Shown here piece by piece: positions 1 to 46,928 of a stretch of DNA of 46,928 nt (within the stretch, counting starts at the first letter, position 1; the number at the start of each line of letters is the position of its first letter). The translations under genes were made by a program, and so were the position numbers. The notes beneath the pieces were generated by a model. That model saw only the letters and a list, made by a program, of their open reading frames with translations. It was not told where the DNA came from and did not search any database. The stretch lies in the IMG/VR virus record IMGVR_UViG_3300027777_000057, positions 1 through 46,928 of that record; one strand, written 5' to 3'. This DNA is from a virus.

Positions 1-1314
1 GCATCCTCTACGTCAGTACTTACAATCACTCCAACGACAGACTTTGATGGAACTATTGTATTATCAATTAAATCTATTAGTACAAGTTCTGCATCAAGTA
101 CGTTTGCAAATAGTTCTGGAACAAGCAATATTGAAGTTAGAGCAAGTAGTGATACAACAAATACATTTATTGGATTAAATGCTGGAAGAAGAAATACTAC
201 TGCTGTTAGTAATACATTTTTAGGAGTAAATGCTGGACAAAATACTACAGCTGGCGGATATAATACGTCTATTGGAAATTCAGCTGGGCTAGCAAATACA
301 ATAGGTTCCAATAATGTTTTTATTGGTCAAAATGCTGGCTCTAGTAATTCTGGAGGAAATTTTAATGTATTTTTAGGAGCATTTTCTGGGCAATCTAATT
401 CTATTGGAAGTGATAATACATATATTGGAGTAAGTGCTGCAATTAATAATACAACAGGAAATCAAAATGTATTTTTAGGTAGAAATGCTGGTAGGTATAT
501 TTCAGATGGTTCTACATCAAACGCAATAACTGATAACTCTATTTATATTGGTTACAATACCAAAGCACTTGCTAACAACCAAACCAACCAAATAGTAATA
601 GGATACGCTAGTACAGGTCTTGGCTCTAACACTACTGTACTTGGTAATAGTTCTACGGCTACATCTGCTATTTATGGTAATTTATTGTTAGGTTCTACGA
701 CAGATGCTGGGTATAAATTAGATGTGACAGGTACTGCAAGAATTTCAGGTATAACTACATTATCTAACTTAGCAGGTACAGGTTCTCGAATTGTTGTAGC
801 AGATGCAACTGGTGTATTAAGTGCAACAGCTACTCCAACTAATGGTACATCAGGCACAAGTGGAGTGAATGGTACTAGTGGTACATCAGGTACTGGTACA
901 ATCTCTGGTACAACAGGTTATATTACTAAGTTTACTGCTGCTACAACTATTGGTAACTCTATCATGAGTGAGTCTGGTACAGTTGTTACTCTTTCTGGTA
1001 CATTAACTGAAACATCATCTATACGTTATAAGAAAAATATTACTAACTTGCAGGGATCATTAGATGCTGTATTAAAACTTCAAGGAGTATCATACATGTT
1101 AAAGTCTAATGATTCAAGAGAAATTGGATTCATAGCAGAACAAGTAGTACAAGTATTACCAGATGTAATTGTTACAAAAGATGGAGAAGTAGACTCTATA
1201 GCATACGGAAGATTAACAGCTATTCTTGTTGAGGCTATTAAAGAACAACAATTACAAATTAAAGAACAACAATTACAAATCAACAAACTGAAGAGTAAGT
1301 ATGATAAGCTATAA
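1..1314 (+). CDS. Tail fibre / adhesin C-terminal part with S74 intramolecular chaperone (5' end outside window)
   Basis: The frame is open from base 1, so the gene begins upstream. The first 220 or so residues contain degenerate repeats of the type NTFLGVNAGQN and NVFIGQNAGSS, like the head repeats of trimeric autotransporter adhesins. A short Gly-Thr-Ser collagen-like stretch follows (841-900). The C-terminal domain begins near SSIRYKKNI and has the pattern of peptidase S74 / endosialidase chaperone domains, which fold and trimerise tail fibres and cut themselves off at a conserved Ser. A short predicted coiled coil (KEQQLQ repeats) ends the protein. Its place at the head of several appendage genes fits a receptor-binding fibre. 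The chaperone assignment is strong; the receptor cannot be read from sequence. Confidence 0.85.
   Translation, partial: ASSTSVLTITPTTDFDGTIVLSIKSISTSSASSTFANSSGTSNIEVRASSDTTNTFIGLNAGRRNTTAVSNTFLGVNAGQNTTAGGYNTSIGNSAGLANTIGSNNVFIGQNAGSSNSGGNFNVFLGAFSGQSNSIGSDNTYIGVSAAINNTTGNQNVFLGRNAGRYISDGSTSNAITDNSIYIGYNTKALANNQTNQIVIGYASTGLGSNTTVLGNSSTATSAIYGNLLLGSTTDAGYKLDVTGTARISGITTLSNLAGTGSRIVVADATGVLSATATPTNGTSGTSGVNGTSGTSGTGTISGTTGYITKFTAATTIGNSIMSESGTVVTLSGTLTETSSIRYKKNITNLQGSLDAVLKLQGVSYMLKSNDSREIGFIAEQVVQVLPDVIVTKDGEVDSIAYGRLTAILVEAIKEQQLQIKEQQLQINKLKSKYDKL
841..900 (+). repeat. Gly-Thr-Ser collagen-like coding repeat
   Basis: Twenty codons read as NGTSGTSG, V, NGTSGTSG and GT. The unit is NGTSGTSG. 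Such low-complexity stretches are common linkers in phage fibres and are rich in possible O-glycosylation sites. Confidence 0.8.
1237..1278 (+). repeat. Perfect 21-bp tandem duplication
   Basis: Two identical 21-bp units (1237-1257 and 1258-1278) encode IKEQQLQ twice. The duplication lengthens the C-terminal helix of the S74 domain by exactly two heptads' worth of repeat, so it keeps coiled-coil register. A repeat of this kind can expand or contract by slippage. Confidence 0.85.
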
Positions 1315-1738
1315 CAATGATGGTATTAGAGAATATAACAACACTGTTAACTATGGTGTAAAAATAGTTAGCAATACTAAAATAATTAATGTCACACAAA
1401 CTGTAGCTCAAAATATAAGATTTACATTTGCTACAGGTGTTGACTTTGCATTTGAGGTTACTTGGTATGAGTTTAATATTTATGGTAATGCAACTCAGTG
1501 GACTTGGTGGGGAGACTATGGTCTATGGGTTAGTTCGGCTGGAACTGTAACTTCTCGTTTTGGACCAACTGCGCGTGCACAGACAGGAACAAATTACGGT
1601 GTTGGTGCATTTGTTATATCAGGAAGTAGTGTTTATTGGGAATCTCGTTGTGGGTTTGGTGTTTCTCAAAATATATCATCAGTATATCTTGTTGTGCATT
1701 GTAGCAGATGGGATAAAGTCACTATATCATATCCTTAA
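1301..1738 (+). CDS. Small virion-appendage-like protein, paralogue 1 of 3
   Basis: A 145-residue protein rich in Ser, Thr, Gly and aromatic residues, with alternating beta-type patterning. It starts 14 bases before the fibre stop. The ending CSRWDKVTISYP is nearly the same as the ending of the next protein (CSKWDQLTISY), so the two are paralogues. I recognise no named family. Its position directly behind the fibre, the coupled start and the beta-rich composition suggest a tail-tip or fibre accessory protein. Confidence 0.75.
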   Translation: MISYNNDGIREYNNTVNYGVKIVSNTKIINVTQTVAQNIRFTFATGVDFAFEVTWYEFNIYGNATQWTWWGDYGLWVSSAGTVTSRFGPTARAQTGTNYGVGAFVISGSSVYWESRCGFGVSQNISSVYLVVHCSRWDKVTISYP

Positions 1739-1748
1739 TGAATTAAAT

Positions 1749-2195
1749 ATGGCAATTATACAAGGAGTTAATGGTATCCACATGAATATTAACAGTAGTG
1801 CTACTGCTGGAAGTAGAATATTGTCTTATGGTAAAGCTATTCCAGGTACTAGTACTTGGACTACATTAATTAAATTTACATTGATTAGTGGAGCTGCTTC
1901 TAACTTTGGAATATCATTTAGGCATTATGCAGGGGCAGATAGACAATCTGGAACACTTGCTGAAAATTTTTGGTATAGTCAAATTGGATTGTACTATAGT
2001 AGTGGAACTACATGGACAGAAACATATAGTGCTTCAGCTTGGTATAGTGAGGGTAACGTTATCGTATCTTATAGACTTAATATCTCTGGTACCTCTATTT
2101 CGATTGAAGCATTACAATCTGATACAGGTGCATATGTAAGTGGATACTGCGAAATTCAATGTAGTAAGTGGGATCAATTAACAATCTCTTATTAA
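1749..2195 (+). CDS. Small virion-appendage-like protein, paralogue 2 of 3
   Basis: 148 residues starting MAIIQGVNGIHMN. I chose the ATG at 1749, 10 bases after the previous stop; an upstream extension in this frame would run through the preceding gene. The C-terminus (CEIQCSKWDQLTISY) matches paralogue 1, and the N-terminus has the same layout: short hydrophobic start, Ser/Thr-rich strand, then F-T-rich strands. No enzyme motif is visible. It is probably a beta-structured virion accessory protein. Confidence 0.75.
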   Translation: MAIIQGVNGIHMNINSSATAGSRILSYGKAIPGTSTWTTLIKFTLISGAASNFGISFRHYAGADRQSGTLAENFWYSQIGLYYSSGTTWTETYSASAWYSEGNVIVSYRLNISGTSISIEALQSDTGAYVSGYCEIQCSKWDQLTISY

Positions 2196-2196
2196 T

Positions 2197-2655
2197 ATGA
2201 ATATATTAAACGCTCAAGGATTAATTATACAAGGAACTGGTTCAGGTAATCTTAACTATGGAGTTAGACAGTTATCTAATACTGCCACGTTTACTTATGC
2301 AGCAGGTCTTACCACTATATTAACAATCACTGCAAATGGTAGTACACCCACTGACTCTATAGTTTCGTTTTATTTTACTTGGGTAGCAGAAAGTTTTAGT
2401 GCTACTTCAGGAGGTCCTCAAATAAATTATGGATTTAAATCATATAAAATGTTATCTACGGGATTTTGGAGTGAGATTAATGGAGGATTGTTTATTGGAG
2501 AAGGTAATGGTTGGCAAAATCAATCATTTGACATTGGTACATCAAGAACAATAAAAATGCAATCTCAGGGTAACAGCGCATCATTTACATCATTAGCGTG
2601 TACATATCAAATAATGATATCATCTAGTAACTTTAGTTTTTTAACTTTCTCATAA
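2197..2655 (+). CDS. Small virion-appendage-like protein, paralogue 3 of 3
   Basis: 152 residues, starting one base after the previous stop. The N-terminus (MNILNAQGLIIQGTGSGNL, then NYGVRQLSNT) resembles paralogue 1 (NYGVKIVSNT), and the overall length and beta-rich composition match both neighbours. Its C-terminus has diverged. The three genes look like a tandem amplification of one appendage gene. No named family recognised. Confidence 0.7.
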   Translation: MNILNAQGLIIQGTGSGNLNYGVRQLSNTATFTYAAGLTTILTITANGSTPTDSIVSFYFTWVAESFSATSGGPQINYGFKSYKMLSTGFWSEINGGLFIGEGNGWQNQSFDIGTSRTIKMQSQGNSASFTSLACTYQIMISSSNFSFLTFS

Positions 2656-2657
2656 AT

Positions 2658-3020
2658 ATGGAAACAATATATTCAACAAGATTCGATAGAGCATCTGTAG
2701 TAAAGTCCGAAGGTACACTTGTTAATGTAATAAACAAAGTATGGTATACTATAGTTGCTACAACTAGTGATGGGTATATAAAGATACTGAAGAAGAGTAT
2801 TGACTTCCCTTCTCCAGCTCCTCAAGACTTTGTAGAAATTCAGTATGTCACTGAACAAATGTTAATAAATTGGATAGAAGCTCAACCAGAGTATCTAACA
2901 GATAATGACAAGCAATCTATTGAGTTTAGATTACAGTTAGAAAGAGATAAATTAACATATAGTGATTATATGTTTAGTTTTATGCCATATGATGAATTAA
3001 GATATAATCTTGTTAACTAA
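2658..3020 (+). CDS. Hypothetical protein following the fibre genes
   Basis: 120 residues beginning METIYSTRFDRASVV, two bases after the previous stop. It has no signal peptide, membrane segment or catalytic motif. The second half is charged and probably helical. It is the last rightward gene of the fibre operon. Its final 8 bases overlap the 3' end of the convergent glycosyltransferase gene, leaving no room for a separate terminator. A fibre-assembly role would suit the position but is only a guess. Confidence 0.65.
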   Translation: METIYSTRFDRASVVKSEGTLVNVINKVWYTIVATTSDGYIKILKKSIDFPSPAPQDFVEIQYVTEQMLINWIEAQPEYLTDNDKQSIEFRLQLERDKLTYSDYMFSFMPYDELRYNLVN

Positions 3021-5031
3021 TAGGTAGTGCTTTGATTACGTCTTTAGCCGTAATGTTCTTTTGACATTCAAATTGTCTAGGAGTTGATCTGTGTATAGGA
3101 CACCAATCAAAATCACCTTTATCAAATTTAAACAAAGGATTGTTCCAACACCCGTGGCACACATTCTCGTTAACTACACGTATACAATCAAACTCATGTG
3201 CACGTGTAGTAAAGTTACTAATCATTACTACAGGTTTGCCGATAGCCCAAGCTAACCACGACAGACCACTACTCAAGCCTATCATAAACTGACTATGGTA
3301 GATAACACTCATGGTATTTTCTATATCAGTGTCATCTATCTTCTGGCAATTATCAAACGGATTATCCTCCTTTGAGACATTCACCACTACAAATCCTTCA
3401 TTATGTAAGTAATTTATAACTTCTTGCCAACCTTCTCTTGTCCAAAACTTACAACCTGCTGTTGAGTTGGTAGCAATAGTAACATATTTACCATATTTAT
3501 TCTTACGCTTTCTAAACTTTAAATTTGGTCTAAGCTCCTCAAACTCTAAGCCTAATATATTAGTGGCTGCTTCTTGAAGTTTTATTGTATTAGGTAGCAT
3601 AGGTTCTTTATTTGAATCATAGAACCACCCAATATTATATTGTGCAAATATATTATTAACTACAGATCCTGGTTCAACTAGTTCTATTTCAGGTATGTCA
3701 AGTATATGATTCCAAAAAGTGGAGAGTATTACTTTGCAGTTATGTTTCTTTTGAAAAGCAAGAGCATAAGGAGCCCATGCAATTGTATCTCCTAATGACT
3801 TACTAGCCAAGGTGATGAACACTCTTTTATTCTCAAGCGATAACTTATACTCATATATTAGTTTATTAAGCTCAAATATTTTGATCTGCCAATCAGTATA
3901 ATATTCTCTATTTAATCTAACCCATGAGTTAGAACCTATAGTGTTCTCATAATGACAAACATTATTCTCATCAAAGTATTGTACCTTAAACTCTGAGTTA
4001 ACAGGTGATTTAATCTCAAGAAAGGGTTGTTCAACAAAGTATCTAGATATATGTAGGTGTTGTTCTTCATGTGGTATTGTTAACACTTTATTATAGAACT
4101 TATTATACTTTTCAGCAAAAACATCTGATGTATTATCTGTAGGTACAACATAATTACATTTTATAGTAGTTAAGTCTGTATCTATAGGCTGAATATACTT
4201 TTCAAACATTGATCCATATTGGGGCAAGTTGTGAGCAATAATTGGCAAGCCGTAACTAATAGCTTCTCTAAGCACTAATGGATTGCATTCCCATGTGCTA
4301 TTGAACATAAATATGTTAGCATGTTTTAAGAACTCATCCACATCATCCCTCTCTCCCCACACTTTAACATTACTTGGTAGATTAATCATTAATGGCTCCC
4401 AATAATCTTTAAAGTTGCCTGCTTGGTTACCTACAAAATTGAAGTTAAAGTTAGGGTTAGCACGTGCTATCTCTATGCCCTCAGCTTGATTCTTTCCTGG
4501 TGTCCATAGTCCTACATTAACCACATTATTTATACCAGGAAGTTTTTTTGATTTCTTAGGGTCAATAGGATATTCAATGACTTGTTTATAAGATGGTAAG
4601 TCTTTAAATGTATGCAAGTGGTAAGGTGTGCAGAAAGCATACGCATCAGGGTGATATAATTTAGTCTTAGGATCAAATGACACATCGTGACAAGTCTCAA
4701 TAATATTATAATGTCTAGTTGGTCTATAAAGTTCACTCATGATGTGAGCATCAAACCGCTCCGATGGTTCATGAATGTGAATGATGTCAGGATTAAAATC
4801 TTTAATAATATTAAAGAGCTCAGTCTTATCTTCAAATAAAGTGTGAAAGTTATCCCCTACTAATTCTTTAATCTTATTTCTTTGCACCACATAGTCTAAA
4901 CTATAACAAGTATATTCAACTACACATATATTAATATATTTTTGTAGCACTTCTATACTCTTGAGTACAAATGCAGGCATGCCTCCTGTAGATAAATGAG
5001 GAACTAGATATAATACTTTTGCTTGTTTCAT
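3013..5031 (-). CDS. Bifunctional glycosyltransferase: GT4-like domain plus TibC/Aah-type O-heptosyltransferase-like domain
   Basis: 672 residues. Residues 1-330 resemble GT-B retaining glycosyltransferases (LVPHLSTGG near the N-terminus; FMFNSTWECNPLVLREAISYG at 241-261 as the nucleotide-sugar-binding region). From about 345 onward the sequence follows bacterial autotransporter heptosyltransferases: SLGDTIAWAPY (412-422), STAGCKFWTREGWQEV (523-538), GLSSGLSWLAWAIGKPV (585-601). It ends with a four-cysteine motif (C625, C628, C644, C656; CHGCWN, then DWCP, then RQFEC), which I recall binding iron in TibC. Known members attach heptose to Ser of beta-helical autotransporter passengers. The gene is antisense to the fibre operon and divergent from a DUF6165 gene. 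The donor sugar and acceptor are not known; modification of the phage fibre or a host surface protein is inference. Confidence 0.85.
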   Translation of the reverse strand: MKQAKVLYLVPHLSTGGMPAFVLKSIEVLQKYINICVVEYTCYSLDYVVQRNKIKELVGDNFHTLFEDKTELFNIIKDFNPDIIHIHEPSERFDAHIMSELYRPTRHYNIIETCHDVSFDPKTKLYHPDAYAFCTPYHLHTFKDLPSYKQVIEYPIDPKKSKKLPGINNVVNVGLWTPGKNQAEGIEIARANPNFNFNFVGNQAGNFKDYWEPLMINLPSNVKVWGERDDVDEFLKHANIFMFNSTWECNPLVLREAISYGLPIIAHNLPQYGSMFEKYIQPIDTDLTTIKCNYVVPTDNTSDVFAEKYNKFYNKVLTIPHEEQHLHISRYFVEQPFLEIKSPVNSEFKVQYFDENNVCHYENTIGSNSWVRLNREYYTDWQIKIFELNKLIYEYKLSLENKRVFITLASKSLGDTIAWAPYALAFQKKHNCKVILSTFWNHILDIPEIELVEPGSVVNNIFAQYNIGWFYDSNKEPMLPNTIKLQEAATNILGLEFEELRPNLKFRKRKNKYGKYVTIATNSTAGCKFWTREGWQEVINYLHNEGFVVVNVSKEDNPFDNCQKIDDTDIENTMSVIYHSQFMIGLSSGLSWLAWAIGKPVVMISNFTTRAHEFDCIRVVNENVCHGCWNNPLFKFDKGDFDWCPIHRSTPRQFECQKNITAKDVIKALPIS

Positions 5032-5070
5032 TAAGTAAAATTAATTAATATTGTATCAAATACAAATAAA

Positions 5071-5439
5071 ATGACAATAGAAGTTAGCTTTGGCGAAGTG
5101 CTAGATAGGATATCTATTCTAGCAATTAAATTAAACCAGATTAAAGACAAAGATAAACTTAAAAATATTCAGAAAGAATTCTCATACATAAGTGGTAGAG
5201 TACCACAATCTACATTCACTGATCCATTATATTTTGAGCTATGTAAAGTCAATCAACATTTATGGAATATAGAAGATGATATTAGGCATAAAGAGAAACT
5301 AAGTCTATTTGATGATGAATTTATTCAACTAGCACGTGATGTTTATTTTACAAATGATAAACGGGCTGACATCAAGAAAGAAATAAATATCAAATATAAA
5401 TCTGACATTATAGAAGAAAAATCTTATAATTCATATTAA
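5071..5439 (+). CDS. DUF6165 family protein
   Basis: 122 residues. The start VSFGEVLDRISILAIKL, the middle HLWNIEDDIRHKE and the ending IIEEKSYNSY agree with what I remember of DUF6165, a small mostly helical family usually found inside polysaccharide or glycosyltransferase clusters. Its function is unknown. Here it is divergent from the two-domain glycosyltransferase with only 39 bases between the starts, so the two may share a control region. Confidence 0.75.
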   Translation: MTIEVSFGEVLDRISILAIKLNQIKDKDKLKNIQKEFSYISGRVPQSTFTDPLYFELCKVNQHLWNIEDDIRHKEKLSLFDDEFIQLARDVYFTNDKRADIKKEINIKYKSDIIEEKSYNSY

Positions 5440-5492
5440 TGTAAAATTTATTTGGATAATTGATAAGAATTACAGATATTTGTAACAACAGT

Positions 5493-5536
5493 ACTTACCA
5501 CGCTTAAGTTACTCTTAACTGCGTACCAGGGTAAGT
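5493..5536 (+). terminator. Long imperfect hairpin followed by T-rich tract
   Basis: Three nested stems pair: ACTTACC with GGTAAGT (7 bp), ACGC with GCGT (4 bp), and AGTTA with TAACT (5 bp, loop CTCT), with small bulges between. CTTTTGCTTTTTT follows. It could end the DUF6165 transcript. It is more elaborate than the other terminators here and could also be part of a small RNA or leader. Confidence 0.6.
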
Positions 5537-5588
5537 CTTTTGCTTTTTTAAAATATTTTACATTTCGTTAATTTTTTGTTAACTACAT

Positions 5589-5622
5589 AGCATCTCAATC
5601 CTTTCTAGAGGGTAGGGATGCT
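5589..5622 (+). terminator. Second hairpin with T tract before the lysis genes
   Basis: AGCATC pairs with GATGCT around an inner CCTT/GAGG stem with loop TCTA; TTTGTTTTTT follows. Transcription reaching the lysis genes must read through it or start close to 5625-5642. It may separate early transcripts from the lysis cassette. Confidence 0.6.
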
Positions 5623-5642
5623 ATTTGTTTTTTATATACACT

Positions 5643-5936
5643 ATGGCCGATTCTACACTTGCTCAATTTAAGAGCTGGATATTTCCAGGACTTGTATCTA
5701 TATTAGGTATGATGATATGGAATGATGTTAATGAAATAAAAGCTGATGTAAAAGCTTTGATGGCTCAATCTAATATAGATAAAACACGTATAGATAATCT
5801 AGAACGTGAAGTGTATAAAACTGCAACTTATAAAACTCCTTTCCCTATTGATTTTCCTCCTAAAAATTCAGTAGATAAACCAGTTGCAATAATGAATAGA
5901 GATGAAGATGATGACACGGATAATAAAGATATTTAA
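5643..5936 (+). CDS. Small membrane protein with coiled coil, probable lysis-cassette member
   Basis: 97 residues from the ATG at 5643 (MADSTLAQF). One membrane segment lies near residues 9-25 (WIFPGLVSILGMMIW). A heptad-patterned helix follows (NEIKADVKALMAQSNIDKTR), then a Pro-rich, acidic tail. It is the first gene after two terminator-like hairpins and overlaps the next membrane-protein gene. The layout suits a holin, antiholin or spanin-related protein; the sequence alone does not decide. Confidence 0.7.
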   Translation: MADSTLAQFKSWIFPGLVSILGMMIWNDVNEIKADVKALMAQSNIDKTRIDNLEREVYKTATYKTPFPIDFPPKNSVDKPVAIMNRDEDDDTDNKDI

Positions 5937-6174
5937 ATACATAGAAAACATATGGATAGGTAAGGATGATAAACCTTCTATCCGTAGAGTGTTTGCTATT
6001 GCATTGATAATTGATTTCATTAACAATACTAATTACGCAATACATAAATGGGAAGTGGGTAAGTCATATGCAGATGTGGCTATGCTATTAGGAATAGAGG
6101 CAGGACTTGTCGCTGCGTTATTAACACTCACTACATATTCAACAACAGTTAAACTACCAACATCTACAGAATGA
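5902..6174 (+). CDS. Probable holin (two membrane segments)
   Basis: Up to 90 residues; starts at 5902, 5908 and 5911 are all in frame and all overlap the previous gene. The basic N-terminus (IIKIFKYIENIWIG) is followed by two hydrophobic helices, about 30-45 and 60-80, the second being MLLGIEAGLVAALLTLTTY. Small size, two membrane spans, and a place just before a spanin and a peptidoglycan peptidase support a holin that permeabilises the inner membrane. Its stop overlaps the spanin start (ATGA). Confidence 0.65.
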   Translation: MKMMTRIIKIFKYIENIWIGKDDKPSIRRVFAIALIIDFINNTNYAIHKWEVGKSYADVAMLLGIEAGLVAALLTLTTYSTTVKLPTSTE

Positions 6175-6641
6175 AAAATAAAATTTTAATTATCCTTGCT
6201 CTTGTTGCATTTGCTTCTTGCAAACCGTTACAAAATGTAACAGTTACAAAAGAAAAGATACGTATTGATACAGTTATAAACGAAATAATAATTACAAAAT
6301 TTAATGCTGTTCACGATACATTAACTATTGACAATCCTTGCGATTCTGCTGGCATCTTAACGACTTTCTACTCAAGGATAATACTACCACAAGGCAAGAT
6401 AATTATCAGGTCTTACAGAGGTAAGATTCAAGCTACAGTAAACATTGATTCTATAAGAAGTGTATATGAGAAAAAGTATCGTAATAAGGAAACTTCTAAC
6501 GTCACGGCTTCTTCAAAAATTGTGACAAAAGTAACTTATCCATTATGGTTAATTGTATCTTTTATTTTTGAAACTTTAATCATTTTAGGATACATATATA
6601 TAAGAATATTTCATCCAGTAACATGGTATAGAACAAACTAA
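6171..6641 (+). CDS. Unimolecular spanin (u-spanin) candidate
   Basis: 156 residues with the two marks of a u-spanin. There is an N-terminal lipoprotein signal with lipobox (LVAFASC, lipidated Cys17), and a C-terminal membrane helix near 124-148 (LWLIVSFIFETLIILGYIYI). The periplasmic part between is beta-rich (TVTKEKIRIDTVINEIIIT), as in T1-like u-spanins. Such proteins link outer and inner membranes and fuse them in the last step of lysis of a Gram-negative host. The gene lies between a holin candidate and the M15 peptidase. Confidence 0.8.
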   Translation: MKNKILIILALVAFASCKPLQNVTVTKEKIRIDTVINEIIITKFNAVHDTLTIDNPCDSAGILTTFYSRIILPQGKIIIRSYRGKIQATVNIDSIRSVYEKKYRNKETSNVTASSKIVTKVTYPLWLIVSFIFETLIILGYIYIRIFHPVTWYRTN

Positions 6642-6651
6642 ACTTAAAATT

Positions 6652-6822
6652 ATGAAGAAGATAATCGATTTTATTAAAGGATTGTTTTGTAAGAAGTGTG
6701 ATATACAAGCTAAAGCTGTAGTAGTTAAACCTTCTAAAGATAAAAAAGAAGCTGCTGATAAGAAAAAAAATCTTAATAAGCTTGCTACAGCAATTAAAAA
6801 GAAAAAAAGCAATGGTAACTAG
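6652..6822 (+). CDS. Small lysine-rich protein
   Basis: 56 residues, MKKIIDFIKGLFCKKC at the start and many lysines after it. The amphipathic N-terminal helix and CKKC pair could bind membrane or metal. The gene sits 10 bases after the spanin and overlaps the next gene by 11 bases, which supports it being translated. A membrane-associated lysis accessory is possible; no family recognised. Confidence 0.6.
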   Translation: MKKIIDFIKGLFCKKCDIQAKAVVVKPSKDKKEAADKKKNLNKLATAIKKKKSNGN

Positions 6823-7240
6823 TGCACAAGCATTAAAAAAATATGGACAACCTGATCTCCTTGCTACACAAAGCAAGCATATGGTTATGTGGGATATTCC
6901 CACAGAGCTAGAAATTGGTGTCATCCCTAAAAAACTATATTGTAATACAGACATGGTGAAGCCTCTTGAACAAGCATTTAAAAACTTGATTCAACGTAAC
7001 CATGTAAATGAACTTAAGACATGGGACGGTTGCTTTAACATTCGTAAGAAGCGTGGTTTAACATCTATGTCATTACACTCATGGGGTATTGCTATTGATG
7101 TCAATGCTTTCGAGAATCAATTAAATCAAATTCCTAAGTTGTCTTCAGGTTTTGTTAAATGCTTCAAAGATGCAGGATTTGATTGGGGTGGAGACTGGCA
7201 AAGGTTGGATGCAATGCATTTTCAATTATCTAAAATATGA
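6812..7240 (+). CDS. M15-type peptidase, endolysin (L-Ala-D-Glu / D-Ala-D-Ala peptidase)
   Basis: 142 residues from the ATG at 6812 (MVTSAQALKKYG). The zinc-site motifs of the M15 family are present: SLHSWGIAIDVN (H and D ligands) and the C-terminal WGGDWQRLDAMHFQL (catalytic Asp region, His ligand). Phage members such as the T5 endolysin cut peptide cross-links in peptidoglycan. There is no signal peptide, consistent with release through the holin. The preceding spanin and holin candidates complete a lysis cassette. Confidence 0.85.
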   Translation: MVTSAQALKKYGQPDLLATQSKHMVMWDIPTELEIGVIPKKLYCNTDMVKPLEQAFKNLIQRNHVNELKTWDGCFNIRKKRGLTSMSLHSWGIAIDVNAFENQLNQIPKLSSGFVKCFKDAGFDWGGDWQRLDAMHFQLSKI

Positions 7241-7794
7241 ATTCTGGTCTATATAGTATATTTTGTAGTATAAACTTTAAATATTATATAGGTCAAGCAA
7301 TTGATGTAGATAAACGTATAAAGGCTCATTTAAATAAATTATCAGCAAATACTCATCATTCTCCTTACTTACAACATTCATTTAATTTATACGGTAAAGA
7401 GAGTTTAACATTTGAAGTTTTAGAATATTGTAATATTGAGGAGTTAGATAATAAAGAAATATATTATATATCAAAATATAATTCTCTAAACCCTAACGGT
7501 TTTAATTGCACTATAGGTGGTAATGGTATGAGAGGTTTTGTATTTTCAGAAATTACAAAACAAAATTGGTCAAATAAAAGAAAAGGCAAATATTTAGGAA
7601 TAGAACATCCTAAAAGTAAAAAGATAAAAGGTACAGATTTAAAAACAGGTGAGTTATTATATTTTGATTCTTTACAATGTGCTGAAAGATATTTAAATAT
7701 AAAAGGAGCTAATAAAAATATAAGTGCTAATTGTAAAGGTAAAAGGAAAAGTGCTTACGGATACAATTGGCAACATCAACTTGCATCTATATAA
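7237..7794 (+). CDS. GIY-YIG homing endonuclease
   Basis: 185 residues. GLYSIFCSINFKYYIGQ at the N-terminus is the GIY-YIG motif; KRIKAHL holds the catalytic Arg region, and EIYYISKYNSLNPNGFN with CTIGGNG continues the domain. The C-terminal 50 residues (TGELLYFDSLQCAERYL, GYNWQ) look like NUMOD-type DNA-binding repeats. Such enzymes nick DNA and spread by homing, free-standing or in introns. It overlaps the endolysin stop by 4 bases. It is more A+T-rich than its neighbours, which suits recent arrival. I see no intron around it. Confidence 0.85.
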   Translation: MNSGLYSIFCSINFKYYIGQAIDVDKRIKAHLNKLSANTHHSPYLQHSFNLYGKESLTFEVLEYCNIEELDNKEIYYISKYNSLNPNGFNCTIGGNGMRGFVFSEITKQNWSNKRKGKYLGIEHPKSKKIKGTDLKTGELLYFDSLQCAERYLNIKGANKNISANCKGKRKSAYGYNWQHQLASI

Positions 7795-7806
7795 AACTAT
7801 ATAAAA

Positions 7807-7938
7807 ATGGCAAAGGCAAAAGGTTCTACAGAAGCAATAAAAGTTGTATTTGGAAGAAGGCGTAAAGGTAAGCATCAGAAAAACTTTGGTCCTAAATCCA
7901 CACCTACTAAGAAAAAATATAAAGGTCAAGGACGATGA
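7807..7938 (+). CDS. Tiny basic protein (43 aa)
   Basis: MAKAKGSTEAIKVVFGRRRKG at the start and KKKYKGQGR at the end. It is strongly basic with no hydrophobic segment. I recall similar VFG-x-RR-x-GK...KKYRGQGR proteins from uncultured Bacteroidota phages. Its stop overlaps the next start. A nucleic-acid-binding or packaged protein is possible. Confidence 0.65.
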   Translation: MAKAKGSTEAIKVVFGRRRKGKHQKNFGPKSTPTKKKYKGQGR

Positions 7939-8042
7939 AACTATTCAATAAACTTATAATAATCATTGCATCAATAGGTATAGCTTGTGCATATGTCATA
8001 ACTATAACTAACTTAGTTAGAGTTGTTAATGAAACTCATTAA
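7935..8042 (+). CDS. Tiny single-span membrane protein (35 aa)
   Basis: MKLFNKLIIIIASIGIACAYV forms one membrane helix with a short polar tail (RVVNETH). The ATG lies inside the stop region of the previous gene, a tightly coupled arrangement that supports expression. No function recognised; phage peptides of this shape are often membrane modifiers. Confidence 0.55.
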   Translation: MKLFNKLIIIIASIGIACAYVITITNLVRVVNETH

Positions 8043-8084
8043 CCTTTATTTAAATAATTTTAACAAAGTTTGTTAAAACAATAA

Positions 8085-8092
8085 TATATTTG
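8085..8092 (+). promoter_or_regulatory. Candidate Bacteroidota -7 element TATATTTG
   Basis: TATATTTG fits TAnnTTTG, the -7 consensus of Bacteroidota primary sigma factors. It is 22 bases before the ATG of the first appendage gene, in a very A+T-rich 71-base gap. I see no convincing -33 TTTG at the usual distance, so this is tentative. Confidence 0.4.
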
Positions 8093-8113
8093 TTATAAAA
8101 TAATAATAATAAC

Positions 8114-8608
8114 ATGGCAATACCTTCGAAAGAAATCGGGTGGGGAACAGAAGAAAATCTGTTGTGGCAAATCTCTAAACAATTAGAGACTTTGACAAGC
8201 GTTACATATAATAGTGGTACAGTAATTCTTCCACCAAATAGAGGTGGTACAGGTCAATCTACTTATGCAGACGGAGAACTATTAATTGGTAACACTACAG
8301 GAAATACCTTATCTAAAGCTACATTAACTCAAGGTACAGGTATTTCAATTGTAAATGGTAATGGTTCTATTACTATTACAGCTACAGGAGCTGCATCTGG
8401 AGCAATAATTACAGGAGGAACATCTATTAATGCCTCTGCGCAATTACAAGTAGATTCTACTACAAAAGGAGTTTTATTTCCTAGAATGACAACTGTTCAA
8501 AAGAATGCAATAGTTTCTCCAGCTGCTGGCTTAGTTGTTTATGATACAACTTTAAATAAACTTTGTGTAAGAACCGCATCTGCTTGGGAGGTAATAACAT
8601 CTTTATAA
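8114..8608 (+). CDS. Virion appendage protein with shared LLWQISKQL N-terminal module
   Basis: 164 residues. The first 30 (MAIPSKEIGWGTEENLLWQI, then SKQLETLTSV) match the start of the protein at 8961, so they form a reusable attachment module. The rest is Gly/Thr/Ser-rich and beta-patterned: PPNRGGTGQSTYADGELLIG is typical of phage fibre and baseplate-wedge proteins, and GVLFPRMTTVQKNAI with AGLVVYDTTLNKL is common at fibre C-termini. It is probably a short fibre or spike. No enzymatic motif. Confidence 0.75.
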   Translation: MAIPSKEIGWGTEENLLWQISKQLETLTSVTYNSGTVILPPNRGGTGQSTYADGELLIGNTTGNTLSKATLTQGTGISIVNGNGSITITATGAASGAIITGGTSINASAQLQVDSTTKGVLFPRMTTVQKNAIVSPAAGLVVYDTTLNKLCVRTASAWEVITSL

Positions 8609-8626
8609 TAATAAATAATTAATTTT

Positions 8627-8947
8627 ATGAAACTAATACAAGAAGTATCAATCTGGGATAATGGTGTAGATAAAAAAGCTACTATTCTAAACGCCTACGC
8701 TGTTAACGTAACATTGAATCAATCAGCTACGTTCTATTATAGTCTATCTTCTCAAAATGCAGATGGTTTAATAGGTGAAACATTAACACAGGGTAATTTA
8801 TCTATGACAGGCGAAGATTATGCTGCATGGGCTCAAGATCAAGCAGCTTGGGATTACATTGCTAAATCATTAAACCTTGTTATCACAGGAGAATATGGTT
8901 CACCTATTGTAGAAGCACCAGTTGTTGAAGAACCAATTGTAGAATAA
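8627..8947 (+). CDS. Hypothetical small structural-type protein
   Basis: 106 residues beginning MKLIQEVSIWDNGVDKKATI. The middle is beta-rich, with a helix EDYAAWAQDQAAWDYIAKSL. The tail is a Val-Glu-Pro repeat (EAPVVEEPIVE). It lies between two genes that share an N-terminal module, so it is likely part of the same virion set. No known family. Confidence 0.65.
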   Translation: MKLIQEVSIWDNGVDKKATILNAYAVNVTLNQSATFYYSLSSQNADGLIGETLTQGNLSMTGEDYAAWAQDQAAWDYIAKSLNLVITGEYGSPIVEAPVVEEPIVE

Positions 8948-8960
8948 ATACATTAATAAT

Positions 8961-9134
8961 ATGGCCATACCTGCAATACAAATAGGACAACCTTCTAGTA
9001 CTAAAGCAAAACTGCTTTGGCAGATCTCTAAGCAATTACAAAATCTAACAAGTGTTATGTATAATAGAGGTCTTACCACCACAACTACTACTACTGTTGC
9101 ACCTACAACCACTACTACAACCACTGCTCCTTAA
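8961..9134 (+). CDS. Short virion-module protein with poly-threonine tail
   Basis: 57 residues. The first 32 (MAIPAIQIGQ, LLWQISKQLQNLTSV) repeat the module of the protein at 8114. The C-terminus is T7-VAP-T7-AP, almost pure Thr with Pro, like a miniature mucin. The codons alternate among ACT, ACC and ACA, so the run is selected at protein level rather than being a simple DNA repeat. A DxD glycosyltransferase gene starts 28 bases downstream, which makes O-glycosylation of the tail a reasonable idea. Confidence 0.75.
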   Translation: MAIPAIQIGQPSSTKAKLLWQISKQLQNLTSVMYNRGLTTTTTTTVAPTTTTTTTAP

Positions 9135-9162
9135 TAACAGATTTAATTAAACCAACAACTAC

Positions 9163-10182
9163 ATGAAGGAATTAAAATTCTTGTGTGCCCAACCTGATGA
9201 TGTATATTTTACATGGCAAGTGCATTTATGGCTAGAAAGTTTAAAAAAACTAGGACACTCAGATAAAGCAATTGTAGTAGTGTTCATTCCAAACTTTAGA
9301 GAGCCTAATAATGAATGGCAAAAAATTATTGATCTATATCCAGAAGCAGAGTTTGCTTTCTATAGAGATGATGAAAACACAGTTAGTCAATTATTAGGTA
9401 TTTATATTCCTGTATTACGTCCATACATATTAATGCGTTATTTTCAAGATCATCCTGAGATGAAAGAAAAAGCATTGTTATATTGTGATTGTGATATTGT
9501 TTTTACAGAGAAGTTTAATATTGATGATTATATTAATGATGATGTAAATTATTTATCAGATACTAATAGTTACATCAATGCTACTTACTTTGATAGTAAA
9601 GAAAAAGATGTTCTTCCATATAAACTAGAAGAATATAAACAACGTGATATTCTACAAGAAACTACAGCTATTTGTAATATCAATAGAGAAATTGCAGAAC
9701 ATTATAACTTACATTCAGGAGGAGCTCAATATTTATTAAAAAACATTGATGCAGAATTTTGGAAACATGTAATGGAAGATTGCATATCTATTCGTAGACA
9801 TTTAATGCAAGTAAATGGAGAGTTTTTTGAAAGTGAAGATAGAGGGTTTCAAAGCTGGTGTGCAGATATGTGGGCAGTTCTTTGGAATATATGGAGAGTT
9901 GAAGGTGTAACAAAAGTAATTCCTGAAATGGAATTTGCTTGGGCTTCTGATCCTATAGAAAAAGTTGAAAGATTAGGCATATTTCATAATGCTGGAATGA
10001 TAGGAGATACAATGGGTGATATTCCTACATTCTACAAAGGTAAATACCACAATGGAATGGATCCTTTTACAGATCCTCACATGATGACAGTATATAATGA
10101 TGAACATAGTAAGACGCTTGGTAGTTATTTCTACGTATCCAAACTTATAGAATTAAAACAAAAATATAATTTACAATATTAA
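9163..10182 (+). CDS. DxD glycosyltransferase, resembling peptidyl-Ser/Hyp O-glycosyltransferases
   Basis: 339 residues. A GT-A-type DxD (D109-C-D111 in LLYCDCDIVF) follows VLRPYILMRYF, the usual order for nucleotide-sugar transferases. LHSGGAQYLLKN near 183-195 and DRGFQSWCADMWAVLWNIWR near 227-247 look to me like the plant and algal peptidyl serine alpha-galactosyltransferase / hydroxyproline arabinosyltransferase group, but this is from memory. No signal peptide or membrane segment, so it acts in the cytoplasm. It lies between two genes encoding poly-Thr tails, which are its most obvious possible acceptors (inference). Confidence 0.7.
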   Translation: MKELKFLCAQPDDVYFTWQVHLWLESLKKLGHSDKAIVVVFIPNFREPNNEWQKIIDLYPEAEFAFYRDDENTVSQLLGIYIPVLRPYILMRYFQDHPEMKEKALLYCDCDIVFTEKFNIDDYINDDVNYLSDTNSYINATYFDSKEKDVLPYKLEEYKQRDILQETTAICNINREIAEHYNLHSGGAQYLLKNIDAEFWKHVMEDCISIRRHLMQVNGEFFESEDRGFQSWCADMWAVLWNIWRVEGVTKVIPEMEFAWASDPIEKVERLGIFHNAGMIGDTMGDIPTFYKGKYHNGMDPFTDPHMMTVYNDEHSKTLGSYFYVSKLIELKQKYNLQY

Positions 10183-10200
10183 TCTTAATTATTAAATAAC

Positions 10201-10701
10201 ATGGCAAATCAGAGAAATCTAAAAGCATTTGTTCGCTACGATGGTAGTGGAAGGGTTGTAGCAGGCAGCCTTATTCTGAGAAAACAGAAACCTAAAGTAG
10301 GTACTTGGCAACAAGTTCAGGGGTATAAGTGTTGTAATGATGCTACACTTACTACTACAGTAGCTACTACTATTACTAACTTCCAAGTTAGGGTATTCTG
10401 TGGAGGATCAGTAACTCAAATATTAACTTCAGGACAAAACTCTTCATCAGTAGCAGATTTAGTTACTAAGTTGAATGCTACTTACCCTTTATTAGGAGTG
10501 TTCTCTACAACAGGTGGAACAAATCTTACACTTGTAATGACAGGTGCTCAAAGTCAGGCTATTTGTCCTAACTCAGCTCCATCATTTACAGTTGCAATAG
10601 TTCCTCCAACAACTACAACCACTACTACTACAGCTGCTCCTACTACTACCACAACTAGTACTACAAGGCTTACCACCACTACCACTACAACAACAGTATA
10701 A
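10201..10701 (+). CDS. Virion-type protein with shared N-terminal module and mucin-like Thr tail
   Basis: 166 residues. Residues 10-40 (FVRYDGSGRVVAGSLILR, then KPKVGTW) align with residues 12-42 of the LCIB-like protein at 12223, with G-x-V-x-GSL and P-x-VG-x-W in common. The middle is beta-rich with two Cys (YKCCND) and a Gly/Ser/Thr-rich domain. The C-terminal 30 residues are nearly all Thr with Pro, Ala and one RL break. It follows the glycosyltransferase directly. It is probably a surface fibre or decoration protein with a glycosylated stalk. Confidence 0.75.
   Translation: MANQRNLKAFVRYDGSGRVVAGSLILRKQKPKVGTWQQVQGYKCCNDATLTTTVATTITNFQVRVFCGGSVTQILTSGQNSSSVADLVTKLNATYPLLGVFSTTGGTNLTLVMTGAQSQAICPNSAPSFTVAIVPPTTTTTTTTAAPTTTTTSTTRLTTTTTTTTV
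10609..10695 (+). repeat. Threonine-run coding repeat (mucin-like tail)
   Basis: Twenty-nine codons, 23 of them Thr written with mixed ACA, ACT and ACC, broken by AAP, one S and one RL. The codon mixture shows that the amino acid, not the DNA repeat, is conserved. Confidence 0.85.
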
Positions 10702-11120
10702 TGGCTAAGTCATTATTTCCAGAAGAAATGTTAGAAGCTAAAAGCAATGGTCTCACTCTAGAGACTATTGCTGGAAAGCTTTCTTATTTCCATGAAGAAT
10801 TACATCTATTACATTTCCAAACTACATCATATGCTGAGCATCAAGCTCTAGGTATTATATATGATAAAGTGGCAGATTTGCAAGATGAGATTATTGAAAA
10901 GATTATGGGCTATTCAGGTAGAAGAGTTAAAGCATATAGAATTGATGTTTTAAAAGACTATGCTCCAGGTATGTCTATGCAAGTGGTGAGAGAATTAGTT
11001 TCTTTTGCTAAAAATCTTGAAGAGTTTGGTGAAGCTAATAACATGCCTGATATTGAGAATATTGCTCAAAGTTTGTCAGGAGAAGCAGCTCAGACTTTAT
11101 ATCGATTAACCTTGTCTTAA
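10701..11120 (+). CDS. DUF5856 / Dps- or ferritin-like protein
   Basis: 139 residues, mostly helical. LSYFHEELHLLHFQTTSYAE, then HQALGIIYDKVADLQDEIIE, has the spacing of His, Glu and Asp expected in the first two helices of a Dps/ferritin fold. I recall this as phage family DUF5856. Dps proteins bind iron and protect DNA; whether this one does is not known. The start overlaps the previous stop (TAATG), so it belongs to the same late transcript as the virion proteins. Confidence 0.7.
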   Translation: MAKSLFPEEMLEAKSNGLTLETIAGKLSYFHEELHLLHFQTTSYAEHQALGIIYDKVADLQDEIIEKIMGYSGRRVKAYRIDVLKDYAPGMSMQVVRELVSFAKNLEEFGEANNMPDIENIAQSLSGEAAQTLYRLTLS

Positions 11121-11402
11121 ATGCAAGTAGAGAAGAGATTCTTTCCAAAAATAATGGCTGACAATGATGAGATATATTTCTCACATCTAGAAGGCATTAT
11201 AGATTCGGTGGATGAATTATGTAGTATGGAAGTTGTAAAACATCCTAATCACTATTCATTTAGAATTGCACCTTCTCTAGCTAAATATACAAATGCGATT
11301 ATTGAAGAATTATTTAAGTTTCATAATCAGTTTCAAATAAAACTGAATATGAGTAAAAGCATTAAGACAAATGCAGTTATTGCATTTAAAATAACATTGT
11401 AA
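11121..11402 (+). CDS. Hypothetical protein
   Basis: 93 residues directly abutting the Dps-like gene. It starts MQVEKRFFPKIMADNDEIYF and ends with beta-patterned NAVIAFKITL. It has no membrane segment and no motif I know. The immediate junction suggests co-translation with the DUF5856 protein. Confidence 0.65.
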   Translation: MQVEKRFFPKIMADNDEIYFSHLEGIIDSVDELCSMEVVKHPNHYSFRIAPSLAKYTNAIIEELFKFHNQFQIKLNMSKSIKTNAVIAFKITL

Positions 11403-11412
11403 AATAAATTTG
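11380..11412 (+). promoter_or_regulatory. Candidate Bacteroidota promoter (TTG, 22 bases, TAAATTTG)
   Basis: TTG at 11380-11382 and TAAATTTG at 11405-11412 fit the -33 TTTG / -7 TAnnTTTG pattern with a plausible 22-base spacer. They lie 53 bases before the next ATG. The element overlaps the end of the upstream gene. Only the motif supports it. Confidence 0.45.
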
Positions 11413-11464
11413 TAATTTTCAAAATTTCATTATATATTTACAGAAACCAAAATAAAATAAAAAA

Positions 11465-11725
11465 ATGGAGATTGTTAAAGACGAACAACCAGAAGTTACA
11501 GAAGTACCAACGTTTGACCCAAATAAGAAATATACTTGGGAAATTGATTCAGAATTTACATTATCAGGAAATGATTTTGGAATTTTGTTAAACTCATTAC
11601 GTGCTATTTTGTCTACAGAAGAAGCACAACGCATTTTATTAGCTGATAAAGCTAGTCAAGTTATGGAAGCTACATTAGCAAAAGCTGTTGAAAACGGTGA
11701 TGTTGTAGAAGCTCCAGAAAAATAA
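11465..11725 (+). CDS. Hypothetical acidic protein
   Basis: 86 residues, acidic at both ends (MEIVKDEQPEVTEV; NGDVVEAPEK). The core FDPNKKYTWEIDSEFTLSGN, DFGILLNSLRAILSTEEAQR is probably alpha/beta. I remember close relatives in other Bacteroidota phages, without known function. It is followed at once by a strong terminator and preceded by a candidate promoter, so it may be a single-gene transcript. Confidence 0.75.
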   Translation: MEIVKDEQPEVTEVPTFDPNKKYTWEIDSEFTLSGNDFGILLNSLRAILSTEEAQRILLADKASQVMEATLAKAVENGDVVEAPEK

Positions 11726-11735
11726 ATAACAATGT

Positions 11736-11776
11736 ACCTATGTGCTTACCATAAGAACAGCACATAGGTCTTTTTT
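11736..11776 (+). terminator. Strong intrinsic terminator
   Basis: ACCTATGTGC pairs perfectly with GCACATAGGT (10 bp) around a 14-base loop, followed by CTTTTTT. It ends the gene at 11465 and sits 28 bases before the tRNA. Confidence 0.9.
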
Positions 11777-11803
11777 CTCGCTATAGTCTCAGTATTATAG
11801 TAT

Positions 11804-11874
11804 GCATCTTTGGTGTAACGGTAGCACGACACTCTCCAAAAGTGTTTGTAGAGGTTCAAATCCTTTAGGGTGTG
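11804..11874 (+). tRNA. tRNA-Trp (anticodon CCA)
   Basis: A full cloverleaf folds by hand: acceptor GCATCTT/AGGGTGT (three G-T wobbles); D stem GTGT/GCAC; anticodon stem ACACT/AGTGT with loop CTCCAAA (anticodon CCA); four-base variable loop; T arm AGAGG-TTCAAAT-CCTTT; discriminator G, as expected for Trp. The full 3' CCA is not encoded. It reads UGG only, so it gives no sign of stop-codon reassignment. The next gene starts 4 bases after the mature 3' end. Confidence 0.85.
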
Positions 11875-11878
11875 CAAT

Positions 11879-12115
11879 ATGATTTACGAACCACATAATA
11901 GAATAGATGTTACAACACCTAAAGGTGATGGCATTATTTGGTTGGTTACAGAATATGGTCATGAAACTGATACAATATATACAGTTATTATTAACGCCAC
12001 AGGGGAGCTCTGGCAATTCGTTCATAAAGATATTAGGGTAAAACCTAATGTAACATTTAGAAGATATGGCAACAGCATCAAAAAAGAACTGGATTCAGAA
12101 AGCAATCAATCCTAA
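11879..12115 (+). CDS. Hypothetical protein directly behind the tRNA
   Basis: 78 residues from the ATG at 11879 (MIYEPHNRIDVTTPKGDGII); a GTG start at 11870 would lie inside the tRNA. It is beta-rich (WLVTEYGHETDTIYTVII, WQFVHKDIRV), without motifs I recognise. With only 4 bases between tRNA end and ATG, 3' processing of the tRNA would leave the mRNA almost leaderless. Confidence 0.65.
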   Translation: MIYEPHNRIDVTTPKGDGIIWLVTEYGHETDTIYTVIINATGELWQFVHKDIRVKPNVTFRRYGNSIKKELDSESNQS

Positions 12116-12221
12116 ACATAAGGGATTTTGCACTCCTATGACCAAAGCAACGTGTACACCTAAACGTAAAGCATTGGCAAAAACTCTTAAAGCGATAGGC
12201 AAAGCTCGTAAAAATAAATAA
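12066..12221 (+). CDS. Tiny basic protein with conserved Cys motif (51 aa)
   Basis: NWIQKAINPKHKGFCTPMTK, then ATCTPKRKALAKTLKAIGKA. Strongly basic with two Cys. I recall the KHKGFCTPM-x-KxTCTPxRKALA pattern in many uncultured Bacteroidota phages, where it is unnamed. It overlaps the previous gene by 50 bases in another frame. A DNA-binding or packaged peptide is a guess. Confidence 0.75.
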   Translation: MATASKKNWIQKAINPKHKGFCTPMTKATCTPKRKALAKTLKAIGKARKNK

Positions 12222-12222
12222 A

Positions 12223-13197
12223 ATGGCAACAACAAATGTAAATATTCCTTTAAAACCTTATGCAAGGTTTAATGTGAATGGTAAAATAGTTCCAGGAAGC
12301 CTTGGTCTATTCAGAGGTGCTCCTATAGTTGGTATTTGGAAAGAAATGCAACCTATAGAGTATTTTAATAAAACTACTAAAAGTTATAGTGGAGTGATCA
12401 ATGCCACATATCCAAATGCTTTATTAGCTAATAGTGTTGCTTATAGCTTAGTAAGTTTTCTTGATAGTTTAGGTGCTAATGCATATGATACTGTTTTAAA
12501 TTCTACAACATGTTCAGATGATGTTAACGCTTCTGAATTTGCTAACATATTTAACATAGGTCAAAATCCTCCAGCATTAAATAACTATCTTGGACCATTT
12601 ATGGGTGGTGGACTTGCTGGATATCCTCATACAGGTATACTAGGAGCACAAGCTTGGCAAAGTCACACTACATCAGATGATAATGCAAATGGACCATTAT
12701 TATTAATTAACATGCCTCACATAGGAATTACACAACAAGCTGACCTTATTGCAGCTAATGATAATGTAGGTAGAATGTTAAGAAGAGGTAAGAGTTCTGC
12801 TACAGCTGATAATACATGTGGAGCCGTTGCTACAGCTATTGCTGATGCTATTACATTAAATGGTGTTGCACCAGTAGCTACAAATGCTCCTTTCATAAAT
12901 AATTATCAAAGATATCAACTTGCATTAATTGTTTACGCTTCTTATGCTTATTATAATACGCATACATATTCACAGAATATGATTCAAGCTACAGAACTTA
13001 TAAGAGTTGCAAGCTATAATATATTACATAATACAATTATTCCTGCATTAGGATCTGTAAACAATTTATATTTATTCAGTGGTACATTTATTAATGCTGA
13101 TGATGGTTATTCTGCATTTATTAATATTAATTCATTAGAAGTGAGAACTGGATCAACTTGGACATCTCTTACAACAAGTTTTTTAAATAGTTTATAA
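12223..13197 (+). CDS. Virion-type N-terminus fused to an LCIB-like carbonic anhydrase domain
   Basis: 324 residues. Residues 12-42 match the N-terminal module of the Thr-tailed protein at 10201. Residues about 50-290 follow the LCIB/LCIC family (limiting-CO2-inducible proteins, a beta-like carbonic anhydrase fold): C97-S-D99 in TTCSDDVN; GLAGYPHTGILGAQAWQSH ending at H148; DDNANG; MPHIGIT with H166; VGRMLRRG; and CGA at C199. In active relatives zinc is held by Cys-His-Cys with a nearby Asp, and C97/D99, one His and C199 suit that. The catalytic Arg I expect a few residues after CxD is not obvious, so activity is uncertain. The helical end (MIQATELIRVASYNILHNTI) also resembles LCIB. I infer display on the virion from the shared module. 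Confidence 0.7.
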   Translation: MATTNVNIPLKPYARFNVNGKIVPGSLGLFRGAPIVGIWKEMQPIEYFNKTTKSYSGVINATYPNALLANSVAYSLVSFLDSLGANAYDTVLNSTTCSDDVNASEFANIFNIGQNPPALNNYLGPFMGGGLAGYPHTGILGAQAWQSHTTSDDNANGPLLLINMPHIGITQQADLIAANDNVGRMLRRGKSSATADNTCGAVATAIADAITLNGVAPVATNAPFINNYQRYQLALIVYASYAYYNTHTYSQNMIQATELIRVASYNILHNTIIPALGSVNNLYLFSGTFINADDGYSAFININSLEVRTGSTWTSLTTSFLNSL

Positions 13198-13538
13198 TGG
13201 CAAAGATAACACCTGTTCCTGATGGTCCTTTAATTAAAAAGAAAGGAGAATTCAAAGGTTCTACATTAAAGAATGGTGGTAAGTTAAAAGCTATTGTTAA
13301 AGCTGGAGGACAAACACATAAAGTGTTTAAGAAGAAAGTTGATAAAGGTATAGGTGATAAAGGAGATATAGTTGTAGATCATACAGCTGGTCCTTCTGCA
13401 GGTAAGTGGGATAAGATTAACCTTACTAACATGGCAAAAGCAAAAACTGTTAAACAAGGCGTTGCTTCAGTTAAGAAGTGGCATAAAGATAATCCTGATT
13501 ATGGCAAAAAGCCCAGCATGGCAAAGAAAAGAAGGTAA
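13197..13538 (+). CDS. Basic protein, GGK-rich
   Basis: 113 residues, very rich in Lys and Gly (LIKKKGEFKGSTLKNGGKLK; KKVDKGIGDKGDIVVDHTAG), ending in KKPSMAKKRR. Start overlaps the previous stop (TAATG). It opens a run of small basic proteins reaching to 15568. It is probably nucleic-acid binding or packaged; no family recognised. Confidence 0.7.
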   Translation: MAKITPVPDGPLIKKKGEFKGSTLKNGGKLKAIVKAGGQTHKVFKKKVDKGIGDKGDIVVDHTAGPSAGKWDKINLTNMAKAKTVKQGVASVKKWHKDNPDYGKKPSMAKKRR

Positions 13539-13737
13539 GAGTCCTTCTGGTGGCCTTAACGCAAAAGGACGTGCATCTCTAAAAGCTGCTGGTCATGATA
13601 TTAAAGCTCCACAACCTGAAGGTGGTCCTCGCAAGAAATCATTCTGTGCTAGGATGGGAGGAGTCAAAGGTCCTATGAAGAAACCTAATGGTGAACCAAC
13701 AAGAAAAGCATTAGCATTGAGGAAATGGAAATGTTAA
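13501..13737 (+). CDS. DUF6321-like small basic phage protein
   Basis: 78 residues from the ATG at 13501, overlapping the previous gene by 38 bases. WQRKEGKSPSGGLNAKGRAS, then PQPEGGPRKKSFCARM and EPTRKALALRKWKC, match a widespread small phage family that I remember as DUF6321, function unknown. Residues to note are W, E, G-GLN-KGR, SFCAR and the terminal RKWKC. It is full length. An endonuclease VII-type gene begins at its stop, and a second, different C-terminal piece of the same family lies beyond that gene. Confidence 0.8.
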   Translation: MAKSPAWQRKEGKSPSGGLNAKGRASLKAAGHDIKAPQPEGGPRKKSFCARMGGVKGPMKKPNGEPTRKALALRKWKC

Positions 13738-14138
13738 AAATGTGTACAAAGTGTAAAGTGGAGAAACCTTTAGATAAAGATCACTTTCCTTTACATAATA
13801 AGACTAAGTCTGGCTTTGATAGCTGGTGTAAATCTTGTAGAGCATCTTATAGAAGTGAAACAAGAAGAGGTCAATACAGAGATATGATATCTGATGATCA
13901 ATTGAAAGACATCATAGAAACTGTTAAAGAGTGTGTAATCTGTGGATCAGAAGAGAACCTAGTAGTTGATCATTGTCATAAGACAAATACTGTACGAGGA
14001 ATGCTTTGTAATCATTGTAACAGAGGACTTGGTCACTTCAGGGATGATCCTGAGCTATTAGAGTTTGCTAGAATATATCTTCTAGCTAATAGTGAGAAAG
14101 AAGAAGACATTATAGAATATACTAATTACCTTAATTAA
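13731..14138 (+). CDS. Recombination endonuclease VII-type HNH nuclease
   Basis: About 135 residues. Two N-terminal Cys pairs (CTKC, WCKSC) and CVICG/LCNHC frame the core VVDHCHKTNTVRGMLCNHC, NRGLGHFRDDPELL, the hallmark of the endonuclease VII family (T4 gp49-like). In T4 this enzyme resolves branched DNA before packaging; many free-standing copies behave as homing nucleases. Start is uncertain (ATG at 13725, 13731 or 13740); 13731 overlaps the upstream stop. The odd remnant downstream suggests it arrived as a mobile gene. Confidence 0.85.
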   Translation: MLKMCTKCKVEKPLDKDHFPLHNKTKSGFDSWCKSCRASYRSETRRGQYRDMISDDQLKDIIETVKECVICGSEENLVVDHCHKTNTVRGMLCNHCNRGLGHFRDDPELLEFARIYLLANSEKEEDIIEYTNYLN

Positions 14139-14139
14139 C

Positions 14140-14220
14140 ATGATGAAAAAAGTTATTACTATTAAAGTTAAGGTTATAAGTGTAAAGAAATTTAAACCAA
14201 CATTCTGGATAGAAACATAA
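14140..14220 (+). CDS. Possible 26-residue peptide
   Basis: MMKKVITIKVKVISVKKFKP then TFWIET. It begins one base after the nuclease stop. Very short, basic and beta-patterned. It may be no more than filler brought in with the nuclease gene. Confidence 0.3.
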   Translation: MMKKVITIKVKVISVKKFKPTFWIET

Positions 14221-14228
14221 ATTCAGGT

Positions 14229-14312
14229 ATGAAAAAGAAACTAACGTCTGCAAAAACTGCAAACGATCCTAATTCTCGTATCAATAAATCTCTACGTAAG
14301 TGGAAGTGCTAA
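14229..14312 (+). pseudogene. Detached C-terminal fragment of a DUF6321-like protein
   Basis: A 27-codon frame reads MKKKLTSAKTANDPNS then RINKSLRKWKC. This is what I remember as the normal C-terminus of one DUF6321 subgroup, and it shares RKWKC with the intact protein ending at 13737 while using different codons. Upstream in frame there is a stop 33 bases before the ATG. It looks like the displaced 3' end of an older gene copy left behind when the nuclease and the present C-terminus came in. It might still be translated from its ATG. Confidence 0.6.
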
Positions 14313-14324
14313 ACTAAAAATATT

Positions 14325-14498
14325 ATGGCAAAGCAAATGATTAAACGTGCTGATGGATCTAGTTCACCACGTGGTTTATGGGACAATTTGAGAAGTAAAG
14401 CTGCTCAAAACAAGAAGACTGGTGCTAAACCTAAAGCTCCTACAAAAGCAATGTTGTCTCAAGAAAAGAAAATTAAATCTCAAACTAAAAAGAAATAA
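14325..14498 (+). CDS. Small basic protein (57 aa)
   Basis: MAKQMIKRADGSSSPRGLWD then Lys/Ala/Pro-rich sequence ending KSQTKKK. The PRGLWDNLR motif in the N-terminal half is the only ordered-looking part. It sits in the basic-protein cluster with 4 bases to the next start. Confidence 0.65.
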   Translation: MAKQMIKRADGSSSPRGLWDNLRSKAAQNKKTGAKPKAPTKAMLSQEKKIKSQTKKK

Positions 14499-14502
14499 TA
14501 TA

Positions 14503-14814
14503 ATGGCAACAATGTCTAAAGCAAAAAATGTATCTGCTGGAGTTGCTCCACAGAATAAGAAGAAAGTAGGTTCTGTAGATGCTAAAGGAGCTTACACTGA
14601 AGTACAAAAACGTACTCTTGGTAACATGAAAATGGGTGGTGAATTAAAAACGCCTACTCCTGATCAAAAAGGTTTAAAAGCACTTCCTACGCCTGTAAGA
14701 AACAAAATGGGATTCAAAAAGAATGGTGGAGCAATGAAGAAAGCAATGATGGGATCAGCTATGTCTACATCTCCTATGATGAAGAAAGGTGGTAAAATGT
14801 CTAAAAAGAAATAA
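14503..14814 (+). CDS. Lys/Met/Gly-rich protein of the basic cluster
   Basis: 103 residues from the ATG at 14503. The N-terminal half has some order (AYTEVQKRTLGNMKMGGELK). The C-terminal half is Met-Lys-Gly repeats (MMKKGGKMSKKK). KKGG and MMKKGG units recur in the next gene, so the two are related. Likely disordered and cationic. Confidence 0.7.
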   Translation: MATMSKAKNVSAGVAPQNKKKVGSVDAKGAYTEVQKRTLGNMKMGGELKTPTPDQKGLKALPTPVRNKMGFKKNGGAMKKAMMGSAMSTSPMMKKGGKMSKKK

Positions 14815-14816
14815 TC

Positions 14817-15191
14817 ATGGCTATTATTAAAAAGAAAGTAATGGTTAAACCCATGAAAAAAGCTAAGCAAGGTATAATTATTCCTGAAAATCCCGATCAA
14901 TCTAATCAGCTAAATAAAATGAAAGCTGAAACAGAAGCTAAATTAAAAAGAGCAAAAGGAATACCTATAAATCCACAAATTAGACGTGATATCAGAAAAG
15001 GTATACTTGATGAGAACGGTCTATATAAAAAAGAAAATGATATGAAAGCTAATATGTCAAGAACTCCTATGAAAAAAGGTGGAGCAATTAAAAAAGCGGG
15101 TATGCATAAAATGCCTGATGGATCTATGATGAAAAATTCTATGATGAAAAAAGGTGGAATGATGAAGAAATGTGCTTATGGCTGCAAGTAA
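14817..15191 (+). CDS. Lys/Met/Gly-rich protein of the basic cluster
   Basis: 124 residues. A charged helical part (NQLNKMKAETEAKLKRAKG) is followed by MKKGGAIKKAGMHKMPDGSM and MMKKGGMMKK, the same repeat type as in the previous protein. It ends with CAYGCK. It overlaps the next gene by 14 bases. No catalytic motif; probably disordered and DNA- or RNA-binding. Confidence 0.7.
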   Translation: MAIIKKKVMVKPMKKAKQGIIIPENPDQSNQLNKMKAETEAKLKRAKGIPINPQIRRDIRKGILDENGLYKKENDMKANMSRTPMKKGGAIKKAGMHKMPDGSMMKNSMMKKGGMMKKCAYGCK

Positions 15192-15411
15192 AAAGAAAGC
15201 ACAACAAGGTGCTGCTGTATCAAATAAGTTTACTATCCCTGCAAAGTCTAAATCTGCAGTTAGTAATACATTTTCTATTCCTCCTAAAAGACAGACTACT
15301 AGAAGTTATACTGGTACAACTGAAGCTGAAGGAGATAGTATGTTAAATGCATTCAAGAAAAGAAATCCTGGCATGAAGTCTGGGGGTAAAATAAAAAAGA
15401 ATGGCAAGTAG
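15178..15411 (+). CDS. Small basic protein with internal duplication
   Basis: 77 residues from the ATG at 15178. VSNKFTIPAKSKSA and VSNTFSIPPKRQTT form an internal repeat (VSN-x-F-x-IP-x-K). The ending MKSGGKIKKNGK resembles its neighbours. It overlaps both adjacent genes, which supports a real operon. Confidence 0.65.
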   Translation: MAASKKKAQQGAAVSNKFTIPAKSKSAVSNTFSIPPKRQTTRSYTGTTEAEGDSMLNAFKKRNPGMKSGGKIKKNGK

Positions 15412-15568
15412 TATGACTGCTGGTAAAGCTAAGAAATCTGGCAAACCACGTAATGCACCAAAGGTGAACAATTCAGCTCCTAATAAACCATTTATGAGAG
15501 AAGCTGATACACCTAAAAGATTAAAGAGTCCTATGCTTCCTATGAAGCAGAAGAGACTTAGTAAATAA
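15401..15568 (+). CDS. Small basic protein (55 aa), last of the rightward cluster
   Basis: MASSMTAGKAKKSGKPRNAP, then a Pro/Lys-rich remainder ending KQKRLSK. It overlaps the previous gene by 11 bases and is followed by a bidirectional terminator. No function recognised. Confidence 0.65.
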   Translation: MASSMTAGKAKKSGKPRNAPKVNNSAPNKPFMREADTPKRLKSPMLPMKQKRLSK

Positions 15569-15612
15569 TAATAATTTTGTTCATTTCATAATTGTGATTT
15601 TTTAATGTAAGT

Positions 15613-15640
15613 AAAAAGGGAACCATTTGGCTCCCTTTTT
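15613..15640. terminator. Bidirectional terminator between convergent operons
   Basis: AAAAAGGGAACC pairs with GGCTCCCTTTTT (one A-C mismatch) around loop ATTT. The A and T ends serve both strands. It separates the rightward basic-protein genes from the leftward GT2 gene, whose stop is 3 bases away. Confidence 0.9.
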
Positions 15641-15642
15641 CT

Positions 15643-16431
15643 TTATATGAAGTAAAGTTCTTTATACCGTTGATTAATCTGATCAGGATTATTATGTATC
15701 CATTGATAGTAGGGTTCATAGAAGTCATCTAGCTCTTCCTCACTAAGTCCATACAAAGGCCTCTTTGCATAGTCTCCTGATGCATTTTTATGATTCTCAA
15801 AATTATCAGGATTGTTGATATCACCTGATTGTTTATGTCCTGCTACTTCACTAGGGTCACTCCAGTTAAAACAATAAGATGGTAAATAGTTTTTATTGTG
15901 TTCATCTAAGTGTCCTTCATCACGAAGTTGTGTGTACCATGACAATCCCTCATATCCTGTAAGATCGCTACGGAATCCAATCTCACGAATTCTATTCATC
16001 TTTACAATAACAGAAGCTTCTAGTGTGTTATTAACTAGTTTTATACCTTCAGCATTAGCAAAGAAACTCATGTGTGGTTTCCATGCGTCTGTGCCCTTCT
16101 CTTGTATACCTTCTACTGCTTGTTCAAGGTGCCATGGAAGATAAACATCATCGTCGTCTGCAAGCATAAAATAATCTCCTGTGGCGTGGGTAACAGCATC
16201 TCTACAGATTTGTCCTCGGTTTGCATATGGTTCTCCTGTCTGGTAATCTTTACCATTGTTAATAAGAATGATTGATGGATCTTTTTCTCCTAACGTGTAA
16301 GGGAATTCTTCATCTGTATTAAAGATGATGAGCTCCTTGTTAGGATATCTCTGTGCTTGATATTGTGATACAATTCTCTGCACACAATAGAATCTTCTGT
16401 ATGATGTACATACGAAACTTACTTTATTCAT
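15643..16431 (-). CDS. Family 2 glycosyltransferase
   Basis: 262 residues. The N-terminus VSFVCTSYRRFYCVQRIVSQ and the motif YFMLADDDDVYLPWHLE (D92-D95) are the nucleotide-binding and metal-binding parts of GT2 (GT-A fold). There is no membrane segment. It is the last gene of a leftward set with a GT9/FkbM fusion and a GT32-like gene, separated from the next by 8 bases. Donor and acceptor cannot be told. Confidence 0.8.
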   Translation of the reverse strand: MNKVSFVCTSYRRFYCVQRIVSQYQAQRYPNKELIIFNTDEEFPYTLGEKDPSIILINNGKDYQTGEPYANRGQICRDAVTHATGDYFMLADDDDVYLPWHLEQAVEGIQEKGTDAWKPHMSFFANAEGIKLVNNTLEASVIVKMNRIREIGFRSDLTGYEGLSWYTQLRDEGHLDEHNKNYLPSYCFNWSDPSEVAGHKQSGDINNPDNFENHKNASGDYAKRPLYGLSEEELDDFYEPYYQWIHNNPDQINQRYKELYFI

Positions 16432-16439
16432 GTTGGTTA

Positions 16440-17897
16440 TTATTTTATAATGAATGGGTAAAAGTTTAAATCATGGTTAGGATAGTTTGCATTTGGAAAA
16501 TCAAGTCCTTCTACTGGAAAAGGAACATCATTTAAACTTCTCACTCTACAATCTTTTCTTAAAAATGTTAGCTCTAGTGTTTCAGGATATTCATTACCAC
16601 CAATATTAAAAAATACATGACAGTTGTTGTTCTCATGAACATGAACTATGTGATGAGTTTTGCTTAACAATTTCAATGATTCTAATATTTTAGGATTATC
16701 AGAGAATATATAATGAAGTTCAATGGTTATTTGTTTGATCTTGTCTAAATGATTACCAAATTCTGATGTAAACAAATCCCATTCTCCTTCTTCTATATCT
16801 AATTTTAAAAAGATGTTCTTATAATCTTGTATATATTCTACTAGATTACTTATATGATCATTGTTTGCGTTTCCTATGTTCTTTTTTACAAAAGATAAAC
16901 CTTCAGGAAGATTTGGAGTATCTACTGTTCCATCTATAACAACACCATTAATTTTATGGTGTTGTATAAAATCAAACTCAAAAGATACATCAGGGCCTAC
17001 TCCTCCAGAAATAAGAAAATCATAATCATAACCATCTACTATTACATATCCCCCATCTTTATTAATGCCAAATCTAGTTTTATTATTAAAAGGACGATGT
17101 GTTATTAAATAACTTAATATGTCTGTATGTAGTTTAGGCTCATAGTTTCTAAGACTTTCATTGTAGTAAACCATTTGAGCATTAGTTCTATATTGATCAA
17201 ACGGTTTAGTAAAACTACTTATCCAACTACCATGATATCCATAATGGTAATAAAATTTTAATTTTTTATTTGGATTATCAAAAATACTAACAAGATGAGA
17301 TGTTCCTGTATCTCCACCTACAAAATATTCACAATCGTATAAGTGATATAGATTTGTTTTAAAATCATGTGAGACAGTAAATCCTTTTACATCTATAACT
17401 TCTGAAAGATTGTCCTTAATACAGATAACTTTCTCATATTCATCAAATTGTGGTGTAGAAAACTCATCTATTCTATCTTGTATAAATTGATTAGACCAGT
17501 TTCTTTCACCATTATAAGAAGCATCTATTAAAGGAAATATGCAAATCTTTTTCTTAAGCTCTCTGTTATCTTCAACACGAATAATACTATCATTCATTTC
17601 TCTAAATGACCATATTTCTACAAATCCTTCAAAGTTAAATTGTCCTGGGTGTTGTGATACATATCCAGAATGGTTTATTAAAAAATCTCTAAACGTTACA
17701 ACATAATCTTTTCCAGGTTGTAAAGAATCATTAGGTATATAAAACTTTATAAATGGATTATTGTTTACTTTCCTCATGTATGCTAATACATTTAAGGTAG
17801 CAATCAAGTCTCCCATTTTTAATAGGCCTCCAAACTGTTGACCAGAAATATTAATAACTATTGGATCATTTTCGTAGTAAGTGTTTATTAATCCCAT
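16440..17897 (-). CDS. Fusion: GT9-like glycosyltransferase domain plus FkbM-like methyltransferase
   Basis: 485 residues. The N-terminal half ends in YFVGGDTGTSHLVSIFDNP (191-209), like the GGDTGxxHLA of heptosyltransferase-type GT9 enzymes. The C-terminal half (about 268-470) has TRFGINKDGGYVIVDG and the SAM-methyltransferase strand NIFLKLDIEEGEWDLF (361-376), as in FkbM enzymes that O-methylate sugars. The fusion suggests one protein that adds or recognises a sugar and caps it with methyl. Two bases separate it from the neighbouring transferase. Confidence 0.7.
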   Translation of the reverse strand: MGLINTYYENDPIVINISGQQFGGLLKMGDLIATLNVLAYMRKVNNNPFIKFYIPNDSLQPGKDYVVTFRDFLINHSGYVSQHPGQFNFEGFVEIWSFREMNDSIIRVEDNRELKKKICIFPLIDASYNGERNWSNQFIQDRIDEFSTPQFDEYEKVICIKDNLSEVIDVKGFTVSHDFKTNLYHLYDCEYFVGGDTGTSHLVSIFDNPNKKLKFYYHYGYHGSWISSFTKPFDQYRTNAQMVYYNESLRNYEPKLHTDILSYLITHRPFNNKTRFGINKDGGYVIVDGYDYDFLISGGVGPDVSFEFDFIQHHKINGVVIDGTVDTPNLPEGLSFVKKNIGNANNDHISNLVEYIQDYKNIFLKLDIEEGEWDLFTSEFGNHLDKIKQITIELHYIFSDNPKILESLKLLSKTHHIVHVHENNNCHVFFNIGGNEYPETLELTFLRKDCRVRSLNDVPFPVEGLDFPNANYPNHDLNFYPFIIK

Positions 17898-17899
17898 GA

Positions 17900-18547
17900 T
17901 TATATACCTTTATAGTTTTTGTCTAACTTGAGCTTATCTTGATTTTCTTTTAACCATGTTGCAGAACCATAATGTAATGCAAATTCACGAAGTTCTTCTA
18001 AAGATGCATTTGATGCAATGTTCATCTCTTTTAACTTTTCATGAATAATAGTGTCATCAAAATCAATTTTAGCATCTAGTCCTAAATAATCTTTAATAAA
18101 TTCACCAAAAAAATGAGGTCCCATCCACCTATTAGATATTTGGTTGTGCACATGCGTTAGCATTGGATGACCTTTTGTAAAGCCGAAGAATGAACTACAG
18201 ATAGTAGGATCTTGATCCCAATGATTTAAATGAATAAATCCATCTCTTTCATCTAATTTACGATTAGAAAATGAATCATACACTTCATAGTCACAATCTA
18301 AATAAATACCACCATATTCATGAACTACGTGTAGTCGTAACATATCAGCTATGACTACCCAATCTTTATTACTTATGAATATATCTTTTAAATCACGTAA
18401 CTTATCTGATAATCGAGGTAAGTTATCATTATTCCAAAAAATATATTCATAGTCAGGATTCATCTGCTTGACCTTTTCACAAAATACTTTGTCTCGATCA
18501 GGCATTTCGTATGGACCTAACCATATTTGATGAATGATTTTTTCCAT
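17900..18547 (-). CDS. GT32-like (OCH1-type) glycosyltransferase
   Basis: 215 residues from the ATG at 18547, which overlaps the stop of the GroES-like gene. KIIHQIWLGPYEMPDRD, DYEYIFWNND, ADMLRLHVVHEYGGIYLDCD (D84-C-D86) are the classical signature of DXD sugar transferases of the Gly_transf_sug family. In bacteria these add hexoses to surface glycans. With the next two genes it forms a three-enzyme sugar-modification unit. Confidence 0.85.
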   Translation of the reverse strand: MEKIIHQIWLGPYEMPDRDKVFCEKVKQMNPDYEYIFWNNDNLPRLSDKLRDLKDIFISNKDWVVIADMLRLHVVHEYGGIYLDCDYEVYDSFSNRKLDERDGFIHLNHWDQDPTICSSFFGFTKGHPMLTHVHNQISNRWMGPHFFGEFIKDYLGLDAKIDFDDTIIHEKLKEMNIASNASLEELREFALHYGSATWLKENQDKLKLDKNYKGI

Positions 18548-18834
18548 TACCAAACAAGGATTACATCAAATGGAGATACTAATAACTTGTTCTCTCCACC
18601 AATAGGAATTACTGGTGCTTTACCTAAAGCTGATGGATCTACTAAGATTTTATCACCTGCTTTAATATCTGTAACAAGATCACCTACAGCATGAACTGTA
18701 AGCTTGTTAAGTTTCTGCATCATCTCTTTTTCAAGAGCTTCTTTAGTGTTGTCGTCAACAATAAGTTTACCTTCTTCTTTCTTAGGAAGGTCTAGCAATA
18801 TTCTATTGCCACGTAATAATTTAAAATCTACCAT
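18547..18834 (-). CDS. GroES-like co-chaperonin
   Basis: 95 residues. LRGNRILLDLPKKEEGKLIV, VHAVGDLVTDIKAGDKILVD and LLVSPFDVILVW follow the Cpn10 strand order. The region where GroES has its mobile loop is replaced by a longer helical piece (TKEALEKEMMQKLNKL). Phages such as T4 encode their own GroES (gp31) to fold capsid protein with host GroEL; no GroEL is in this window. The assignment is by pattern only. Confidence 0.65.
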   Translation of the reverse strand: MVDFKLLRGNRILLDLPKKEEGKLIVDDNTKEALEKEMMQKLNKLTVHAVGDLVTDIKAGDKILVDPSALGKAPVIPIGGENKLLVSPFDVILVW

Positions 18835-19163
18835 TATGCTTCAATTTTTGTTAGTGTATAAAATCTTATAATATCTTCACCATGTAAGTGAATCTCTGAT
18901 TGATATACATCACGCTTACGTGTTACACCAATCATCTTATTAGTCTTAGGATTAATATTAGGTGTTTCTACAACACGCTCATGTATGTCATCTAATAAGA
19001 CTAACAGATCATCTTCATCCATCATCACTGTACGAATTATTTTATTAATATTAAAAGAGTCTAAGAACTCTTTATCTTCCTCTTTACGAGTGTAAAAGAA
19101 TTGATTTGTCATTGTTTGTTTGGTTTTGCGACTCTCCAAGTCTGTATAAACTTCTTGCGTCAT
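18834..19163 (-). CDS. Hypothetical protein
   Basis: Up to 109 residues; a second in-frame ATG at 19112 (MTNQFFYTRKEEDKEFL) would give 92. It ends with beta-patterned IHLHGEDIIRFYTLTKIEA. Charged, no membrane segment. One-base overlap with the GroES-like gene indicates co-translation. Family not recognised. Confidence 0.65.
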   Translation of the reverse strand: MTQEVYTDLESRKTKQTMTNQFFYTRKEEDKEFLDSFNINKIIRTVMMDEDDLLVLLDDIHERVVETPNINPKTNKMIGVTRKRDVYQSEIHLHGEDIIRFYTLTKIEA

Positions 19164-19170
19164 TGGTTTA

Positions 19171-19533
19171 TTATTTAATTGTTTTAATTGTTTTTCTTTC
19201 TTTTTGAATTAATTCAGAATAAAAATATATTGTTATAGGAATAATTGCACTAATTATATTCATTGCTACAAACTTTTGTGTAAAGCCTATTTCAAACCAA
19301 TAATTCAAAACATTAATACTCCAAGAGACTATACCAAAAAACAATGCTGTATTTTTCCTACCATACATTGTAAACAAATATATACTTGTTTCTAAACTAA
19401 CTGCAAACACCCAACTCATTATTAATGAATAAGTTTCAGGAGTTGACAAGATATAGAATACATGAGCAGCATGATTTATTTGTGTTAATAAAGCACAAGC
19501 AATTGTAATTCTAATTAAGGTTCTTTTGTTCAT
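19171..19533 (-). CDS. Small polytopic membrane protein
   Basis: 120 residues from the ATG at 19533 (MNKRTLIRIT), just clear of the PhoH stop. Four hydrophobic helices can be seen: IACALLTQINHAAHVFYIL, LIMSWVFAVSLETSIYLF, ALFFGIVSWSINVLNYW, and MNIISAIIPITIYFY. It ends with a basic tail (KERKTIKTIK). It lies among cytoplasmic replication genes. Function unknown; an inner-membrane host modifier is possible. Confidence 0.65.
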   Translation of the reverse strand: MNKRTLIRITIACALLTQINHAAHVFYILSTPETYSLIMSWVFAVSLETSIYLFTMYGRKNTALFFGIVSWSINVLNYWFEIGFTQKFVAMNIISAIIPITIYFYSELIQKERKTIKTIK

Positions 19534-19537
19534 AAGA

Positions 19538-20188
19538 TTAATTATTATATTCAAAATCAAGAATTTTTCCAACAATATCTGACCTATGGTTTTCTTTTAA
19601 CTTAATCCATTTAATTTCATCAATCTTCTTAGATAGGTCAATGGCAAAACTAAGTCCGTTATAACTGTCCTTAATGTCCTTTTGTTCGTTATCTCCGTTA
19701 ACAATAATCTTACCTGTTTTACCAAGTCTAGTTAAAATAGCAAGCATTTCAGCCTTTGTAAGATTTTGTGCTTCTTCAACTACTAATATATCATCAATAG
19801 TTTTACCACGAATAAATTGAACAGGATAAGCTACAATGCGTTCATCTTTTACCATAGCTTGAATCTTTATTTTATCAGCACACTTAACGAGGTTTTCTTG
19901 GAACGCTTCTAAATAAGGATTAAACTTATCATCCAATGAACCTGGAAGGTATCCCAAAGAATTACCGACTTCTATAGTAGCACGAGTGATGAAGATGTGA
20001 TTACATTGTTTTTTATTCAAGAAATCTAATGCAGCTAATGCACAAATTAAAGATTTACCAGAACCTGCACGTCCTGTGACAATCACAATTTGATTCTCTA
20101 TAATTAGTTTTCTAGCTTCTTTTTGTTCCTCGTTGAGAATAACATTATATTTAATCTCTTGCTTGCGTTCACGATTAGGTTCTTTCAT
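19538..20188 (-). CDS. PhoH-like ATPase
   Basis: 216 residues. Walker A is GRAGSGKS (39-46). ITRATIEVGNSLGYLPGS is the PhoH-specific stretch, Walker B is DDILVVEEAQN, and INGDNEQKD-like sensor residues appear as IIVNGDNEQKDIK. PhoH proteins are RNA-associated ATPases related to SF1 helicases and are common in phages, where their exact job is unclear. It overlaps the NinG-like gene by 14 bases. Confidence 0.88.
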   Translation of the reverse strand: MKEPNRERKQEIKYNVILNEEQKEARKLIIENQIVIVTGRAGSGKSLICALAALDFLNKKQCNHIFITRATIEVGNSLGYLPGSLDDKFNPYLEAFQENLVKCADKIKIQAMVKDERIVAYPVQFIRGKTIDDILVVEEAQNLTKAEMLAILTRLGKTGKIIVNGDNEQKDIKDSYNGLSFAIDLSKKIDEIKWIKLKENHRSDIVGKILDFEYNN

Positions 20189-20591
20189 ACTTTAGTTTTA
20201 ATGATTCTCGTCTTTTATTAACTTCTTCATACTTATACATATCATTCTCTACAGAAGTATGTTCATCAAGTGTCAAAATTATAATATTTTCTTCATCTAG
20301 ACAAGCTTCTGGATATTTTTCTTTTGGTAATATATGATGAAAGTAAGTTGTCATTGGTTCACTTCCTAAATAAGATCCACTCACTTCAGAATAATGTTTG
20401 CGTTTTTTCCAAATTTCTAAGAAGAAGTTTCTCATTGTTTCTATCTTAATTTTCTGCACAAACATGTCACGCTTAGCTACTAATAACCCTCCACGTTTAG
20501 GAGTGATGGGTTTACGCTTGATGTGACTCAAACATAAACCCTTACTCCATATAGGTTTATTACAGTTTTCTACAGAACATAATTTTACCAT
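20175..20591 (-). CDS. NinG/Rap-like or HNH-type nuclease
   Basis: 138 residues. An N-terminal zinc-type cluster (CSVENCNKPIWSKGLCLSHI) is followed by TTYFHHILPKEKYPEA and IIILTLDEHTSVEND, which resembles the HNH core of NinG-type recombination proteins. NinG in lambdoid phages acts on recombination intermediates. The gene sits between PhoH and DUF3310 with overlaps on both sides. Nuclease assignment is moderately sure; Holliday-junction specificity is not shown. Confidence 0.6.
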   Translation of the reverse strand: MVKLCSVENCNKPIWSKGLCLSHIKRKPITPKRGGLLVAKRDMFVQKIKIETMRNFFLEIWKKRKHYSEVSGSYLGSEPMTTYFHHILPKEKYPEACLDEENIIILTLDEHTSVENDMYKYEEVNKRRESLKLKYERT

Positions 20592-20859
20592 CTTGTTTTT
20601 CTATTAATAGATTAAGATAAGTTTGAGCCTTCTTTAAATCTTCTAGTCCATTCTTACGCTTCCATCTCAGTAAATACTTTAATACATTACCTTCTAGAAA
20701 GTCTAATTCATATTCATTAGCTATATCGATTACATCAAACGCATATCCTTTATAATGATCTGGATGTACAGGTCTTTCCATCTGACCTATCTCATCCATT
20801 TCTAGTCTATCTTTTAATGTATTACCTTGTAATCTTTCCTCAATTTCCTGTTGATCCAT
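20560..20859 (-). CDS. DUF3310 family protein
   Basis: 99 residues. RPVHPDHYKGYAFDVIDIAN, LDFLEGNVLKYLLRWKRK, GLEDLKKAQTYLNLLI is the DUF3310 pattern, frequent in phage nucleotide-metabolism operons and sometimes labelled nucleotide kinase without proof. The His-Tyr and conserved helix KYLLRWKRKNG are the key residues. A strong terminator lies just upstream, so this gene opens a new transcript or depends on read-through. Confidence 0.8.
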   Translation of the reverse strand: MDQQEIEERLQGNTLKDRLEMDEIGQMERPVHPDHYKGYAFDVIDIANEYELDFLEGNVLKYLLRWKRKNGLEDLKKAQTYLNLLIEKQDGKIMFCRKL

Positions 20860-20886
20860 TTGTTTCTATTTATATTAATTAAAAAA

Positions 20887-20927
20887 GAAGATGGAAGTTA
20901 CAGTAGCACTCCTGTAACCTCCTCTTC
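20887..20927 (-). terminator. Intrinsic terminator after the dUTPase transcript
   Basis: GAAGATGGAAGTTACAG pairs with CTGTAACCTCCTCTTC with one mismatch and one bulge, around loop TAGCACTC. On the - strand it is followed by CTTTTTTAATTAA. It ends leftward transcription from the recA-dUTPase genes. Confidence 0.85.
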
Positions 20928-20985
20928 TATAAAATAAACACTTGACTAACCATAAGAAGTCATGACTTTCCTGTAGATCCTTCGT

Positions 20986-21204
20986 TTAAGCATAGTTTAA
21001 GTTGTAACAAATAACATCACCTGTATAATAGGCTGTTTGGACTTTACAACTTAATAGCCTGGTTAGACTTCTCTCCTGATGTGTTTTAAGACCAGGTAGT
21101 TTTTTTTCATCTACATCCACACTTAATATCTTAATTTCCTGTGCTTCCGAATCCTTTATCTCCTCTTTCTGTTTCTGATAATTCTTCCACTTGTTTGTAT
21201 TCAA
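20986..21204 (-). CDS. Doubtful small open frame behind dUTPase
   Basis: The ATG start (MNTNKWKNYQKQKEE) lies inside the dUTPase 3' exon in another frame (74 bases of overlap). A GTG start at about 21122 would give VDVDEKKLPGLKTHQERSLT and 24 more residues with almost no overlap. The ending YYTGDVICYNLNYA gives no recognisable family. If it is not a gene, the stretch 20928-21130 holds nothing else I can name. Confidence 0.35.
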   Translation of the reverse strand: MNTNKWKNYQKQKEEIKDSEAQEIKILSVDVDEKKLPGLKTHQERSLTRLLSCKVQTAYYTGDVICYNLNYA

Positions 21205-22598
21205 TCAGTGGTATAGGTATAATTACAAGTTGTGCAACACGATCACCTGCATTATATACTATAGCCTGATTTGTTTCTTCGTCATCAAAAGAATCTAACC
21301 AATCTTGTTGATTAGTAACATCACCTTCATCAATAACTACACCTATTTTATGATAGATTCTGTTTCCAAGATTTAAATTAAATTTAACTATAATCTCACC
21401 TCTATATCCCAGAGGTTGTTATCCTATGAGCTCTTTATCTCATAGTTCTTTATGTTACCATAAAGCTCGGACTATATCTTCACCCTATTATTATAGGAGC
21501 AAGGCACTCGTGTCAGTATTACCATCTTCAACGTTACTTGTTAAGACTCGACTGTTAGTCTCTGAACCTTCAAGAGTATTTCTACTCAAGCTTGGCTGCT
21601 GATTGTCCTCTTGTCCTATAATAGGAGTAGGAGTTCCCAGCAATTCACCTTGTTTAATGACGCCAGATTGATGTAAAATATTTAAATCAAGTAACTTTTT
21701 ACTTTTAATTGGATTATTGCTCCATATTATTAGTTCTTCTGTTGTTACTTTACCTGTCGAATGTGCCCACAATGTTGCATTACCAAATTGCTTATGTAAC
21801 CATCTATGATCTGAGCCATTTAACAACACTAAATTTTCTGGAGTGTTATTATAAATGTTACAATCTCTATGATGTATACAATAACCTTTAGGTACAGTTT
21901 TAATATTTAGTATCTTAAAAGCTACATGATGATGTTCTTTCATCCTACCAACTTTTGGATAGTGATGAATCCTATATCCATCACTATCTAATTGAGCTCC
22001 TCTGTAGTTAGGATTATTAATGCCCAAGTAATGATTTTTTTTATAAGAAGTTGAACAACTCATTGAGCAAAATATTCCCATTGTTCTGTTGTATCTCTTT
22101 ATTTGAGATTCTTTTAAATGGAAAGGTTTACTACACTGAGTACAAGTAGCATTTAAAACAGTTAAACTTTTTTTATACTGACTATAACACTTCAATGAGC
22201 AACATTTATAAGTTATTGCTCTTTTTGGGCTTACTCTATGGGCTTTTCCACAGGTCATGCATTTTACATCTTTCATAAAATTAGAAGTTATATTATATAT
22301 GCAATATATGTATAATATTTATAACTTCCAAATCCTATGGAAGTTATTGTTTTTTAGCGTCAATTACACCAACAGAATTACTTAATGATAAATCATACTT
22401 ACTTATAGAAGAACGTGGAAATATAAGTCCTACCATTCCTTCAGGAATCTCTACAGCAATTCCTGTATAACATATAAGTTTATTTTGTACTTCATCTAAT
22501 ATAACTTCTGTAGCTACAAGATCTGCACCTGCATCACCTGGTTTACCAAACCTAGGTGTAATAGCATTACTAACTAATTTTTTAAATTGAATTTTCAT
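21131..22598 (-). CDS. dut: dUTPase, interrupted by a group I intron (exons 22598-22356 and 21409-21131)
   Basis: Joining the exons gives a 173-residue protein in one frame. Exon 1 (81 codons) has DAGADL (motif 1) and PRSSIS (motif 2), ending NSVGVIDA in motif 3. Exon 2 starts GYRGEI, completing motif 3, and ends with RGDKGFGSTGN, the motif 5 that closes over the nucleotide. dUTPase turns dUTP into dUMP, keeping uracil out of DNA. Exon 2 carries an insertion between motifs 3 and 4 (HKIGVVIDEGDVTNQQDWLD, acidic). Without splicing the product would stop at 84 residues and lack the rest of the active site. The start overlaps recA by 17 bases. Confidence 0.92.
21410..22355 (-). mobile_element. 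Group I intron in the dUTPase gene
   Basis: A 946-base intron. The 5' exon ends in T (GACGCT) and the intron ends in G (CCTCTG), the expected group I borders. Core elements on the - strand: AATCAGCAGCCAAGC near 21590-21604 (P4-P6 region), GGTTCAGAGACTAACAG near 21552-21568 (P7 5' strand) and AAGATATAGTCC at 21469-21480 (P7 3' strand; GACTA pairs with TAGTC). A perfect 9-bp hairpin (ATAACTTCC/GGAAGTTAT) lies near the 5' end. An HNH gene is inside and its 3' part runs into the core. The subgroup is not decided; IA-like by eye. Confidence 0.92.
21491..22276 (-). CDS. Intron-encoded HNH homing endonuclease
   Basis: 261 residues. Three zinc-finger-like Cys motifs come first (CMTCGKAH, CCSLKC; CTQCSKPF; FCSMSCSTSYKK). 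Then come NPNYRGAQLDSDGYRIHHYP and the HNH core GYCIHHRDCNIYNNTPENLV, LLNGSDHRWLH. The last 50 or so residues are encoded by the intron's catalytic core and show little protein order, as in other intron ORFs that overlap the ribozyme. The enzyme would cut intronless dUTPase alleles and let the intron home. Confidence 0.9.
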   Translation of the reverse strand: MKDVKCMTCGKAHRVSPKRAITYKCCSLKCYSQYKKSLTVLNATCTQCSKPFHLKESQIKRYNRTMGIFCSMSCSTSYKKNHYLGINNPNYRGAQLDSDGYRIHHYPKVGRMKEHHHVAFKILNIKTVPKGYCIHHRDCNIYNNTPENLVLLNGSDHRWLHKQFGNATLWAHSTGKVTTEELIIWSNNPIKSKKLLDLNILHQSGVIKQGELLGTPTPIIGQEDNQQPSLSRNTLEGSETNSRVLTSNVEDGNTDTSALLL

Positions 22599-23619
22599 TT
22601 TCTATTTCGTTTATTTCGTTTACAACTTCATTAATGTTATCTAAAATATCATGTCGAATCTTATCAAAGAATTCATCATTATCTTTTAGCAATGTTACAA
22701 AATCATTATAATCATACTTAGTATCATTATAAGTTACTGTCTTACCATACTTACGTAGTATTTCACATGAACTACCAAGGCTTATGAGCTCACCAATACG
22801 ATCAATACCTTCACCAAATACAATTTCAAAATCAATTGCTTTGAATGGAGCAGCCATCTTATTCTTAATAGCTTTAATCTTAGTGACATTACCGTATGCT
22901 TCTGTACCTTCTTTAGCAAGGGTCTTACTAACCTCTATACGTACATCACTATAGAACTTTAATGCATGACCACCTTGAGTTGTTCTAGGATCACCAAACA
23001 TCATACCAATCTTCTCACGATATTGACTTACGACAATAACACATGTATTGTTTCTAGACAATGCACCTTTTAACTTAGGATATGAGTCACTGTTAAGCTT
23101 AGCCTTTCTACCAATAGAACTATCACCAATGTCACCATCTAGAACCTTCTTAGGAATCAATGATGAATCTGAATCTATGATAACAAGATCAACTTCTCCA
23201 CTCTCAATCATATCAAGAGCAATCTGAAAACCTTCTTCACCATGTGACGGCTGAGCAATTAACATGCTAGAAATATCTACACCTAAAGCACTGAAATAGT
23301 TAGGATCAACAGCATGCTCACCATCTATGTATAACACTTTACCACCATCTTTTTGACAGTTAGCAGCAGCATGTCCACAGATAGTAGATTTACCTGAACC
23401 CTCCCAACCTACAAGTTCATAAAGTTTCCCTTTAACAAAACCTCCTACACCTAGAGCAATGTGATCAAATGCAATAGATCCTGTAGAAATAAGATCATAA
23501 TTATTGTGAGGTTTATCTCCTAAAGATAGGATTGTACCCTCTCCATATTTTTTATTGAGTGCATCTAATGCCTCCTGGAATTTGGATTTTCCAGTGTTAA
23601 CCTCTTGCTTTTTTGCCAT
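22582..23619 (-). CDS. recA: RecA-type recombinase
   Basis: 345 residues. Walker A GWEGSGKST (71-79), DLVIIDSDSSLIP as Walker B, GALSRNNTCVIVVSQYREKI then GMMFGDPRTTQGGHALKFYSD (L2 loop region) identify RecA/UvsX. It pairs homologous strands during phage recombination and repair. The N-terminal helix (KFQEALDALNKKYGEGTI) is the bacterial RecA oligomerisation type. The C-terminus is acidic and Asn/Glu-rich. It is followed by dUTPase with a 17-base overlap, and a terminator lies upstream. Confidence 0.93.
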   Translation of the reverse strand: MAKKQEVNTGKSKFQEALDALNKKYGEGTILSLGDKPHNNYDLISTGSIAFDHIALGVGGFVKGKLYELVGWEGSGKSTICGHAAANCQKDGGKVLYIDGEHAVDPNYFSALGVDISSMLIAQPSHGEEGFQIALDMIESGEVDLVIIDSDSSLIPKKVLDGDIGDSSIGRKAKLNSDSYPKLKGALSRNNTCVIVVSQYREKIGMMFGDPRTTQGGHALKFYSDVRIEVSKTLAKEGTEAYGNVTKIKAIKNKMAAPFKAIDFEIVFGEGIDRIGELISLGSSCEILRKYGKTVTYNDTKYDYNDFVTLLKDNDEFFDKIRHDILDNINEVVNEINEIENENSI

Positions 23620-23670
23620 TTGATTGATTTTTTATTGTTATATAAAGATACAAAATATTCATTAAAAATA

Positions 23671-23703
23671 AAATAGCCCAAGTGTAAAACACCTGAGCTA
23701 TTT
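23671..23703 (-). terminator. Intrinsic terminator between ribonucleotide reductase and recA
   Basis: AAATAGC pairs with GCTATTT, with further inner pairs (GTGT/CACC region) and an A-rich loop. Leftward it is followed by TTTTATTTTTAAT. It closes the reductase transcript, including the small Cys-rich gene. Confidence 0.8.
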
Positions 23704-23723
23704 GAACTACCTTTCACTTAAAC

Positions 23724-23888
23724 CTAATCTTTCAAATCGTTACAATTTGTAACGGTTTCTGTTGACCCTCTCACCCATTTAGAAGAATAAGGGCAATTTA
23801 AACATTTACTGCCGCAACAGGATTTTTGACTTGCTAAGAATTCCTTAGACAATGTCACAAGCTCCACCTCCGCATGCAATGGATTCAT
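23724..23888 (-). CDS. Small Cys-rich protein, DUF5522-like
   Basis: 54 residues starting MNPLHAEVELVTLSKEFLAS; the core SCCGSKCLNCPYSSKW has the CCG-x2-C-x2-CPY pattern that I recall from DUF5522 proteins of Bacteroidota. Four clustered Cys suggest metal binding. Its first 44 bases overlap the 3' end of the reductase gene in another frame; later GTG or TTG starts would shorten this. Its product could work with the reductase, but that is only suggested by position. Confidence 0.65.
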   Translation of the reverse strand: MNPLHAEVELVTLSKEFLASQKSCCGSKCLNCPYSSKWVRGSTETVTNCNDLKD

Positions 23889-25755
23889 TAAAGTTGACTT
23901 CATCAGATATTTCTTTAATTTTAGTTATATCAATTTCTTTTAATTTACTTATTAGTGAATTATACTCCTCTTCTGTAATGTCTTGAAAAGGCGCTTGGAC
24001 GTAAGATCCTCCCCAGTAGGGCAAGACTGACAAACCATTGTAAAATTTACGATTTTCCCACATCCACTCACCTACAGTTTCCCACTCATTTATAATAGTT
24101 TCACCTTCGTTACCCATCATATCAAACTTACCATTTCCTATTTTTCTTTGAGAATCTATAGAAATAGTAGCAGATACGTTATGAGTGTTTTCTCCAGTAA
24201 CATGTCCTGTACCAATCCAATTAGTAGAGAAATGTTTAACTCTCTCTAATGTATCAAGAGCTGTTTCAGTACGAAGAATAGATCCTTCTGGAGCTTTAAC
24301 AGGAATACGTACACATACAGTATCTGTAGGACGTAACACATCATCTTCACATAGCTCAGGATGATTCATCATTAAATATACAGCAATGTCTTCATTCTTG
24401 TTAAAACGCATTGTACGTAAATAATAATCATTATGCCAAGCATGTATACCTGATGATGTTCCTAACACTAGAGATGTAGTACCTGAAGGTTTGATACAAG
24501 TAATACGAGCTGCTTCATTTGTACCAATCTTTTCAGAAATCATTTGATTTACAGCTTTAGCTACTTCAGCAGCAATTGCTAAATCATATTTTAAGATTTC
24601 TCCTGAACCAATACCAGTCATACCAATACCTAATAGAGCATCTTTCTGTGTTGTCTTAGCCCAGATAGGACGTAAGTAATGAAAGTTACTAAATCCTGCT
24701 TGTAGAGTACCAAAAAAAGAAGCTGCTGCTACACGAGCATTTAAGTCTTCTTGGTCTGTTATATCATTTACATTTATCTCGCACAAGTTGCAAAATTGAT
24801 AAGGTCGTAAAGCAATTTCTACACAAGGATTAGTTCCCCAATCTTTATTATTACTCCAATACAATCCTGGTTCACCTGAACCTGAAGCTTCTACACGTTT
24901 CCATAGAGCAAAAAATTCTTCTTTACTCACTTCACCATGAACTAATACAGCAGAATTGTTAGCACGTCCACGTTGTTCATTAGTTTCCCACCAATTACCA
25001 TACTTAGATGTAATCATAGATTCATCTGTATGATCAAACAAACAGATCATAGCACTTCTACGTATACCTCCAGCCAATACACTATTAGCAATGTGACATA
25101 ACATATCATGACATTCTATAGAAGATAATTTTTCTCCTAGATGCTTTCTATCAAGAATAGCTTGAACGTGTGTAAGACAAAGCTTAAGAGGCTCTGGTCC
25201 TGGTGCTTTACCACCTGCAGTTACTAACCTTGCACCTTTCTCACGAATAGCACGGAAGTCAAACTTAGGCATAAACCCACCTTCTAGATAAGCTTTCATT
25301 AACACCTTCACTGCATCAGCCCAACCCATTATAGAATCTTCTACAAGATATGTGCGAGCTTTACCTGGTTTAGTGATAGCTGGTAATTCATTAACATGAT
25401 GTGTTTGTACTGAATAACCTACACCTGTACCTCCTAACAATAAGAACATTGTTTCAGAGAATGAATGTATACTATCAATTGGTAAGTAACAACAGTTGTA
25501 GATACGAGCATTATTTACTTCAGCAGCTGCACCTGCAAACTGTAAAGCCCTCATAGAGGGTAAAACTTTTTTCTCACGAATCATCTTTGCTGTTTCTACA
25601 ATAGCTTCAGTTAATGCTGGATATTTATTAATCATCATATTTTGATAACGATCAACAATTTCATCCCAAGTTTCTCTTCGTTGTTTACTTGGTATGTATT
25701 TTGCATATTTTGAAAATACTGTAATAGAACTCAATGCTTGTAATCCTAAATCCAT
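23845..25755 (-). CDS. nrdJ: Adenosylcobalamin-dependent ribonucleoside-triphosphate reductase (class II)
   Basis: 636 residues. It converts NTPs to dNTPs using coenzyme B12. Family marks are LPSMRALQFAG, then NCCYLPIDSIHSFSE, FLLLGGTGVGYSVQ, VTAGGKAPGPEPLKLC, NPCVEIALRPYQFCNLCEIN, CIKPSGTTSLVLG, and the C-terminal redox Cys pair ACGGGAC (C628, C633). The closest type is the monomeric Lactobacillus-type enzyme; this is about 100 residues shorter than my recollection of that protein (739). It depends on host or salvaged B12. Terminators bound the unit on both sides. Confidence 0.93.
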   Translation of the reverse strand: MDLGLQALSSITVFSKYAKYIPSKQRRETWDEIVDRYQNMMINKYPALTEAIVETAKMIREKKVLPSMRALQFAGAAAEVNNARIYNCCYLPIDSIHSFSETMFLLLGGTGVGYSVQTHHVNELPAITKPGKARTYLVEDSIMGWADAVKVLMKAYLEGGFMPKFDFRAIREKGARLVTAGGKAPGPEPLKLCLTHVQAILDRKHLGEKLSSIECHDMLCHIANSVLAGGIRRSAMICLFDHTDESMITSKYGNWWETNEQRGRANNSAVLVHGEVSKEEFFALWKRVEASGSGEPGLYWSNNKDWGTNPCVEIALRPYQFCNLCEINVNDITDQEDLNARVAAASFFGTLQAGFSNFHYLRPIWAKTTQKDALLGIGMTGIGSGEILKYDLAIAAEVAKAVNQMISEKIGTNEAARITCIKPSGTTSLVLGTSSGIHAWHNDYYLRTMRFNKNEDIAVYLMMNHPELCEDDVLRPTDTVCVRIPVKAPEGSILRTETALDTLERVKHFSTNWIGTGHVTGENTHNVSATISIDSQRKIGNGKFDMMGNEGETIINEWETVGEWMWENRKFYNGLSVLPYWGGSYVQAPFQDITEEEYNSLISKLKEIDITKIKEISDEVNFNESIACGGGACDIV

Positions 25756-25784
25756 ATATATTGTTGTTTAATTTGTTTAAAAAA

Positions 25785-25820
25785 AAGAAAGGCCACAAAT
25801 ATAATATTATGGCCTTTCTT
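25785..25820 (-). terminator. Intrinsic terminator upstream of the reductase gene
   Basis: AAGAAAGGCCA pairs perfectly with TGGCCTTTCTT (11 bp) around a 14-base A+T loop. Leftward it is followed by a T-rich run. It ends the transcript from 25846 and leaves 29 bases before the reductase ATG. Confidence 0.9.
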
Positions 25821-25845
25821 AAACAATTATTTTTGAAAATTAACT

Positions 25846-26247
25846 TTAACTATTTTCCTTATCATTAACTAAATCAGTTAGTTTTGATTCTAACATTTCA
25901 ATACCTGTTTCTACAGCATCTTTATCAGCTTCTTTTCTCTCTGAATGACTAGTGCCACTCATCTCTCCATTAACTATAGCAGTGAACTGTCCGTATAATC
26001 CTAAGTCAGGCATAAAATCTATTACAATTATTATTCTATGTTTATCAAACACATCAAACAATTGTCTAGGATTTGCATCTATCATGGCTGCTATATTTTC
26101 CATAGGAAGCCCTTTTTCTCTAGTAAATTCTTTAAAGTTATCTGGTAAACTTTGATCATCTAACGCATTTAACATTGCGTCTAAATAAAAATCATGTATT
26201 AAAGATGCAGCTTTTGGATTTGCATCTAGTAGTTCTTTTCCTTTCAT
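25846..26247 (-). CDS. Hypothetical protein
   Basis: 133 residues beginning MKGKELLDANPKAASLIHDF, mixed helix and strand (RIIIVIDFMPDLGLYGQFTA), acidic C-terminus. Its start overlaps the stop of the next gene upstream by 4 bases (ATGA). No known motif. Last gene of its transcript. Confidence 0.7.
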   Translation of the reverse strand: MKGKELLDANPKAASLIHDFYLDAMLNALDDQSLPDNFKEFTREKGLPMENIAAMIDANPRQLFDVFDKHRIIIVIDFMPDLGLYGQFTAIVNGEMSGTSHSERKEADKDAVETGIEMLESKLTDLVNDKENS

Positions 26248-26804
26248 ACTAATTCTTCTGTTTTAATTTTGTCTAAATTTAATGTTTCTCTTATTGAATC
26301 AAATCCATCCCACACTTCCATTTCTTGTGTAAATTTCATATCAATCTTATCTTCCCAATAGCTTCTCAAATCTTCAGATTTATCAAATACTCTATGTTGT
26401 AGAGCTGTCTCATCTCTGAAATTTCCTTTTTGTCTTTCCACTTTGATAGTTTTGGGAAATAGATTTTGAAAACCTTTAGATGTTTGTGAGTATAATCCTC
26501 TTCTTACTAAATTAAAATCTTTCTTCCATTTCTTATTTAGATTATACACTAATACAACATACCCATCTTCATAATCGTAGTCATCAATAATGTCTTTTTT
26601 TAAAGTCATTTGATTTTCTACAAATACTCTAAACTTATCAAGATTGGTAGGTTTAAAAAGAAGATATACAGCATTCTCATGCTGCACATCTTTCCTATCA
26701 TCATAAATATAACCATTAATAAATCCATTAGCTTTTAATTCAGCTTTGTCAATATTTAATGTTGGTAAAATAAACATTGTAGTTATTGTTACTTTTGTTG
26801 CCAT
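26244..26804 (-). CDS. Hypothetical phage protein
   Basis: 186 residues starting MATKVTITTMFILPTLNIDK. It has alternating beta strands and charged loops (YLLFKPTNLDKFRVFVENQ), then a basic stretch (NLVRRGLYSQTSKGFQNLFP). I remember similar proteins next to exonuclease genes in other Bacteroidota phages, without function. It sits between the PD-(D/E)XK nuclease and an unknown gene, so a recombination role is possible. Confidence 0.7.
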   Translation of the reverse strand: MATKVTITTMFILPTLNIDKAELKANGFINGYIYDDRKDVQHENAVYLLFKPTNLDKFRVFVENQMTLKKDIIDDYDYEDGYVVLVYNLNKKWKKDFNLVRRGLYSQTSKGFQNLFPKTIKVERQKGNFRDETALQHRVFDKSEDLRSYWEDKIDMKFTQEMEVWDGFDSIRETLNLDKIKTEELV

Positions 26805-26810
26805 TTATTT

Positions 26811-27848
26811 TTACTGTTTAATGTTTACAACTCCTTTTAACTCATAACGACTCTTAGAAATATCCCACGTGTCTGTTTCTCTAGCCCATTGTAAATCTGA
26901 TATAATGTTCTTAACACCTGGATAGTTTCTTCCTTTATGTGAGAAACCATTGGATGCATCTTCAAGATCTTCTAAGTTTAATGTATAGATAAGTGGATTC
27001 ATATAATTTGTAGAATCACATACAATAAATCTAGGATATTCTAAACGATATTCTGGTATTCCAAGATCTTCTAAAATCTTTAATCCAGCAAGCCAATAAA
27101 CATATGCCTGGATGTAAGCTCTTCTGTAAAGATAATATTCTTCATAGAAATTTTCAACACTCCAAGTACATTTTAAATCATAGATTTGTAAAGTTTTTAG
27201 TTCATGATCTACAATAATCTTATCCATCATACCTTTACATGATAATCCAATTACATCAAAGCCTTCCACTTGATATTGATTGTATACATCATAACGAGCA
27301 CTCTTAACTAGATTAACTACATCTCTAGTGACAAAGTTATTTCTAAGCTCATTAACAATACGCTCTGCATTATTCATATCATTAGATGTCACTACAGTTA
27401 ATCCTTTAGCTCTGATGACTCTTATTTCATCATAATATATCTCAGCCTCAGAACCAATAAATTTGTTCATTACAGCCTCGTATTTGATTTTGAATCCTGA
27501 GTCTACATAAGCATCTTTAGAAATTTCTTCAAATGTTCTAGCAACTTTACCAAATACATCTGTAGCTTCTAGTGTTCTTTTATATAATGCCTCTACAAAA
27601 TCATTCATCAATCCTGTTGGTGCACCTTCACAAGTAGACATATGAAATCTACTCTCAAACATCTCTGGTTCTAGCAGTAATGTTTCTACAACTCTACCCA
27701 TTGTGGCAGCTTTGTTCTCATCATCTTCAGTTTTCTCACCAAGAATATATTTCTTGTGATATTTCTTCCTGTCTACAGAAAATTCTTTTAGACTAGAAGA
27801 ACTATCCATTTGGACAGCTCTATACTCTTTCTCACTTCTTATTATCAT
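26811..27848 (-). CDS. PD-(D/E)XK exonuclease, RecE/Cas4-like
   Basis: 345 residues. The start MDSSSSLKEFSVDRKKYHKK and AATMGRVVETLLLEPEMF are typical of the RecE/YqaJ-like group. The catalytic core is LSCKGMMDKIIVDHELKTLQ then IYDLKCTW, giving D and D-x-K of the PD-(D/E)XK fold, followed by YRRAYIQAYVYWLAG. Such enzymes resect DNA ends to make single strands for RecA or annealing proteins. recA, a RecA-like ATPase and an SSB-like gene in the same region support that. Confidence 0.8.
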   Translation of the reverse strand: MIIRSEKEYRAVQMDSSSSLKEFSVDRKKYHKKYILGEKTEDDENKAATMGRVVETLLLEPEMFESRFHMSTCEGAPTGLMNDFVEALYKRTLEATDVFGKVARTFEEISKDAYVDSGFKIKYEAVMNKFIGSEAEIYYDEIRVIRAKGLTVVTSNDMNNAERIVNELRNNFVTRDVVNLVKSARYDVYNQYQVEGFDVIGLSCKGMMDKIIVDHELKTLQIYDLKCTWSVENFYEEYYLYRRAYIQAYVYWLAGLKILEDLGIPEYRLEYPRFIVCDSTNYMNPLIYTLNLEDLEDASNGFSHKGRNYPGVKNIISDLQWARETDTWDISKSRYELKGVVNIKQ

Positions 27849-28092
27849 CTTTCATTTCTTTATATGCCTCTACTATTTGTTCATGCATTGCACGTACTTC
27901 TCGTGGTACTTGTTTAAACCACCACCTCACTTCTACAGCGTATTCTCTTCCATCTGGATCTTTTCCTCGTGGATCTACAAGCCAAAAGCTGTATTCTTTG
28001 TCTTCAAAGATTACACTTCCTTCATAAAAAATCTCTGTAAAAGAGTGTGTCTTATTTATCGACAGTCTTGCGATTTCTTTTTCTTCGTCCAT
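27832..28092 (-). CDS. Hypothetical protein
   Basis: 86 residues, MDEEKEIARLSINKTHSFTE at the start. The centre is beta-rich (YEGSVIFEDKEYSFWLVDPR) and the end is helical (VRAMHEQIVEAYKEMKDDNK). It overlaps the nuclease gene by 17 bases and the HNH gene by 41, which supports co-expression. Function unknown. Confidence 0.7.
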   Translation of the reverse strand: MDEEKEIARLSINKTHSFTEIFYEGSVIFEDKEYSFWLVDPRGKDPDGREYAVEVRWWFKQVPREVRAMHEQIVEAYKEMKDDNKK

Positions 28093-28456
28093 TTTCTTTT
28101 TGTGTTTTAATATCGTGACAGGGTTCGCAAAGCACCTGTAGATTATCCACTTCGCAGAACAAACGTTCTACAAATCCTGGAAGATCTTGAGCACAAGTTA
28201 GTGTACCTGCTGGCACAATATGATCTATATTTATTTTTTTATCTGGAAACCAACCTTTACATTGATTACATTGATATTCAAACTTCTGTCTTTTTAATGG
28301 GCCATTATAAGGACGCTTAGCTTTAGCTTTACATTCTGATATAGGCTTCCACCATCTAGACTTCTGTCTTAATCCACTCCTAATGAAACTCCAGAACGCT
28401 GATTCTGTTAGCGTACCAGAGTTTCTAGTTTTAGGAGTTATTGTTCTTTTAGCCAT
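28052..28456 (-). CDS. HNH endonuclease
   Basis: 134 residues from the ATG at 28456 (MAKRTITPKTRNSGTLTESA). YQCNQCKGWFPDKKINIDHI, VPAGTLTCA and NLQVLCEPCHDIKTQKENGR are a complete zinc-bound HNH core. I recall proteins of this build, including SAFWSFIRSGLRQKSRWW, as host-type HNH genes inside Bacteroidota phage replication modules rather than homing nucleases. The exact substrate is not known. Confidence 0.8.
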   Translation of the reverse strand: MAKRTITPKTRNSGTLTESAFWSFIRSGLRQKSRWWKPISECKAKAKRPYNGPLKRQKFEYQCNQCKGWFPDKKINIDHIVPAGTLTCAQDLPGFVERLFCEVDNLQVLCEPCHDIKTQKENGRRKRNRKTVDK

Positions 28457-28490
28457 ACGTATAATTTTGTGTAAATATACGTATAGTTTA

Positions 28491-28820
28491 TTAGTCAGAC
28501 AAACCTGTATAAGACATAACAGTTTTAGCTTCTCTAATTTCAGTGACATAATTACTTTGTAAATTAGCAAGTAATAACATCTGTAACTCAGCTGCTTGTT
28601 TATAGTCTAACACTATAGGTTCTTCTCTATCAGATAATGTAATACTTATGTCATTACCATCATCATATAAAGATCCTACAAGTTCATCTCTAACAGATTT
28701 ACTCCATTGTGGATTATTAGAATAAGTTAACATTATCGTATTTTCACTTTTTAATAAATCATAATCGTGTTCTAAAGGTCCTCCTTTATCATTTTGCACA
28801 TGTACTTCGTATCTTTTCAT
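28491..28820 (-). CDS. Hypothetical protein
   Basis: 109 residues, MKRYEVHVQNDKGGPLEHDY at the start. Beta-rich first half, then DISITLSDREEPIVLDYKQA and a helix rich in Leu, Ala and Gln. No membrane segment or motif. Two bases from the next gene, so in the same transcript. Confidence 0.65.
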   Translation of the reverse strand: MKRYEVHVQNDKGGPLEHDYDLLKSENTIMLTYSNNPQWSKSVRDELVGSLYDDGNDISITLSDREEPIVLDYKQAAELQMLLLANLQSNYVTEIREAKTVMSYTGLSD

Positions 28821-28822
28821 TA

Positions 28823-29083
28823 CTATTTGTTTAAATTGTCTATAATTGCTTCACCATCTTCATCATACAACTCTCTAGTTGGCCATCCGTCATTATCTAT
28901 AAGACTTAAGGTTTCTGCTGTATCAGTTAATTGTTCCCAATCCCAATCATCACCATCTGTATCTTCTTCAATGTACATCTTAGCTTTTTCTGTAGCTTCT
29001 TCTACAGTTTTTGCTTCTATGCTGAAGTGACCACGATACCAAATGGTCTTCTTCTCATCGATATAAAAATTAAAAGTCTCCAT
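28823..29083 (-). CDS. Hypothetical acidic protein
   Basis: 86 residues. FNFYIDEKKTIWYRGHFSIE, AKTVEEATEKAKMYIEEDTD reads as strand-strand-helix, a layout I often see in small phage proteins. The C-terminal part is strongly acidic (DGDDWDWEQL; DEDGEAIIDNL), which could mimic DNA. Overlaps the next start by one base. Function unknown. Confidence 0.65.
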   Translation of the reverse strand: METFNFYIDEKKTIWYRGHFSIEAKTVEEATEKAKMYIEEDTDGDDWDWEQLTDTAETLSLIDNDGWPTRELYDEDGEAIIDNLNK

Positions 29084-29358
29084 TATTTTTTGTATTTTAA
29101 AATTTCTTCATAAATATCATCATTTATTCTTTCACAATACCAATCCCAATTAAAGCAATTCTCAAGAATTTCAATTTTCTCATCATCAGTTAAGACAATT
29201 TTCTCATCTTCTTCTCTGTCACTATTGACACGGTTTTCTAAATTAAAATCTACATCTCTAATTCCGAAAATTAAATCTGTGCAATACCCACGAGACTTTA
29301 ATTCTTTTATTAAATCCCACGAATCTATATTCGATAAGTCAATTATGTTATCACTCAT
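29083..29358 (-). CDS. Hypothetical acidic protein
   Basis: 91 residues, MSDNIIDLSNIDSWDLIKEL at the start and many Asp and Glu (REEDEKIVLTDDEKIEILEN). The ending NWDWYCERINDDIYEEILKY is helical. Its start overlaps the stop of the uracil-DNA glycosylase-like gene (ATGA). An acidic partner or inhibitor of a DNA-binding protein is conceivable but unsupported. Confidence 0.65.
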   Translation of the reverse strand: MSDNIIDLSNIDSWDLIKELKSRGYCTDLIFGIRDVDFNLENRVNSDREEDEKIVLTDDEKIEILENCFNWDWYCERINDDIYEEILKYKK

Positions 29359-30074
29359 ATCTCTACTTTTTCTAACCAGTCTATTTCAAAACCGTTGTTT
29401 TGTTTAATTAATGTGTTCACTTTACCAAATGTACCTTCTGTATCCCATTCTGTATTCTTATAGGAAGCAGAAGCTGGATGACTGACAGGAAACTGCCAAT
29501 CAAATCCTGTTAGATGTTTACTAACCTTTCCTGCTTCTTTACCTAAGAATACAAATGGTATACCAGAAAACTGAAATACATTCTCAAATAAGTATTTAAT
29601 AAATGGTTCCCACAATTCTTGGTGAGCACCAGCCTTGTTCAATTCTGTAGTTAAGGCTATGTTAAACATTAACACGCCTTGTTTAGCTAGATATAATACA
29701 TCAGGATTCTTTTTTCTATCTAAAGCTAATCCTTGATATAGTTCTCTTTCTATACCTCCATAGAATTGTTCAAGTGTAGGTTGTAAGTAACCTGTATTAC
29801 TACAACCCATCAATAAACCATCTGCAATAATTTCTCCTTTTCTAGTCATTGAATGATATGGACACATACCTACAATAACTACCTTTACATCAGGTAAGGG
29901 TGTTTCTCTAAAACATCTCCATACATCATCAGATTGAGGGACAATTATCTTGCCCCTCTTACTTTCTGATTTTAGAAATGCATAAATCTTATCACATTCC
30001 TCACTTTCTATAAATGGTCGAAGCTTATTGTGCCAACTCTCATCAATTTTGTTTTTGAAACTTTCCCAATTCAT
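29355..30074 (-). CDS. Uracil-DNA glycosylase family 1 homologue with altered catalytic residue
   Basis: 239 residues. The UNG layout is clear: VVIVGMCPYHSM (65-76) at the place of GQDPYH, LYLAKQGVLMFNIALTTELN (N138 at the uracil-recognition Asn), then FVFLGKEAGK and PVSHPASAS (H199 in place of the HPSPLS His). The catalytic Asp of GQDPYH is Cys71 here. Classic enzymes remove uracil by activating water with that Asp. The protein may be weak, altered in base preference, or a binding protein. It sits among DNA-metabolism genes, with dUTPase further along. Confidence 0.8.
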   Translation of the reverse strand: MNWESFKNKIDESWHNKLRPFIESEECDKIYAFLKSESKRGKIIVPQSDDVWRCFRETPLPDVKVVIVGMCPYHSMTRKGEIIADGLLMGCSNTGYLQPTLEQFYGGIERELYQGLALDRKKNPDVLYLAKQGVLMFNIALTTELNKAGAHQELWEPFIKYLFENVFQFSGIPFVFLGKEAGKVSKHLTGFDWQFPVSHPASASYKNTEWDTEGTFGKVNTLIKQNNGFEIDWLEKVEI

Positions 30075-30076
30075 AA

Positions 30077-30436
30077 TTATAATTCTGCTGAAAAATTACA
30101 TTCTCCATTTTCTTCTACACATTTTAATAACTTCTGACCAAAACCATAGTCTGCATAGTCTTGCAGTAAACTACGATCTAGTCCTGCTTCTTCGAGCATT
30201 TTATCATTGTAACTATTATTTTTGTTAAAGAAATCGTGAAACTTTTTTAATTCATCTCCAAGCTTTTCTTCAATTGCTTTAAGTTCATTAATAATTTCAT
30301 CTTTTTGATCTTCACCAATGTAATAATCAATACAAGGTTGATCTTGTATAACACATCCAAAACGTTCTCCTACATCAGAACCTTGTACAGCAAACCAGAA
30401 CTTACCTTCTATATCTCCGTGATAATATCTTCCCAT
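30077..30436 (-). CDS. Hypothetical conserved phage protein
   Basis: 119 residues. MGRYYHGDIEGKFWFAVQGS at the start is a pattern I have met in other phage genomes without function. IGEDQKDEIINELKAIEEKL is a long charged helix and the C-terminus has two Cys. Two bases from the glycosylase-like gene, so probably co-translated. Confidence 0.7.
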   Translation of the reverse strand: MGRYYHGDIEGKFWFAVQGSDVGERFGCVIQDQPCIDYYIGEDQKDEIINELKAIEEKLGDELKKFHDFFNKNNSYNDKMLEEAGLDRSLLQDYADYGFGQKLLKCVEENGECNFSAEL

Positions 30437-30449
30437 GATTTTTAATTGT

Positions 30450-31454
30450 TTATATTAATTTTCTCTTTTTTAAATACTCTTCTACAGGTTCATATCCATG
30501 TGTTTTAACAAGGTCAGACCAGTCCTTAATCCCTTCAGTTAGATACTTACGGGGTACATTACAATAGTCAAATCCAAACTTCTTTGTAACTAATTTAGAA
30601 TTCTTCACTCCTGGTCCATCTGCATCAAATGATAGCACTTGGAATCTAGAGTTTTCTTTTAGGTACTGGACATTCTCTTCAGAGAAACAACCAATACTCT
30701 CATTCTGAACTGCACAACTACATGGAAATATCTTTTTCATCACCATCCAGTCTTTTTTAGATTTTTGAATAAATGCCACCTTACAGTCTTTGATATCAGA
30801 TAAACCATCCATAGCAGTTATAGGTACATTATTAGGAACCCATTTAAACTGTTTATCTACGTGTGGTCTATAGATTTTCCATCTATCTCCGTATAAATAG
30901 CCAAACACCATTTCTTTCTCTTGTATAATTACTTGTTCTCTATTAAGATACACTTTCTTAACAGCATAAACATTATTAGCTTTTAGATCATCTTCACTTT
31001 GATGATAATCATTCCAATATTGTAATTCTGTATTTGTAAAAGCTCTGGTTACTACTTGTATCTTAGAATACTTTTTTTCTACAACAATCTCAGGAGCTTT
31101 GTATTCAGAAATAATTCTCTGATATTCTCCTACATTGTTCTTAGATATAATTCCAAGACCAAAATCTCTGTCGATGAGTCTTAGTGCTTCTGACAAAGGA
31201 ATATTATACAATAGCTGTACAAACTTAAAACAATCACCTTTCTTTACAGAATCTGCAAAATCTATAAAAAGAATTGTACTATCTCTGTTACCTATAACAA
31301 ATGATGGTCTCTTATCTTCTCTGAATGGTGAATGTGTTGTAACATTTAAACTCCATTTTGTATTAGGCATATAATACCTAAATATGTCATATGGACCTAT
31401 TTTACTAAGTATAGCTTCTTTTGATAAACTGACTCTTTTTTCTCCTTTTATCAT
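30450..31454 (-). CDS. DnaG-type DNA primase
   Basis: 334 residues. It makes RNA primers for lagging-strand synthesis. HSPFREDKRPSFVIGNRDST is the zinc-less form of the CHC2-like entry (PFHxEkxPSF). The TOPRIM part is KVAFIQKSKKDWMVMKKIFP (the usual acidic residue appears to be replaced by Gln-Lys-Ser, noted as odd) and FQVLSFDADGPGVKNSKLVT with DxD. The zinc cysteines of bacterial DnaG are not seen. Genes for SSB-like protein and helicases lie upstream in the same direction. Confidence 0.8.
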   Translation of the reverse strand: MIKGEKRVSLSKEAILSKIGPYDIFRYYMPNTKWSLNVTTHSPFREDKRPSFVIGNRDSTILFIDFADSVKKGDCFKFVQLLYNIPLSEALRLIDRDFGLGIISKNNVGEYQRIISEYKAPEIVVEKKYSKIQVVTRAFTNTELQYWNDYHQSEDDLKANNVYAVKKVYLNREQVIIQEKEMVFGYLYGDRWKIYRPHVDKQFKWVPNNVPITAMDGLSDIKDCKVAFIQKSKKDWMVMKKIFPCSCAVQNESIGCFSEENVQYLKENSRFQVLSFDADGPGVKNSKLVTKKFGFDYCNVPRKYLTEGIKDWSDLVKTHGYEPVEEYLKKRKLI

Positions 31455-31491
31455 TTCTTTTTATCATTTCTTTGTTTAGTTTAGAAAAAAG

Positions 31492-31520
31492 AGAGCCCAA
31501 ACTAAAATAGAATGGGCTCT
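31492..31520 (-). terminator. Intrinsic terminator upstream of the primase gene
   Basis: AGAGCCCA pairs with TGGGCTCT (8 bp) around a 13-base A-rich loop; leftward it is followed by CTTTTTTCTAAAC. It ends the transcript that finishes with the SSB-like gene. Confidence 0.88.
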
Positions 31521-31549
31521 GCTATACAAGTATGTAACAAATTCAAATT

Positions 31550-32410
31550 CTAAAATACATCATCATCAGCTGCAATAACTTTATCAGAAGCGACAAAGTT
31601 ATCTGCTGCATTATATTCTTTCAAATCTGTGAATGAATAGAAGTCTTTACAACCATACTCACCTGCAACTTTAAGAATAAATTTATCATATATTTTCAAC
31701 TCTTTTGGTAGTTTCTTACCAATACGAGTGATGTATTCTTTATTTACACTAATTTGTCTCATTTGACGTAATGCATAAGATGGCATAAATGCCTTGTTAA
31801 ATACAGATTGATATTCTTTAACACCTTCTGATGTTTCAACAGTTTTAACTGTAGCCATTGCTACAATTGTATTCTTCTCATTTATTTCAATTTGATCACG
31901 TAATTCAGAAACATTACCTTTCATCAAATCTTTCCACTCCAACACAATTTTAGCGTCTTGATCTTCGTAGAAGTTGATGTTAGTCCATGCTGCCAAGAAT
32001 GTACATAATTCTGGTTCACCTTCTCTAGCGACATGATAGTCTCTTTTAATGAACCAAGTTGGTAAATAATCTTCACTGTCTGCATAAGATGTAATACATT
32101 GATCTGTTATAAATTGTGTTTTTCCAGACTTGCTAATAATAGCTTTATCTTTCAAATAGAATGTGATTTTGAATTTATCACTAGTCTTGATATCTTGTAA
32201 CCATACATCAACACGTAGAGTTTTAATTCCTTCATCTGTCACCCCTAGATAAACAGTAGCTTTACTGTCTTCTTTCAATTGAATGCCTAACTCATCGTTA
32301 TACCATTCAGCATTAGGATTGATTGCAATAATATGTGCATCAAATAATCCTACTTTCTTTGCATACTCTTTTGTCTCTAAAGACTCTCTTTTAATTCCAG
32401 CGATTGCCAT
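31550..32410 (-). CDS. Probable single-stranded DNA-binding protein
   Basis: 286 residues. The body is beta-rich with aromatic and basic residues (KFKITFYLKDKAIISKSGKT; ELCTFLAAWTNINFYEDQD). The C-terminus ends in ADDDVF, the acidic tip plus Phe with which SSBs recruit other replication proteins. I recall this type as the predicted SSB of several crAss-like and related phages. It is adjacent to a RecA-like ATPase and primase. Fold assignment is by pattern only. Confidence 0.65.
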   Translation of the reverse strand: MAIAGIKRESLETKEYAKKVGLFDAHIIAINPNAEWYNDELGIQLKEDSKATVYLGVTDEGIKTLRVDVWLQDIKTSDKFKITFYLKDKAIISKSGKTQFITDQCITSYADSEDYLPTWFIKRDYHVAREGEPELCTFLAAWTNINFYEDQDAKIVLEWKDLMKGNVSELRDQIEINEKNTIVAMATVKTVETSEGVKEYQSVFNKAFMPSYALRQMRQISVNKEYITRIGKKLPKELKIYDKFILKVAGEYGCKDFYSFTDLKEYNAADNFVASDKVIAADDDVF

Positions 32411-32436
32411 AATTTTACTTTGTTTATAGTTTAACT

Positions 32437-33108
32437 TTATTTATAATACTCATCAATTGAATTTGCAACATTTTGCAAATTATTAGGAATGATAGTTTCA
32501 CTAAACATTCCATCGGGACTTTTAGCTGGATATTTTCTGTAACGATTTGTTACAAAACTATATGTAATAGTACCATCTTTTGATTCCTCAACATTTGTAT
32601 ATAGACAGATTGTTAACAGTCCTTCTAATACAATTTGATTATCAATTAATTTTCCAGCAGTTTTGATTTTATATCCTACAATCTCACCACTATCTTCTAT
32701 AGTTTCTGGATGTGTAAAGTAGAATACTTTTAAATCATCACGTAACTTACGGGCTTCACGAAATAAATCAACCATGTCTCTTGCCATAATTGTAAACTTC
32801 TCGTAACCTTTCTCTGTAGCACGTGCAACCATATTAAAACCCATGATGTAGTTTGAATCCTCAATCACAATGTTTTTAATGTGCGGTGCTTTATCTGATA
32901 TAGCACGTAATCTACGTGAGATATCAATTGCGTCATCCAATTCTGCATAGTTCTTATTCTCTGCATTATACAGTTTTTCAGAACCTTTAAATGGTAATTC
33001 TTTTTTTGCAACGTTAATGATGTACGTTTCTTTTGGATTTAGGTGCTTGATGGATGTGGATTTTCCCGTTCCTGTAGGCCCTACAACCCCGATTAACTTT
33101 GAGCTCAT
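32437..33108 (-). CDS. RecA-like P-loop ATPase, Sak4-type (AAA_24)
   Basis: 223 residues from the ATG at 33108 (MSSKLIGVVGPTGTGKSTSI); an ATG at 33135 would add nine residues. Walker A is GPTGTGKST. HIKNIVIEDSNYIMGF (Walker B) and LKVFYFTHPETIEDSGEIVG match the short Rad51-like proteins called Sak4, which cooperate with SSB in strand annealing. The neighbouring SSB-like gene agrees with that. Confidence 0.75.
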   Translation of the reverse strand: MSSKLIGVVGPTGTGKSTSIKHLNPKETYIINVAKKELPFKGSEKLYNAENKNYAELDDAIDISRRLRAISDKAPHIKNIVIEDSNYIMGFNMVARATEKGYEKFTIMARDMVDLFREARKLRDDLKVFYFTHPETIEDSGEIVGYKIKTAGKLIDNQIVLEGLLTICLYTNVEESKDGTITYSFVTNRYRKYPAKSPDGMFSETIIPNNLQNVANSIDEYYK

Positions 33109-33154
33109 ATTTAGTTTTTGTTTTAGTTTATACATCTAAATTACGAAATTAATT

Positions 33155-34249
33155 TCAATAATGAAAATTCTTATAAGTAATTTTTTCTCTTGGAACATCC
33201 TTTAATGATGCATCAAGCCACTTTTTTTGAAAAGATTCACTTGTGCAAAGGATGTATATTTGAGAGACTTTAGATGAATCTAAAAGTAACGTACGACCCA
33301 ACTTCTGGAATAAATTTTCTGAATTAGAGTTTATATTAGTAATAATAACTGTATCTAAATTTTTGAAAGTTACTCCTTGTGATGCTAGTTGTACTAAACC
33401 AAGTTGATTAATTTCACCATCTTGAAACTTTTTAAGATTATCTTCTTTGATATTCTTAGAATGATGTGTAGGAATTCCTAGCCCATCTACAAAATCTGTA
33501 TCAGCTCCATACAATAAGTACCTCTTATCTTTTAAATGATGCATTAAGATTTGTGTATTTCTTTTTAATGAAGAAAGTTTATTAATAAATCGCATTCTAT
33601 TTAATGCAGGAAACTTCATATCTCTACCACTAGCTTTAGCAGCATCTAACACTTTAGTTAAATAAACAAGTTCTTTAGCTTCTGTAGTCATCCACTGTTT
33701 ATACTTAGTTTTTTTAAGATATTGATTAACATCATCTACATTAAATGTAACTACATTCACTTCATAGTTAGCTACAATGTTATCTTCAATAGCTGCTTCT
33801 GTATTGTATTCATGACTAATTCTCAGATTACAATGTTCTAACAATTGATCTTTTGTTTTATCTGAATATGTACCAGATAATCCTAAGAATCTATTATTGA
33901 TATTTAGTATGGAATCTAAATTCCATAGTGCATTATCTGATGCTTTATGAATCTCATCACCAACTATGAAATCATACTTCTCACTACTCTGTTTGATTAG
34001 TGATATGTATGTAGAATAAACAACCTCTTCAGGTTTCCATTCCATTTTCTCAAATTCATCCTCCCAAGCTTTTTTAATATTTACTTCAGGATAGAGAATG
34101 AGAACACGCTTGGCTTTCAAAGCCTGCATAATCATAATACCTAGTCTAGTTTTACCAAACCTTACACTAATATTAAAGCAAGTTTTTGCATTACCACCTA
34201 GATATTGTTCTACAGCCTCCTGCTGTAATTGATTTCTAATATCTTCCAT
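33155..34249 (-). CDS. SF2 helicase (UvsW/DEAD-type)
   Basis: 364 residues. FNISVRFGKTRLGIMIM (25-41) is a shortened Walker A that keeps GKT. DEIH (98-101) is motif II, GLSGTYSDK motif III, and LVQLASQGVTFKNLDTVIIT with NLFQKLGRTLLLDSSKV motifs V-VI. T4 UvsW relatives remodel branched DNA. It overlaps the DnaB-like gene by 14 bases. Walker A lacks the first Gly of the P-loop, so ATP binding should be tested by comparison. Confidence 0.82.
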   Translation of the reverse strand: MEDIRNQLQQEAVEQYLGGNAKTCFNISVRFGKTRLGIMIMQALKAKRVLILYPEVNIKKAWEDEFEKMEWKPEEVVYSTYISLIKQSSEKYDFIVGDEIHKASDNALWNLDSILNINNRFLGLSGTYSDKTKDQLLEHCNLRISHEYNTEAAIEDNIVANYEVNVVTFNVDDVNQYLKKTKYKQWMTTEAKELVYLTKVLDAAKASGRDMKFPALNRMRFINKLSSLKRNTQILMHHLKDKRYLLYGADTDFVDGLGIPTHHSKNIKEDNLKKFQDGEINQLGLVQLASQGVTFKNLDTVIITNINSNSENLFQKLGRTLLLDSSKVSQIYILCTSESFQKKWLDASLKDVPREKITYKNFHY

Positions 34250-35312
34250 GTTGTAAGAAAAATGTTTTATTCACGACTGCCTCATAATCAGAATCAGTCA
34301 TGTCTTTTCTACGTTTTAATTCTTTGAACATACCAATCTGACCAAGAAAGCCCAAGCCTATTCGTACATCATCCTCACCAAAACTATTTTTAATTAGTCT
34401 TACAGAACGATAATATTTTGCACCATATTCATCCTTTAGTTTATCTAGTTGATAACCACTAGGGTCTTCCACTTTATAACGCATAGGATCAAATAGTGCC
34501 AACACTACATCAGCATCATTTTGTGTAGCTGAACTGTCTGCAAAATCCTCTAGCTGAGGTTCTACATCACCATTCTTAATTCTCATAGGATTAGCAATGT
34601 CACGATTGAACTGAGAAACTACTACAGGACTATAACCATAGAAGTCCCTGGCGTAACGTAGCTCATCAGACATTTTATCTATAGAGTTTTTCTTTGTAGG
34701 ATGGTCTTTAGTAAGTTTTAACAAACCAATATGATCAACAACTACAAGAGTTATTTCATTAGGGTCATTAGGAATATATTTCCTATTCCATTTATCCACT
34801 TGAATAACTTCTCCATGTTCCATAGCATGCTCTCTAAGATCTTTTGCTATACCTACAGGATTCTCTGGTCCATCAATGATAGTAATTTTCTCTTTCATCA
34901 ATTCACCATACTCTTCATACTGTAAGAAAAGATCATGTTCATCATGACTCATCTTATCAGTCCAACCTAACATCTTTCCTACAGGAATAATAATTCCATG
35001 ATCTAGAAAGATTTTTCTACCAATCCATTTGGCATACTTGTAGGTTCTACTACGCTCCATTGATCTATAGATGATCTTTACATTAATCCCAGAAGCTTTA
35101 CCTTCTGGACTAATAGACCAATCAAATGGATTTAGTACATACGCATCATCTATAAAACTAGTCTTTCCAGATCCCGTAAGGCCCCCAATTAATGTATATA
35201 TAGACTTACGAATACCAATGTATCTGTTAAGTCTATCAAACCCCATAGGTATACCACCGTTCTTACCACTCAAACCATCTTCTACAGCTAATTTTAAATC
35301 TTGAAAACTCAT
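34236..35312 (-). CDS. DnaB-like replicative helicase (SF4)
   Basis: 358 residues, only the RecA-like motor. PMGFDRLNRYIGIRKSIYTL, Walker A GGLTGSGKT (43-51), YRSMERSRTYKYAKWIGRK, Walker B LVVVDHIGLLKL, and VVVSQFNRDIANPMRIKNGD identify the DnaB/gp41 type. It unwinds DNA ahead of the fork. The N-terminal primase-binding domain of bacterial DnaB is missing. A primase, SSB and DNA polymerase lie in the same direction. Confidence 0.85.
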   Translation of the reverse strand: MSFQDLKLAVEDGLSGKNGGIPMGFDRLNRYIGIRKSIYTLIGGLTGSGKTSFIDDAYVLNPFDWSISPEGKASGINVKIIYRSMERSRTYKYAKWIGRKIFLDHGIIIPVGKMLGWTDKMSHDEHDLFLQYEEYGELMKEKITIIDGPENPVGIAKDLREHAMEHGEVIQVDKWNRKYIPNDPNEITLVVVDHIGLLKLTKDHPTKKNSIDKMSDELRYARDFYGYSPVVVSQFNRDIANPMRIKNGDVEPQLEDFADSSATQNDADVVLALFDPMRYKVEDPSGYQLDKLKDEYGAKYYRSVRLIKNSFGEDDVRIGLGFLGQIGMFKELKRRKDMTDSDYEAVVNKTFFLQHGRY

Positions 35313-35548
35313 AATTTTTCTGCTTCTTGTTTAATATAATTAAAATGATCCCATGAACCATCTGTACGTTGATCATCCTTAGTCCAATGTAAACCTATCT
35401 CTGACAAACAATACTTCTCAAATTGATCTGCTGCAAACTCTATGGCAATGATGGAACATTGCACTGCAAGTTCTTCTGGATAACCACTATCTGCTACAAG
35501 CTGGTAGAACTTATCTCTTAACTCTTCTGCTTCTTCTTTAGCTGTCAT
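35309..35548 (-). CDS. Hypothetical protein
   Basis: 79 residues, helical, MTAKEEAEELRDKFYQLVAD at the start and YIKQEAEKL at the end. IAIEFAADQFEKYCLSEIG is the most ordered part. ATGA overlap with the helicase gene. I recall relatives in Bacteroidota phages. Function unknown. Confidence 0.7.
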   Translation of the reverse strand: MTAKEEAEELRDKFYQLVADSGYPEELAVQCSIIAIEFAADQFEKYCLSEIGLHWTKDDQRTDGSWDHFNYIKQEAEKL

Positions 35549-36168
35549 ATATCTGTTCCTGTTATTGGTTTAACTGATTGTTTAACTACTGCCCCAGCTC
35601 TAATCAATTCAATGAATGGTTCATAACTTCTTTGATTAAGATATGTCAAAGAGTTTTGCATAAACGATAGTTTATTCTTTCTCTCTTTGTACGATGCTTC
35701 TTTCTTCAAATGCACATCATGTTTCATTGCATCTATTAATTCTTGTGCTGTATACTCTTTCTCTGATAGAATTACATTAAACTTAATTCTACAATCTTCT
35801 TTACCAGAACGTAGGGAGCGGCTTCCCTGAAACTTAATTCCTAGATATTCAAAGGAATCAGTTCCAGGATAAGCATCCCACCAGTCATCAAACTCTTGTG
35901 CTGAAATCTTAGGCTTCACGAACTTCTGTCGGGTTTTAGCCTTCAGATATTCTAACAACTTGGTTCCTGTTTCTGTTATCTTATATTCTGATGTAATCAA
36001 TCCTTTTCTATGAATTGATTGACATAAGATTTGTAATTTAGGACTGTCTTCAGATATAAGTTTTACATCATACTGTTCGTGAATCATCATCAATAGGAAT
36101 ACCATATCCATTGTGTATCCTTTCGCTATGGTGTCTTCGAACTGTTCTATACTTATCTCTATCTTCAT
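35545..36168 (-). CDS. Conserved hypothetical, possible replication accessory
   Basis: 207 residues. The N-terminal 80 have winged-helix-like features (MVFLLMMIHEQYDVKLI; GLITSEYKITETGTKLLEYL). Then FDDWWDAYPGTDSFEYLGIK, GSRSLRSGKEDCRIKFNVIL, and KLSFMQNSLTYLNQRSYEPF. Gene position directly before the DnaB-like helicase and the winged-helix-like start make a helicase loader or initiator a fair guess. I know the pattern only as an unnamed phage protein. The start overlaps the next gene by 101 bases. Confidence 0.65.
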   Translation of the reverse strand: MKIEISIEQFEDTIAKGYTMDMVFLLMMIHEQYDVKLISEDSPKLQILCQSIHRKGLITSEYKITETGTKLLEYLKAKTRQKFVKPKISAQEFDDWWDAYPGTDSFEYLGIKFQGSRSLRSGKEDCRIKFNVILSEKEYTAQELIDAMKHDVHLKKEASYKERKNKLSFMQNSLTYLNQRSYEPFIELIRAGAVVKQSVKPITGTDI

Positions 36169-36283
36169 CTTTAAATATTTTATCTTTGTCTATAACTTCT
36201 ATTTTTGGTAGATGTTCATCTAGCATTTCATCAGCCAACAAATATACAAAATCTTTGGCCTCTGAGTATTCATAATCTTCCAT
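36068..36283 (-). CDS. Possible hypothetical protein overlapping its neighbour
   Basis: 71 residues, acidic N-terminal half (MEDYEYSEAKDFVYLLADEM), basic middle (YRTVRRHHSERIHNGYGIP). About half of it overlaps the next gene in a second frame (101 bases), which is more than elsewhere here. Still, it neatly fills the gap after the phosphatase gene, with a one-base space. It may be real, with the neighbour starting at a later ATG such as 36114. Confidence 0.5.
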   Translation of the reverse strand: MEDYEYSEAKDFVYLLADEMLDEHLPKIEVIDKDKIFKDEDRDKYRTVRRHHSERIHNGYGIPIDDDSRTV

Positions 36284-36284
36284 A

Positions 36285-37025
36285 TTATTCTTGTTTATAT
36301 GTTGGAAATGTTAGTTTATCTTCATCAATAGTCATATTAATAATCATATATTCTCCTGATGTTCCTAGTGTATCAATATAGTGATATCTACCACCTGTAG
36401 CCTTACCTTCTACATCCATATGTTTAACTTGTGTATGTCCTACCACTTGAATGTATTTATTACGTAATGTATCACGATTTGTAGCTTGTAATGCTTCTGG
36501 ACGAATCCAAATTGGTGATGCTAAACTACTATTACCATACGGATTAACTCCTGCAAAAGCAAATGAAAAAGGTTTATATTTAAATAAATCATTTACAATT
36601 TCTGAAACATCAGCATTCTCATCTTTTCGATATTCACGTGAATGTAATAGTAACCAATCATAACTAACACCAGCATGAGTGAACAAGTAATCACCTAATC
36701 TATAACACATCTGCAGATGTTCTTTGTTATCTTCTAGTAATTGCTGTATAGCTGGTGCAGCACCTGCTTGATATCCTGAATAATGTTCAGATACACCTCT
36801 CATGTAGTGATAATCATGATTACCAATTAACATTATCACTTCAGCTTGATTTGATTGTTTATATTCTACAATTTGTTTGAAGTTATCCATTTGTTCAACA
36901 GGCGTATAATCATTATAACAATCAAAATAGTCTCCAATAAATATCACTCTATCAGCGTTTTCTTTTGCTACAATTTCTTTCCAATATGGACGACCATGTG
37001 TATCTCCTAGCACTAATGTTTTCAT
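36285..37025 (-). CDS. Calcineurin-like metallophosphoesterase
   Basis: 246 residues. LVLGDTHGR, then RVIFIGDYFDCYND, MLIGNHDYHYM, FTHAGVSYDW and QVVGHTQVKH are the five metal-binding motifs (Asp-x-His, Gly-Asp, Gly-Asn-His-Asp, His, Gly-His). Phage relatives such as lambda phosphatase act on phosphoproteins or nucleotides. Preceded by a terminator; no membrane segment, so cytoplasmic. Confidence 0.9.
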   Translation of the reverse strand: MKTLVLGDTHGRPYWKEIVAKENADRVIFIGDYFDCYNDYTPVEQMDNFKQIVEYKQSNQAEVIMLIGNHDYHYMRGVSEHYSGYQAGAAPAIQQLLEDNKEHLQMCYRLGDYLFTHAGVSYDWLLLHSREYRKDENADVSEIVNDLFKYKPFSFAFAGVNPYGNSSLASPIWIRPEALQATNRDTLRNKYIQVVGHTQVKHMDVEGKATGGRYHYIDTLGTSGEYMIINMTIDEDKLTFPTYKQE

Positions 37026-37110
37026 TGTGTGTTATTTAAAATGTGTAAAAGTTATAAAACAGTGTTGTGTGAAAATTATAATATGTAGACAAAATTGTTT
37101 ACAATATAAA

Positions 37111-37132
37111 AGCCCCAAATTTCTTTGAGGCT
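37111..37132 (-). terminator. Intrinsic terminator with GAAA tetraloop
   Basis: On the - strand AGCCTCAAA pairs with TTTGGGGCT (nine pairs including one T-G) closed by GAAA, then TTTATATTG. It ends the DNA polymerase transcript 24 bases after the gene at 37156. The 85 bases between it and the phosphatase ATG are A+T-rich and probably hold that gene's promoter, but I see no clear consensus. Confidence 0.85.
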
Positions 37133-37155
37133 CTTAAATTAACTAACATTAAATA

Positions 37156-37563
37156 TTAATAGAATCCTACAAAAAACTTCTTAATCTTCTGCCAAAATGT
37201 AGGCTGTTGATCTTTAAGTAACTGTGCTTCAGGTGGAATAGTTGTATGAATATGCGTTGTAGCAAATCTCTTATCAACATTCCAAAAATACTCTCCATCC
37301 CATTCATCATGTATACGTAAGCCAAGATTAAGCTCAAACCAACTCATGGTTGATTGTGCTATTGTTTTATTACATTTAAATGTTTTCTTAATAAGTGGTA
37401 GAGCTAACTTACGCCATGCTTCTGTTTGTTCTGTAGTCAATGTATACACTCTCCAAAATTCTGGTGTGTCCATTGCGTCCTCATAGGTTAGTCCTATCAT
37501 TTCCATTTGCATAGAGACCAACTTCCTGTTGATCTCTTCTCTTTGTTTTTCTGATCCTGCCAT
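37156..37563 (-). CDS. Hypothetical protein
   Basis: 135 residues. Helical N-terminus (SEKQREEINRKLVSMQMEMI), MSWFELNLGLRIHDEWDGEY in the middle, Trp-rich basic end (FWQKIKKFFVGFY) that could touch membrane. One-base overlap with the polymerase stop points to translational coupling. Conserved in related phages as far as I recall, function unknown. Confidence 0.7.
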   Translation of the reverse strand: MAGSEKQREEINRKLVSMQMEMIGLTYEDAMDTPEFWRVYTLTTEQTEAWRKLALPLIKKTFKCNKTIAQSTMSWFELNLGLRIHDEWDGEYFWNVDKRFATTHIHTTIPPEAQLLKDQQPTFWQKIKKFFVGFY

Positions 37564-39524
37564 TAAAATAAATTTAGTTGGTTTGCGATGATTACAGGTC
37601 TTTTCTTACCATTATAATCAATCTTGTTAATAATTCTTTCTGCTCTCTCTATATAATAAGAATGATTAATATTATCTAGAGGATGATCTTTCTTGAGGTG
37701 ATTACATACAGTCATCACCCATTCACCTGCTTCCACTTGTGATACAGATGCAGCACCAGACATAGAGTCTACATTCTTAACTTTTAAGAGTTTTTCTCCT
37801 GTGTTTGATACATAAAATCTAATAAGCTTATTGTAGATCGTAGTTCCTGTTTCAGACCTTCCCTCAAAATGAAAATCTTTATTAGCTTTTTGACGCATCG
37901 CAAAATCAAATATGTTTCCATGATTCCGTATGGTATCAGCCACAGGTTTACCATTGATGAAATATTCTTCAAGAGCAATAGGGATAATCCTGCCAGACTT
38001 ATTCTTGTGCAACTCAAAATCAGTAACAAAATCACCTTTCTTTTTGATCTCTCCGTTTGGTTTAATCGCAATGTAATCATTGACTGTCGAGAAGATAATC
38101 TTTGTGTAGTCAGTTCGTTCCAGTTCATACTTAGTTAATTGTGACCACCATGCATTAATCTCATGCATTTTATCTAGGTCGGTTTTCTTAATTCTAATTG
38201 TTACACCATCTGTATTAGCAGAGATAGCATGTATTCCTGCTAGTTCATATGCTTCTATAAGCATCATCAAAGACAATTCACCAGTTATAGTAGTGAACAT
38301 AGTGAGCTGTCTATCATAAATCCAGCTCTGCATATCAGAACTTTTACCATAGACAGAGTTTACAGCTAATTTCAATGCTCCTACAATACCTGCTATCTTT
38401 TTATCCTTCTTTGCTTGTGGCTTAAGTTCCAAACGCTTATTAAACATTTGTTTATAACCCTCAAGAAACTCTTTCCCAAGATGTTTAGGATACCTGCCAT
38501 TATTGATAATGATAGCAGGATAATAACTAGACACATCCCAATCAATGATTTCGTATTCTTCATTTGCTTCAAATATTTCTGGTTTATTCTCAGTGTGTAA
38601 ACCACCTTTCATAAACGAATATATATTACCATAGAAATCTATATGTTCTTTAAAATCATCTTGCAGCCCAAGGGTTATTCCCTTCATTTTTTTTAGAAAT
38701 GCCTGTAGCTGTGTAGTTTTAAATGTAACATATGTTGCAATACAGTTTTTCACCTTAATTTCTTTTCTAAAGAAACCTTTCTTTGGTAAGTTTGCATATT
38801 GCATTTTCTTTTCTTTGCAATAATACTTCTTAATCATCTCATCACCAATTTTAGAATCAGAATAATTAAGACAAGGAATATCAAACTCTTCCTGAATGTC
38901 AAGTCTCAATTGTATTTGATCTTGATCTTCGTATAATGGATGCGTAGTGTTACCTCTTAGTACTTTGTAAAATTCATAAGTGGCATATACATCATTCTTA
39001 CAATAGCCACGAGTTATCTGAATCTCTTCTTGTGTCATATCCACCTTTGTATGGTGAATAGGCATCTCTTCGATGTTCTCAAGATCCATTTCAAACTCTA
39101 GTCTCTTCAAGGAAACGAGGCGATTTTTATTATCGTAGTGTGCAACCTTGAATAAGTCTATTTGTTTGAATGATAAATCTTGTTCTCTGTATTCAGGAAA
39201 CACCTCAAAGTTTGCATCATGGATAACATCAGCAGCCTTCTGGGCAATCATAGCAGCAATCTCTAGATTGTCCTTCTCGTGCCAATTCTGATAGTTACGT
39301 AAGATCCATTCTACAACTTGAGCATCAAATCGTAAATTGTTATAGCCTACAAAGTAATAATCTTTATGGTCATCAATAAACTTAACCATTGCGTCAAGAT
39401 TGTTGTGCCATCTACTCACCATGAATTCATGTTGTTCATGTAATTCTGGATCAAGTATGTTAATAAGAAACAACTCTTGCATTGTTTCTATGTCGTAACA
39501 CAAAACCTGTAATTTATTTTCCAT
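37563..39524 (-). CDS. Family B DNA polymerase with 3'-5' exonuclease
   Basis: 653 residues. The exonuclease domain starts LQVLCYDIETMQELF (Exo I DxE) and has YFVGYNNLRFDAQVVEWIL (Exo II) and TRGYCKNDVYATYEFY (Exo III). Polymerase motif A is EIIDWDVSSYYPAIIIN, motif B KLAVNSVYGKSS, motif C ISANTDGVTIRI, where the usual DTD appears as NTD. It copies the phage genome. The short length and the missing large palm insertions suggest a non-protein-primed, compact phage type, though this is uncertain. A small gene overlaps its start by 11 bases. Confidence 0.88.
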   Translation of the reverse strand: MENKLQVLCYDIETMQELFLINILDPELHEQHEFMVSRWHNNLDAMVKFIDDHKDYYFVGYNNLRFDAQVVEWILRNYQNWHEKDNLEIAAMIAQKAADVIHDANFEVFPEYREQDLSFKQIDLFKVAHYDNKNRLVSLKRLEFEMDLENIEEMPIHHTKVDMTQEEIQITRGYCKNDVYATYEFYKVLRGNTTHPLYEDQDQIQLRLDIQEEFDIPCLNYSDSKIGDEMIKKYYCKEKKMQYANLPKKGFFRKEIKVKNCIATYVTFKTTQLQAFLKKMKGITLGLQDDFKEHIDFYGNIYSFMKGGLHTENKPEIFEANEEYEIIDWDVSSYYPAIIINNGRYPKHLGKEFLEGYKQMFNKRLELKPQAKKDKKIAGIVGALKLAVNSVYGKSSDMQSWIYDRQLTMFTTITGELSLMMLIEAYELAGIHAISANTDGVTIRIKKTDLDKMHEINAWWSQLTKYELERTDYTKIIFSTVNDYIAIKPNGEIKKKGDFVTDFELHKNKSGRIIPIALEEYFINGKPVADTIRNHGNIFDFAMRQKANKDFHFEGRSETGTTIYNKLIRFYVSNTGEKLLKVKNVDSMSGAASVSQVEAGEWVMTVCNHLKKDHPLDNINHSYYIERAERIINKIDYNGKKRPVIIANQLNLF

Positions 39525-39675
39525 CTTTTATTATTTCTATCAAATCTTTCATTGTCAATGCAAATAAACATTCATATTTATCTCCATTCCAATAATCATG
39601 ATAACTTTCTCTTGGTATAGCCCACCACAATTCTTCATGATGATTGTAGTGAAATACATAATTATATAATTCCAT
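39514..39675 (-). CDS. Small hypothetical protein (53 aa) before DNA polymerase
   Basis: MELYNYVFHYNHHEELWWAI then PRESYHDYWNGDKYECLFAL and TMKDLIEIIKDGK. Rich in Tyr, His and Trp. It overlaps genes at both ends (11 and 14 bases), which fits a working gene in this tight operon. I recall similar short proteins in other phages; role unknown. Confidence 0.7.
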   Translation of the reverse strand: MELYNYVFHYNHHEELWWAIPRESYHDYWNGDKYECLFALTMKDLIEIIKDGK

Positions 39676-40054
39676 TGTCTTGTTGTTTAGCTATTTCTAT
39701 AAGTTTGTCTATTGCTGCATTCTCTGCTTCTTCGTAAGTTTTAAAACCTATTTCAGCATCCATACCTTTAAACTTTATTTTAACTGAAAATGCAAAAGAT
39801 AAATCATCTTCATATTGCCATATATCACATTGAGAACTATACCTCTCCCTGAACCATCTAAATACTTGTTGTTTAAGTGGAGCAGATTTAACATGACCAC
39901 TATTATTATAATTATTATAATTTAATGGTTCAAATACATTCCTAGAATAAGTTGAAAGCATATTACACTTATCATAACAAGCTAAACTAAGTTCTCTAAA
40001 CCCTAATTCCTTCAGGGCTAATGCTTGCTCGTAGCTTACAAATTCTTTATCCAT
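39662..40054 (-). CDS. Hypothetical protein, tandem paralogue A
   Basis: 130 residues. QQVFRWFRERYSSQCDIWQY and FKTYEEAENAAIDKLIEIAK are shared with the next gene upstream. The start VSYEQALALKELGFRELSLA is also parallel. The pattern is common in Bacteroidota and their phages, without known function. It overlaps its paralogue by 8 bases. Confidence 0.75.
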   Translation of the reverse strand: MDKEFVSYEQALALKELGFRELSLACYDKCNMLSTYSRNVFEPLNYNNYNNSGHVKSAPLKQQVFRWFRERYSSQCDIWQYEDDLSFAFSVKIKFKGMDAEIGFKTYEEAENAAIDKLIEIAKQQDNGII

Positions 40055-40463
40055 TGTCTTGTTGTTTAATTAATTCTATAAGTTTATCTATACAAGCATT
40101 TTCTGCTTCTTCGTAGGTTTTATAATGCTCTATAGAAGTCCATGCTATATGATTTTCTGTTATAGACCATTGGTAAGAATAATCATTCCAATCATGTTGC
40201 CAATACGTATCAATATGGTTTGGTAAATCATACTTCTCCCTAAACCACCTAAATACTTGTCCTTTAGTAGGAGCGTGAAAGTCTTTATTAGGCATATACA
40301 AACCATCTTCATCAAGATAACATAAACACAATTGCTTATTCTCTATCTCATACATACAGAATGTTGGTTCATCAAACCCAATACTACACAATTCTAGTGC
40401 TTGGGCAAAAGATACAATATCTTTTTCTGGTGCTTCTGTGTTATTCTTTGCCATAAGTTTCAT
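40047..40463 (-). CDS. Hypothetical protein, tandem paralogue B
   Basis: 138 residues from the ATG at 40463; another start lies at 40454. VSFAQALELCSIGFDEPTFC, GQVFRWFREKYDLPNHIDTY and YKTYEEAENACIDKLIELIK align with paralogue A, including the identical ending KQQDNG. A recent tandem duplication that has since diverged. Function unknown. Confidence 0.75.
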   Translation of the reverse strand: MKLMAKNNTEAPEKDIVSFAQALELCSIGFDEPTFCMYEIENKQLCLCYLDEDGLYMPNKDFHAPTKGQVFRWFREKYDLPNHIDTYWQHDWNDYSYQWSITENHIAWTSIEHYKTYEEAENACIDKLIELIKQQDNG

Positions 40464-40680
40464 TGTAATATTTTTCTGCATCTAATTTACATTCTATGCC
40501 ATCAGGTATATTTGATTTCCAACATCCAACAAAAGCATCTTTTATCTGCTCTTTCTCTATTTGTTTAGCGTGATTAAATAATATTTCCATCAAAACATAA
40601 TGTTTATTTTCAATAATATATTTTAATTTTTTAGCTAATTCATCTTCAAGCCAATCTACTGCTGTTTGTTTATTTTCCAT
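40441..40680 (-). CDS. Hypothetical protein
   Basis: 79 residues from the ATG at 40680 (MENKQTAVDWLEDELAKKLK); an ATG at 40692 adds four. Helical, ending DAEKYYNETYGKE. The pattern of NKQTAVDWL, then QAKxIEKEQI, then YYNETY is familiar from many Bacteroidota prophages, unnamed. Overlaps both neighbours. Confidence 0.7.
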   Translation of the reverse strand: MENKQTAVDWLEDELAKKLKYIIENKHYVLMEILFNHAKQIEKEQIKDAFVGCWKSNIPDGIECKLDAEKYYNETYGKE

Positions 40681-40987
40681 TGTCTTGTTCATTTAAAATT
40701 AACCTACCATGACTTGTATATCTTCCCTTTTCCATATTATCCACATAAATATCTTCTTGTGTAACAATACCAAACTCTTCAACAACTATATGTTTTTTCT
40801 CTGTCACTTTGGTATTTTTAATTGTACAAAAATAAACATAGCAAACTAATATTAATACAATTACATAAATTATTTTTCTTCTCATATTTTTTGTTTTTTC
40901 TTCTACAAACCAGATAGCAATTTTTGCAATATTTAAAATGATTTTAAATACCTTATCTTCTATGTACATTTCTAATTTATTTCTCAT
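40670..40987 (-). CDS. Small membrane protein
   Basis: 105 residues from the ATG at 40987. A first amphipathic helix (DKVFKIILNIAKIAIWFVEE) is followed by a clear membrane segment (IIYVIVLILVCYVYFCTI) and a polar C-terminus with EEFGIVTQEDIYVDNMEKGR. Starting at 40885 would give only the membrane part and tail. Function unknown. Confidence 0.55.
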   Translation of the reverse strand: MRNKLEMYIEDKVFKIILNIAKIAIWFVEEKTKNMRRKIIYVIVLILVCYVYFCTIKNTKVTEKKHIVVEEFGIVTQEDIYVDNMEKGRYTSHGRLILNEQDNGK

Positions 40988-41015
40988 TTTCCAAATATTT
41001 TGTTTATTCCTACAA

Positions 41016-41046
41016 CTCATCTCCAGGCTATAAGCCCAGAGATGAG
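41016..41046. terminator. Symmetric hairpin between small genes
   Basis: CTCATCTC and GAGATGAG (8 bp) enclose a CA/CA internal loop, a GGCT/AGCC stem and loop ATA. No T tract follows on the - strand, so it may be an mRNA-stability or processing hairpin rather than a terminator. Its build equals that of the hairpin at 44132. Confidence 0.55.
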
Positions 41047-41057
41047 GAGGATAATAA

Positions 41058-41219
41058 TTAACATTCCCATGATTCTAATGCTGTTCTAGTTGCACCAGTT
41101 CTAATAGAATCTAACTTCCATTTTTCTAAATATCGTTGTTTATCACGAAGATGTTCTTTTTTCAACTCTTTGTTTATATGTTCAAAGGCTGATTGTATGT
41201 TGATTTTACTTTCTTTCAT
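41058..41219 (-). CDS. Small hypothetical protein (53 aa)
   Basis: MKESKINIQSAFEHINKELK then KEHLRDKQRYLEKWKLDSIR, ending TGATRTALESWEC. Charged and helical. ATGA overlap with the gene upstream supports it. No family recognised. Confidence 0.6.
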   Translation of the reverse strand: MKESKINIQSAFEHINKELKKEHLRDKQRYLEKWKLDSIRTGATRTALESWEC

Positions 41220-41374
41220 GATCGTGCACCGATATAAATTTTAACTCTAAACCAAAACAAAAACTGAGCAGGATTTTCCTGTTCATCATACTGATCTTCT
41301 GCAAGTTGTGCTGCTTCATAAGCAAGATCTCCAAATCTATTCATTAGCTCTTCAGCTTTTTCTACTTCTGACAT
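41216..41374 (-). CDS. Small hypothetical protein (52 aa)
   Basis: MSEVEKAEELMNRFGDLAYE then AAQLAEDQYDEQENPAQFLF and WFRVKIYIGARS. Acidic helix with an aromatic end. Four-base overlap with the next gene and one base from the previous one, so part of the operon. Role unknown. Confidence 0.6.
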   Translation of the reverse strand: MSEVEKAEELMNRFGDLAYEAAQLAEDQYDEQENPAQFLFWFRVKIYIGARS

Positions 41375-41375
41375 A

Positions 41376-41648
41376 TTAATATAAGTTTTCAGGATTTAAT
41401 TGTTCCATCACATCATCCCAGTTTACCCAGTGAGGTGTAGACATATTTTGAACAGGTTCATCACAGTATGATATCATCTTTAATTCTATAATTTCAGATG
41501 ATTCATCACCAGGATAACCTGATCCATCACGATAATACATAACTGCTGGTTCACTAGTGTGTTGCCACACAACTTCTAACTCACACCACAACTCATCATT
41601 CTCTGGATGATATTGTGTTACATAACTTGTTCCTTTAGCTGTAGACAT
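41376..41648 (-). CDS. Hypothetical protein
   Basis: 90 residues, MSTAKGTSYVTQYHPENDEL at the start, then WCELEVVWQHTSEPAVMYYR and DGSGYPGDESSEIIELKMIS. The acidic surface and beta layout are clear; no motif known. First gene after the hairpin at 41667. Confidence 0.65.
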   Translation of the reverse strand: MSTAKGTSYVTQYHPENDELWCELEVVWQHTSEPAVMYYRDGSGYPGDESSEIIELKMISYCDEPVQNMSTPHWVNWDDVMEQLNPENLY

Positions 41649-41666
41649 AATTTATTTGATTTAATA

Positions 41667-41694
41667 AGCACTACAGGATCTCTCCCGTAGTGCT
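41667..41694 (-). terminator. Hairpin between genes, probable weak terminator
   Basis: AGCACTAC and GTAGTGCT (8 bp) enclose a GGA/TCC inner stem with loop TCTC. Leftward it is followed by TATTAAATCAAATAAATT, not a clean T run, so termination is probably partial. Confidence 0.6.
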
Positions 41695-41701
41695 CATGAT
41701 T

Positions 41702-41920
41702 TTAATCTATAATTTTAGAAATCAAACTTTGCTCAACTGAATCTTCAATATTCTTACGAGCACGAGACTTAGCTACTTCTAGCTCTATACTTGTAAATAA
41801 ATATGAAAAAATACGACCATCTTCTTTTAACAACACTGAATGATATGTATCAGCAGCATTTTTCTTTTTAGCTTGATTAATCACTTTAACAAGACTACCT
41901 ACGCGTGTTTTTATCGACAT
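41702..41920 (-). CDS. Hypothetical protein
   Basis: 72 residues: MSIKTRVGSLVKVINQAKKK, then YHSVLLKEDGRIFSYLFTSI and ELEVAKSRARKNIEDSVEQS. Basic strand-rich N-terminus, helical end. No recognised family. Last gene before a hairpin. Confidence 0.65.
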   Translation of the reverse strand: MSIKTRVGSLVKVINQAKKKNAADTYHSVLLKEDGRIFSYLFTSIELEVAKSRARKNIEDSVEQSLISKIID

Positions 41921-41939
41921 AACTTTTTTTGTTTAAATA

Positions 41940-42317
41940 TTAAAAATATACTCGAAAATGATCAGAATGAAGTTCTACTGTCTTAGCCACACCTTGGTAT
42001 GTCATACCTTCTGGTAATGTTAATGGTTTTAACTTTTCTTCAATCACTTCAATCTTAGCTAATTTAGCTTCTTTTACTTTAGCAATAGCTTTAGTAGTTT
42101 TAGCAACTACTTTTATCTTACCCCTAATATTTTTATCACGCAGTGAACATAGTTTATTAAAAACTGCATTTGGAGTTTTGCTAAACTTCTCTGAATAAGT
42201 ACGTGCAATTTCATAATCAGTTTTAAATTCCGTGCTATTAATAGCATCTTGTAACTGCTGAACTTGTTCTTCTGTATAAAAGAACTTTGATGTTTTTACT
42301 CTTACTTTCTTTTCCAT
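41940..42317 (-). CDS. Basic protein, possible helix-turn-helix DNA binder
   Basis: 125 residues from the ATG at 42317 (MEKKVRVKTSKFFYTEEQVQ). QLQDAINSTEFKTDYEIART, YSEKFSKTPNAVFNKLCSLR looks like a Myb/SANT-type helical unit. The middle is Lys/Ala-rich (KVVAKTTKAIAKVKEAKLAK). It could bind DNA or RNA. The family is not recognised. Confidence 0.6.
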   Translation of the reverse strand: MEKKVRVKTSKFFYTEEQVQQLQDAINSTEFKTDYEIARTYSEKFSKTPNAVFNKLCSLRDKNIRGKIKVVAKTTKAIAKVKEAKLAKIEVIEEKLKPLTLPEGMTYQGVAKTVELHSDHFRVYF

Positions 42318-42324
42318 GACTTTG

Positions 42325-42864
42325 TTAGATTTTAGCAAAGCAACACATCGCTGATGTATCACAATACTTGATGAATAAATAATTACCTTGTTCAGTTGTA
42401 AACACTGTATGTTGTAGAGGACTGAACACCTCTTCTGATTTTATTATTTTCTCATCTCTTGCAGCAAAGAAAGTATCTATAGTTTCCTGAATACCTATTC
42501 TTGTGCTAAACGTCATAATAAAATGCTCTTTGAATTTGGCTATGTGTTTTTTTAAATAACGAACACTAGCACAGAAATCAAGATCATACAATGTTTCACT
42601 TTTTGATGAATCTGCTTTTAAAATATCTCCATACGTAAATGTCATTTTTACTTGCTGATTTAGTTTTGCAAGTTGTGACACCATTGTAGAGGAATCTGTT
42701 TCAAATATCTCAAATTTATCATAACCTTTGGCTTTACACCATTCAATATACTCATTGATATCAGGACCTGCTAGTCCAACTATATTCTTAAACTTAAAGT
42801 GTCCTATAAGGAACTCTCTCACTGCTTTCTTTTGAGCAGCGTCTGTGTATGTGTGTTTTAGCAT
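42325..42864 (-). CDS. Hypothetical protein, weakly Rossmann/methyltransferase-like
   Basis: 179 residues. NIVGLAGPDINEYIEWCKAK has a short Gly-containing loop after a strand, YDKFEIFETDS follows like a second strand ending in an acidic residue, and MTFTYGDILKADS resembles a later strand of SAM methyltransferases. The order of these elements fits the fold, but no catalytic motif is clear. The end KYCDTSAMCCFAKI is Cys-rich. Confidence 0.5.
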   Translation of the reverse strand: MLKHTYTDAAQKKAVREFLIGHFKFKNIVGLAGPDINEYIEWCKAKGYDKFEIFETDSSTMVSQLAKLNQQVKMTFTYGDILKADSSKSETLYDLDFCASVRYLKKHIAKFKEHFIMTFSTRIGIQETIDTFFAARDEKIIKSEEVFSPLQHTVFTTEQGNYLFIKYCDTSAMCCFAKI

Positions 42865-42868
42865 AAAT

Positions 42869-43384
42869 CTATAGTTCTTCTAATCCGTCTTGTAATGTAA
42901 CATCCCAGTCATCATCATTATAATTTTCAAACAGATCATGTTCTTCAAATTCATCATCTTCTGCATTCCATAGATTGTCCATTGATGTTACAATAACACG
43001 ACCATCTTCTAATGTAGGTTTATCTGTTTCATCATCAAAATATAACGCTATATATCCTTGATCTTCCATACTGATGTAGTTCATGTCATCTATTGTAAAA
43101 TCAAATAGTTGACCGTCTTGCTCATAGTATGCAATTTGATCTGGATATGCTACCACCTCTGGTGCAACATCTGGATTAGAATCTATAGATCTAATGAAAT
43201 AAGGCTTAACAGGTAATCCGTTATGCTGTAAATATTCTTCAATATTCCGTGGTAGCTGTTCAAGCTTCCTCAAATGCAAATATGAATGCTCATTTATAGT
43301 GACACTCATAGCAAACAACATACCAACCTCCAATTGTGGAGGCTGATATGAGTTATAGATTAGTTTTACAGGTTGATATCCCAT
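42869..43384 (-). CDS. Hypothetical protein with acidic C-terminus
   Basis: 171 residues. The beta-rich first part (MGYQPVKLIYNSYQPPQLEV; GMLFAMSVTINEHSYLHLRK) is followed by strongly acidic stretches (NAEDDEFEEHDLFENYNDDD). The tail could bind basic proteins or mimic DNA. Two bases from the gene downstream. Family unknown. Confidence 0.65.
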   Translation of the reverse strand: MGYQPVKLIYNSYQPPQLEVGMLFAMSVTINEHSYLHLRKLEQLPRNIEEYLQHNGLPVKPYFIRSIDSNPDVAPEVVAYPDQIAYYEQDGQLFDFTIDDMNYISMEDQGYIALYFDDETDKPTLEDGRVIVTSMDNLWNAEDDEFEEHDLFENYNDDDWDVTLQDGLEEL

Positions 43385-43385
43385 G

Positions 43386-43769
43386 TTATAAATCTCTTAA
43401 ACGTGCTAATTTAGATTCTAATTCTGTAATTTCTTTAAGTTTTCGCTTTTCTAGCATTTCAATACTATTTTGTTCAAACTGAAATACACTTTCAAATGCT
43501 TTAGCATGAATAGCTTGTAAATCTTCAGCTGTAGCATCAGAATTAAGAGTAATTGAGCTACGCTCTTTCTTATCATGATATATTGTGTGAGTGCTCACTT
43601 TTACATCAGGAGTGTAAGTCAAACTAAAGAAACTATAATCTTCTGTACAATACGCTACAAGATCATTAGCAAAGACAATATACTTGTCCATAGGCTGAAT
43701 ACCTGTACGTTTTACATAATCTCTAGCATATATAGCTAGATTAGTCAATAAATCAATTTGCTCTTTCAT
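43386..43769 (-). CDS. Hypothetical protein
   Basis: 127 residues from the ATG at 43769 (MKEQIDLLTNLAIYARDYVK). Strand-rich centre (YSFFSLTYTPDVKVSTHTIY) and a coiled-coil end (EKRKLKEITELESKLARLRD). The start is inside the previous gene's 3' end (17-base overlap). No motif. Confidence 0.65.
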   Translation of the reverse strand: MKEQIDLLTNLAIYARDYVKRTGIQPMDKYIVFANDLVAYCTEDYSFFSLTYTPDVKVSTHTIYHDKKERSSITLNSDATAEDLQAIHAKAFESVFQFEQNSIEMLEKRKLKEITELESKLARLRDL

Positions 43770-44100
43770 TTTTGTCTTTGATTTTAATGTCTTTTTTGTT
43801 TTTAATATCTTCAATAAGTTCATCCTTATTGTCTTTCATGAATTTTTCAAATCCATTGACAATTTTATGTGTTATTTCATTTTTTAACAAATCTAATTTA
43901 TACTCAGCACCTGTTAATTGTATAAAACGCACATAAGCAATACTCACCCAAAGTGCACAACTTATAGCAAGTATATAATCTTGTATATTATTTACTGTAC
44001 TATCATAAATAAATAATTGACATACATACAAACAAAACACTATCCAATGAATAGCGTGAATAAACAACGAACTTTTTGATTTCTCAATAATAATTTTCAT
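43753..44100 (-). CDS. Small membrane protein
   Basis: 115 residues. Two hydrophobic segments (FIHAIHWIVFCLYVCQLFIY and YILAISCALWVSIAYVRFI) are followed by a long Lys/Asp/Glu-rich helix (NKKDIKIKDKNERAN at the end). Probably an inner-membrane hairpin with a cytoplasmic tail. Function unknown. Confidence 0.6.
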   Translation of the reverse strand: MKIIIEKSKSSLFIHAIHWIVFCLYVCQLFIYDSTVNNIQDYILAISCALWVSIAYVRFIQLTGAEYKLDLLKNEITHKIVNGFEKFMKDNKDELIEDIKNKKDIKIKDKNERAN

Positions 44101-44131
44101 TTTGTTATTATTTAAACTGTGAAAAAATAAA

Positions 44132-44160
44132 AGAGCTCAAGGATATAATCCAAGAGCTCT
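44132..44160 (-). terminator. Intrinsic terminator after the AAA+/partner operon
   Basis: AGAGCTC and GAGCTCT (7 bp), AA/AA internal loop, GGAT/ATCC and loop ATA; leftward it is followed by TTTTATTTTTTC. It separates the two-gene ATPase unit from the small genes. Confidence 0.88.
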
Positions 44161-44182
44161 AAGCAATTCAACCTTTTAACCA

Positions 44183-45046
44183 TTATTTTTTAAGCTTTAT
44201 TTTATTGAAAATAGAGCCTACATTCTCTACAGGACCTACAGCATTTAAACCAATTACAGAATCATACCCAAGGTTATTATGCTTTTGAATATCTGATTCA
44301 TTCATTGGTCTACCTAAACCATAATCTGTTTCTACATCACAGTTACTCCACGCTGTAAAGATGTTATCTCTATAGCTACCAACACAAAATATTGGAGCAA
44401 ATAATGTCCAAGAGAATCTTTGTTGGGCTGATTTAACTTTTACAGCTAGTTCACTGTATTTGTAACCTTCATGTGTACCATTTGAAAATGCACAATAGTA
44501 CACCTCAGTGGTGATACCTGCTTGTTCCAATGCATAAATAGTTGGAATAGCAGTTCTTGCCACTTTAGCAAACGCTGAAGCGTTAACACTTGCACTCCCA
44601 CAAATGTTAATAGCAATCTTCACTGTTGGTTTTCTTGCAGATTTAAGACTAACAAAGTATTTATCCTCACCAGCTATAGCTCGTGGGATAGATAGTCTAG
44701 ATCCTACATCCTGAAACTTAGGTTTTCTACGATATGTCATAGCGTTAGCCATCAACTTCTTATAGCTTTTATCAGCCATAGTTGATTTAACAGCTTCTGC
44801 ACACATTGTTTTACCTTTACTAGGATCAAATCTAGTCTTTTGAAACTCATCTTTGCTTTTCTCATCTGCATATCTCCAATTACTTTGTTTTTCTTGTGAA
44901 ATACTTTCAATTTGTTGTCGATTAGCGTCATGCAGATGGCTTATACCTTTTGCTTTAATGGCTGCTGCATCACTATTTTGAAAGAAATCATCTACAGAAT
45001 CAAAATACATGCGAAGTATATTCTTATCTTCTTTGGCTATACGCAT
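44183..45046 (-). CDS. Partner of the AAA+ ATPase, VWA/CobT-like in position
   Basis: 287 residues. The N-terminal part is charged and helical (DSVDDFFQNSDAAAIKAKGI). The C-terminal part (VKIAINICGSASVNASAFAK, VARTAIPTIYALEQAGITTE, VYYCAFSN) has the strand-loop-helix order of von Willebrand A domains, but the metal-site DxSxS reads CGSAS, so Asp is missing. MoxR-type ATPases and CobS usually pair with such proteins. One-base overlap with the ATPase gene. I recall DUF7192 for this type, not firmly. Confidence 0.55.
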   Translation of the reverse strand: MRIAKEDKNILRMYFDSVDDFFQNSDAAAIKAKGISHLHDANRQQIESISQEKQSNWRYADEKSKDEFQKTRFDPSKGKTMCAEAVKSTMADKSYKKLMANAMTYRRKPKFQDVGSRLSIPRAIAGEDKYFVSLKSARKPTVKIAINICGSASVNASAFAKVARTAIPTIYALEQAGITTEVYYCAFSNGTHEGYKYSELAVKVKSAQQRFSWTLFAPIFCVGSYRDNIFTAWSNCDVETDYGLGRPMNESDIQKHNNLGYDSVIGLNAVGPVENVGSIFNKIKLKK

Positions 45047-46928
45047 TAGACTACAGAGCTAACTAAGTCCTTACGTAATGCCTCATCCCAATGTTCAGAC
45101 ATCATATTTAGAATATCTACATGTGTAAAGCCATTGTTCAACAACAATGCTGCATCATGCATAGAACGAGTTGAGAAGTTCTCACCATCTACTTTCTTAG
45201 TAACATAGTTACGAACCTTCTTAAAGAAACTGTGGTGTTTACCAGCAATATTCTTCTCAAGCTTCTCATCATAATCAATGAAGATACGACACATCTTGAA
45301 ACGATCTAAGAACGCAGCATCTTGCATCTCACGCCCTTGATATTCTACAGAACCAGAACCCCAGGTATTACCTGCTAGAATACAATAGAAATCCTTGTGC
45401 TTCTTAGCTATAGTTTTACCTTTTCTGTTTGGTACAGCAATAATACCAGTTCTGTCGAATGCAGCATTTAGTACAACTGCAATAGATGGAGACATAGAAT
45501 CATACTCGTCAACAAGAAATACACCACCATTCTCATAAAAATCTAAGAATGAAGATTCTACATAACCATCAATGTTAGCAAAACCTACCAACTCTGACTT
45601 AGAAGCTTCTAGATTACAAGAGAATGCACCATAACGCAAGTTCATAACTTCAGCTGCTTGCTTAGCCATAGTTGATTTACCTGATCCTGAAGGACCTACA
45701 ATCATAGCTTGCTTAAACAACTGTAGAAATGTTACCATCTTTGGTAATTGCTCATGCTTGTCTTCCAAAGAGAATTCATATTTCTTCTCTTGTCCCAGCT
45801 CAATAACAATTTGTTTAGAAGTCAAATAGTCTTCTATAACTTTTGTCTTGAACTCTACAAAATCACATGAAATAGTCTTTTCAACCTTTTCATATAATTC
45901 TGTCTCAATCATCTGCTTCTTCTTATCTATCAAAGCAGTGACATCTTCACGATGTTTCTCAAACTTCTTTTCAGACTCTCTGAAATGACTTTCTGTAGCT
46001 TGTTGCAATGCTGCTGATACAAGTTCAGGAGGAAGCGTTAATTGAAATCCACCTTTTGGTGTGTAATCGAACTCTTGTTGTGGAGGCATAGGCTTCTCTT
46101 GTTTTGGAATTTGTGTGAAAAATCTTTCTAAATCATTAATAGAATACTCTTGTTTAGATGAACTACGAGATACAAACCAATATCCTTTATTATTCCAACA
46201 CACTGCTTTAGCACGGTCTTTTAGGGATTGATCACCTTCTGGTGTTCTAGTCTTGCGTAAATATTCTGATAATCCAGGCGTAATAGTCTTACATTGTCCT
46301 TCTATAGGAAATGTAGCATCATCTTCTGCTTTTGGCGGAGGACTTGTAACAAGAGCAATAGCATCTGATGAATACCATCCATTAGAATCTACTTGATAAA
46401 ACGATTGTTCTAAACGTTCTACATAATATGTATCCGTCACTACAACATCTTTATCACTATCTTGTCGCCAACCATTGTGAAAAGTGACTGTATCACTTGT
46501 AGGTTTTACATTACAATATGAATTCAATGAGCGGTCTTCTATAGGTTTAATTCTAACTAATTGACCTATTGAAATATCAGGCACATCTTTAGATGATGAT
46601 GGTTCCAAATCAGCCCATTCACCAGATTTATAAACATAAATATCTGATTCATGAATCTTAAAATATATTACATCCTTAGCATCACCTAACCATTTTGCAG
46701 GAATGTATTTATCAATTTTATAAAGATTTCCTCCAAATGATCTAAATGAACATCCTACAGGATAACGCTCCATAGCTTCTTGTAATAGCTCATCTCTTTC
46801 ATGTACAAACTCAAGATCATACCGATCACCATAACCAATACGAGCCGTATCAGTTGTGCTATCTGTATACTTAATAATTACAGCACCGTCATTTTCTGAT
46901 TTATCTTTTATAATAGCAAGTTCACCTT
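45046..46928 (-). CDS. AAA+ ATPase of CobS/MoxR type (5' end outside window)
   Basis: The frame stays open to the right edge, so the ATG at 46773 (MERYPVGCSF) is probably internal. The N-terminal part holds repeated SH3-like or beta modules (ISIGQLVRIKPIEDRS; YYVERLEQSFYQVDSNGWYS). The AAA+ core has Walker A GPSGSGKST, Walker B GVFLVDEYDSM, the polar sensor CILAGNTWG and a downstream Arg-rich part (DAAFLDRFKMCRIFIDYDEK). Relatives include CobS of the aerobic cobaltochelatase and MoxR chaperones. With the overlapped partner it may remodel proteins or insert metal. The exact job is not known. Confidence 0.8.
   Translation of the reverse strand, partial: GELAIIKDKSENDGAVIIKYTDSTTDTARIGYGDRYDLEFVHERDELLQEAMERYPVGCSFRSFGGNLYKIDKYIPAKWLGDAKDVIYFKIHESDIYVYKSGEWADLEPSSSKDVPDISIGQLVRIKPIEDRSLNSYCNVKPTSDTVTFHNGWRQDSDKDVVVTDTYYVERLEQSFYQVDSNGWYSSDAIALVTSPPPKAEDDATFPIEGQCKTITPGLSEYLRKTRTPEGDQSLKDRAKAVCWNNKGYWFVSRSSSKQEYSINDLERFFTQIPKQEKPMPPQQEFDYTPKGGFQLTLPPELVSAALQQATESHFRESEKKFEKHREDVTALIDKKKQMIETELYEKVEKTISCDFVEFKTKVIEDYLTSKQIVIELGQEKKYEFSLEDKHEQLPKMVTFLQLFKQAMIVGPSGSGKSTMAKQAAEVMNLRYGAFSCNLEASKSELVGFANIDGYVESSFLDFYENGGVFLVDEYDSMSPSIAVVLNAAFDRTGIIAVPNRKGKTIAKKHKDFYCILAGNTWGSGSVEYQGREMQDAAFLDRFKMCRIFIDYDEKLEKNIAGKHHSFFKKVRNYVTKKVDGENFSTRSMHDAALLLNNGFTHVDILNMMSEHWDEALRKDLVSSVV

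Follow-up and report, generated by a model that had tools for sequence, protein, structure and literature searches.

The locus considered here raises the question of why a virus would encode two proteins ending in nearly pure threonine on either side of a gene for a putative glycosyltransferase. It lies in a viral DNA stretch of 46,928 nucleotides (IMG/VR record IMGVR_UViG_3300027777_000057), hereafter the window, for which a first-pass annotation had proposed a self-contained system that makes glycosylated stalks on the virion, with an enzyme recalling peptidyl Ser/Hyp O-glycosyltransferases. The analysis described below suggests that a phage GT8-like transferase most probably O-glycosylates Thr tags on virion proteins, and that by this route, many unrelated phages very probably place sugars on their own particles.

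Threonine tails of the window

Both Thr-tailed ORFs were found where the first-pass annotation had placed them. The shorter one (8961..9134, plus strand) encodes a 57-aa protein that consists of an N-terminal anchor module (MAIPAIQIGQPSSTKAKLLWQISKQLQNLTSVMYNRG), which is also present in most related loci and in the ORF at 8114-8608, and the tail LTTTTTTTVAPTTTTTTTAP (9072..9131, plus strand), with two T7-xxP-like units and (ACN)7 at 9075 and 9105; the first T7 is followed by VAP, and AP closes the tail. The longer one (10201..10701, plus strand) encodes a 166-aa protein comprising an N-terminal anchor module (KAFVRYDGSGRVVAGSLILRKxKPKVG), a small middle domain and the tail PTTTTTTTTAAPTTTTTSTTRLTTTTTTTTV (10606..10698, plus strand), 29 codons of which include 23 for Thr; the structure model of this protein is of low confidence (pLDDT 65). 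The sole ORF between them on the same strand (9163-10182) encodes a protein of 339 aa with a DxD motif, D109-C-D111, in agreement with the earlier description.

In the rest of the window, Thr accounts for 5.5% of the codons, and the longest Thr run is 2. The number of T7 starts expected from composition is 2e-5, none of 200 shuffles yielded a T7, and (ACN)7 occurs 6 times in the window compared with 0 in 100 DNA shuffles. As had been noticed, the tails are written in mixed Thr codons (ACT 17, ACA 11, ACC 9; in other genes sampled, ACA 70, ACT 51, ACG 5, ACC 4) and, therefore, are not a DNA microsatellite. Among the 312 Thr runs of at least 4 residues in 69 relatives and their neighbours, the mode is 7, with exactly 7 residues in 161 runs, 8 in 41 and 6 in 19, and the residues that follow T7 in the related loci are mostly AAP, VAP or ATP. 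Simple triplet repeats do occur in some contigs, and of the contigs picked up in a scan for (ACN)7, roughly half carry it out of frame, as would be expected if poly-Thr was an artefact of triplet expansion in the DNA rather than a selected protein sequence. Against this stand the mixed codons, the sharp length peak at 7 with the xxP spacing, and the in-frame location of 63 of the 64 prophage tails described below, at most 12 aa from the C-terminus. Codon mixing and placement already refute the artefact reading, the probability of which is negligible.

A predicted GT8-like enzyme in a family listed without a function

A profile search with the 339-aa protein (9163..10182, plus strand) placed it in phrog_4417 (E 1.3e-52; enzyme residues 4-307 against positions 1-273 of 293), a family listed as 'unknown function', with the older annotation label 'prophage pi2 protein 34'. 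Every relative tested falls in the same family, and the homologs from Bacillota and Chryseobacterium phages match it with E values of 2e-78 to 4e-156. The Pfam search returned no family at E<=1 for the 339-aa protein and no relevant family for 10 divergent homologs, and the NCBIfam and PDB sequence searches with the 339-aa protein returned no match. Because there is no sequence-level match to any glycosyltransferase family, the assignment of function rests on fold, motif and context.

An AlphaFold2 model of the enzyme, for which an alignment of 23 sequences (window and locus proteins) was the input, reached a pLDDT of 94.9 and a pTM of 0.91. The top fold match in the PDB is glycogenin-1 (Z 14.7, rmsd 3.7, 228 residues), followed by LgtC (Z 13.8), the UGGT catalytic domain (13.6) and GlyE (12.8). 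D109 and D111 are conserved in all 138 distinct homologs, and H275, G278 and K292 each in 137 of the 138; a further motif is Q230xW232. Compared with the GT8 signature HxxGxxKPW, H275xxG278 and K292 are present, with another spacing and without PW. In glycogenin and LgtC, the metal is bound by the DxD motif and a C-terminal His, and the DxD and His of the phage enzyme are probably equivalent to these ligands, judging from order and conservation rather than from a residue-level superposition. The predicted fold and the DxD motif thus bear out the claim that the gene encodes a glycosyltransferase, and the protein can be described as a predicted GT-A-fold, GT8-like enzyme. The suggested resemblance to peptidyl Ser/Hyp O-glycosyltransferases gained no support from the Pfam and NCBIfam searches or from the fold matches listed: the best of these are GT8 enzymes such as glycogenin, LgtC and GlyE, and neither plant/algal Ser/Hyp nor mammalian mucin-type transferases appear in the lists, beyond which such kinship may still lie.

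In one contig (L113:2-1117, minus strand), the frame of a phrog_4417 homolog continues beyond the usual C-terminus (..KSMLDIPCGDFNWM) into a segment resembling the start of a methyltransferase and ends at the contig end.

Enzyme and threonine tracts in the lineage of the window

The best 80 of 269 matching stretches in IMG/VR, many of them on contigs of ~110 kb, were read. Typically, the enzyme is encoded between an upstream protein that starts with MAIPSRQIGW..LLWQISKQLE and 1-3 downstream proteins starting with KAFVRYDGSGRVVAGSLILRKNKPKVG. What follows the N-terminal modules is a Thr tail at the end of the protein, a Thr linker that leads to a C-terminal domain of variable type, or another domain; the variable domains are LamG-like (L005, Pfam E 6e-13), Cys-rich or leucine-rich-like. 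The notion of stalks gained no support: many relatives have the tract as a linker that connects the N-terminal anchor with a variable C-terminal domain, and the capsid and tail proteins of Bacillota phages bear it as a short tag at the C-terminus.

Under a relaxed tail criterion, a Thr-tract ORF was found within 3 kb of the enzyme, clustered beside it, in 69 of the 69 related loci with flanks, so that the survey for co-occurrence came out in favor of the proposed pairing; a stricter criterion scored 31 of 87 loci as tail-less beside the enzyme, but nearly all of the eleven that were inspected proved to have Thr tails or linkers, only shorter ones. When the lineage was sampled independently of both traits, using the unrelated neighbor gene DUF5856, 49 of the 50 loci with 5 kb upstream had both the enzyme and Thr tracts, one had neither, and none was discordant. 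Thr tails in related phages that carry no glycosyltransferase would have spoken against the first-pass proposal, and in the window lineage, the lone enzyme-less relative is also devoid of Thr tracts. In this relative, L413 (5617-7987), the anchor modules are kept, and the linker is either the polyproline GPAPGPPPPPPPALK or absent.

In one locus (L116:3508-3960, minus strand), poly-Thr lies directly upstream of the enzyme in a frame that has no ATG and shares sequence with the last part of the ORF before it (..DDDYDY and stop); a Thr tail may be appended here by programmed frameshifting, or the arrangement may be an assembly error.

The N-terminal modules are shared with other genes of the window. 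The 164-aa protein encoded at 8114..8608 (plus strand) joins the module seen in 8961-9134 to a tail-fibre-like body (phrog_31660, E 4e-15), which supports a role of the module in virion display; the Thr-tailed proteins of the window are themselves presumably located on the virion. The 324-aa protein encoded at 12223..13197 (plus strand) combines a module like that of 10201-10701 with an LCIB-type carbonic-anhydrase domain (LCIB_C_CA, limiting-CO2-inducible beta carbonic anhydrase; Pfam E 3e-17), and the same arrangement is found in a relative (L006:7773-8756); display of a carbonic-anhydrase-like domain by a phage would be odd. An inserted GIY-YIG/NUMOD homing endonuclease gene (7237-7794, plus strand) separates an M15 endolysin-like gene from the structural accessory genes, and a tRNA-Trp (CCA; 11804-11875, plus strand) lies inside the accessory gene cluster.

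Distant phages and prophages

A tblastn search detected the enzyme in 74-75 isolate records, mostly of Lactobacillus, Enterococcus, Staphylococcus and Lactococcus phages, along with Chryseobacterium phage MA9V-3; these distant enzymes are ~27-32% identical to that of the window. Thr tails occur on proteins of the capsid/tail region in phiFL1A (on a capsid-position protein and a tail protein), bIL285 (on the tail protein, KTTTTTTTTTRHD), VPE25, 1706, R3.3, iLp84 and Sextaecvirus phages, and on one protein of MA9V-3. A shared enzyme predicts that non-homologous proteins of one phage end in one motif, and such shared endings were found in phage 1706 (orf10 and orf13, TTTTTTTTTHHD), iLp84 (capsid and tail protein, TTTTTTTSK) and R3.3 (capsid-position and tail protein, SHA after the Thr run). 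Among Bacillota prophage loci with the enzyme (in Virgibacillus, Lentibacillus, Halobacillus, Lacticaseibacillus, Listeria, Clostridium and other hosts), Thr tails were present in 31 of 31, mainly on major capsid and tail proteins; this count includes six loci that were scored negative at first and in which tails were then found.

Divergent clades of the enzyme pair with different Thr motifs, namely T7xxP, TTVxP and TETQTQ. Phages SAC12B, LP65 and 9183 were considered as tail-less exceptions and rejected, given that they carry other Thr-rich repeats on genes preceding the enzyme or on the tail protein: TTVAPTTVKP (TTVAP/TTVKP) in SAC12B, TETQTQTQNPVTATTTETQTQTQ (TETQTQ) in LP65 and GATTTDPVTTTSTTRQ in 9183. 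The repeat-bearing LP65 gp051 is on record as 'structural protein 2-D,MS'. In phiFL1C (L341:5001-5747), the enzyme gene is cut by an apparent frameshift before H275, and the capsid-position and tail proteins are still Thr-tailed, which counts against the proposed pairing; this truncation is either a recent loss or a sequencing error.

Joint gain and loss of enzyme and tail

Homologous tail proteins with and without the tail provide a comparison in which the bodies of the proteins are 64-88% identical between tailed and tailless versions. Major tail proteins of the phiFL1A type are tailed in 4 of 4 phages with the enzyme versus 0 of 11 without it, and in the tree of this family, enzyme and tail change three times, always together. 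One such switch falls within Coetzeevirus, where R3.3 has both, and Bassarid and phiJL-1 have neither. For the bIL285 type, the corresponding numbers are 11 of 11 versus 0 of 34; L276 was examined as a mismatch in this set and rejected, its TTTTT being internal to the body, with no tail. The tie between enzyme and Thr tail thus extends to distant phages, through the pairing in the prophage loci and the co-loss on homologous tail proteins. Only a small number of separate gains or losses underlies these comparisons (3 for one tail-protein family, 1 for the other and 1 for the lineage of the window). The observations are therefore less independent than the raw counts suggest, and the evidence from joint gain and loss is strong but not overwhelming.

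Many phage glycosyltransferases target the host O-antigen or teichoic acid, and among the members of GT8 are lipopolysaccharide enzymes, including the structural neighbor LgtC. The enzyme could, accordingly, alter a host-surface glycan, causing receptor masking or serotype conversion, with the Thr tails being independent and unmodified. However, its gene is located inside head-tail structural operons, and in many phages it is the next gene downstream of the one for the tailed capsid or tail protein; it is present in lytic phages as well as in prophages; and homologous proteins lack tails exactly where the enzyme is missing. An action on host glycans is therefore highly improbable.

Alternatively, the tails may stay unmodified, serving as flexible or adhesive ends or linkers, and simply be co-inherited or co-exchanged with the enzyme block. 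Modular recombination commonly co-transfers phage genes; in the window lineage, the tract is often what connects the anchor with a variable domain; and in L413, polyproline takes the place of the Thr linker. The tailed genes are, however, several kilobases apart (the capsid gene is ~3.3 kb and the tail protein gene ~0.6 kb from the enzyme), and the tails appear on non-homologous proteins of different phages. Linkage alone is insufficient because it predicts neither distant, non-homologous tailed genes nor conserved bodies, and we regard unmodified tails as very unlikely.

Poly-Thr found without regard to the enzyme

In the converse scan, contigs were chosen for (ACN)7, blind to the enzyme. The phrog_4417 gene was present in 9 of the 42 contigs with in-frame T7 versus none of the 38 with out-of-frame (ACN)7 (p 0.003) and, among contigs of at least 50 kb, in 4 of 6 versus 0 of 10; one enzyme-carrying contig was moved out of the out-of-frame control, its poly-Thr being in frame in an uncalled ORF. 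Three quarters of the in-frame T7 contigs are without phrog_4417, many of them fragments or carrying an internal T7 in a different context, and poly-Thr alone is therefore no predictor of the enzyme. A 76.8 kb contig of a more distant phage without phrog_4417 (G003; L324-L327) encodes long pure-Thr tails on the capsid and other structural-region proteins. Because it has one gene of the GT2 type and one of a GT4-like type instead, other enzyme families may perform the same job, which suggests G003 as a candidate for a second type of tail-glycosylation system.

A proposed route to glycosylated virions

Beyond the central proposal, we consider it probable that a new GT8-like family itself starts O-glycosylation on portable poly-Thr tags, and that this is a widespread, undescribed virion glycosylation system. 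Phages of Bacillota and of Bacteroidota would have added the tags to their capsid, tail and accessory proteins on independent occasions, and the enzyme would have diverged along with the motif of its tag. The tags would take the form of about 7 Thr followed by xxP, or of T6-T9 at the C-terminus. The enzyme would work in the cytoplasm while the proteins fold or assemble, binding a metal and a nucleotide-sugar donor of the host and transferring the sugar to the hydroxyl groups of Thr residues within the tracts that phage structural proteins carry. In the window lineage, the acceptors would be the T7-xxP tails or linkers of modular accessory proteins, for which the two short N-terminal modules provide the anchor; in Bacillota phages, they would be T6-T9 C-terminal tags on major capsid and major tail proteins. 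Because such portable acceptor peptides are exposed C-termini or linkers, the resulting virion would be coated with clusters of O-linked sugars, for which shielding, hydration, adhesion or protease resistance are candidate roles.

The system was not found to be self-contained, as originally envisaged: the donor must be supplied by the host, and the window encodes a second glycosyltransferase, a 672-aa protein with Glycos_transf_1 and Glyco_transf_9 domains (3013..5031, minus strand), which is a candidate for extending the first sugar. This bears on a variant in which the phrog_4417 enzyme acts on the tails and only extends a sugar placed by another host or phage transferase, with the 672-aa protein perhaps sharing the pathway. 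GlyE and LgtC, both structural neighbors of the enzyme, lengthen glycans rather than initiate them, and in L005, a Galactosyl_T/Gly_transf_sug protein is encoded a few genes downstream. Nevertheless, phrog_4417 alone is common to all loci with tails; partial homologs of the 672-aa transferase were found at the edge of 7 of the 80 related loci, a count to be read with many flanks stopping short of its position; and the annotated genes of the bIL285 section around the enzyme include no second transferase. A purely extending role is thus rather unlikely, and initiation by the phrog_4417 enzyme is the preferred reading.

Members of phrog_4417 occur in 70-odd sequenced phages and in metagenomic contigs numbering in the hundreds. 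The present reading assigns a testable function to this family and, from sequence alone, names the acceptor of its enzyme. If correct, it bears on phage stability, adhesion, adsorption and immune recognition, and the short transplantable tag with its single cognate enzyme could serve as an O-glycosylation tool in bacteria.

Comparison with known systems

The similarity of the enzyme to CAZy GT8 (glycogenin, LgtC, GlyE) includes a predicted GT-A fold that spans almost the entire chain (Z 12.8-14.7) and the DxD motif; a conserved C-terminal H-x-x-G with a downstream K recalls the GT8 H-x-x-G-x-x-K only in part. Glycogenin and GlyE act on a protein or glycoprotein. The phage enzyme differs in that it has no detectable sequence homology to GT8, its spacing from HxxG to K is longer, it adds conserved Q-x-W-x-A-x-M-W and G-x-Q motifs, and its proposed acceptor is poly-Thr. 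Glycosylation of the mucin type and of serine-rich-repeat adhesins involves Ser/Thr-dense, Pro-punctuated acceptor tracts beside dedicated transferases. The phage loci likewise pair Pro-punctuated, Thr-dense tracts with an adjoining transferase, but here the tracts are short, nearly pure Thr and belong to cytoplasmic structural proteins, and the enzyme is of another family.

A literature search of mainly open-access papers, most subscription papers being outside its scope, found no earlier description of poly-Thr phage proteins or of a phrog_4417-type system. The closest parallel is in mycobacteriophages Che8, Corndog and Myrna, where phage transferases reportedly attach glycans to capsid and tail-tube proteins at their C-termini (Freeman et al. 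2023, Cell Host Microbe 31:1216, via PMC12619734, PMC12363180). Both cases have in common a phage-encoded transferase and protein C-termini, with the glycan in the present case being predicted from genes. The enzymes of Che8 are 108 (GT2-type with a methyltransferase domain), 109 (GT2-type) and 110 (GT25-type); they belong to PHROGs 8858, 1721 and 854, not to phrog_4417, and are unmatched by its profile. The capsid and tail proteins of Che8 have no poly-Thr tail. If the proposed function is correct, virion glycosylation would be a strategy in common use, served by an enzyme family of its own, rather than a mycobacteriophage oddity. Glycosylation of virions by phage enzymes is, then, already known; what seems to be new here is the enzyme family, the recognizable acceptor and the wide range of phages involved.
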